A DNA stretch of 38,217 nt from Sphingobacterium sp. UBA4616 (GTDB lineage: Bacteria; Bacteroidota; Bacteroidia; Sphingobacteriales; Sphingobacteriaceae): assembly GCA_002386525.1 (NCBI GenBank), contig DGIS01000016.1, positions 17,418 to 55,634 of the forward strand, written 5' to 3'. Below the pieces are notes generated by a model that did no database searches, was not told where the DNA came from, and saw nothing but the letters and a program-made list of their open reading frames with translations. How positions within the stretch are numbered: position 1 is the first letter of the stretch; each line of letters begins with the position of its first letter. This document shows positions 1 through 38,217 of this stretch, one piece after another. The position numbers and the translations under genes were made by a program.

Positions 1-25
1 CAACTCCGTTTTTTTATTTGACGTA

Positions 26-958
26 CTAATGAAACACGACATCTAGCACCCTTTGTTCGACGCTATTTTGATCACTGGGGCCATCAGCCCTGGTACGCAT
101 TTTTGTCACTTCAAATTCTTTGGGTCCAAATTGCTTTTCAACGACAGCTGTTGTTGTAAAACGCAGTAGTGAATTCTCGTCATCCTTAAGATAGGCATCA
201 ATTTCGAGAATCCCTTCGTTTTCATCAAACACATAAGGATGCAGCCTATTAATTCCTTTTGGAATCCGTGGACTTTTCCAAATGACAAATTTAGGAAGTG
301 CTTTATCCTTCGGATCAATTTTATTGTAAATGGCCTGTTGGCAGGTAATGCCGGCAATTACTTTTGTTTTCCCCGTTTTGTCGATCATATAGTCTTTGGG
401 ATTTATTCGTATCTGCACTTTGGCAAACCCATGGGAAATTCCCTCTGGAAAGTTAAGGGAAATATTAATATCCTCATTTTCTCGATTTGCTAAAAAGCCT
501 TCTCCTGTACCTTTACTGTAATTCACATAATTTTGCAACTGATAGGTTAAACCTTCAGCAATGGATTTTGCTTGTTGTTGATCAAATCTAATTTCCATCT
601 TGCGTAAGGGAACAAGCATAAGTTCCATGCGTTGGAGGGGATTTCCTATATCAAAGCTATCTGCCTCCTTTTTTTGGGATTCGGGCAGTGCGGATATCGT
701 TTTCCACAGAACGGCAGGTGAGCTCTCTTTATTCAGATTCATCAACCTGAGGAGTTCAGCAAAAGGCATATTCGGAAAGGTAACTTTTTGTTCGATTACC
801 GCAGCATTGATACGTTTTGAAGAACGGATGTCAGTTGTTGTATTGGATTCTTCGTGTAATTTAACTTCTTTGGGGGTAGAAGATTGACAATTACAAAAAA
901 GTAGTGATAGGCCAAATAAAGGGAGAGATAGGGCGTACTTTATTAGATATTTTATCAT
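26..958 (-). CDS. Hypothetical lipoprotein
   Basis: A 310-residue protein of unknown function. The N-terminus has two lysines, a hydrophobic stretch of about 17 residues, and then Cys22 and Cys24 followed by Gln-Ser-Ser. This resembles a signal peptidase II signal, with Cys24 the more likely lipidated residue, although Asn at -1 is unusual. The rest is polar and soluble-looking, with no motif I recognise. The ATG start at 956-958 fits the signal sequence. The gene lies downstream of murA on the same strand, but the murA terminator at 1021-1047 separates them. It has its own promoter candidate (987-1019). I infer an envelope location from the signal only and assign no function. Confidence 0.7.
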   Translation of the reverse strand: MIKYLIKYALSLPLFGLSLLFCNCQSSTPKEVKLHEESNTTTDIRSSKRINAAVIEQKVTFPNMPFAELLRLMNLNKESSPAVLWKTISALPESQKKEADSFDIGNPLQRMELMLVPLRKMEIRFDQQQAKSIAEGLTYQLQNYVNYSKGTGEGFLANRENEDINISLNFPEGISHGFAKVQIRINPKDYMIDKTGKTKVIAGITCQQAIYNKIDPKDKALPKFVIWKSPRIPKGINRLHPYVFDENEGILEIDAYLKDDENSLLRFTTTAVVEKQFGPKEFEVTKMRTRADGPSDQNSVEQRVLDVVFH

Positions 959-986
959 ATCTATTTTTGTTTAAATGTATTTTGTA

Positions 987-1019
987 CAAATTTACCTTAT
1001 TTGCTGCATATATCACAAA
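987..1019 (-). promoter_or_regulatory. Bacteroidota-type promoter for the lipoprotein gene
   Basis: Read on the minus strand, TTTG (1019-1016) is followed after 21 bases by TAAATTTG (994-987). This matches the -33/-7 consensus known for Bacteroidota. The -7 box ends 28 bases before the ATG. This is a sequence match only. Confidence 0.5.
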
Positions 1020-1053
1020 AAAGCTCCAGATATTATTTCTGGAGCTTTTTTTC
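1017..1053 (-). terminator. Rho-independent terminator of murA
   Basis: A perfect 9-bp stem (1021-1029 with 1039-1047) with a 9-base loop. A-rich sequence on the left gives the U-tract for minus-strand transcription, and a T-run on the right would also serve the plus strand. It sits between the murA stop and the lipoprotein gene. Confidence 0.8.
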
Positions 1054-1084
1054 TTCGATTTGCCACTCGGGCTCATCAGGTTAT

Positions 1085-2410
1085 TTAATGTCCTTTTGGT
1101 TCGGCGTCGATACGTTTAATATCTGCACCTAATTTCCGTAAGCGCTCTTCGATATCTTGATAGCCGCGTTCAATTTGTTCGATGTTGTGGATCACAGACT
1201 TTCCTTTTGCCGATAAGGCTGCAATGAGTAGGGATACTCCGGCACGGATATCAGGGGAAGTCATTTCAATACCTCTCAGGTAATGTGATTTGTTCAATCC
1301 AATAACCGTGGCGCGATGTGGGTCACACAAAATAATCTGAGCCCCCATATCAATCAATTTGTCCACGAAGAACAAACGGCTCTCGAACATTTTTTGGTGG
1401 ATCAATACATTTCCTTTTGCCTGCGTTGCTACCACGAGCACTATACTCAATAAATCTGGCGTAAAACCTGGCCAGGGTGCATCCGAAATCGTCAGAATAG
1501 ATCCATCTATAAATGTATCAATCTCATAGGAGTCTTGTGCAGGAATAAAAATATCGTCACCACGTAATTCAAACTTGATACCCAAGCGCGAAAATACAGA
1601 TGGGATAACACCAAGTTCTTCAAAACAGACGTCCTTAATTGTAATTTCCGAACCTGTCATTGCTGCCAATCCGATGAAGGAACCTATTTCAATCATATCG
1701 GGCAACATACGGTGTGAAGTACCGCCAAGACGTTCTACACCTTCTATGGTCAACAAATTAGATCCAATACCGGATATTTTTGCTCCCATGCGGTTTAGCA
1801 TCTTACATAATTGCTGTAAATAAGGCTCACAAGCTGCATTGTATATCGTTGTTGTGCCTTTGGCCAATACAGCAGCCATTACAATGTTGGCAGTACCGGT
1901 CACTGAAGCCTCGTCCAATAGGATATAGCTGCCTTTTAGCGCTGTTGCATCAACATTAAAAAAATGATTGGTAGGATCGTAAATGAATTTAGCCCCCAAT
2001 TTTTCAAAGCCCAAAAAATGTGTATCCAATCGTCTACGGCCAATTTTATCACCACCCGGTTTTGGGATAGCTGCCTTGCCGAATCGAGCCAACAAAGGGC
2101 CAACAATCATGATAGAGCCCCGCAACCCCCCTCCTTTTTCTTTAAATTCGGGCGATTGAAAATAGTCTATATTTATATCTTTCGCTTCAAAAACATAGGT
2201 ATCCTTATCAATGCGATTGATTTTAACACCTAACGCTCCTAACAGATCAATCAACTTATTGACATCTTTAATATCTGGAATATTACTGATGGTCATGGGT
2301 TCTTCTGTCAGTAAAACTGCAGAAAGAATCTGTAAGGCCTCATTTTTTGCTCCTTGAGGAATAATCTCTCCCTTTAACGGTTTTCCACCGATTATTTCAA
2401 ATGCGTTCAT
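1085..2410 (-). CDS. murA: UDP-N-acetylglucosamine 1-carboxyvinyltransferase (MurA)
   Basis: Transfers the enolpyruvyl group of phosphoenolpyruvate to UDP-GlcNAc, the first committed step of peptidoglycan precursor synthesis, in the cytoplasm. The 441-residue length is normal for the family. Lys22 in QGAKNEAL corresponds to the conserved active-site lysine. The active-site loop reads PGGDKIGRRRLD (residues 118-129), so the catalytic Cys (Cys115 in E. coli) is Asp121 here (codon 2048-2050). Arg126 matches E. coli Arg120. The C-terminal region has GFTPDLLS and RGYQDIEERL, equivalent to the conserved Asp305 and Arg397 regions. Asp at the Cys position is known in naturally fosfomycin-resistant MurA proteins such as that of Mycobacterium tuberculosis. 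The gene follows the DUF4290 gene on the same strand, an arrangement common in Bacteroidota, but a terminator lies between them. Confidence 0.97.
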   Translation of the reverse strand: MNAFEIIGGKPLKGEIIPQGAKNEALQILSAVLLTEEPMTISNIPDIKDVNKLIDLLGALGVKINRIDKDTYVFEAKDINIDYFQSPEFKEKGGGLRGSIMIVGPLLARFGKAAIPKPGGDKIGRRRLDTHFLGFEKLGAKFIYDPTNHFFNVDATALKGSYILLDEASVTGTANIVMAAVLAKGTTTIYNAACEPYLQQLCKMLNRMGAKISGIGSNLLTIEGVERLGGTSHRMLPDMIEIGSFIGLAAMTGSEITIKDVCFEELGVIPSVFSRLGIKFELRGDDIFIPAQDSYEIDTFIDGSILTISDAPWPGFTPDLLSIVLVVATQAKGNVLIHQKMFESRLFFVDKLIDMGAQIILCDPHRATVIGLNKSHYLRGIEMTSPDIRAGVSLLIAALSAKGKSVIHNIEQIERGYQDIEERLRKLGADIKRIDAEPKGH

Positions 2411-2501
2411 TTATTCTATAAGTGATATCTTCTTAATACATACTCTCCGCTTGTATTTCCCTTGGGTATTTGGTTTATTGTTCCAAAACAGCGCGTTTTT
2501 T

Positions 2502-2556
2502 AAAAAAAGCAGGCAATTGTAAAGAAATCTATTAATCACTTCGCAATTGCCTGCTT
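2502..2556 (-). terminator. Rho-independent terminator after the DUF4290 gene
   Basis: Perfect 13-bp stem (2507-2519 with 2544-2556) around a 24-base loop. On the minus strand it is followed by a U-tract (complement of the A-run at 2502-2508). It separates the helicase/DUF4290 unit from murA, so murA probably has its own promoter within 2411-2500. I found no good promoter match there. Confidence 0.75.
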
Positions 2557-2576
2557 CTTTGAACAATCTTTAAGAA

Positions 2577-3395
2577 CTAGCCTCGTTTGTTATTATAGTT
2601 ACCCTGTGGCTTTCTGTTTCTGTTATTATTATTACTTCCGTAACTATTGTTATTGTTACTTCCGTAGCTATTACTGTTGCTTCCGTAGTTGTTGCGCTTG
2701 GTATTATTGTTATTGTTGTTTGCCATACGAGGCTTACCACCACCTTTCGACTGATGGCCGGAATTATTGTTATTGTTGTTGTTGTTATTTCCGCCCGAGT
2801 TACTATTGGCCGGACCTTTAACACGATTTCCCGGAGGCGGCGTTTTAAAGTCAAGTTTCGTCAAAACAGTACCTTCTGGTAAGGTCAATTGGTAACCCGA
2901 CAGCTCTTTGAGATCCTGAATGATCAATTCATCCGAAACAGAATCTTTATTCCAGGTCAGGTAAGCCATTTTCATAAAATTGGCAATACCGATAACCATC
3001 TGCTCCCTTTTGGCTTCGTCATTGGCCAACAGTGCCTTTTCAATCATTTTCTCTACCGTAAAACCGTAATGTTTGAATCGGATGGAATGCTGTGGATAGC
3101 CGAGGTGCTCCACTTCGTGTTTCACGCTTTTGGCAGTAGCAATTGGATAAGGCGAGTCGATATCCAATTTAAAATCAGAAATAATCTGTAGGTGGTCCCA
3201 CAGCTTATGTTTAAAATCAGACACATCTCTCAGATGTGGATTTAATACCCCCATCATATCGATTACAATTTGTGCGTGTTTATTTCTTTCTTCCTTTGTG
3301 GGTAAAGTACAGATGTAATCTACCATATTTTGCACATTGCGACCATATTCTGCAAGGATCAATTTTGGTCTAGTGCTGTTGTAGTCAAAGTTCAT
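2577..3395 (-). CDS. DUF4290 family protein with Asn-rich tail
   Basis: A 272-residue protein of a family (DUF4290) found in Bacteroidota, often beside murA; the function is not known to me. I chose the ATG at 3393-3395, giving MNFDYNSTRPKLILAEYGRN, which is the family's usual beginning. An upstream in-frame TTG (3428) would add 11 residues without family support. Roughly residues 1-190 form the conserved, helical-looking domain. The tail (about residue 195 to the end) is low complexity, rich in Asn, Gly, Ser, Tyr and basic residues, with a run of nine Asn and repeated GSN/YGSNNNN units. Such a tail is probably disordered and might bind nucleic acid (inference). It starts 53 bases after the helicase stop on the same strand and is probably cotranscribed with it. 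Confidence 0.88.
   Translation of the reverse strand: MNFDYNSTRPKLILAEYGRNVQNMVDYICTLPTKEERNKHAQIVIDMMGVLNPHLRDVSDFKHKLWDHLQIISDFKLDIDSPYPIATAKSVKHEVEHLGYPQHSIRFKHYGFTVEKMIEKALLANDEAKREQMVIGIANFMKMAYLTWNKDSVSDELIIQDLKELSGYQLTLPEGTVLTKLDFKTPPPGNRVKGPANSNSGGNNNNNNNNNSGHQSKGGGKPRMANNNNNNTKRNNYGSNSNSYGSNNNNSYGSNNNNRNRKPQGNYNNKRG
2600..2800. repeat. Trinucleotide-rich low-complexity tract (Asn codons)
   Basis: Runs of ATT/GTT triplets on the plus strand (AAT/AAC Asn codons on the minus strand), with several near-copies of a Tyr-Gly-Ser-Asn unit. It is inside the DUF4290 gene tail and could change length by slippage or recombination. Confidence 0.75.
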
Positions 3396-3448
3396 ATAGC
3401 TAATATAAGTACCTAAGTAAACGATCAAGATGTCGTTTTGGTATTTTA

Positions 3449-5728
3449 TTATTGAATTATTCTAAGTTTTGCAAATTTAAGCAACAATTGTTTCTGTCCC
3501 AACTCTTTAAAGAAAATAGTTGCTTTTATATCTCCTTTGTTTCCTTCGAGATTAACAACTTTCCCAAATCCGAAGCGTTCATGTTCAACTTCCATGCCGA
3601 CTTGAAGGTTTGATGTATCTGAAGGAGCAAAACCCGCAGTAGGTTTGTGGGCTTTTGGCAGTATTGACGTCGTCTTCACCATCGGCTTAGGCTTAGGTTT
3701 AGAAAATGTGTCATCACTGTCCTTTTGTTGCCATGCAATTCGTTCGCCTTGAAAACTTCCGGCTGAGGCAGAAGTTTGTCGTGGTTTAAAATCCAATGCA
3801 AGACATGCCGGATTCAATTCATCCAAGAAGCGACTGGGTTCGCAATTATTGAGCGTTCCCCAACGATATCGCGAAGTAGCATACGAAAGTAGTAATTTTT
3901 TTTCAGCTCTCGTAACAGCGACATAAAAAAGTCTTCGTTCTTCCTCCAATTCCGACCTGGAATTCAAAGATAACTGCGACGGAAATAAGTTTTCCTCCAA
4001 ACCAACAATAAAGACAATCGGAAACTCCAGCCCTTTAGAAGAGTGGATGGTCATTAAAGACACGGTATCAGCGTTTGGATCTTTATCGTTATCGTCGTTG
4101 GTCAACAAAGCGATATCCTGCATATAAACGTCCAGTCCGCGCTCTTCAATATCCTCTCGCTCCGAAAATTCCTTAATACCATTGAGGAGTTCCTGGATAT
4201 TTTCGTAGCGCGCCAATCCTTCTACGGACTTATCTTCATACAATTCCTTTAGAATACCACAGTGCTGAGCAATGTGCATGGCCGTATCAAAAGCGCTATT
4301 GTTCTTAGCCAAAGCCTGAAAACTCTGTATCATCTGTGCAAAACCACCAACAGAGGTTGCACTACGTCCATCAAGAAACTGAGCCGCATTGGCAACAACA
4401 TCCCAGATTCGGTATTGATTCTGATCTGCTGCGATCATAATCTTCTCGATTGTCGTATCTCCGATCCCGCGACGCGGATAATTGATAACGCGCTTTAATG
4501 CTTCCTCGTCGTTTGGATTAAAGGTGAGCCTGAAATAGGCGATCAGATCTTTAATTTCTTTCCGTTGATAGAACGAGGTACCGCCATATATTTTATAGGG
4601 AATATTAATTTTGCGTAAGGCCTCCTCCATTGCCCTGGATTGGGCATTGGTACGGTAAAGAATAGCAAAATCTTTATAATTAAGACCCTTTATCGATTTC
4701 TCTTCAATGATCAGATCGGCTACGATTTTACCTTCCTCATTGTCAGAGAACGCACGTGAAACCTTGATTTTCTCGCCTTCTTCGTTATCAGAAAAGACAT
4801 TTTTCTCCAATTGATTCTGATTGTTGGCGATCACCGAGTTAGCCGCATTTACGATCATTTTAGTGGATCGATAATTCTGTTCCAGTTTAAAGATCTTTAC
4901 ATCTGGATAATCCTTTTGGAAATTCAGGATGTTCTGAATATTTGCGCCACGGAATGCGTAGATGGACTGCGCATCATCCCCTACGACACAGATATTTTCA
5001 TTTACTGCTGCCAGACGCTTGACAATGAGGTATTGTGAAAAGTTCGTATCCTGATACTCGTCGACCATCAGATAACGAAACTGGTGCTGATATTTATGCA
5101 GTACCTCTGGATGCTTATTGAGCAAGACATTTGTCTTGAACAGCAAATCGTCAAAATCCATGGCACCTGCACGGTAGCAGCGTTGGGCATAGGTCATATA
5201 AATTTGTCCCAATTGCCCACGACCATTTGAAATATCTTCGGCCAAGATGGCTTCATTCTTATTATATTCCTGCGGTGATATCAGGTTGTTTTTTGCCTGC
5301 GAGATACGACCGTATACATGATTGACATTATACAGCTTATCATCGAGATTCATTTCTTTTAGGATGGCACGCAACAAGCTTTTGGTATCGTCGGTATCGT
5401 AGATTGTAAAGTTTCTGGGATACCCGATCAATTCAGCTTCTACCCGGAGTATTTTTGCAAATACGGAGTGGAATGTTCCCATCCAAATATTTTTCGCTTC
5501 GCTCCCAACGACAGAAACGATACGCGCGCGCATCTCTTTGGCTGCCTTGTTGGTAAATGTCAACACCAAGATATTGAATGGATCAACACCTTTTCGAATC
5601 AAGTGTGCTACACGATAGGTAATCACCCGTGTTTTTCCTGAACCAGCTCCTGCAACAATCATCACAGGACCTTCTGTTTGCTCTACGGCTCCTCGTTGTG
5701 AAGGGTTTAAACCCGCTAAATAATCCAA
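3449..5728 (-). CDS. pcrA: UvrD/PcrA-type DNA helicase
   Basis: Superfamily 1A 3'-5' DNA helicase acting in repair and replication restart. The 759-residue protein shows the family motifs in order: Walker A AGAGSGKT (residues 26-33), motif II DEYQDTN, QNYRS, TIHSSKGLEF (motif V) and VAVTRAEKKL (motif VI). The C-terminus (about 705-759, with VGMEVEHERFGFGKV) is the Tudor-like domain seen in PcrA that contacts RNA polymerase. The start codon is TTG at 5726-5728. It is supported by a strong Shine-Dalgarno, TAAGGAG (complement of 5734-5740), five bases away; such sites are rare in this phylum. Next downstream is the DUF4290 gene. uvrD is an alternative name; the length and C-terminal domain fit either. 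Confidence 0.95.
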   Translation of the reverse strand: MDYLAGLNPSQRGAVEQTEGPVMIVAGAGSGKTRVITYRVAHLIRKGVDPFNILVLTFTNKAAKEMRARIVSVVGSEAKNIWMGTFHSVFAKILRVEAELIGYPRNFTIYDTDDTKSLLRAILKEMNLDDKLYNVNHVYGRISQAKNNLISPQEYNKNEAILAEDISNGRGQLGQIYMTYAQRCYRAGAMDFDDLLFKTNVLLNKHPEVLHKYQHQFRYLMVDEYQDTNFSQYLIVKRLAAVNENICVVGDDAQSIYAFRGANIQNILNFQKDYPDVKIFKLEQNYRSTKMIVNAANSVIANNQNQLEKNVFSDNEEGEKIKVSRAFSDNEEGKIVADLIIEEKSIKGLNYKDFAILYRTNAQSRAMEEALRKINIPYKIYGGTSFYQRKEIKDLIAYFRLTFNPNDEEALKRVINYPRRGIGDTTIEKIMIAADQNQYRIWDVVANAAQFLDGRSATSVGGFAQMIQSFQALAKNNSAFDTAMHIAQHCGILKELYEDKSVEGLARYENIQELLNGIKEFSEREDIEERGLDVYMQDIALLTNDDNDKDPNADTVSLMTIHSSKGLEFPIVFIVGLEENLFPSQLSLNSRSELEEERRLFYVAVTRAEKKLLLSYATSRYRWGTLNNCEPSRFLDELNPACLALDFKPRQTSASAGSFQGERIAWQQKDSDDTFSKPKPKPMVKTTSILPKAHKPTAGFAPSDTSNLQVGMEVEHERFGFGKVVNLEGNKGDIKATIFFKELGQKQLLLKFAKLRIIQ

Positions 5729-5733
5729 ATTAA

Positions 5734-5740
5734 CTCCTTA
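5734..5740 (-). promoter_or_regulatory. Strong ribosome binding site before a TTG start
   Basis: Minus strand reads TAAGGAG, five bases before the TTG at 5728. It decides the helicase start codon. Most other genes in this window lack such a site. Confidence 0.7.
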
Positions 5741-5820
5741 AATTTTAAAACCTGAGAATAGGGTATAAAAGTACAAATTTCCTGTCGATCCCTCGGGCTA
5801 TCCTGCTAATATTTTTACAC

Positions 5821-5848
5821 AAAAAAAACCGATAATAAAGATTATCGG
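5821..5848 (-). terminator. Rho-independent terminator of guaB
   Basis: Perfect 8-bp stem (5829-5836 with 5841-5848), 4-base loop AAAG, and an eight-A run at 5821-5828 that gives the U-tract on the minus strand. It lies 24 bases beyond the guaB stop. Confidence 0.8.
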
Positions 5849-5871
5849 CTTTTATATCAAATAAGCAGTAT

Positions 5872-7368
<1,497 letters not shown>

Positions 7369-7370
7369 CT

Positions 7371-7385
7371 ATTTGCCAGGCAAAT
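7371..7385. promoter_or_regulatory. 15-base palindrome over the guaB promoter
   Basis: ATTTGCC-A-GGCAAAT is a perfect inverted repeat of two 7-base arms. It overlaps the -7 box and the expected transcription start of guaB. A third GGCAAAT half-site lies at 7348-7354, just before the ATG. Part of the symmetry is explained by the TTTGCC of the promoter box itself. Confidence 0.4.
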
Positions 7386-7388
7386 TTA
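7381..7388 (-). promoter_or_regulatory. -7 promoter box of guaB
   Basis: Minus strand reads TAAATTTG followed by CC, matching the Bacteroidota TAnnTTTG(C) box. No convincing -33 TTTG is visible at the right distance. It overlaps the palindrome at 7371-7385. Confidence 0.45.
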
Positions 7389-7570
7389 AGAAAAATAAGT
7401 AATATTAAAAAATAAAATATAGAAATTACAATCGAAAGACAAATTAGAACCATTATGAATTAAACATTCCATTTCCTTTATTTCAGACGCGATTATTTTT
7501 TGGCAAGCTATTTGCTTTCGGTAACACGAAAAGTTATTTTAATTAATGAAAATATAAAGATAAGATAATT

Positions 7571-8044
7571 ATGAAAAAGACACTACTTTCATTAGCTGCT
7601 GTCGCAGCATTAGCATTTGGCACACAAGAAGTAAAAGCTCAATCTCCTCAACGCGCTGCAATCGGTGTGGTTTTCGACGGATCGATCGGTGACCTTTGGG
7701 GGGTTCAATACAAACAGTCAATGGGTGGCGCAAACAATGGTCAAGCGCAGGTAATGTTTGATGACCATGTGGTAGCAGTTGGTGCTGATTGGCAACATGC
7801 AAGACCTTTCCGTGGCGCTCCAGGTTTAGGTTGGTACGCAGGTGTTGGTGCACAATTAACGTTTGTAGACGTTGGCGACAACATTACTTATGTGGGATTG
7901 AGACCGCAATTGGGTCTTGAATTTAAAATTCCATCGGCTCCTATCGGTCTTCACGCTGACTGGAAACCAAATTGGACTTTAAACCATGGTTCTGATTTTG
8001 ACGCTTCAACATTTTCATTTGGTATCAAATATACGTTGAGATAA
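7571..8044 (+). CDS. Small outer-membrane-type protein
   Basis: A 157-residue exported protein. The N-terminus (MKKTLLSLAAVAALAFGTQEVKAQS) is a standard Sec signal peptide with likely cleavage after VKA (residue 23). The mature part of about 134 residues alternates hydrophobic and polar residues with many Gly and aromatic residues (GWYAGVGAQLTFVDVG, LGLEFKIPSAPIGLHADW, FSFGIKYTL). This pattern suggests a small outer-membrane beta-barrel. No specific family was recognised. It is divergent from guaB and followed by a strong terminator, so it is transcribed alone. A role in the outer membrane is inferred from composition only. Confidence 0.75.
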   Translation: MKKTLLSLAAVAALAFGTQEVKAQSPQRAAIGVVFDGSIGDLWGVQYKQSMGGANNGQAQVMFDDHVVAVGADWQHARPFRGAPGLGWYAGVGAQLTFVDVGDNITYVGLRPQLGLEFKIPSAPIGLHADWKPNWTLNHGSDFDASTFSFGIKYTLR

Positions 8045-8069
8045 TAGAAGCAGCTCAAATAGCTTAAAA

Positions 8070-8107
8070 AAAAGGTTCTTCTCATCATGAGGAGGACCTT
8101 TTTTTAT
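8070..8107 (+). terminator. Rho-independent terminator of the outer-membrane-type gene
   Basis: Long hairpin: 8070-8083 pairs with 8089-8102 including two G-U pairs, around the loop ATCAT, and runs into a T-tract at 8099-8105. It lies 26 bases after the stop. Confidence 0.85.
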
Positions 8108-8209
8108 GAAATAAAATGCATAAGTATTTCTTTTTTTATTCAATTCTCCTATTTTTATGCCGTTGACCTAATTGGCATAAATAAAACTTTTCATTCTACA
8201 AAAATTTTA

Positions 8210-8217
8210 TACCTTTG
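8210..8217 (+). promoter_or_regulatory. -7 promoter box of secDF
   Basis: TACCTTTG followed by CC matches TAnnTTTGC. A weak -33 (TTTT, 8188-8191) lies 18 bases upstream. This predicts a 5' untranslated leader of about 85 bases. Confidence 0.5.
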
Positions 8218-8308
8218 CCATTCTTGGTAAAATGTGATTAAACAAGAACTAATTATCAATTACATAAACAGTATTTAACATTATAATTAATACAATTAAT
8301 AACAGACG

Positions 8309-11290
8309 ATGCAAGGTAAAGGGCTGATTAAACTTTTAGTGATAGTGGTGTCATTAGCGTGTCTATACTCCCTATCATTTACTTGGGTGACCCGCAATGT
8401 GGAGCGCGATGCTGAGAATTTTGCCAAGGGAGACTTGGCGAAAGAGAAGAGCTATCTAGACTCAATGGCAGGTGAAGTAGTGTACAATTTAGGGTTTGCA
8501 AAATACACCTATCGGGAAGCCAAAGCAAATGAACTCGCTTTGGGATTGGATTTGAAAGGTGGTATGAACGTAACCATGGAAATCTCGTTGGACGAATTGA
8601 TCCGCAATTTGGCAAACAATCCAAAAGATGAGAAATTCAACAAAGCGTTGGAACAGGCTGTAGCAAGAAGCAAAACGAGTGCTAAAACAGTCGTTGCGCT
8701 ATTTATGGAAGAATACAAATCCATCGGTGCTACAACTCCACTTTCAACCTTCTTTTCAACAAAAGATAATGCTGCACTAATTAAACCTGGGGATTCAGAC
8801 TCAAAAGTTGAATCATTCCTTCAAAAAGAAGCGGACAACGCCATCCAAAATTCCTACAAAGTACTTCGTACACGTATTGATAAGTTTGGTGTTGCATCTC
8901 CAAACATTCAAATTCAACAAGGTACAAACCGTATTTTAATCGAATTACCTGGTGTCAAAGACGAAAGCCGTGTGCGTAACCTGCTTCAAGGCTCCGCTAA
9001 ACTGGAGTTTTACGAGACCTATACCAATCAAGAAGTTTATCCATTACTGGAAAATATCGACAAAACTTTAGCTTCTACGTTAAAAGCAGCCCCTGCTACA
9101 ACAGGTACTTCCGTAGCAGACACAAGCAAAAAATCAGATGATTTGTTGTCCAACCTAACCGGTGGTAAAAAAGATGCGATAAAAGACAGTGCTGCTGTAA
9201 ATCTTGGTCAGAAAAATCCACTGTTTGAAGTGTTGCGCCCAGCAGTTTATATGGGTGAAAACCAACAGATGGCACTAATGCCAGGTTCAATGGTGGGTAT
9301 TGCTTCATTAAAAGATACAGCAAAAGTAAATGCATACTTGCAACGTCCGGAGGTAAAATCAATTCTCCCGGGAAACTTAAAACTTTTATGGGCTGTTAAA
9401 CCTGAACAAAAGACACCTGAGCAACTATCATTATATGCAATTAAAGGGGCTGGACAAGATAATGGTGCTGTATTGACAGGAGATGTCATTACGGATGCAA
9501 CAGCAAACTTTGATGAGAAAAATCAACCTGTGGTTGGTATGCAAATGAACAGCGAAGGTGCACGTGAATGGAAGAAAATTACTGCAAAAGCGGCTCAAAA
9601 CAGAGATGCAATTGCGATCGTTCTTGATAATGTGGTTTATTCTGCTCCTTCTGTAAACGGTGAAATCCCAAATGGTAGTTCATCAATCTCTGGATCCTTT
9701 ACGGTAGAAGACACCAAAGATTTAGCAAACGTATTGAAGGCAGGTCGTCTTCCAACGACTGCTAAAATTGTTGAAGAAGCTATTGTGGGACCTACTTTGG
9801 GTCAGGCTGCCATTGATGCGGGTGTTAACTCTGCTGTTATCGGTATTATCGTAGTAATGATCTTTATGATCGCTTACTACAATACTGCAGGTATCGTGGC
9901 AAACATTGCGGTATTGTTAAACGTATTTATCATTATGGGGGTATTGGCATCCTTAAATGCTGTACTCACCTTACCGGGTATCGCGGGTATCGTATTAACA
10001 ATGGGTACTGCGGTCGATGCGAACGTCTTGATTTATGAACGTATCCGTGAAGAACTGGGCTTAGGAAAATCGATCCGTCAGGCTGTTGCAGATGGTTACA
10101 AACACGCTTTACCTTCCATCTTGGATTCGCAGATCACAACGTTTTTGATCGGTATTATCTTATTCTTATTTGGTAGTGGCCCGATCTTAGGTTTCGCGAC
10201 AACATTAATGGTGGGTATCATTACTTCATTGTTTACTGCGATCCTTGTTACTCGTGTTATCTTTGAATGGATGTTGGCGAAAGATTTCAAAATCAAAGTC
10301 TCTTTCCCTTGGTCTGCAAATACCTTGCATAATGCAAACTTTAAATTCGTTCAGAAACGTAAAATCTTTTATGCGATTTCAATCGTTGCCGTGTTAATTT
10401 CTGCGGCATCAATTTTCACAAAAGGATTCAGTTTAGGTGTGGATTTCCAAGGTGGTCGTACGTATACTGTCCGTTATGATAAACCTGTGGACTTGGAAGC
10501 TGTACGTACAAACTTGGATGATATCTTCCAGAAAACAACAGAAGTAAAAGTCTTCGGTGCATCCAACCAACTGCGTATAACAACAACTTACCATATCGAA
10601 GAAACTTCGGACACTGCTGACAAAGAAGTATTGGATAAATTAAACCAAGGTCTATCAAAAGTAGACGCTTCCAATAAACATGAAATCCTTTCGTCTCAAA
10701 AAGTTGGGCCAAGTATTGCTACTGATATCAAGTCTAGAGCGACCAGTTCGGCAATTTTCTCTATCATCATTGTTGCTGCTTACATTTTGATTCGTTTCCA
10801 CAAATGGGAATATTCAGTTGGAGCAGCTATTGCAACAATCCACGATGCGATTATTTTATTGGGCTTATTCTCTCTCTTGGATGGCATCGTACCATTCTCG
10901 CTTGATATTGACCAACACTTTGTGGCAGCGATATTAACGGTCATTGCTTACTCGGTGAATGATACAGTGGTTGTATTTGACCGTTTACGTGAATTCGTAT
11001 CAAAACCAAATGCACATAATGAAGATCTTGGCGATGTCGTCAACCATGCGATCAACTCGACGTTAAGTAGAACGATCATTACCTCATTAACGATTGTATT
11101 TGTTCTTGCAGTCCTGTTTATTTTCGGTGGTGAAGTTATCCGTGGATTCTCATTCGCAATCTTAATCGGTGTAATCGTAGGTACATACTCATCGATTATT
11201 TTAGCGGCACCTTCGGTATATGACTTGCGTAAAGGAAAACATTTGGCTGAAGGTAATACGGCTAAAAAAGCTGAGGTCGTAAGACCATAA
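8309..11290 (+). CDS. secDF: SecDF fused protein translocase subunit
   Basis: Inner-membrane accessory of the Sec translocon that uses the proton gradient to help pull proteins across the membrane. SecD and SecF are fused in this 993-residue protein, as is usual in Bacteroidota. A transmembrane segment at residues 8-26 is followed by GLDLKGGMNV (79-88) and the large periplasmic region with a long SecD insertion. The SecD membrane block spans about residues 500-675 and includes MGTAVDANVLIYERIREE (near 565). The SecF part starts at about 685, with GVDFQGGRTYTV (near 710) and SVNDTVVVFDRLRE (near 881) in its membrane block. The ATG at 8309 directly precedes the first membrane segment. It has its own promoter candidate and a strong terminator. 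Confidence 0.97.
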   Translation: MQGKGLIKLLVIVVSLACLYSLSFTWVTRNVERDAENFAKGDLAKEKSYLDSMAGEVVYNLGFAKYTYREAKANELALGLDLKGGMNVTMEISLDELIRNLANNPKDEKFNKALEQAVARSKTSAKTVVALFMEEYKSIGATTPLSTFFSTKDNAALIKPGDSDSKVESFLQKEADNAIQNSYKVLRTRIDKFGVASPNIQIQQGTNRILIELPGVKDESRVRNLLQGSAKLEFYETYTNQEVYPLLENIDKTLASTLKAAPATTGTSVADTSKKSDDLLSNLTGGKKDAIKDSAAVNLGQKNPLFEVLRPAVYMGENQQMALMPGSMVGIASLKDTAKVNAYLQRPEVKSILPGNLKLLWAVKPEQKTPEQLSLYAIKGAGQDNGAVLTGDVITDATANFDEKNQPVVGMQMNSEGAREWKKITAKAAQNRDAIAIVLDNVVYSAPSVNGEIPNGSSSISGSFTVEDTKDLANVLKAGRLPTTAKIVEEAIVGPTLGQAAIDAGVNSAVIGIIVVMIFMIAYYNTAGIVANIAVLLNVFIIMGVLASLNAVLTLPGIAGIVLTMGTAVDANVLIYERIREELGLGKSIRQAVADGYKHALPSILDSQITTFLIGIILFLFGSGPILGFATTLMVGIITSLFTAILVTRVIFEWMLAKDFKIKVSFPWSANTLHNANFKFVQKRKIFYAISIVAVLISAASIFTKGFSLGVDFQGGRTYTVRYDKPVDLEAVRTNLDDIFQKTTEVKVFGASNQLRITTTYHIEETSDTADKEVLDKLNQGLSKVDASNKHEILSSQKVGPSIATDIKSRATSSAIFSIIIVAAYILIRFHKWEYSVGAAIATIHDAIILLGLFSLLDGIVPFSLDIDQHFVAAILTVIAYSVNDTVVVFDRLREFVSKPNAHNEDLGDVVNHAINSTLSRTIITSLTIVFVLAVLFIFGGEVIRGFSFAILIGVIVGTYSSIILAAPSVYDLRKGKHLAEGNTAKKAEVVRP

Positions 11291-11329
11291 TAAAGCTCTT
11301 TGCAGCAAAAAAACGCATTGAGTATTGGA

Positions 11330-11369
11330 GTGCCCCCAAAAAGTTAGCTACTTTCTGGGGGCATTTTTT
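11330..11369 (+). terminator. Rho-independent terminator of secDF
   Basis: Stem 11330-11343 with 11349-11362 (one A-C mismatch, otherwise perfect and G/C-rich at the base), loop TAGCT, then T-tract 11363-11369. It lies 40 bases past the secDF stop and argues against the longer marR reading frame that would begin before it. Confidence 0.92.
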
Positions 11370-11384
11370 ATTGCATTCAAATTA

Positions 11385-11430
11385 CTTGTCACACTAAATA
11401 TTTTAAATATATTTGTTGTGCTAAATATTT
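11385..11430 (+). promoter_or_regulatory. marR operon promoter with flanking direct repeats
   Basis: CTTG (11384-11387), 20 bases, then TATATTTG (11408-11415) fits the Bacteroidota promoter pattern. Identical 10-base repeats CTAAATATTT lie at 11393-11402 (in the spacer) and 11421-11430 (at the expected transcription start, just before the ATG at 11433). Their placement would suit autorepression by the MarR protein (inference). Confidence 0.5.
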
Positions 11431-11432
11431 GT

Positions 11433-11870
11433 ATGCTAAACGAAAAATTCGACCGCTATTCTTTTATTCTCGACCAAACGGCCAAGAAAGTAAAGCAATT
11501 TGCCCAATCCTCTTTTGCGGAGAAAGGATTTGATATCACTGTGGATCAGTGGACCATTTTAAAGGCTTTGTATGAAACAGATCAGCTTTCGCAAAAAGAA
11601 TTGGCGAAACGCTGCGGAAAAGACCAACCCACATTGACACGGATCGTTGATATCCTTCTTAAAAAAAATCTGGCTGAACGGGTCATTGACGAAACAGACC
11701 GTCGGAGCCTTTATTTGCACTTGACGGAAGAAGGAAAATTAAAAGTAGCATCGCTTTCACCAATTGTTGCGGAGATTCGTATGAAGGCCTGGAAAAATTT
11801 GACAGCGGAAGATTTTGACGCTTTTACAAGGATTTTGAACACAATATATAACAACTTAAATATAGAATAG
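11433..11870 (+). CDS. MarR family transcriptional regulator
   Basis: A 145-residue winged-helix regulator of the MarR family. The core motif runs VDQWTILKALYETDQLSQKELAKRCGKDQPTLTRIVDILLKKNLAERVIDETDRRSLYLHLTEEG in outline, covering the recognition helix (around KDQPTLTRIVD) and the wing (DETDRRSLY). I chose the ATG at 11433. The longer frame from 11325 would put the secDF terminator and the promoter inside the gene and add a hydrophobic stretch foreign to the family. The stop lies two bases before the ferredoxin reductase ATG, so the three genes 11433-13215 form one operon. MarR proteins often repress their own operon in response to phenolic or oxidative signals. Here the ligand is unknown and could relate to the redox pair that follows. 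Confidence 0.9.
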   Translation: MLNEKFDRYSFILDQTAKKVKQFAQSSFAEKGFDITVDQWTILKALYETDQLSQKELAKRCGKDQPTLTRIVDILLKKNLAERVIDETDRRSLYLHLTEEGKLKVASLSPIVAEIRMKAWKNLTAEDFDAFTRILNTIYNNLNIE

Positions 11871-11872
11871 CT

Positions 11873-12877
11873 ATGATAAATACGGATATCTGTATCATTG
11901 GAGCAGGACCTGTTGGCCTATTCGCTGTTTTCGAAGCTGGGCTTTTAAAAATGCGCTGCCATTTGATTGATGTGTTACCTCAGGTAGGCGGACAGCTTTC
12001 GGAGATTTACCCGCACAAACCTATCTATGATATACCTGGTTATCCAAGTATAACCGCACAGGAGCTGATCGATAAGCAGCTTGAACAAATTAAACCTTTC
12101 GACCCTACTTTCACCTTAGGTGAGCGTGTAGAACAAATATCCAGACAGGACGATGGCTCTTTTATCGTGACAACTAATGAACATACAACTGTTCACACAC
12201 AGGTTATTGTTATCGCCGGAGGCTTGGGCTGTTTTGAGCCGCGCAAACCGGAGATTCCGAATCTTCATCTCTTTGAAGGAAAAGGGGTAGACTATATGGT
12301 AAAAGATCCCGCCAAGTACCGGGATAAAAACATTGTTATTGCGGGTGGAGGCGACTCAGCTCTAGACTGGACCTTTCACCTCGCGGATATTGCGCAGCAG
12401 GTAACTTTAATACATCGGAGCGATTCCTTCCGAGGTGCCCCCGATTCGGCAGAGAAAGTATTCAAATTGGCCCAACAGGGGAAAATCAATTTATTGCTTT
12501 CCCACAGTCTGACCAATATTCACGGCAATGGCAGTTTATCACATGTTGAAACAGCAAGTAAAAACAAAGAAGTTATCGCTATAGAGGCAGACTATTTTAT
12601 CCCTTTATTTGGCCTGACACCTAAACTTGGTCCAATTGCTGATTGGGGATTGCAAATTGATAAAAATGCCATTGAGGTCAATACTTTTGATTACTCCACC
12701 AACGTAGAGCGTGTTTACGCAATCGGAGACATCAATACGTATCCCGGCAAGCTGAAACTCATTCTTTGTGGATACCATGAGGCAGCCCTGATGTGTCAAA
12801 GCGCTTTTAAATTTGTCTATCCAGACCAGAAACTTACATTCAAATACACAACAGTAAACGGAATAAATACATTTTAG
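11873..12877 (+). CDS. Thioredoxin-reductase-like ferredoxin-NADP reductase
   Basis: FAD-dependent oxidoreductase expected to move electrons between NADPH and ferredoxin in the cytoplasm. The 334-residue protein has an FAD-binding Rossmann motif IIGAGPVGLF (residues 8-17), the family's GGQLSEIYPHKPIYDIPGYP segment, an NADPH-binding motif AGGGDSALDW (near 158-167) and a C-terminal FAD motif YAIGDINTYPGK. It lacks the CxxC redox pair of true thioredoxin reductases, which is the hallmark of TrxR-like ferredoxin reductases. The next gene, two bases downstream, encodes a 2Fe-2S ferredoxin, its likely partner. Confidence 0.93.
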   Translation: MINTDICIIGAGPVGLFAVFEAGLLKMRCHLIDVLPQVGGQLSEIYPHKPIYDIPGYPSITAQELIDKQLEQIKPFDPTFTLGERVEQISRQDDGSFIVTTNEHTTVHTQVIVIAGGLGCFEPRKPEIPNLHLFEGKGVDYMVKDPAKYRDKNIVIAGGGDSALDWTFHLADIAQQVTLIHRSDSFRGAPDSAEKVFKLAQQGKINLLLSHSLTNIHGNGSLSHVETASKNKEVIAIEADYFIPLFGLTPKLGPIADWGLQIDKNAIEVNTFDYSTNVERVYAIGDINTYPGKLKLILCGYHEAALMCQSAFKFVYPDQKLTFKYTTVNGINTF

Positions 12878-12879
12878 TT

Positions 12880-13215
12880 ATGGAAGATAATTTAATTAAA
12901 ATTGGTGTTGTTGACCGCGACGGGAGCGAAAATATACTGGAGATACCCACAGACATCAACCTTTCACTGATGGAAATTTTAAGAGCATCAGAATATGAAA
13001 TATTGGCAACCTGCGGTGGGATGGCTTTATGTGCTACCTGCCATGTTGAGGTTATTGAAGGTCTAGAATCGCTTGCTCCAGCGAGCGATCAGGAGCTCGA
13101 TATGTTAGACACGCTCCCCGATGCTGATGATCAAAGTCGGCTCGCCTGTCAGCTTTATCTACAGAATTGCAACAACGGTATGAAAATCAAGATAAAAGGT
13201 GCATTGCAGTCGTGA
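12880..13215 (+). CDS. 2Fe-2S ferredoxin (adrenodoxin-like)
   Basis: A 111-residue electron carrier. The cluster ligands are in the adrenodoxin/putidaredoxin spacing: C-x5-C-x2-C in CGGMALCATCHVEV, and the fourth Cys in RLACQLYL. The start lies two bases after the reductase stop, so the proteins are almost certainly coexpressed and probably work as a pair. The electron acceptor is not in the operon; cytochrome P450, iron-sulfur assembly or a desaturase are possible. The stop codon is inside the left arm of a perfect 18-bp hairpin (13211-13249). Confidence 0.95.
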   Translation: MEDNLIKIGVVDRDGSENILEIPTDINLSLMEILRASEYEILATCGGMALCATCHVEVIEGLESLAPASDQELDMLDTLPDADDQSRLACQLYLQNCNNGMKIKIKGALQS

Positions 13216-13267
13216 TCTCATGGTGTATTTTATACACCATGAGATCACGACCAACATCTTTTTTTTT
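13211..13267 (+). terminator. Long perfect hairpin and T-run after the ferredoxin gene
   Basis: Perfect 18-bp inverted repeat (13211-13228 with 13232-13249) with only three bases between arms. The left arm includes the TGA stop. A run of nine T (13259-13267) follows after a nine-base gap. It probably terminates the marR operon, though the gap makes it atypical; a 3'-end stability hairpin is the alternative. Confidence 0.65.
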
Positions 13268-13465
13268 AGACAGTAACAGGTCGACATAAAAGACTAAAAA
13301 TCAAACACCTACAAAACATATGATTGAAAGATTTAGCCTTTTCACAATAAATTTCACAACATATCGGCGCAATAAATAAATATTTTTTAGTTTTTTGAAG
13401 CAAAATTTAAGATATTTGCAGCTTAATTCGATTGTACCGAATTTTTACAACAAACTATTAAAAAT

Positions 13466-14776
13466 ATGCCAAGCAATAGTTCAAATAGAAAATTCCCAAG
13501 AGTAATCATTATTGGTGCTGGATTTGGAGGAATTGAAGTTGCTAAAAAGCTTAAAAATAAGGAAGTTGAAGTTCTGTTGCTGGACAGAAATAACTTTCAT
13601 ACTTTTCAACCTTTGATGTATCAGGTAGCCACGGGTACTCTTTCGGCGGATTCTATTTCTTTCCCTGTCCGCAAAATGTTCAAAGGCCAAGACAACTTCC
13701 GCTTTAGACTTGCTGACGTAAAGAGTGTAGATAATGAGGCCAAAATTGTAAGAACAGACGTTGGTGATTTTGACTATGATTATTTGATTGTTGCTACAGG
13801 TGCCACAACGAACTTCTTCGGCAATCAACAAATCACGAAATATGCTTTGCCAATGAAAAACATACAAGAAGCATTAAACATTCGTAGCTATGTTTTACAG
13901 AACCTGGAAGAGGCGGTACGGATAGAAAACCCGGCTGATCGTAAAGCCAATCTGAACTTTGTTATTGTTGGAGGTGGTCCGACAGGTGTAGAACTTTCGG
14001 GTGCAATCGCAGAAATCAAAAACAACGTTCTTGAAAAAGACTATCCAGAATTAAAAAAATCTGAGATGTCGGTTTACTTAGTCGAAGGACTTCCAAAAGT
14101 ATTGGCCAATCTGTCTGAAAAATCTTCCAAAGATTCGGAAAGATACCTGAAAGATCTAGGTGTAGAAGTGTTATTGAATGTTCAGGTAACAGGATATGAT
14201 GGTAATTCGATTACTTTCGCCGACGGCAGAAGCATTGAAACAAAAACTGTGATCTGGGGTGCCGGCGTAGCTGGCCAATATCCTGATGGCTTCAAGAAAG
14301 AAATTATCCAGCGTGGTAACCGTATACAGACTGACGATCAATGTCGCGTTATCGATATGCCAGGTGTTTATGCCATTGGTGATGTTTCGGCGTTTATTAC
14401 AGATGATCTTCCTCGTGGCTTACCTGGTGTTGCACCGGTAGCTCAACAACAGGGAGCATATGTCGCTAAACACCTCCTCCAAACGATTTCCAATCAACCA
14501 ACTGAGAAATTCAATTATTTTGACAAAGGCTCAATGGCTACTATAGGCCGTAATAAAGCGGTAGTTGATATGGGAAAAATTCATTTTAATGGATTCTTTG
14601 GCTGGATGACGTGGATGTTTGTCCACTTGATGTCCATTTATGGATTCAGAAATAAACTAATCACTTTTGTAAACTGGTCAATTAAATTTTTCACAAAAAA
14701 CAGTGGTGTACGTTTAATATTCCACAAGTATGATGAACCAGTTCCGGAAAAAAATCAGGCAGAAACAGTGCACTAG
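13466..14776 (+). CDS. ndh: Type II NADH dehydrogenase (NDH-2)
   Basis: Single-subunit, non-proton-pumping NADH:quinone oxidoreductase on the inner face of the cytoplasmic membrane. The 436-residue protein has an FAD motif IIIGAGFGGIE (near 14-24), the family segment FHTFQPLMYQVATGTLSADSI, an NADH motif VIVGGGPTGVELSG and the second FAD motif GVYAIGDVSAF. Residues around 360-415 (FFGWMTWMFVHLMSIYGFRNKLITFVNW) form the amphipathic or hydrophobic membrane anchor of NDH-2. It is preceded by 250 bases with an imperfect promoter candidate (GATATTTG, 13411-13418) and followed by a strong terminator, so it is transcribed alone. Confidence 0.94.
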   Translation: MPSNSSNRKFPRVIIIGAGFGGIEVAKKLKNKEVEVLLLDRNNFHTFQPLMYQVATGTLSADSISFPVRKMFKGQDNFRFRLADVKSVDNEAKIVRTDVGDFDYDYLIVATGATTNFFGNQQITKYALPMKNIQEALNIRSYVLQNLEEAVRIENPADRKANLNFVIVGGGPTGVELSGAIAEIKNNVLEKDYPELKKSEMSVYLVEGLPKVLANLSEKSSKDSERYLKDLGVEVLLNVQVTGYDGNSITFADGRSIETKTVIWGAGVAGQYPDGFKKEIIQRGNRIQTDDQCRVIDMPGVYAIGDVSAFITDDLPRGLPGVAPVAQQQGAYVAKHLLQTISNQPTEKFNYFDKGSMATIGRNKAVVDMGKIHFNGFFGWMTWMFVHLMSIYGFRNKLITFVNWSIKFFTKNSGVRLIFHKYDEPVPEKNQAETVH

Positions 14777-14817
14777 TCTTTTGATAGTATTTTCAACCTG
14801 AAATTAATCATTACCCC

Positions 14818-14857
14818 GACAGCGCCATGATAGCAAGATCATGGCGCTGTCTTTTTT
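14818..14857 (+). terminator. Rho-independent terminator of ndh
   Basis: Perfect 13-bp stem (14818-14830 with 14839-14851), 8-base loop, then six T (14852-14857). It lies 41 bases after the stop. Confidence 0.93.
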
Positions 14858-14959
14858 ATCCCCCTCTTATCTGCTTATCACTGGAGATAAGGTTGTACTC
14901 GCTGAATATCTAATCCACATCACAACATTAGCGTTCCACTGACTTGTCAACTCCAACCT

Positions 14960-15067
14960 CTATTTATTGGATTCTTTGTTTCGACTGTCATTGATTTCAA
15001 AAACAAATGTTTCATCCTTGTCTACAGGGTCATCCAATTTAAAATAACTTCGCCTAGCACGTAACAT
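14960..15067 (-). CDS. Possible small protein or gene remnant (35 aa)
   Basis: A short ORF, ATG at 15065-15067 and TAG at 14960-14962. It encodes a highly charged peptide beginning MLRARRSYFKLDDPVDKDET. An in-frame stop lies directly before the ATG, so it is not the end of a longer intact frame. No ribosome binding site, promoter or family match was recognised. It may be a real small protein, a decayed gene end, or chance. Confidence 0.2.
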   Translation of the reverse strand: MLRARRSYFKLDDPVDKDETFVFEINDSRNKESNK

Positions 15068-15173
15068 TTACAGATTATATTCGTTAAATTTAAAGACAGT
15101 TTTTTCCAGATAGAATTTACTTTCATAATATCTTTTTTTGATGTATAACCTCAAAAAGATTAATTTTTTTTGG

Positions 15174-15181
15174 TAGGTTTG
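15174..15181 (+). promoter_or_regulatory. -7 promoter box of the mre operon
   Basis: TAGGTTTG followed by C matches TAnnTTTGC, 33 bases before the mreB ATG. No clear -33 TTTG is seen at 18-21 bases upstream. Confidence 0.5.
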
Positions 15182-15214
15182 CATATTATTCTAAAATAGC
15201 TTAAGGATTAGCAG

Positions 15215-16240
15215 ATGGGCTTATTTAATTGGTTTACGCAAGAAGTTGCGATTGACTTGGGTACTGCAAATACCCTAATAATTCATAATGACAAAGTAGT
15301 AGTTGATGAACCTTCTATTGTTGCATTTGACCGCACCACAAATAAAGTGATCGCCATTGGCCGCCAAGCCATGCAAATGGAGGGTAAGACACACGACAAT
15401 ATAAAGACAGTACGTCCTTTACGTGATGGAGTAATTGCTGATTTTACGGCTGCTGAGCATTTGATCAGAGGAATGGTAAAATTAGTAAACAATGGCAAGA
15501 GCTGGTTTTTCCCTTCGCTTCGTATGGTTGTTTGTATTCCTTCTGGTATTACAGAGGTGGAAAAAAGAGCGGTACGCGACTCCGCTGAAATTGCTGGTGC
15601 TAAGGAAGTCTATTTGATTCACGAGCCCATGGCCGCTGCTGTAGGTATAGGGATTGATGTGGAAGAACCGATGGGTAATATGATTATTGATATCGGTGGT
15701 GGTACTACCGAAATAGCAGTCATTGCTTTGTCGGGTATCGTATGTGACCAGTCTATTCGCGTTGCGGGTGATAACTTTGACTCCGATATCGTTCAATACA
15801 TCAGACGACAACACAACATCATGATTGGTGAACGTACGGCTGAAAAAATAAAAATTGAAGTGGGTGCTGCTCTTCCGGAATTGCAGGAACCACCCGCAGA
15901 TTTTGCTGTTCAAGGGCGTGATTTGATGACTGGTGTTCCTAAACAAATCACTGTTTCTTATACCGAAATAGCCCATTGTCTGGATAAATCCATCTCAAAA
16001 ATTGAAGAGGCGATCTTAAAAGCTTTAGAAATTACTCCCCCAGAATTATCAGCAGATATTTATCAAACAGGTATTTACCTGACTGGCGGTGGTGCGTTAT
16101 TACGCGGTCTGGACCGTCGTATACAAGCTAAGACTAAACTTCCAGTGCACATTGCTGAAGACCCATTACGCGCTGTCGTAAGAGGAACTGGTATTGCACT
16201 TAAAAATATCGGACGATTTAAATTTTTGATGCAATCCTAA
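15215..16240 (+). CDS. mreB: Rod-shape determining protein MreB
   Basis: Bacterial actin homologue that polymerises on the inner membrane and guides lateral cell-wall synthesis. The 341-residue protein has the phosphate-1 motif DLGTANT (residues 14-20), the phosphate-2 motif IDIGGGTTEIAVI (near 159-171) and the adenosine motif LTGGGALLRGLD (near 289-300). The hydrophobic, amphipathic N-terminus (MGLFNWFTQEV) is the expected membrane-binding helix, which supports the start chosen. It is the first gene of the five-gene cluster mreB-mreC-mreD-mrdA-rodA. A 92-base gap with a hairpin separates it from mreC. Confidence 0.97.
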   Translation: MGLFNWFTQEVAIDLGTANTLIIHNDKVVVDEPSIVAFDRTTNKVIAIGRQAMQMEGKTHDNIKTVRPLRDGVIADFTAAEHLIRGMVKLVNNGKSWFFPSLRMVVCIPSGITEVEKRAVRDSAEIAGAKEVYLIHEPMAAAVGIGIDVEEPMGNMIIDIGGGTTEIAVIALSGIVCDQSIRVAGDNFDSDIVQYIRRQHNIMIGERTAEKIKIEVGAALPELQEPPADFAVQGRDLMTGVPKQITVSYTEIAHCLDKSISKIEEAILKALEITPPELSADIYQTGIYLTGGGALLRGLDRRIQAKTKLPVHIAEDPLRAVVRGTGIALKNIGRFKFLMQS

Positions 16241-16274
16241 CCGTTCGATAATTAATAACAATATTTTATTAAAG

Positions 16275-16306
16275 AGCGATATAATATGCAAAACTATTAT
16301 ATCGCT
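16275..16306 (+). other. Hairpin between mreB and mreC
   Basis: Perfect 12-bp A/T-rich stem (16275-16286 with 16295-16306) with an 8-base loop and no T-run after it. It could be an RNA-processing or stability element that sets MreB above MreC/MreD levels, or a weak terminator (inference). Confidence 0.5.
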
Positions 16307-16332
16307 TGCTTATTAAATACCCACATTAAAAA

Positions 16333-17175
16333 ATGAGAAACCTTTGGTTATTCCTAAGACGATATAATGCATTCTTTTGGTTTATCCTCTTTTTTGGATT
16401 CTCTTTATTTTTGGTCATCACCAATAATTCTTTCCAACGTAATTCGGTCTTAAATTCTTCGAATAGTATCATCGGAGGCCTTTATGCAAAAGTCAATTCC
16501 TGGAAAAGCTATCTTCACCTCGATGAAACTAACGATGCGCTCGCAAGAGAAAATGCGCAATTGAGAAAGGACTTACAGGCCTATCGGTCAACTGACAGCA
16601 TCAACATTGGTCCTGTACCAGCTATTGATAGCAGCGAATTTGGGCGTTATGAATTTATTATTGCGAATGTCATCAACAACAGCATTCACCAAAAAGCAAA
16701 TACAATTACACTTGATAAAGGGAGTAAGGATGGTATCGAGCGCGGAATGGGTGTGATCGCCCCCAATGGTGTAGTAGGTATTGTCTTAAATGTCTCACCC
16801 CATTTCTCGACGGTTCAATCATTGTTGCATCCTGACACGAGAATATCGGTTACGCTCGGTCATACTGAAGTATTTGGTTCGTTGGTGTGGGGCAATAGCA
16901 TGGACTATCGCGCGGCAATGGTCAAGGAAATCCCAAATCACATTAAAGTCAACAAGGGGGACAAAGTATATACCTCAGGATATTCGGGCCATTTTCCAAA
17001 AGGGATTTTTGTTGGAACTGTCATTCAGACGGGTATCTCCTCCGGAGATGCTTTTTTAGATCTTAGAATACTGTTAAGTACCAACTTCTCCAACTTACAG
17101 CATGTGTATGTTGTAAAAGACCTGTTAAATAACGAATTAAAAACACTAGAAGAATCGACAAAGGACAATGGCTAG
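16333..17175 (+). CDS. mreC: Rod-shape determining protein MreC
   Basis: Bitopic inner-membrane protein whose periplasmic part links MreB to the wall-synthesis enzymes. The 280-residue protein has a transmembrane segment at about residues 14-33, a coiled-coil stretch (about 58-80, with DALARENAQLRKDLQAY), then the two-barrel beta domain (about 105-265) with the MreC signature GIERGMGVIAPNGVVGIVLNVSPHFS in outline. The stop overlaps the mreD start by eight bases, implying translational coupling. Confidence 0.95.
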   Translation: MRNLWLFLRRYNAFFWFILFFGFSLFLVITNNSFQRNSVLNSSNSIIGGLYAKVNSWKSYLHLDETNDALARENAQLRKDLQAYRSTDSINIGPVPAIDSSEFGRYEFIIANVINNSIHQKANTITLDKGSKDGIERGMGVIAPNGVVGIVLNVSPHFSTVQSLLHPDTRISVTLGHTEVFGSLVWGNSMDYRAAMVKEIPNHIKVNKGDKVYTSGYSGHFPKGIFVGTVIQTGISSGDAFLDLRILLSTNFSNLQHVYVVKDLLNNELKTLEESTKDNG

Positions 17176-17686
17176 GATTTTAATATTTAATATTATTCGA
17201 TTTATCGTGTTGATAGGCATGCAAGTTTTCCTATTTCAAAACATCGGTTACTACAATCTGGTCGCGGCATTTCCTTACATTTTGTTTGTTTTTTTGCTTC
17301 CAACGGGAACGCCTAATTTTCTGGTTTATTTGATCGCATTTCTAACTGGACTCACCGTAGATTCTTTTTATGATACTTTAGGTGTCAATACTGCGGCCTG
17401 TGTTGCATTAGCTGCTTTCCGCATTTTCTTCATGAAAATTACACTCGAAGTGGAAGAACGCGAATCTTTTTTCACCCCAATGTTGGGATTCATGAATATC
17501 CGTTGGTTCTTTTCTTATATCTTCTTCGGAACATTGATTCATCATACATTTTTGTATTTATTGGAATCTTTTTCCTTCCAACACATCCAATACACCTTAT
17601 TGAGTATCGTTTTAAGTTGTATATTTACAGTAATTATCATGCTATTATTTAGCATATTATTCTACAAAAAGAAAGATCGGTTATAG
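17168..17686 (+). CDS. mreD: Rod-shape determining protein MreD
   Basis: A small polytopic inner-membrane protein of the elongasome. The 172-residue sequence is almost entirely hydrophobic, with about five transmembrane segments. The first is at residues 4-24, then a segment with FPYILFVFLLPTGTPNFLVYLIAFLTGL, and the last near 145-168, ending in basic KKKDRL. Sequence conservation in MreD is low, so the assignment rests on topology, size and position between mreC and mrdA. It overlaps mreC by eight bases and precedes mrdA by 27 bases. Confidence 0.9.
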   Translation: MARILIFNIIRFIVLIGMQVFLFQNIGYYNLVAAFPYILFVFLLPTGTPNFLVYLIAFLTGLTVDSFYDTLGVNTAACVALAAFRIFFMKITLEVEERESFFTPMLGFMNIRWFFSYIFFGTLIHHTFLYLLESFSFQHIQYTLLSIVLSCIFTVIIMLLFSILFYKKKDRL

Positions 17687-17713
17687 TAGATCGATGGATA
17701 GAAATTCATTTCT

Positions 17714-19699
17714 ATGAACAGTTTTTTTGCGCGCAAGTACGTCGTTTCCGGAATCTTTATCGCCATCACACTGACTCTGATGGCCCGCTTATTTTATTTG
17801 CAGATCATAGACGATTCCTACATACATTCTGCCAACAGTAATGTGATGCGCAAGGTCATTGTTTACCCTGCCAGGGGGGTTATACTGGATCGAAAAGGAA
17901 AGGTGCTGGTTCAGAACGAACCGGTATATGACCTTATGGTCACCCCACGTGAAGTAAAAGAAATTGATACGGCACTGTTTTGCAAATTGATAGATATCGA
18001 TAAAGAAGGCTTTATCAAACGGATGGAAAAGGCTAGAATACACTCGCCTTATCGTGCATCTATCTTTGAAAAACAGCTTTCTGTACGGACATGGGCCCAA
18101 TATCAGGAGTATCAATATCAATTTCGTGGTTTCTATGTGCAGAAGAGAACAATCAGAAGTTATCCCGATAGCATAGCGGCTCAATTTTTGGGTTATGTCA
18201 GTGAGGTAAATGACAAGGACATTGAACGCTCCAATGGATTTTATCGAAGTGGTGACTATATTGGCCGCAGCGGTGTAGAGCGTTCCTATGAAGACCTCAT
18301 TCGTGGGAAACGCGGTGTTAATAACCTGATGGTCGACGCGCTGAATCGCCCCAAAGGTGTATTTATGGAGGGGAAATACGACACACTCGCCGTTGCAGGG
18401 GAAGGACTGGTTTCCTCTTTAGATAAAGACCTTCAAATCCTAGGGGAAAACCTGATGAAAAATAAATTGGGGTCCATTGTTGCTATCGAACCTTCAACGG
18501 GTGAAATCTTGGCCTATGTCAGTAGTCCGAGCTATAATCCAAACATGATGGTGGGACGACAATCTGGCAATAATTATATGAAATTATTGAAGGATGAAAC
18601 GAAACCGCTGTTTAACCGTCCTATTCAAGCTTCTTACCCGCCAGGATCTGTATTTAAGGTGGTATCTGCATTGACAGCGCAACAGGCGGGTGTGATTGAT
18701 CGCAACACGGTATTCTTCTGCCCGCATGGGTACAGTTATGGCGGTGGACGTGGATGGATGGGCTGTACGCACTATCATGGATCGACTACTTTACAGCGAT
18801 CGGTAGCCGTATCATGCAATACTTATTATGGTTTTACGTATGCCAAAATGATTGATGGACGTGGCCTTTCGGGACCTAAAGCTTATGATTTATGGCGCAA
18901 TGCAGTAACCCAGTTTGGGATTGGCCATAAACTGGGCATTGATCTACCCGGGGAGAAACCAGGTTTATTGCCGACATCAGATTTTTATACCAAACGATAC
19001 GGTAACGATAAATGGCGTTCAAGTTTCAACATTTCCTTATCCATCGGGCAAGGGGAAATGGGAATAACGCCATTGCAAATGGCCAATATCATGGCTATCG
19101 TTGCTAATAAAGGGTTTTACTACAGACCGCATTTGATTAAAGGAATTGGAGAAAAGAAAATTGCCAAGAAGGAATTCACGGAAAAAATAAGTGCCGGTGT
19201 CGATGAAAAATACTATCCTGTAGTTATTCAGGGCATGAGCGATGCTGTTAATACACCTGAGGGAACAGCTTGGTCCAATCGTATTCCGGGGATCGAAATG
19301 TGTGGTAAAACAGGTACAGCTCAGAACCCGCATGGGGAAAACCATGCTGTTTTCTTTGCTTTTGCACCGCGGGAAAATCCTAAAATCGCCATTGCTGTCT
19401 TTGTTGAAAATGCAGGTTACGGTGGAACATGGGCGGGACCTATTGCAAGTATGATGGTCGAGAAATACCTCAAAGACACCATCACTGCTCCTAAGTATAT
19501 CCAGGATCGCATCTATAATGCAAATTTTCTTCCTGCGCCTAAAAAAGTGGTGGATCCAAAGGCTACTAAGGATGTAAAAAAAACAGACTCAGTCAAATCC
19601 AAAACGGACACGTTAAAATCTAAACGGCAACTGGCCGCTGTGACGAAACCAAAAGAAACAATTGTTCACCATAGCGAGATAAAGAGAAGATATGAATAA
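17714..19699 (+). CDS. mrdA: Penicillin-binding protein 2 (peptidoglycan transpeptidase)
   Basis: The elongation-specific class B penicillin-binding protein that crosslinks peptidoglycan with RodA. The 661-residue protein has an N-terminal membrane anchor (about residues 10-30), a dimerisation/pedestal domain, and the transpeptidase domain with all three active-site motifs: SVFK with nucleophile Ser312, SCN (Ser367 to Asn369), and KTGTA from Lys532. The C-terminal tail after about residue 605 is Lys/Thr/Ser-rich and low complexity, probably disordered, and longer than in E. coli PBP2. It overlaps rodA by eight bases, so the synthase pair is coupled. Confidence 0.96.
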   Translation: MNSFFARKYVVSGIFIAITLTLMARLFYLQIIDDSYIHSANSNVMRKVIVYPARGVILDRKGKVLVQNEPVYDLMVTPREVKEIDTALFCKLIDIDKEGFIKRMEKARIHSPYRASIFEKQLSVRTWAQYQEYQYQFRGFYVQKRTIRSYPDSIAAQFLGYVSEVNDKDIERSNGFYRSGDYIGRSGVERSYEDLIRGKRGVNNLMVDALNRPKGVFMEGKYDTLAVAGEGLVSSLDKDLQILGENLMKNKLGSIVAIEPSTGEILAYVSSPSYNPNMMVGRQSGNNYMKLLKDETKPLFNRPIQASYPPGSVFKVVSALTAQQAGVIDRNTVFFCPHGYSYGGGRGWMGCTHYHGSTTLQRSVAVSCNTYYGFTYAKMIDGRGLSGPKAYDLWRNAVTQFGIGHKLGIDLPGEKPGLLPTSDFYTKRYGNDKWRSSFNISLSIGQGEMGITPLQMANIMAIVANKGFYYRPHLIKGIGEKKIAKKEFTEKISAGVDEKYYPVVIQGMSDAVNTPEGTAWSNRIPGIEMCGKTGTAQNPHGENHAVFFAFAPRENPKIAIAVFVENAGYGGTWAGPIASMMVEKYLKDTITAPKYIQDRIYNANFLPAPKKVVDPKATKDVKKTDSVKSKTDTLKSKRQLAAVTKPKETIVHHSEIKRRYE

Positions 19700-20957
19700 T
19701 CAAAAAACTAGTTTCTTTGGGAAGATAGACTGGCTGACCATAACCCTTTGGCTCGCGCTATGCTTAATTGGCTTATTCAATATCCGTGCTGCTGTGTTTA
19801 ACCCCGAACTGCCCAATTTCTTTACATTGGGTACGAATTATGGAAAACAGTCTTTATATCTTGTTTCCGCTATTATCTTGGGGGTATCCATTTTGATCAT
19901 AGACGCTAAATTTTTCAGCTCGGCTTCACCAATATTTTACGGTATAACTGCTGTACTGCTTGTGATCGTATTGGTCGTAGGACGAAATGTTGGTGGAAAT
20001 CAGGCCTGGATCGACCTCGGTTTTTTCCGCTTACAACCTTCGGAGTTTGCGAAACTTTCGACCTGCCTGTTGCTGGCCAACTTTTTAAGTTCTCAAAGCA
20101 ATAAGGCTCCAACCATGCAGACTTTGGCTATGGGGGCCGGTATTGTATTATTCCCTGTATTTCTGGTGATGTTACAACCCGATACTGGATCTGCGCTCGC
20201 ATTCTTTTCGTTGATTTTTGTATTCTACCGAGAGGGCTATGTGAATAATGAGCTTCTGATATTTGGAGGTCTCTGCATTTTGCTTTTCGTCCTTGCTTTA
20301 TTGGTCAATCCATGGATACTTATTTTGGTTTTGGCATTACTCATTGGCCTTGTGATGTGGAACTACCGCAAGAGAAGGAAATACATTATTAATCTCAGTA
20401 TACTTTTTGCGGCGTGTGCAGTATTTATTCTCTGTGTGGACCTCGTGTATGACCATGTCTTACAATCGCATCAACGTGATCGTATTGACATCATTTTAGG
20501 CAAAATGGAAGATCCTAAGGGAAAGGGCTATAATTTGAACCAGTCTAAAATTGCAATTGGATCGGGACAGCTTTTGGGAAAAGGTTATTTACAGGGAACC
20601 CAGACAAAATATAACTTCGTACCTGAGCAAAGTACAGATTTTATTTTCTGCACGGTTGGAGAGGAATGGGGCTTTGTCGGATCGGTTACCTTATTACTGA
20701 TCTATCTCACGCTACTGTTACGCATTATTCACATTGCCGAACGACAGCGTTCGGCCTTCGCCAGAATCTATGCATATGGTGTAGCCTCCATTCTATTTTT
20801 TCACTTGTTTATTAATATCGGCATGACAATAGGTATTGTACCCGTTATCGGGATACCACTACCTTTTATCAGCTACGGGGGCTCGTCTTTGTGGAGTTTT
20901 ACGATTTTGCTGTTTATCATGCTTAAATTTGATTCAAATAGAAAAGGAATTGTTTAA
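19692..20957 (+). CDS. rodA: Rod-shape SEDS glycosyltransferase RodA
   Basis: SEDS-family peptidoglycan polymerase that pairs with PBP2 in the elongasome. The 421-residue, about ten-span inner-membrane protein has the family regions RLQPSEFAKLS (near 115), MLQPDTGSAL (near 160), the loop with YNLNQSKIAIGSGQLLGKGYLQGTQ, FVPEQSTDFIF, and the C-terminal GIPLPFISYGGSSL. The loop between the fourth and seventh spans is somewhat long. The last eight codons and part of the stop codon form the left arm of a perfect 25-bp hairpin, so the coding end and the terminator share sequence. Confidence 0.96.
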   Translation: MNNQKTSFFGKIDWLTITLWLALCLIGLFNIRAAVFNPELPNFFTLGTNYGKQSLYLVSAIILGVSILIIDAKFFSSASPIFYGITAVLLVIVLVVGRNVGGNQAWIDLGFFRLQPSEFAKLSTCLLLANFLSSQSNKAPTMQTLAMGAGIVLFPVFLVMLQPDTGSALAFFSLIFVFYREGYVNNELLIFGGLCILLFVLALLVNPWILILVLALLIGLVMWNYRKRRKYIINLSILFAACAVFILCVDLVYDHVLQSHQRDRIDIILGKMEDPKGKGYNLNQSKIAIGSGQLLGKGYLQGTQTKYNFVPEQSTDFIFCTVGEEWGFVGSVTLLLIYLTLLLRIIHIAERQRSAFARIYAYGVASILFFHLFINIGMTIGIVPVIGIPLPFISYGGSSLWSFTILLFIMLKFDSNRKGIV

Positions 20958-20981
20958 AACAATTCCTTTTCTATTTGAATC
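20931..20981. terminator. Perfect 25-bp inverted repeat at the rodA end
   Basis: 20931-20955 is the exact reverse complement of 20957-20981, with one central base. The left arm encodes the last eight rodA residues and the first base of the stop codon. It sits between convergent units (rodA plus, nucleoside phosphorylase minus) and, being symmetric, could terminate both. The T-rich stretch lies within the arms rather than after them. Confidence 0.7.
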
Positions 20982-21053
20982 TTGTCCACAGCATCAACTC
21001 CTTTATCGCATCCGCCGCGAAGCGGCTATTACACAAGTTGTTCTCCAAAAAAA

Positions 21054-21908
21054 TTAAATGCGCGCTAAAACGAGCTGTATAGCCTTGTCGACAACTTGTT
21101 CGGGCGTGGAAGAAAAATGACCATCTACCCTGTTTGCCAAAATAGCATTGATGGATAAAGCTTGATGTCCAAACATTTTGGCCAATGCGTAAATACCAGC
21201 AGTTTCCATCTCCAGGTTAGTTAAGCGTAGCGCTTTATATTGAAAAGAATTTACTAAACTCACAAAATTAGGAATGCTATTATTTGCCCTCAAATGGCGC
21301 CCCTGGGGTGCATAAAAACCCGGTGCAGTTAATGTGATCCCCTTGGGTAGGTCAAAAGCGATCTGCTCCTGAAGACTCCTACTGCCTTTGGCAACGTAAG
21401 GCTGTAAGTTCAATGCTGAAAAATACTTATCTAATTCCGCCTGAAGCCCTTTCTCTTCATCGTCATAAGCAGCCTTATAATAGTTCATCAAGGCATCAAG
21501 ACCTATACCGTAAGAAGAGGCCAAAATAGTTCCCATTTCAACATCTTGTTGTACAGCCCCTGAAGTTCCAATGCGTATTATATCCAGCGAGGTCAACGCG
21601 GACTTCACGGTTCTACTGGCAAAATCAATATTTGCAAGCGCATCCAGTTCATTCAATACGATGTCTATATTATCCGTACCTATACCAGTGGATATTACGG
21701 TTAGCCGTTTATTCCCCAAATACCCGGTATGTGTAATAAATTCACGCTTTCCTTTTTTGAGTTCAATGCGATCAAAGTGTGCCGAAACTTTCGCCACGCG
21801 GTCTGGATCACCTACGGTAATTACGGTATTGGCCAGGTCTTCTGGCAACAAATTCAGATGGTAAATACTGCCATCTGCGTTTAAAACTAATTCCGATTCG
21901 TTAATCAT
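21054..21908 (-). CDS. Nucleoside phosphorylase (uridine phosphorylase-like)
   Basis: Cytoplasmic enzyme of the PNP/UDP phosphorylase family that splits nucleosides with phosphate to base and ribose-1-phosphate. The 284-residue protein has the family's phosphate-binding N-terminal region VITVGDPDRVAKVSAHFD, the segment LTVISTGIGTDNIDIVLNEL, the RIGTSGAVQ motif and the ribose-binding NLEMETAGIYALAKM. I chose the ATG at 21906-21908 because it overlaps the upstream YigZ-type stop as ATGA; a start at 21935 would extend into that gene. Base specificity cannot be set by reading; uridine is plausible. It is the last gene of a coupled three-gene unit. Confidence 0.88.
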   Translation of the reverse strand: MINESELVLNADGSIYHLNLLPEDLANTVITVGDPDRVAKVSAHFDRIELKKGKREFITHTGYLGNKRLTVISTGIGTDNIDIVLNELDALANIDFASRTVKSALTSLDIIRIGTSGAVQQDVEMGTILASSYGIGLDALMNYYKAAYDDEEKGLQAELDKYFSALNLQPYVAKGSRSLQEQIAFDLPKGITLTAPGFYAPQGRHLRANNSIPNFVSLVNSFQYKALRLTNLEMETAGIYALAKMFGHQALSINAILANRVDGHFSSTPEQVVDKAIQLVLARI

Positions 21909-22522
21909 AGCGTATATAAATAAGTTAACTGACAACCCTCGATTTTAGCGAACCGATCAACAATTCGATTGACCTGCATTTTTCGGACTTCAAACTCCAG
22001 ATAACACTGATTGTCAAATTCCTGCTTATCAACGTCGATCCCCTCTTCTTTAATTATCCGCATGACATCATTCATATGGAGGTAATCGAAGGTGACACCA
22101 TAATGGTCATTGACTGTGCGTTCGCTAATTTCTGCTCGAATTAAAGCGTCCTGGGTGGCCGACTTGTAGGCATTAATCAAACCTGGTACCCCCAACAATG
22201 TACCGCCAAAATACCGTACAACAATCATGATAATGTTGGTGACATCCATAGACAATAGCACATTTAAAATAGGGCGTCCTGCCGTTCCCGACGGTTCGCC
22301 ATCATCATTCACTCGAAAGACAGCTCGGTCTGGTGTTAAACGATAAGCCCAACAATGATGTCTCGCTTTGGGATGGATTGCTTTCACTTCCAAGAGCAAC
22401 TCTTTGAGTTGATCTTCCGATTTAAAAGGAAAGGCGTAGGCAATAAACTTACTACCTTTATCCCTAAAAATCCCCTCATATTTTGCACCAATAGTCCGAT
22501 AAGTATCTTCAAATAAACTCAT
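21905..22522 (-). CDS. YigZ/IMPACT family protein
   Basis: A 205-residue protein of the YigZ (UPF0029/IMPACT) family. The N-terminal domain (about 1-120) carries the signature region HHCWAYRLTPDRAVFRVNDDGEPSGTAGRPIL in outline, then VVRYFGGTLLGVPGLINAY. The C-terminal domain (about 135-205) is the ferredoxin-like DUF1949-type fold. The biochemical role in bacteria is unsettled, although the eukaryotic relative IMPACT regulates the Gcn2 kinase. It overlaps both neighbours by four bases (ATGA), so translation of the three genes is probably coupled. Confidence 0.9.
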   Translation of the reverse strand: MSLFEDTYRTIGAKYEGIFRDKGSKFIAYAFPFKSEDQLKELLLEVKAIHPKARHHCWAYRLTPDRAVFRVNDDGEPSGTAGRPILNVLLSMDVTNIIMIVVRYFGGTLLGVPGLINAYKSATQDALIRAEISERTVNDHYGVTFDYLHMNDVMRIIKEEGIDVDKQEFDNQCYLEFEVRKMQVNRIVDRFAKIEGCQLTYLYTL

Positions 22523-23388
22523 AGATATGCTATGATTAAAACTGAAACAATAGAAAGCGCTATACCAAGATAATTTAATAGCGATAACCTTTCTTTAAAA
22601 AATAAGACGCCAATTAAAGCGCCCAAGGAAATCACGCCGATGTTCATACCGGTAAATACAACAGAAGGGTTTTCTGGCAAAGCCCGATGTGCTTTCATAT
22701 AAAATAGAATATTACAAAAATTGAATACTCCCAAAACCAGTCCATATCCCACAGCTTTTTTCGAAAAACCTTGCCTTTCCACGAAAAGAAAATAGAGCAA
22801 CAGTAACATTGCAATAAACATCGCCATTACAAAGATAATAAACATGGAGCTGATATAGGGTATACTGACATGTAGCGCGACTTGCTTAAAAAGAATATCA
22901 ATGATACCCATACCAATGAATACCAACATGGGATAACGTGCTTTATAACGGCTATCTGTTGCCAATCTACTAGGCTTATTTCTCTGCCAACCAATCGAAC
23001 ATAAAATTGCCAATAAACCAGTCGCTATTCCAAGCATTTTATGGCCTTCCATTTTTTCATGAAACAAAAAAAAAGAAGCCAAAAGTGGTATAAATAACGA
23101 CAAACGCTGTGCGACTTCTGTCTTGACCAAACCGCTGTACCGAATGGATAAAGCTATAAAAACAAACATTCCCGGGAGTAGTACCGCAAGGAATGTATAC
23201 AAAGTAACCGGCATATCGTCCCATGCTAGCGATTTTAAGTCAGGTTTCAGCACGAAATAGGTCAGTGCAACGGCCATAGGGTAATTCCAAACAATAACTT
23301 GTTTGGTTTCGACTCCATTTTGTCTTCCCAATTTCAATAAAACCGCTACGGTCACACTACAAATAACACTTAATAAGACAAAAATCAT
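22519..23388 (-). CDS. DMT-superfamily (EamA-type) transporter
   Basis: A 289-residue inner-membrane protein with about ten hydrophobic segments in two repeats of five, which is the drug/metabolite transporter arrangement. The final segments (NIGVISLGALIGVLFFKERLSLLNYLGIALSIVSVLIIAYL in outline) show the typical EamA ending with FKERLS before the last helix. The first half has the matching FLFHEKMEGHKMLGIATGLLAI. The substrate is unknown. The ATG at 23386-23388 begins directly in the first helix. It overlaps the YigZ-type gene by four bases, and a degenerate nuclease-like ORF ends three bases before its start. Confidence 0.88.
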   Translation of the reverse strand: MIFVLLSVICSVTVAVLLKLGRQNGVETKQVIVWNYPMAVALTYFVLKPDLKSLAWDDMPVTLYTFLAVLLPGMFVFIALSIRYSGLVKTEVAQRLSLFIPLLASFFLFHEKMEGHKMLGIATGLLAILCSIGWQRNKPSRLATDSRYKARYPMLVFIGMGIIDILFKQVALHVSIPYISSMFIIFVMAMFIAMLLLLYFLFVERQGFSKKAVGYGLVLGVFNFCNILFYMKAHRALPENPSVVFTGMNIGVISLGALIGVLFFKERLSLLNYLGIALSIVSVLIIAYL

Positions 23389-23391
23389 TAT

Positions 23392-23703
23392 TCAAAATCT
23401 ATTTATTTCCAGCGTCCACGATTTCCCCCGAACGAGCTGATATTCCAATTTCAAAAATAAATATGCACACAGCATATGCTGTGTTGATGTGTAAGATATT
23501 AGATAGCCCTGTCCGACCAAATCCCGATTGATAAATTTTTCCCCAAGATACACATAAGCAATAAATCTTCCATACCGATCGTGCTTTCTTAGATTAAATA
23601 TCAATTTCGCATGATATCTGCCTTTGATCGAATTGAAATATTGGCGTACCCCTACCCTTAATAACCTATTTATTCCATAAAAATGAATTCGCTTGACATA
23701 CAA
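23392..23703 (-). pseudogene. Degenerate staphylococcal-nuclease-like ORF
   Basis: A 103-codon frame whose centre, HDRYGRFIAYVYLGEKFINRDLVGQGYL in outline, matches the conserved core of thermonuclease (SNase) domains, including the Arg of the YGR motif. The usual metal and catalytic segment before it (RLxGIDxPE) is replaced by HFYGINRLL, so the Arg, Asp and Glu of the active site are missing. The Glu-Ala-Arg...GLW ending is only roughly kept (LEYQLVRGKSW). There is no ATG, only TTG at 23701-23703, and no normal signal peptide. I infer a decayed nuclease gene. Because its stop is three bases before the transporter ATG, continued translation as an inactive SNase-fold protein is the alternative. 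Confidence 0.5.
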
Positions 23704-24026
23704 CTCAGAAATTGATCCAAGGAAATGAGTTTCTTCTTCGCAAAAAACAAGGATAAAAAACTGTAAATATTAGCATAAAAAACACATTTTTTAAACAAAA
23801 AAACATAATAAAAAAAACATAATTTATATGAAATATTAAACGATAAAATCAATCAAAAAAAAGCTTAAAATAAATTAAAAAAACACATAAAATATTAAAA
23901 ATCAATAATATAAAAAAAATTTGAATCAACAAATAATGTTATAAAAATGATTAAAAATGAGACTTTAAAAAGCTTAAAAAAAACACAATAATATAGAGGT
24001 AAAAATAGAATAAAATTTATTTTTTC
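23704..24026. other. Extremely A/T-rich intergenic region
   Basis: About 320 bases dominated by A-runs on the plus strand, with almost no G or C. Short frames here are composition artefacts. It may hold an UP-type promoter element for the pheA leader or be decayed sequence upstream of the nuclease remnant. No gene, tRNA or repeat array is visible. Confidence 0.6.
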
Positions 24027-24056
24027 TTTGATATATAAAAAACATTCGTACATTTG
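24027..24056 (+). promoter_or_regulatory. Promoter of the pheA leader and operon
   Basis: TTTG (24027-24030), 18 bases, then TACATTTG (24049-24056): a full match to the Bacteroidota -33/-7 consensus. The -7 box ends 20 bases before the leader ATG, leaving a very short untranslated leader, as expected for an attenuator. Confidence 0.65.
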
Positions 24057-24076
24057 AAATATCAAACAATAGCAGG

Positions 24077-24142
24077 ATGAACAAAACATATACATATTTC
24101 TATTTTAGCTTCTTTTATTTTAACCATAAGAGCCGGGATTAG
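24077..24142 (+). CDS. Phe/Tyr-rich leader peptide of the pheA operon
   Basis: A 21-codon ORF, ATG 24077-24079 and TAG 24140-24142. Residues 4-15 read TYTYFYFSFFYF: four Tyr and five Phe within 11 consecutive positions (5-15). There is no Trp. Such a run is the hallmark of leader peptides that sense charged tRNA (compare the Phe-rich pheL of E. coli). It lies between a good promoter and a terminator located before pheA, which encodes the first enzyme of the Phe branch. The role is inferred: ribosomes should stall at these codons when Phe-tRNA or Tyr-tRNA is scarce and so prevent termination. AGCAGG precedes the ATG but is too close to be a normal Shine-Dalgarno. Confidence 0.85.
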   Translation: MNKTYTYFYFSFFYFNHKSRD

Positions 24143-24186
24143 ATTGTGTATAAGTCATAAGAACACAAACAAAAGAGTCCCGGTTC
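24130..24186 (+). promoter_or_regulatory. Antiterminator pairing of the pheA attenuator
   Basis: GAGCCGGGAT (24130-24139) can pair over ten positions with GTCCCGGTTC (24177-24186), with two G-U pairs. The second strand overlaps the terminator 5' arm, so the two structures exclude each other. The first strand overlaps the last leader codons and abuts the stop. A ribosome at the stop would mask it; a ribosome stalled on the aromatic codons would leave it free. Confidence 0.7.
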
Positions 24187-24206
24187 GAATGATCGGGACT
24201 CTTTTT
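24171..24206 (+). terminator. Attenuator terminator upstream of pheA
   Basis: Perfect 12-bp stem (24171-24182 with 24194-24205), 11-base loop, ending in a T-run (24202-24206). It lies between the leader peptide and the pheA ATG at 24238, where a terminator only makes sense as conditional control of pheA. Confidence 0.85.
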
Positions 24207-24237
24207 GTTTGGAGACAAAACAGCAAACAAAAAAACA

Positions 24238-25062
24238 ATGAGTTTAAAAATTGCAATACAAGGCGCAAAGGCATCATTTCATGAAGAAGCTGCATTTAAA
24301 TTTTTCGGAAGAGAAGTTGAAATTGTCGAATGTGATTCGTTTAAGAAAACTTGTGAATTGCTGAAGCAGAGAAAAGTCGACTATATCGTTATGGCGATCG
24401 AAAATTCAATTGCCGGAAGCCTATTACCAAACTATAATTTGCTAAGAGATTACAAGTTTCATATTACTGGCGAAGTCTACCTAAACATTCAGCAGAATCT
24501 CATGGTATTGCCTGGAGTGAAATTAAAAGATATCAAACATATCGAATCGCATCCGATTGCTATTCGCCAATGTGAAGAATTTCTTTCAGAGCTGGAAGGA
24601 GTACGTATAACGGAGGGTTCTGACACTGCGGCGACTGCAAAAATGATTGCTGAGCGCAAATTAACTGACACAGCTGCAATCGCAGGCACACTGGCCGCTG
24701 AGGTTTACGGGCTTGAAATCCTGGAGAAGAGAATCGAAACCAATAAAAAGAATGCTACCCGCTTTTTGGTATTATCGAATGAGGTAGTAGAACATAAAAA
24801 TGCAAATAAAGCATCATTATCTTTCCAAACAGGCAATACGGTCGGATCTCTAGCAACCATTTTACAATGTTTTGCAGACCAAAATATCAATCTGAGCAAA
24901 ATTCAGTCGATGCCCGTCATTGGGAAGCGCAATGAGTATGACTTTTTCGTCGACGTGGAATGGAAAAAGCAGACGGACTACGAAGCAGCTATCCGGAAAG
25001 TTCTCAAACATAGTATCAATTTCAATATTATGGGCGAATATGTCAAAAACGAAAAATTATAA
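24238..25062 (+). CDS. pheA: Prephenate dehydratase
   Basis: Converts prephenate to phenylpyruvate, the branch step to phenylalanine, in the cytoplasm. The 274-residue, monofunctional protein has the catalytic domain at about residues 4-180 (start IAIQGAKASFHEEAAFKFF, then VDYIVMAIENSIAGS and the conserved region around NKKNATRFLVLS). A C-terminal ACT domain (about 190-270, with NTVGSLATILQCFADQNINLSKIQSMP in outline) gives Phe feedback inhibition in the family. I chose the ATG at 24238; an earlier TTG at 24205 lies inside the attenuator terminator. It heads the aromatic operon with the DAHP synthase fusion and aroA. Confidence 0.95.
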   Translation: MSLKIAIQGAKASFHEEAAFKFFGREVEIVECDSFKKTCELLKQRKVDYIVMAIENSIAGSLLPNYNLLRDYKFHITGEVYLNIQQNLMVLPGVKLKDIKHIESHPIAIRQCEEFLSELEGVRITEGSDTAATAKMIAERKLTDTAAIAGTLAAEVYGLEILEKRIETNKKNATRFLVLSNEVVEHKNANKASLSFQTGNTVGSLATILQCFADQNINLSKIQSMPVIGKRNEYDFFVDVEWKKQTDYEAAIRKVLKHSINFNIMGEYVKNEKL

Positions 25063-25101
25063 TTAACAATAGCATATATAACATAGATAATCAAACTTAA
25101 C

Positions 25102-26214
25102 ATGAAAAATACATTAGACATCACTCCTTTAAAATCTTGGTTGGACACAGGAGACAAACCTTTAATCATTGCAGGCCCTTGTAGTGCTGAAACAGAAGAG
25201 CAGTTGGTATCAACAGCACATTTGTTGGCAAATACAGGAAAAGTAAATATTTTACGTGCCGGCATCTGGAAACCACGCACTCGTCCTGGAGAATTTGAGG
25301 GTATTGGTTCAATTGGCCTAGAATGGCTAAAAAGAGCAAAAGAGGAGACTGGTCTATTAACAGCGACTGAAGTTGCTACAGCGAAACATGTGGAAGAAGC
25401 TTTAGCTGCTGGTGTGGATGTGCTATGGGTAGGTGCACGTTCAACAGCGAATCCATTTACTGTCCAAGAAATCGCTGATGCTTTACAAGGTATAGATATT
25501 CCGGTATTCGTTAAAAATCCTGTAAACCCAGATTTATCTTTATGGATCGGTGCATTGGAACGTATCAATCGTGCTGGTATTAAAAAATTGGGTGCTATCC
25601 ATAGAGGCTTCTCTTCGTACGAAAAAACCGCATTTCGTAATGAACCGATGTGGGATTTAGCAATCCAATTAAAAACCGCTTGTCCTAACTTACCAATCAT
25701 TAACGATCCAAGTCACATCTGTGGAAACCGCGAATTGCTACCGTATATCGCACAAAAAGCAATGGATATGGATATGCAAGGATTGATTATCGAATCGCAT
25801 ATCGACCCATCTGTTGCATGGACTGATGCTAAACAACAAGTTACTCCTGCTGCATTAGCCGATTTGATCGATCACTTAACTTTACGTAAGGCGGCGTCCG
25901 ACAATCCTTCATTCGAAGACAAATTAGCTGAATTGCGTAGCAACATCGATAAATTAGATGACTTAATCATCCAAAAAATTGGGGAACGCATGAAAATTGC
26001 AGAGAAAATCGGAGAATACAAAAGGGATAACAATGTTACTATCTTACAAGTAAACCGTTGGGATGAGATTGTTCAAAAACGCACCAAATTAGCAGAGGCG
26101 CTTTCGTTGGGAAGTGAATTTGCGACAAAATTCCTCGAATTAATTCACAACGAATCTATTCGCAAACAAAATGTGGTCATGAACACTCAGGAACAACCAA
26201 CAGCAGAAGCATAA
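25102..26214 (+). CDS. DAHP synthase / chorismate mutase fusion
   Basis: Bifunctional enzyme: condenses phosphoenolpyruvate and erythrose-4-phosphate to DAHP (shikimate pathway entry) and rearranges chorismate to prephenate. The 370-residue protein has the type I-beta DAHP synthase domain at about residues 15-255 (IAGPCSAE, LRAGIWKPRTRPGEFEGIG, VFVKNPVNPDLSLWIGA, INDPSHICG) and an AroQ-type chorismate mutase at about 270-355 (LAELRSNIDKLDDLIIQKIGERMKIAEKIGEYK in outline). Linking the first and a late step lets the mutase part act as a regulatory domain in known relatives. It is 39 bases after pheA; its stop overlaps the aroA start as TAATG. No tyrA is in the window. Confidence 0.95.
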   Translation: MKNTLDITPLKSWLDTGDKPLIIAGPCSAETEEQLVSTAHLLANTGKVNILRAGIWKPRTRPGEFEGIGSIGLEWLKRAKEETGLLTATEVATAKHVEEALAAGVDVLWVGARSTANPFTVQEIADALQGIDIPVFVKNPVNPDLSLWIGALERINRAGIKKLGAIHRGFSSYEKTAFRNEPMWDLAIQLKTACPNLPIINDPSHICGNRELLPYIAQKAMDMDMQGLIIESHIDPSVAWTDAKQQVTPAALADLIDHLTLRKAASDNPSFEDKLAELRSNIDKLDDLIIQKIGERMKIAEKIGEYKRDNNVTILQVNRWDEIVQKRTKLAEALSLGSEFATKFLELIHNESIRKQNVVMNTQEQPTAEA

Positions 26215-27464
26215 TGAATCAACAAGTCATCACGCTGACGCATCCTTCAAAAAAAATACAGGGTACGGTTCAACTCACAGGTTCAAAATCTGAGAGCAAC
26301 CGTGCTCTTATTATCCAATCATTGAGCAAAGGACAAGTTGAAATAGCCAACCTTTCTGAAGCTGCAGATACGGTAACGTTAAACCATGTGCTGCAGATTG
26401 CTTCCGATCCGAAACCAGGATTCAACACGATTGACATCGGTCCCGCAGGAACGGCCATGCGATTCTTAACGGCTTACCTCAACCTTGTCAAAGGAAATTT
26501 TATCCTTACAGGTACGGAACGCATGCAACAGCGTCCTATAGGTATATTGGTTGATGCCATGAAAGAGATTGGCGCTGACATCCACTATGAAAAGAAAGTC
26601 GGATACCCTCCTTTGAAGATTGAGGGCGGGCTGTTTCAAGGAAAAGACCGTGTCAAGATTAAGGGAGATATCAGCAGCCAATATATATCAGCCCTCTTAT
26701 TAATTGCACCAGCATTAAAAAAAGGGCTTACTTTAGAGATTGAGGGTGAATTAACCTCCAAACCTTACGTATCCATGACGTTGGATATGTTAAAAAGTGT
26801 AGGAATTCAACATGAGTGGACGAACAACGCGATTAAAATTGCGCCGCAGACATTTGATAAACAAACAATATATGTCGAGCCAGATTGGAGCGCTGCTTCC
26901 TATTGGTACGCTATCGTCGCACTGGCAGATGCGAATGCATCGATCGTATTGCCTGGATTAAGAAAAAATAGCTTACAGGGTGATATTGCGATTATAAGCA
27001 TTATGGAGCATTTCGGTGTACAGTCAAGCTTTGAATCAGACGGATTACATTTAAATAAAAAGTTAATCGATTCGGACATAAGCTTATTCAACTTTAAAGA
27101 ATGTCCCGATCTCGCACAAACTGTGGTTGTTGTCGCGGCTGCGTTAAAACGCGATGTATCCTTTACGGGCTTGGAAACTTTAAAAATCAAGGAGACTGAC
27201 CGTATTGCAGCACTGCAGAAGGAAATTGCGAAATTTGGAGCCGAGCTGATTGAAGATGGCGATACCTACCACCTGAAAACAGCACGGGTATATCAGCCTG
27301 AAGAGGTCACCTTCGATACTTACGAAGATCACCGCATGGCGATGGCGTTCGCACCACTGGCATTAGTTTTTGACCAGATTAAGATCGCTGAACCTCAAGT
27401 TGTAGAAAAATCATATCCTGATTTTTGGAATCATTTACAAGCGCAAGCTTTTGTCATTGACTAG
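26214..27464 (+). CDS. aroA: 3-phosphoshikimate 1-carboxyvinyltransferase (EPSP synthase)
   Basis: Joins phosphoenolpyruvate to shikimate-3-phosphate, the sixth shikimate step; the fold is shared with MurA. The 416-residue protein has the substrate-binding start LTGSKSESNRALI (near 22-34), the segment DIGPAGTAMRFLTAYL (PEP-binding Gly-x-Ala region), the conserved WSAASYWYA, IKETDRIAAL and the C-terminal DHRMAMAFAPLAL. The GPAGTAMR loop has Ala before Gly-Thr-Ala, as commonly seen in EPSP synthases; I do not infer a glyphosate phenotype. The start overlaps the upstream stop by one base (TAATG). It is the last gene before the hairpin at 27472-27504. Confidence 0.95.
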   Translation: MNQQVITLTHPSKKIQGTVQLTGSKSESNRALIIQSLSKGQVEIANLSEAADTVTLNHVLQIASDPKPGFNTIDIGPAGTAMRFLTAYLNLVKGNFILTGTERMQQRPIGILVDAMKEIGADIHYEKKVGYPPLKIEGGLFQGKDRVKIKGDISSQYISALLLIAPALKKGLTLEIEGELTSKPYVSMTLDMLKSVGIQHEWTNNAIKIAPQTFDKQTIYVEPDWSAASYWYAIVALADANASIVLPGLRKNSLQGDIAIISIMEHFGVQSSFESDGLHLNKKLIDSDISLFNFKECPDLAQTVVVVAAALKRDVSFTGLETLKIKETDRIAALQKEIAKFGAELIEDGDTYHLKTARVYQPEEVTFDTYEDHRMAMAFAPLALVFDQIKIAEPQVVEKSYPDFWNHLQAQAFVID

Positions 27465-27471
27465 TAGATTA

Positions 27472-27504
27472 AAACAGGGATTAAATCAACATTAATCCCT
27501 GTTT
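27472..27504 (+). terminator. Hairpin after aroA
   Basis: Perfect 13-bp stem (27472-27484 with 27492-27504), 7-base loop. The T-tract is only the last three bases, so termination may be partial. It separates the attenuated operon from aroC. Confidence 0.65.
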
Positions 27505-27567
27505 CCACCTATTGTACCCCAACAGGCTTTTCGCCTGGGACAAAATCATGCAATACAATCCTTAAGG

Positions 27568-27597
27568 TTTAGGACAGGTGGCAAATCCATAAATTTG
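27568..27597 (+). promoter_or_regulatory. Promoter candidate of aroC
   Basis: TTTA (27568-27571), 18 bases, then TAAATTTG (27590-27597). The -7 box matches the consensus fully and the -33 box has one mismatch. It gives aroC and the ROK gene their own start, outside the pheA attenuator. Confidence 0.5.
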
Positions 27598-27666
27598 TAT
27601 TCCTTCTCAAGCTTTACAATTGCATATAAAGGCAAATTTATTTAAGTTTATTGAAATTTAATTTTT

Positions 27667-28773
27667 ATGGCAGGAAATTCATTTGGCGACTTATTCAGAA
27701 TAAGCACTTTTGGCGAATCACATGGCAAAGCTATCGGTGTAATTATTGATGGTTGCCCTTCAAATATAATAATAGACGAGGATTTTATCCAATCCGAGCT
27801 CGACAAACGAAAACCAGGTCAATCCAAAATCACGACGCAAAGGAAAGAGAGTGATACAGCGCAAATATTATCCGGTGTATTCGAAGGAAAATCAACAGGT
27901 ACACCTATTGCGATTGTCATTCCAAATGAAGATCAGCGTTCGAAAGATTACACACATATCAAAGATATTTTCAGACCTTCTCATGCTGATTTCACCTATC
28001 AGATGAAATATGGCATCCGTGACTATCGCGGTGGAGGGCGTTCTTCTGCAAGGGAGACTGCTGCTCGTGTTGCTGCTGGTGCTGTTGCGAAGAGCTTTCT
28101 AAAACAATTTGGTATAGAAATCTTTGCCCACGTTTCTGGAGTTGGTACTATTGAAGCACAAAATGTGGATACAAAAGATCTAAAGAGCCTTCTTGATTTA
28201 CGGGAATCCAACATCGCACGTTGCGCGGATCCAGCAACAGCAAATGAAATGGTTGAATTTATCGATTCTATCAGAAAAGCTGGTGATACTGTTGGTGGAC
28301 GTATATCGGCTGTCATCAGACATGTCCCCGTAGGCTTAGGCGAACCCGTCTTTGATAAACTACATGCGGATCTGGCCAAGGCAATGATGAGCATCAATGC
28401 TGTACATGGTTTTGAATATGGTTCAGGTTTTGCTGGATCAGAGTTGCGAGGTTCCGAACATAATGATATATTTGTAGCAGATGACCATGATTTAACTCGA
28501 GTGCACACGCATACCAACTTCTCTGGAGGTATTCAGGGCGGGATTTCAAATGGTATGGATATTACGTTCAAAGTAGCATTTAAGCCTGTTGCCACTATCA
28601 TGAGAGATCAAGAGACGGTAGATGTCCATGGCAACCCTGCTATTGCTAGTGGCAAGGGAAGACATGACCCTTGCGTTGTTTCGAGAGCAGTAATTATTGT
28701 GGAAGCCATGGCAGCACTTGTAATCGCGGATCATCTACTTAAAAATCAAAGTTACAAACATGCTGCAAGATAA
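27667..28773 (+). CDS. aroC: Chorismate synthase
   Basis: Forms chorismate from EPSP using reduced FMN, the last common shikimate step. The 368-residue protein carries the family signatures [14 protein letters not shown] near the N-terminus (residues 18-31), [27 protein letters not shown] (about 116-142) and the C-terminal [28 protein letters not shown]. It is in the same direction as the aromatic operon but 202 bases after aroA, beyond a hairpin. The 3' end overlaps the ROK gene by 14 bases, suggesting cotranscription. Confidence 0.97.
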
Positions 28774-29614
28774 TTATGTCGTAGGTGTTGATATTGGAGG
28801 CACACATATTTCTGCCTGTATCATTGACACAAAACAATGGAATATATACCTAGAAAACGTGGCCAGAAACCACGTTTTTTCTCAAGGAGATGCTAAAACG
28901 ATTTTACAAACCTGGGCGTCAGCTATTAGTGATATCATAGCCACCTCTCCTGCTCCTATTCAGTTCATCGGAATTGCCATGCCAGGACCATTTGACTACG
29001 AAAATGGAATATCCAAGATACAAGGACAAAGCAAATATGACCATCTTTACAACCAAGATATCAAAACTCTGTTAGCTAAGGAACTGGGACTTTCTCCTAT
29101 GTCTATTCACTTTATCAATGATGCAGCTGCTTTCTTACAAGGCGAAATATTCGTACAACAACTGCAAACGAATAAGCGGATACTAGGAATTACATTGGGC
29201 ACTGGGCTTGGGTCTGCGGTTTGGAATAAAGGCGAGAAGGCTTTTGATGCGGCCTTATGGAATAGCCCTTATGAAGATTGTATCTTTGAGGAGTTTCTGG
29301 TTACGCGATGGTTCGTAAAACGTTTCAAAGAAATAGCAGGTAAGGATGTGACAGGACTGAAAGAAATTTTAGATCATTATAGGGAAACTGCGGAGTTTCA
29401 AATCATCAAAGATGAATATGCTAAACATCTATTTGATTTTATGCAGTTTTTCTCGGACAAACATTCATCTGAACTATTTATTGTAGGTGGCAATATTGCA
29501 AAAGCACTGCCTATTTTCATCGCGGATCGAAAAGAATTTGAAAGATTCCAAATTTACACGGCCATACTCGGCGAAAAAGCGGCAATGATCGGTGCTGCAA
29601 GTATATTCAGCTAA
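28760..29614 (+). CDS. ROK-like sugar kinase (zinc motif absent)
   Basis: A 284-residue protein of the actin-fold ROK sugar kinase group. The ATP phosphate-binding motif [10 protein letters not shown] (residues 8-17), [15 protein letters not shown] (near 73-87), [11 protein letters not shown] (Asp in the catalytic position) and GTGLGSAVW are clear. The classical ROK zinc-binding CxCGxxGC motif is missing; the equivalent stretch reads [17 protein letters not shown]-terminal [12 protein letters not shown] is the adenosine motif. The substrate is therefore uncertain; glucose or N-acetyl sugars are typical. It overlaps aroC by 14 bases, yet no metabolic link to aromatic synthesis is apparent. Confidence 0.82.
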
Positions 29615-29653
29615 GAAATCAATCCAACGCTTAGCATATTGGCATTGGTCATT

Positions 29654-29697
29654 CAGAAAAATACCCATCTATTAAAACATAGATGGGTATTTTTCTG
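29654..29697. terminator. Bidirectional terminator between the ROK and E1 genes
   Basis: Perfect 19-bp stem (29654-29672 with 29679-29697), 6-base loop TAAAAC. It serves convergent genes; five-T runs lie in the outer parts of each arm. The right arm and loop contain the last codons and stop of the E1 gene. Confidence 0.85.
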
Positions 29698-32086
29698 GAT
29701 TAGCTTCATGCATAATCGCATAAACTGTCTCAACAACATCGTCGGAGGATGGCTTGGAGAAATAGTCTCCATCTGAACCATATGGCGGGCGATGTGCCTT
29801 TGCAGTTAGTGTTCGTGGTTGACTATCCAACAAATAGTAGCCATTTTGCTTCTCTAATATCTCTTGTAAGATAAAAGCAGAAGCGCCACCAGGGACATCC
29901 TCATCCACAATTAACAGTTTATTTGTTTTTTTCAAAGATTCCGCACAAAGTTTTCCTTTGTCAAAAGGTTGTAATGTTTGTGCATCAATTATTTCAATAA
30001 ATATTCCCAAGCGTTCCAATTCAACGGCCGCTTCCTCAACGACACGTAAAGTTGAGCCATAGGATACCACAGTAATATCCTCCCCCTCTTTCACGCATTC
30101 CGCATAACCGATTGGCACTGTAAATTCACCGACGTTTTCTGGTAAGCGTTCCTTCAGACGATAACCATTCAGACATTCAATGACAATAGCTGGCTCATCT
30201 GAGCGAAACAAGGTATTATACATACCTGCTGCCTGGGTCATATTACGCGGCACGCATACATGTAAACCTCTCAGGGCGCCTAAAATTACCGACATCGGCG
30301 ATCCGGAGTGCCATATACCTTCTAATCGATGGCCGCGCGTACGAATAATTACGGGTGCTTTCTGTCCAGCAAAGGTACGGTAACTTAAAGTTGCCAAATC
30401 GTCACTTGCTACTGTAATGCCGTAAATTAGGTAGTCTAAATATTGGATTTCGGCTATCGGACGGAAGCCGCGGATCGCCAAACCAAGCCCTTTACCTATA
30501 ATTGAATTCTCCCGAATACCGGTATCAAATACACGATGTACACCAAGTTTCTCCTGTAATCCCGCAAAACCCTGATTCACATCTCCAATTTTACCCACAT
30601 CTTCTCCGAAAGCCAACAGCCTTTCGTCACGTCTAAAGTTCTCCTCAAAGCATAAATTCAGGACTTCACGGCCGTCGACAACTTTAGCCTCTTCACTGTA
30701 CAAAGCAGGAACAATCTTTACATGGGCAGGAGAATCGACACCAGCTGTAAACAACTTCGAGTTATAACGTTTCTCATTAACCGCATGCTTTTCTTTGTAC
30801 CAACTTAATAATTGCTGACGTTCTTCACTATGCTGTCCTTTCAGCTCATGCAGCACCTTGCGAACCTGACCGTACACCTCTTTTAAAGAAGGTTCAACCA
30901 TCGATTGCAATTTTTTGGAAGCAAAATCGGCGCGTTCGTTCGGAATACCCTGAAGTAAATCTATGGCTTCCTTTGCCTCTATGCTCAACGTTTTGATATA
31001 ATCGGTCCAAGCTCGCTTTTGTTCTTGACGAACATGATCTTTAGCCTGTTGATCCAGTTGCTCCAGCTCTTCTAAGGTGGCGATTCCCGAACTTATTATC
31101 CACTCTTTCATTTTTGCGATGCAATCGAAGTCAGTCTCCCATTGTAATCTTTCCTGAGATTTATAACGCTCATGTGAACCTGAAGAAGAATGCCCTTGGG
31201 GCTGTGTCAGTTCGGTCACGTGGATCAAACAAGGAATATGTTTCTCACGGGCAATATGGGCAGCCTGTTCATAAGTTTCACATAATCCTGCATAATCCCA
31301 TCCTCTCACTTTGAATATTTCAATCCCGTTGGTCAATTCTTCCTTCTGAAATCCTTGAAGCACTTCTGAAATATCTCCTTTCGTTGTTTGAATTTCGTTC
31401 GGTACAGATATGCCATATCCGTCATCCCAAATGGAAATCACGGTCGGAATCTGGTGAACCCCTACTGCGTTAATGACTTCAAAAAATACACCTTCAGAAG
31501 TAGCAGCATTGCCGATAGAACAAAAGGCAACTTCGCTTCCTTTATTTGAAAAATAAGATAGGTAATCTAAATTTCTATTCTGCTTATACAGTTTGGAAGC
31601 CAAGCCCAAGCCTAGCAGCCTTGCCATCTGCCCTCCTGTTGTCGAAATATCTGAAAACGAATTTTTTTGAGCCATTTGATTCAACCAGTTTCCCTGATCA
31701 TCCACAACGCGTGTCGAAAAATGGCAATTCATTTGTCTTCCTGCAGAAGAAGGATCTGCCTCTACATCGGGATGGGCATACAGTTGAGAGAAAAAATGGT
31801 AGACATTACTGATGCCTGAAGCAAATATAAATGTTTGGTCACGGTAATATCCCGATCGCCAATCTCCGTTTCTGAAAACTTTGGCCATCGCGATTTGTGC
31901 CAATTCTTTTCCATCGCCAAAAATACCAAACTTAGCCTTACCTGTAAGTACTTCTTTACGTCCCAATAAACTCACGTAACGACTTTCCAAGGCAGTTCGA
32001 TAATCATTCACAATAATCTTCTTGAACTCATCAAAGCTCAAAGTGGAAATAGATTCATTGTTTTGGTCAAATGCAGTATCAAACAT
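29672..32086 (-). CDS. Fused E1 alpha/beta 2-oxo acid dehydrogenase component
   Basis: Thiamine-diphosphate-dependent E1 that decarboxylates a 2-oxo acid and passes the acyl group to lipoylated E2. The 804-residue protein joins an E1-alpha half (about 1-460; EVAFCSIGNAATSEGVFFEVINAVGVHQIPTVISIWDDGYGISVPNEIQ in outline, the cofactor-binding region) to an E1-beta half (about 470-804; FGEDVGKIGDVNQGFAGLQEKLG, then IAEIQYLDYL, and a transketolase C-terminal domain from about 665). Such fusions in Bacteroidota are often annotated as branched-chain (2-oxoisovalerate) E1. The substrate cannot be read with confidence, and no E2 or E3 gene is nearby. The ATG is at 32084-32086. Confidence 0.88.
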   Translation of the reverse strand: MFDTAFDQNNESISTLSFDEFKKIIVNDYRTALESRYVSLLGRKEVLTGKAKFGIFGDGKELAQIAMAKVFRNGDWRSGYYRDQTFIFASGISNVYHFFSQLYAHPDVEADPSSAGRQMNCHFSTRVVDDQGNWLNQMAQKNSFSDISTTGGQMARLLGLGLASKLYKQNRNLDYLSYFSNKGSEVAFCSIGNAATSEGVFFEVINAVGVHQIPTVISIWDDGYGISVPNEIQTTKGDISEVLQGFQKEELTNGIEIFKVRGWDYAGLCETYEQAAHIAREKHIPCLIHVTELTQPQGHSSSGSHERYKSQERLQWETDFDCIAKMKEWIISSGIATLEELEQLDQQAKDHVRQEQKRAWTDYIKTLSIEAKEAIDLLQGIPNERADFASKKLQSMVEPSLKEVYGQVRKVLHELKGQHSEERQQLLSWYKEKHAVNEKRYNSKLFTAGVDSPAHVKIVPALYSEEAKVVDGREVLNLCFEENFRRDERLLAFGEDVGKIGDVNQGFAGLQEKLGVHRVFDTGIRENSIIGKGLGLAIRGFRPIAEIQYLDYLIYGITVASDDLATLSYRTFAGQKAPVIIRTRGHRLEGIWHSGSPMSVILGALRGLHVCVPRNMTQAAGMYNTLFRSDEPAIVIECLNGYRLKERLPENVGEFTVPIGYAECVKEGEDITVVSYGSTLRVVEEAAVELERLGIFIEIIDAQTLQPFDKGKLCAESLKKTNKLLIVDEDVPGGASAFILQEILEKQNGYYLLDSQPRTLTAKAHRPPYGSDGDYFSKPSSDDVVETVYAIMHEANPEKYPSMF

Positions 32087-32103
32087 ATTCTTTTTTGTTT
32101 CAA

Positions 32104-32111
32104 CAAATTTA
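32104..32111 (-). promoter_or_regulatory. -7 promoter box of the E1 gene
   Basis: Minus strand reads TAAATTTG, 17 bases before the ATG. No -33 TTTG is seen at the usual spacing. Confidence 0.4.
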
Positions 32112-32140
32112 ACAAAAATATTATTCTATATAATTGGTGT

Positions 32141-32205
32141 TTGTCAAATAAATTGACAATCGACAGTCCTCATTTGAAATAGAATATTCTAATTTATCAA
32201 ATTAG
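32141..32205. promoter_or_regulatory. Two operator-like palindromes in the E1/helicase divergent region
   Basis: TTGTCAA-N5-TTGACAA (32141-32159) and CTAATTT-ATC-AAATTAG (32189-32205) are perfect inverted repeats 29 bases apart, in the 228-base region between divergent genes. They may bind regulators of either gene. The A/T richness raises the chance of accidental symmetry, mainly for the second. Confidence 0.35.
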
Positions 32206-32314
32206 TACTTTTTGATAAAAAATCCTAATTTACATAGACTTTTTTATACCTATAACGACGTAAAACCAGCTTTGTCCTTTTTAATTTCTATTTTTGGATT
32301 TTATATTCATTATT

Positions 32315-33505
32315 TTGAATTTTTCAATACTAAAACTCGATAAATCCCTTAGCGCTAATCTTGAAAAACGAAAGCTTTCTTCGCTTACACCTGTTCAAGA
32401 AAGAGCTATCCCTGCCATTTTAGAGGGCAGGGATTGTTTAGCGATTGCACCGACCGGAACGGGGAAAACTGAGGCTTACGCGATTCCAATTATTCAGCGT
32501 TTACGAACTAAAATTACCGCTGACCGTCTATCGGTACTTGTACTGCTCCCGACCCGGGAACTTTGTATTCAAACCCAACAGCGCATAACGAATCTTATCG
32601 AAGGTATGGATTTGATCATCGCCAGCTTCTATGGCGGTGGAACTTATGAAAGTCAATTGGAGGTTTATCCGAACGCGCATATGATCCTTGCCACTCCGGG
32701 TCGTTTGCTGGATTTTCTGGATCGGGGGAGTATTGATTTGAAGACGATAGATACCTTGGTGGTCGATGAATTCGATCAATTGCTTGATCTCGGCTTTGCG
32801 GCGGATATCAACAAAATCATCAATAAATTACCCGCTGAGAGACAATCTATTTTTAGTTCGGCCACAAAAACCGCCGAAATCGAAAAAATTGTTCGAAAAA
32901 AGTTAAACAACCCTGTCGAGATCATTATTGATAGAGCCTTAAAAAAGGGCCGGATAGTGGAATCTGTAATGTATGTCGACAAGAATGATAAAAAGAGCCT
33001 ATTGGGCCATCTGCTTGAAAACAGGATTTCACGGCAGGCCATCGTTTTCACGCGAACAGTGCAAGGAGTCGAACGGATTGAAAAAGCATTAAACCGAAGT
33101 GGTGTTTCTTGTTTGGCTTTGTATGGCGATAAGTCGCAGCAAAAACGAGAAGAGATCATTGCTCAGTTTAGACGAAAAGAAGAACGTATTTTAATTGCAA
33201 CAGACCTGTTGGCACGTGGAGTAGATTTTCCGGATCTGGAGGCAATCATCAACTACGAAGTTCCAGATTCGCCAGAGCTATATACCCATCGGATCGGCCG
33301 GACTGGTCGTTCTGAGGCTGATGGAAAAGCCTTTACATTTTGCGACGCGGAAGACAACGAAAAATGGATCAAATTGCAACTCGCCTTAAAACGGCAAATT
33401 AGAATTGACGATCAGCACCCTTACTTGCTAAGCTGGGAGAAAATGCTTTCCAGTAGTCAAACCAATCCTCGGAAAGGCTCTTCAAAATCGAGAAAACGTC
33501 GTTAA
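32315..33505 (+). CDS. DEAD-box RNA helicase with DEFD motif II
   Basis: ATP-dependent RNA helicase, probably in ribosome assembly or RNA decay. The 396-residue protein shows the Q motif LTPVQERAIP, motif I APTGTGKT (residues 45-52), PTRELC, TPGR, motif II as VDEFD (Asp151, Glu152, Phe153, Asp154) in place of DEAD, SSAT (motif III), TDLLARGVDF (motif V) and HRIGRTGR (motif VI). A short basic tail (RKGSSKSRKRR) follows. There is no ATG near the N-terminus. I chose TTG at 32315, giving MNFSILKLDKSL, which fits the family. A TTG at 32294 overlaps a TAnnTTTG box (32289-32296) and adds residues without family support. Confidence 0.9.
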   Translation: MNFSILKLDKSLSANLEKRKLSSLTPVQERAIPAILEGRDCLAIAPTGTGKTEAYAIPIIQRLRTKITADRLSVLVLLPTRELCIQTQQRITNLIEGMDLIIASFYGGGTYESQLEVYPNAHMILATPGRLLDFLDRGSIDLKTIDTLVVDEFDQLLDLGFAADINKIINKLPAERQSIFSSATKTAEIEKIVRKKLNNPVEIIIDRALKKGRIVESVMYVDKNDKKSLLGHLLENRISRQAIVFTRTVQGVERIEKALNRSGVSCLALYGDKSQQKREEIIAQFRRKEERILIATDLLARGVDFPDLEAIINYEVPDSPELYTHRIGRTGRSEADGKAFTFCDAEDNEKWIKLQLALKRQIRIDDQHPYLLSWEKMLSSSQTNPRKGSSKSRKRR

Positions 33506-33557
33506 TTAATAAATATTCTTTTACTTTTACCTGCAAATCATAAAATCACAATTCGAG

Positions 33558-34304
33558 ATGAATACAATACATTTATTTGATGATAGTAATAACGGCGATG
33601 ATAACCGTCTAGGAGACCTGGAAAAAACAATCATCGTGAATAGTCTGATGGAGATTCCTTTTGAAGATCGGGATGAGGAATGGCGGGATGCATTTTTAAC
33701 AAATATTGCTGAATGTACCTTAAAATTAGCCGAGACAGAAGTAGTTGTTGGTCCGGACGGATTTCCTTATTTCCAACTTGAAAGCGCTCCAAAAGATCAG
33801 AACTTTCAAGCATTCGTCATCAAAAATCGACTGAAAGATTTTGTGTTACCAAGGGGATTTGGTATTGCAATTAATACACAGCATGAAAATCCAGATTGGG
33901 TGTTCACCTATGGCGATTTGGTCAACTTCTTTCTGAATGAGGAATTTTACACGGATGAGAGTATTTTTTCGAAGAAAAATACACCAACAATTATTGGCGA
34001 AGATGAAGAAATATTAGTTGGGCAGCCAGCTGAAACTATTCTTCCGCAAACAGTACGTACACAACTGCGTGAATTTTTGGATTACTATGGGGTAAAGAAT
34101 GCTAAAATTATGCTGCTTGCACGCAATTATAAAGATGAAGAAAATGCTACACAAGATTTAGCATTCAATATCGTTGCCAACCAATTCAGCACAGAAAAAG
34201 AGTTTACGAACATTATGGAAGCGATAGGCTGGTTCCTTCCTAGACATTATTCTTATATTGGATTGGACGAACTTGCTATTGACAACGGCTTTATGCCACT
34301 ATAA
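33558..34304 (+). CDS. Hypothetical protein
   Basis: A 248-residue, acidic, soluble-looking protein that I do not recognise. There is no signal peptide or membrane segment. It has two parts: about residues 15-125 (with VVVGPDGFPYFQLES and the segment NPDWVFTYGDLVNFFLNEEFY) and about 150-248 (LREFLDYYGVKNAKIMLLARNYKDEENATQDLAFNIVANQF in outline). The good length, normal codon use and clear ATG at 33558 support a real gene. It starts 52 bases after the helicase and 38 bases before the Nudix gene, so all three could be cotranscribed. No function is assigned. Confidence 0.8.
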   Translation: MNTIHLFDDSNNGDDNRLGDLEKTIIVNSLMEIPFEDRDEEWRDAFLTNIAECTLKLAETEVVVGPDGFPYFQLESAPKDQNFQAFVIKNRLKDFVLPRGFGIAINTQHENPDWVFTYGDLVNFFLNEEFYTDESIFSKKNTPTIIGEDEEILVGQPAETILPQTVRTQLREFLDYYGVKNAKIMLLARNYKDEENATQDLAFNIVANQFSTEKEFTNIMEAIGWFLPRHYSYIGLDELAIDNGFMPL

Positions 34305-34342
34305 ATAAAAAAGACTTAAATATATACAAACATAATTAACTC

Positions 34343-34798
34343 ATGTTTCCATTTAACGTAAGAGTGTACGGAATATTGATCAATGAAAAACAGGAGGTGT
34401 TGATCAGTGACGAAAGGACGGAAAATGTTTCATTTACCAAATTCCCCGGCGGGGGCTTAGAATATGGAGAAGGTTTATTGAATGCCTTGATCCGGGAGTA
34501 TCAGGAAGAGTGTAATTTTGAAGTTGCTGTCGTTAAGCACATTTATACCACTGACTTTTATGAGAAATCAAGCTTTAATGATAGTCAAATAATATCCATT
34601 TACTATCAGGTCAAGAACACTTCACCAATTCAAATCAGAACTACGAACAGAGCTTTCGATTTTGATCCAGATCAAAAACCGGAAGACAATAAACTTCAAT
34701 CGTTTCGATGGTTGCCAATCGAATCGGTACTCATTGATGATCTAACTTTCAAAACAGATCAAATCGCTTGGAAGGAATTCTTGAAAACGATTAGATAA
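34343..34798 (+). CDS. Nudix hydrolase
   Basis: A 151-residue Nudix-fold hydrolase that would cleave a nucleoside diphosphate linked to another group. The Nudix box is at residues 37-59: Gly37, Glu43, Arg51, Glu52, Glu55 and Glu56 are all in place (GLEYGEGLLNALIREYQEEC). The usual Gly after EEx is Asn58. The metal-binding glutamates are intact, so activity is expected. The substrate is not readable. It lies 38 bases after the hypothetical gene on the same strand. No clear terminator follows its stop. Confidence 0.9.
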   Translation: MFPFNVRVYGILINEKQEVLISDERTENVSFTKFPGGGLEYGEGLLNALIREYQEECNFEVAVVKHIYTTDFYEKSSFNDSQIISIYYQVKNTSPIQIRTTNRAFDFDPDQKPEDNKLQSFRWLPIESVLIDDLTFKTDQIAWKEFLKTIR

Positions 34799-34827
34799 TA
34801 ATAATTTTTCAATTTTCATGATTTTTA

Positions 34828-34858
34828 TTTGTATTTAAAAAATAAAGATATATCTTTA
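34828..34858 (+). promoter_or_regulatory. Promoter candidate for the 44-residue ORF
   Basis: TTTG (34828-34831), 19 bases, then TATCTTTA (34851-34858), one mismatch from TAnnTTTG. The first ATG is only ten bases past the box, so the transcript would be nearly leaderless. Confidence 0.4.
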
Positions 34859-34867
34859 CGTAAACCA

Positions 34868-35002
34868 ATGGAAATGCTTGTTTTTTTTAAAGTATTGACC
34901 TCAATAATTACATTTTATTATTTATTTAACATCTCACATGTGACTGGGAATAATGTTGGAAGAGCGTGGGATAAGACGGAAATTGGTTTATTGAATATGT
35001 AA
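34868..35002 (+). CDS. Possible small membrane protein (44 aa)
   Basis: ORF from ATG 34868-34870 (or 34874) to TAA 35000-35002. Residues 3-20 (MLVFFKVLTSIITFYYLF) are hydrophobic enough for one membrane span; the rest is polar with basic and acidic residues. A promoter candidate lies just upstream and a hairpin downstream (35046-35066). No family was recognised. The promoter and terminator together make it more than a random frame, but it has no Shine-Dalgarno and no homology evidence. Confidence 0.35.
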   Translation: MEMLVFFKVLTSIITFYYLFNISHVTGNNVGRAWDKTEIGLLNM

Positions 35003-35045
35003 AATCCTAGTCCTATAGGTTTTTTAATAGTTAGTGTGATTTTAT

Positions 35046-35066
35046 GGCGATACTCCCCGTATCGCC
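35046..35066. terminator. Hairpin between the small ORF and the methyltransferase gene
   Basis: Perfect 8-bp stem GGCGATAC/GTATCGCC (35046-35053 with 35059-35066), loop TCCCC, flanked by T-rich sequence to the right and A/T-rich sequence to the left. It probably terminates the minus-strand methyltransferase transcript and could also act on the plus strand. Confidence 0.6.
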
Positions 35067-35096
35067 TTATTTATTTAACTCTATTGCTCCAGCCCG

Positions 35097-35810
35097 TTAT
35101 TTAAAGGCTACATACGAGGCGAAACATAAATTCTTGTGCAAAACATCCACATTGTTAAAACCAACATCGGTCAATAAATTGAGCTGGTAAACTAGAGATC
35201 TAGGCGTATCCTCATGTTCAATATAGCCAAAAACATGATCGCGATATTCCTCATCCTTCAATTTAGTTAAGTATGCGCCATATTTCTCCTTATAAATTAG
35301 CTTTTGAAGATGAACATTATTCTGTTCTATCAAATCAAAAATCCATACACTTCCACCTGATTTTAGCAGACGGAATAACTTTTTAAAAGTGCTTAACCAA
35401 TCCTCGTCATCCCGTAAGTGATGTAAAACCGAAGTAGCAATAATGACATCGAATTTTTCCTCTTCCAAGGAAACTTCCCTAAAGTCTCCCTTTATCAACT
35501 GAATTTCTCCTTTTGTCAGAGCACTTACACGCTCTTGTGCTCTATTTAACATGGGTTGACTTAAGTCTACAAGACTAAAATTTGGATTAGATTTCAGTTT
35601 TTGCAATAACTTAACATCGTAATTTCCAGCGCCACATCCAATATCCAATATATTTTTTGCATTTGAATAAACACTTGCAATGGCATCTGTAATTAGCTCC
35701 ATGTTCCAAACCGCATCAAGTGTGGTGGCCTGGCCTGTTTCTAAATTTGAAAAACGTTCTACATCATTGTCAAACCGTGCTTCAATTTCCTGTAAAGTTG
35801 CTTTATTCAT
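35097..35810 (-). CDS. Class I SAM-dependent methyltransferase
   Basis: A 237-residue methyltransferase. SAM-binding motif I is NILDIGCGAGNYD (near 56-68). The acidic motif II lies in NFSLVDLSQPML, and the post-motif region is FDVIIATSVLHHLRDDEDWLSTFKKLFRLLKSGGSVWIFDL in outline, typical of the Methyltransf_25/11 type that act on small molecules or lipids. The substrate is unknown. It is divergent from the LysR-type gene across 167 bases, the classical arrangement for a LysR regulator and its target, so its expression may depend on that regulator (inference). Confidence 0.88.
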   Translation of the reverse strand: MNKATLQEIEARFDNDVERFSNLETGQATTLDAVWNMELITDAIASVYSNAKNILDIGCGAGNYDVKLLQKLKSNPNFSLVDLSQPMLNRAQERVSALTKGEIQLIKGDFREVSLEEEKFDVIIATSVLHHLRDDEDWLSTFKKLFRLLKSGGSVWIFDLIEQNNVHLQKLIYKEKYGAYLTKLKDEEYRDHVFGYIEHEDTPRSLVYQLNLLTDVGFNNVDVLHKNLCFASYVAFK

Positions 35811-35977
35811 CTGTAAATTATTTTTTTTTTAATTCGGACGAGTCTCATACGGCATGACCATATGCAGACTGATTGTATTGTGGCCCACCCGTTATTTTTT
35901 AATAATTTAAATGTAAGACTAACTGGAATTCATTAAAAATATTTATTTTGTCAAGAATTCATACCAAAAAAGTATCG

Positions 35978-36859
35978 ATGGAAATACGACATCTTATTTA
36001 TTTTAAAACAGTAGCCGAGGAGCTTCATTTTGGCCGAGCAGCAGAACGTCTATTTATGTCCCAGCCGCCGTTAAGTCGGCAGATTAAAGACCTTGAAGAC
36101 GAGTTGGGTGTCATCCTTTTTTTCAGAACCAACAAACGCGTCGAACTAACAGAAGCGGGTAAATACTTTTTGGAGGAGGTTTTGGAAATCCTTCAGAATT
36201 TAGAACACAGCAAAACAATCACGAAGCAGATCCACAACAATATTTCTGGAGAATTCAAATTGGGTTACGTTAGTTCAACGCCTAAGAAAATGCTCGCCAC
36301 AGTATTGAAACACATTCAACAGAAATTTCCATACTTAAGAGTGAGTCTTTTTGAAACCTCGACACACAAACAGAAATTGGCACTAGAAAACGGTAAACTG
36401 GATCTAGGTATAATGCGTTCTCCAATTTATTCGAGCGAATTATTGACCACTCCTCTTTTCGAAGACCCCATGGTCATTGTAGGCCCGACACATATAGCGT
36501 TTAGTGATATTAATTTCTTTAATGAAAGTTTTATTTCTTTTAATCAAAAATATGCGTCCGAATACCATCGCCATGTTATTAACACGTGTAATCGCATGGG
36601 GTTCGAACCTAAGATTGTACATCAGAGCAACTCGATGTCTTCTATTCTCGAATTGGTTTCACAAGGGCTGGGATTAGCAATAGTCCCCGCTTCCACTATC
36701 AAACAGTATCCACATTTAAAACTAAAAACCATGGAAATTGAAGACATAGATAGCAAAACAGAAATTATACTTGTCTCCAATAAAAAAAGTAAAAACAGCG
36801 CTTTAGGCGAATTTATGGATTGCATCCAAAAAGAATACAGCAAATTCAACGCCTCCTAA
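35978..36859 (+). CDS. LysR family transcriptional regulator
   Basis: A 293-residue LysR-type regulator. The N-terminal winged helix-turn-helix (about residues 1-60) has the typical MEIRHLIYFKTVAEELHFGRAAERLFMSQPPLSRQIKDLEDELG in outline; a linker helix and the two-lobed effector domain follow (about 90-290; IVGPTHIAF, VSQGLGLAIVPAS). I chose the ATG at 35978. The earlier TTG frame start (35948) adds ten residues not seen in the family. It is divergent from the methyltransferase gene, its most likely target. The region between them has several T-N11-A matches but none stands out. Confidence 0.93.
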   Translation: MEIRHLIYFKTVAEELHFGRAAERLFMSQPPLSRQIKDLEDELGVILFFRTNKRVELTEAGKYFLEEVLEILQNLEHSKTITKQIHNNISGEFKLGYVSSTPKKMLATVLKHIQQKFPYLRVSLFETSTHKQKLALENGKLDLGIMRSPIYSSELLTTPLFEDPMVIVGPTHIAFSDINFFNESFISFNQKYASEYHRHVINTCNRMGFEPKIVHQSNSMSSILELVSQGLGLAIVPASTIKQYPHLKLKTMEIEDIDSKTEIILVSNKKSKNSALGEFMDCIQKEYSKFNAS

Positions 36860-37043
36860 AGAATTGTTGGACTGATTATTTACATCAGTATCTCTGCTGA
36901 ATAATCACTTGCATCAATCGCCATGTTGTTTATCCGCTACCTATGGATAAGGTTTTCACAGCATTGAATCAATGATTATTGCAGTTAATTAGACAGGATT
37001 TCCTTACATTTATACGATTACTAAAATCTCAACAAATCAATTC

Positions 37044-38186
37044 ATGAGAAAGCATGTTCTCTTACTCCTTTTCTTGATTACTCAATTGCTTCCAACATTT
37101 TTATCTGCACAGTCCGCATCGGTGGATCTGGATCTTACAGAAGTGATGCGTCGGTATAAAGCGATTGGCCTCAGCGTCGTCGTTGTCAAAAACAATCAGA
37201 TTGAGTACCACAAAAATTATGGATACAAAAATTTGGAAACAGAAACTCCGCTCTTCGAAAATGACATCTTTAGAATCGCTTCTATTTCAAAGTCTTTCAC
37301 CGCAACATCCTTTATGCAATTATTGGCAGATGGTCGTTGTAGGCTAGACGACGACATTGGTGATCTCATAGGTTTCCCTGTCAGAAATCCAAACTATCCA
37401 GACAGAGCAATCACACTCCGGATGATTCTTTCCCATACGTCCAGTATCAACGATAAGAACGGTTATTTTAATCTCGATGTTATTAACCCTGTCAAGAACC
37501 CAAATTGGCAAAAATCGTATAATCTGTATGCCCCTGGTTCACAGTACCAGTATTGTAATCTCAATTTTAATATGGCCGGGGCCGTTCTTGAGAAACTGAC
37601 CAATAATCGTTTCGACAACTATGTTGTTAGTCATATCCTTAGACCGCTCAACCTCTATGGTGGATATTGTGTCGACTCTTTGGATAAAACAAGATTTGTC
37701 CCGTTGTATTCATATGACCAGACAGGAAAACCACATGAGGAGCTTAGCGCCTATCACCCTCGCCGCGAAGAACTTATCCAGTATAAGATGGGATATAGTA
37801 CGCCCATACTCTCCCCAACAGGTGGAATGAAAATATCAGCATTAGATTTAGCAAATTATATGATGATGCATATGAACTATGGGCTTAGCCAGGGAAAAAC
37901 CATCATCAGAAAAAAGTATGCAAGGATTATGCAAACACCTGTAAATAAAGAATCCGGCTATGGATTGGCGATTATGAATGACACCAAAATTGTACCGGGA
38001 GTTACTTTAACCGGACATACTGGGTCGGCTTACGGGCTCTATAGTGCCATGTTCTTTCACCCAAAGCAGAAATATGGTTTTATAGTCATCACAAATGGCT
38101 GCAATATTCCCGATAGTGAAGAATTTAATCCCTTACTGAAAGATTGTATAAATGTGCTTTACAACGCCTATATAAAGGCAAAATAA
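37044..38186 (+). CDS. Secreted serine hydrolase, class C beta-lactamase family
   Basis: A 380-residue exported protein of the beta-lactamase/PBP4* serine hydrolase family (Beta-lactamase domain, AmpC-like). A Sec signal peptide (residues 1-22, ending LSAQ) is followed by the catalytic domain with SISK (nucleophile Ser80, Lys83), YCN (Tyr170, Asn172) and HTG (His325), the third motif that replaces KTG in many esterase or peptidase relatives. Because of HTG, a D-aminopeptidase, esterase or muropeptide hydrolase role is as likely as true antibiotic hydrolysis. The ATG at 37044 starts the signal peptide. The gene appears monocistronic and complete, ending 31 bases before the window edge. Confidence 0.9.
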   Translation: MRKHVLLLLFLITQLLPTFLSAQSASVDLDLTEVMRRYKAIGLSVVVVKNNQIEYHKNYGYKNLETETPLFENDIFRIASISKSFTATSFMQLLADGRCRLDDDIGDLIGFPVRNPNYPDRAITLRMILSHTSSINDKNGYFNLDVINPVKNPNWQKSYNLYAPGSQYQYCNLNFNMAGAVLEKLTNNRFDNYVVSHILRPLNLYGGYCVDSLDKTRFVPLYSYDQTGKPHEELSAYHPRREELIQYKMGYSTPILSPTGGMKISALDLANYMMMHMNYGLSQGKTIIRKKYARIMQTPVNKESGYGLAIMNDTKIVPGVTLTGHTGSAYGLYSAMFFHPKQKYGFIVITNGCNIPDSEEFNPLLKDCINVLYNAYIKAK

Positions 38187-38217
38187 ACATATCAATTACA
38201 ATGAACTAATAAAAAAA

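Follow-up and report, generated by a model that had tools for sequence, protein, structure and literature searches.

A very probable ribosome-mediated transcription attenuator with a Phe/Tyr-rich leader peptide before the pheA operon of Sphingobacteriaceae

The leader that precedes pheA in the window (the whole stretch of DNA analysed, 38,217 nucleotides) is very probably a ribosome-mediated transcription attenuator of the trp/phe type. Direct reading of the plus strand gives, in this order, a Bacteroidota-type promoter (TTTG-N18-TACATTTG), a leader ORF, an intrinsic terminator and the pheA ATG at 24238, and the products of the operon constitute the pathway making the very amino acids that would be sensed (Table 1). 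This anatomy is conserved among relatives, its helices covary, and in a folding model the ribosome masks the leader RNA in a position-specific manner. The initial annotation had likewise read the region as an attenuator, which is supported by the present analysis, but it contained neither the antiterminator pairing nor hairpin B, both of which are described below.

The two promoter elements were assigned according to what we take to be the Bacteroidota consensus. Such a promoter had been claimed in the initial annotation, and the match is both present in the window and recurrent in relatives: in 91 of 101 representatives TAnnTTTG is found no more than 90 nt 5' of where the leader starts (6% of shuffles), and TTTG-(16-22)-TAnnTTTG precedes the leader in 49 of the 101 (0.1% of shuffles). 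The stretch before the promoter (23701-24030) has a GC content of 17%, vs 40% for the window, and contains long A runs. The 154-nt leader folds with z = -5.0, none of 200 shuffles being equally stable. The order pheA, DAHP synthase-chorismate mutase, aroA, aroC was observed in 76 of the 80 named loci (the best 80 of 216 from the GTDB contig collection), the other four showing the first three genes; the closest named loci among these 80 belong to Sphingobacterium, their PheA being 99% identical to that of the window. When the window itself was scanned for a leader followed by a terminator (1264 overlapping 330-nt tiles, step 60, both strands, threshold of 7 aromatic codons in 12), six tiles were positive, four of them representing the pheA site and two a single other place, 32161-32550. 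The latter holds a TTG-started ORF (32212-32343), and a second, differently defined terminator search gave there only a hairpin of -6.2 kcal/mol; it was taken as a chance match.

Table 1. Features of the pheA leader and of the genes following it, in coordinates of the window
Feature	Position	Strand	Description
Bacteroidota-type promoter	24027..24056	+	TTTG 24027-24030, 18-nt spacer, TACATTTG 24049-24056; read from the sequence
Leader ORF	24077..24142	+	ATG 24077, 21 codons and TAG (24140-24142), MNKTYTYFYFSFFYFNHKSRD; aromatic-rich leaders in 163 of 166 upstream regions
Control codons 5-15	24089..24121	+	Phe or Tyr in nine of eleven
Stem A, 5' strand	24090..24096	+	Codons 5-7; possible pairing with 24145-24151
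Hairpin B	24112..24132	+	24112-24118 (end of Phe12, Phe13 and Tyr14 codons) with 24126-24132; loop 24119-24125
Segment 2, antiterminator 5' strand	24130..24140	+	Last leader codons and first base of the stop; 11 pairs with 24176-24186
Stem A, 3' strand	24145..24151	+	Directly after the leader stop
Intrinsic terminator	24172..24209	+	24172-24185 paired with 24191-24204, then a T-rich tail up to 24209; both-side changes at 13 of the 14 pairs; folds
Segment 3, shared strand	24176..24186	+	Pairs with segment 2 (antiterminator) or segment 4 (terminator)
pheA, prephenate dehydratase with ACT domain	24238..25062	+	PF00800, E 6.9e-58; PF01842 slightly under the cut-off
DAHP synthase-chorismate mutase fusion	25102..26214	+	PF00793, PF01817
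aroA, EPSP synthase	26214..27464	+	TIGR01356 above the cut-off
aroC, chorismate synthase	27667..28773	+	TIGR00033 above the cut-off

Relatives of PheA were sampled from 59 related genomes (42 hits), 151 genomes of the family (135 hits), the best 80 of 216 GTDB contig loci and 247 genomes of the class (64 hits); the related genomes were chosen around genome G001, in which 48% of the sampled 31-letter words are common with the window. The family, taken as Sphingobacteriaceae from the names of the closest loci, was analyzed in 215 upstream regions (the window and L001-L214, with L133 and L134 coming from other families), of which 166 are distinct in their last 300 nt; 27 of the 135 family genome hits lie outside this set. 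A leader with terminator was called when an ORF containing at least six Phe, Tyr or Trp codons in 12 was followed, 5-90 nt on, by a hairpin of -12 kcal/mol or below with a T-rich tail. By this definition the two elements stand in the right order in 163 of the 166 distinct pheA upstream regions and in none of 664 dinucleotide shuffles. The family-wide comparison, which the initial annotation had proposed as a check, reveals that the aromatic codon run and the terminator are kept while the rest varies. The three regions in which leader and terminator were absent (L130-L132) belong to one genus. The pheA copies of these three are only 44-45% identical to the window's and may represent a different pheA, acquired or kept separately. 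One contig, L197, is filed as a Legionellaceae MAG; it encodes a PheA 66% identical to the window's behind a leader resembling those of Daejeonella and is most likely a misbinned Sphingobacteriaceae contig.

As the initial annotation had stated, nine Phe/Tyr codons are located among codons 5-15 of the 21-codon ORF, a count that is right by direct reading (positions 5, 7, 8, 9, 10, 12, 13, 14 and 15). Over the 101 representatives, Phe, Tyr and Trp account for 40% of the leader codons vs 6.8% in the four operon genes of the window. The last Phe-Tyr pair, found in 100 of 101 leaders, serves as an anchor and occupies two of the eight positions from -5 to +2; among the rest, five are 79-92% aromatic and the sixth has Gly most often (47 of 100). 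Since Phe, Tyr and Trp interchange at the aromatic positions of the representatives with the aromatic class being kept, the sequences point to selection acting on the class of codon rather than on a single peptide sequence. The leader peptides are about 14-29 residues long, and their C-terminal part varies while the RNA pairing is kept.

The helices were analyzed in a structural alignment (A1) of 101 sequences, dereplicated from 163, with 184 columns. An intrinsic terminator does lie between the leader and the first structural gene; the initial annotation had described it as a 12-bp stem with a T-run, and both the terminator and its T-rich tail are borne out, the stem being slightly longer at 14 pairs, including A-U and G-U ends. 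Changes on both sides at 13 of these pairs were matched in 0 of 500 shuffles, and the RNAalifold consensus of the alignment consists of the terminator alone. The antiterminator, which shares segment 3 with the terminator and is mutually exclusive with it, is kept in the family: its nine-pair core (24132-24140) has 87.8% of cells paired, every pair showing at least one both-side change, and the two outer pairs have 38.6%. The covariation score of this helix is 0.174, vs 0.144 for shuffles (reached by 0 of 500) and 0.03-0.09 for slid versions, and four of five measures are above shuffles (attained in no more than 2 of 500). The fifth, the 24 cells with changes on both sides, does not stand out, being attained by 53 of 500 shuffles and surpassed by two of the slid versions (34 and 26). 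Judged from the alignment, the alternative pairing needed for the mechanism appears to exist and, to a degree, to covary.

Hairpin B extends into segment 2, competing for its first three bases, and has 93.9% of its cells paired in A1. Its closing pair joins 24126 to the third base of the Tyr14 codon. No other pair of the alignment covaries more strongly, and it alone has E < 1 in the tree-based test (E 0.013); terminator pairs follow at E 2.5 or worse, and the two highest-placed antiterminator pairs are 40th and 41st in rank. This closing pair is C-G in 55, T-A in 40, T-G in 2 and unpaired in 3 of 100 sequences. The covariation of hairpin B stems mostly from it (40 of 47 changed cells), two of five measures not being above shuffles. 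When the hairpin was searched for sequence by sequence, a stem of at least five pairs was present in 90 of 101 (mean 6.49 pairs vs 2.90 with the downstream bases shuffled), and six switches between C-G and T-A were placed on the tree of these 90; since that search counts the stem from the closing pair, the lack of closing-pair mismatches in it is by construction. For stem A, the alignment gives no support in the register of the window itself, and the family register CATAT:ATATG, with 80.5% of cells paired (0 of 500 shuffles), receives modest support. Together, hairpin B and stem A may constitute a protector (1:2) fold, in which the pairing is good for the former and modest for the latter.

The effect of ribosome position was modelled on an RNA ending in the terminator loop, before segment 4, with the ribosome footprint masked. 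The free energy of the upstream RNA holding segment 3 was calculated for 101 leaders and for 303 controls whose spacer and segment 2 had been shuffled; the footprint sizes are those of the E. coli ribosome. With the A site placed three codons short of the last aromatic codon the median was -14.1 kcal/mol; it was -9.3 at that codon, -2.1 three codons past it, -2.5 at the stop codon and -5.9 without a ribosome, while the shuffled controls stayed at -3.4 to -4.0 kcal/mol throughout. Sequestration without a ribosome is thus intermediate, which would fit a protector fold made of hairpin B and stem A. A switch (stop minus stalled) of at least 4 kcal/mol was obtained for 99 of 101 real leaders vs 8 of 303 shuffles. 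For the window the values were -17.4 (stalled), -3.0 (stop) and -9.2 kcal/mol (ribosome-free); codon by codon they run from -13.7 at codon 5 to -17.7 at codon 13 and weaken to -10.9 at codon 15 and to -3.2 one codon further on, at codon 16, the drop falling between codons 14 and 16. In the model, the last control codon would accordingly be the final position still permitting a good antiterminator in the window. In a related count with a 14-nt footprint, 98 of 101 leaders had their last permissive codon at most one codon away from the last aromatic one; with footprints of 12 and 16 nt, 90 and 100 of the 101 did. Here the search for segment 2 was restricted to the bases following the last aromatic codon, which favours agreement; when it was extended to the whole leader, 72 of 101 were within one codon and 18 were without a drop. 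A cruder count of paired bases with any partner allowed separated real from shuffled leaders weakly (25 of 101 vs 6 of 101). Masking of the antiterminator by a ribosome at the stop codon and not by a stalled one is a result of the folding model only. As modelled, the last aromatic codon seems to be placed where the ribosome would start masking the antiterminator strand.

From these data we infer translation of the leader and a termination event responsive to Phe and Tyr. Transcription would start near 24060-24065, and the first ribosome would begin the 21-codon leader. With charged tRNA-Phe or tRNA-Tyr scarce, this ribosome would stall in codons 5-15 and melt the leader's own folds, stem A and hairpin B, leaving segment 2 free for segment 3; since the terminator cannot form when these two are paired, pheA, the DAHP synthase-chorismate mutase gene, aroA and probably aroC would be transcribed. 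With Phe and Tyr plentiful, the ribosome would continue beyond codon 15 as far as the stop codon, whose first base belongs to segment 2, and would mask that segment, whereupon the terminator (24172-24204) would stop transcription near 24209 and yield an RNA of about 145-150 nt. If no ribosome were present, stem A and hairpin B would presumably weaken the antiterminator, and basal termination would be favoured.

The same elements can be read in other ways. The terminator might be conditional with a ligand- or tRNA-binding RNA or a protein as its sensor (riboswitch, T-box, RNA-binding protein) and the ORF incidental, and hairpin B and stem A do resemble conserved RNA structures which a protein or a ligand could use too; we nevertheless consider such a sensor highly improbable, as the conserved stretch is a reading frame of aromatic codons ending at the masking threshold and the window yields no match at the gathering threshold to the T-box and riboswitch families of Rfam 15, to Bacteroid-trp (RF01692) or to any other Rfam family. 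Equally little weight is given to a leader working mainly through a released RNA or peptide in trans, or through translational coupling into pheA: a trans-acting trp leader peptide has been reported for Sinorhizobium meliloti (PMC7298713) and such roles can coexist with attenuation, but against this reading stand the variable length and C-terminal part of the peptide, next to a preserved RNA pairing, and the 95 nt between leader stop and pheA start, with the terminator in between. The least credible reading is that of an ordinary terminator behind a chance AT-rich reading frame, for although the upstream region is very AT-rich, Phe and Tyr codons being common by composition and an aromatic-rich ORF alone arising in 43 of 664 shuffles, the whole arrangement arose in none of them, the aromatic run is kept family-wide with F/Y/W exchanges, and a plain terminator would have no evident upstream transcript to end, because minus-strand ORFs lie immediately 5' of the promoter and, on the plus strand, no ORF of at least 100 codons is closer than the one ending at 20957.

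A covariance model built from A1 was run on the 59 relatives under strict filters, 57 candidates being scored per genome. In 35 of the 36 genomes of the genus a single match above 76 bits was obtained, each adjoining pheA; the only genus genome without a strong match, G033, is also without a pheA hit. Three genomes of other families score 52-65 bits, all at pheA, and over the 59 genomes the matches above 52 bits amount to one each in 38 genomes, all at pheA. The remaining listed matches have at most 42 bits, two more being at pheA (G038, G048) and one (G010) representing a trp leader. Among other-family loci picked for having a leader (34 of 37), 28 match the model at the pheA leader with E <= 0.01 (for example, L242 with 61.8, L268 with 60.8 and L259 with 53.1 bits); with the same model, 25.5 bits (E 0.03) are obtained at a his leader locus, and the weakest other-family pheA matches are therefore not decisive. 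In the class sample, which comprises the genomes with a PheA match to the window query (64 of 247), leader and terminator were found in 33 of 56 pheA regions of Bacteroidia outside the family, belonging to 14 of 24 families, and in 0 of 560 block shuffles; a looser threshold gave 37 of 56 regions and 15 families vs 4 of 560 shuffles. In one family of the class (f12), a pheA attenuator was found in 0 of 8 genomes (L225-L228, L230-L233), their PheA being 50-55% identical. Clade-wide loss or a different operon context may apply in this family. That one ancestral aromatic attenuator, inherited and not reinvented, precedes pheA over much of Bacteroidia, pooling Phe and Tyr (in some genera also Trp) codons, gating the chorismate trunk together with the Phe branch and using its control codons as one strand of the protector hairpin, is a serious possibility, towards which we stop just short of leaning. 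Were it true, RNA polymerase and the first ribosome must travel closely together in Bacteroidota. Flavobacterial translation starts are reported to rely on signals other than Shine-Dalgarno (PMC9723704).

Comparable leaders were sought at other amino-acid operons. Upstream of trpE, a leader with WWW and a terminator was found in 17 of 24 loci, including 15 of 18 of the genus, and two more of the genus carry WW, the eighteenth genus locus giving no usable reading; L301 and L310 are uninformative, being cut by the contig end. The genus loci L304, L306-L309, L311, L313-L316 and L319-L323 combine the WWW leader (MTRRYTNTNWWWPGAISIGNQLVLL in G001) with a strong terminator. On the evidence of these sequences, a Trp attenuator appears to exist beside the Phe/Tyr one in the genus. 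Of five other-family hisG loci, four (L277, L288, L296, L299) possess a terminator behind a leader with a His run (His at five or six of 12 codons). In the genus, the His-rich ORF at hisG locus L297 (MVYTYVHHFHFHHRRCGDMLI in G001) overlaps a hairpin ATCGCC...GGCGAT without a clear T-tract, and the other genus hisG loci (L279-L287, L289-L295, L298) look likewise by hairpin listing alone, unlike L277, L288, L296 and L299. No convincing similar leader was found before ilvD in 23 genus loci, and two of four other-family ilvD loci have candidate leaders rich in Ile, Leu and Val.

Taken together, these results define an example of ribosome-mediated attenuation that is conserved in Sphingobacteriaceae and in other Bacteroidia, can be tested and has no matching Rfam family, and they indicate how an aromatic operon there can be controlled by its own end products. 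The attenuator is well supported, and the pooling of Phe and Tyr, hairpin B and the spread over Bacteroidia are its new details. The system makes transcription-translation coupling in Bacteroidota directly testable, and the covariance model of the pheA leader could found a new RNA family.

Leader-peptide attenuation of the trp and phe operons is textbook knowledge, the E. coli pheL-pheA attenuator being represented in Rfam as Phe_leader (RF01859). Like the latter, the window has a short Phe-rich leader peptide, a competing antiterminator and terminator before pheA and an alternative pairing that extends over the leader end; unlike it, Phe and Tyr codons are mixed, with Trp codons too in 53 of 163 leaders, and the operon also contains DAHP synthase, aroA and aroC. 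The window reaches 24.0 bits with RF01859 itself, whose gathering score is 55; unrelated families listed alongside do at least as well, and membership in that family is therefore not demonstrable. Lopatovskaya, Seliverstov and Lyubetsky, in a comparative study of amino-acid operon attenuation reportedly from 2010, may already have predicted a phe attenuator in Bacteroidota. In the published literature searched, no description of a pheA attenuator was found for Sphingobacteriaceae, and only unrelated papers were retrieved on phenylalanine leader-peptide attenuation in Bacteroidetes. The initial annotation considered attenuation best documented in Proteobacteria; it is not confined to them, having already been proposed for amino-acid operons of Flavobacterium psychrophilum, in the transcriptome of which strong clues for leader-peptide attenuation were reported (PMC9723704). 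The Bacteroid-trp RNA, a Rfam motif of Bacteroidetes (RF01692; PMC2864571) reported to resemble the E. coli trp leader and to be present in F. psychrophilum (PMC6414381), is likewise an attenuator-like leader but differs in belonging to the Trp operon and thus to another amino acid. A structured 5' element has also been reported at pheA of F. psychrophilum and in other genera of Flavobacteriaceae, again without a Rfam match (PMC9723704). In the available parts of that source, this element is described without Phe/Tyr codons, an antiterminator or a link to other families (PMC9723704). Both elements precede the same gene in the same phylum and lack a Rfam match, and the pheA leaders of Sphingobacterium and F. 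psychrophilum are likely the same element.
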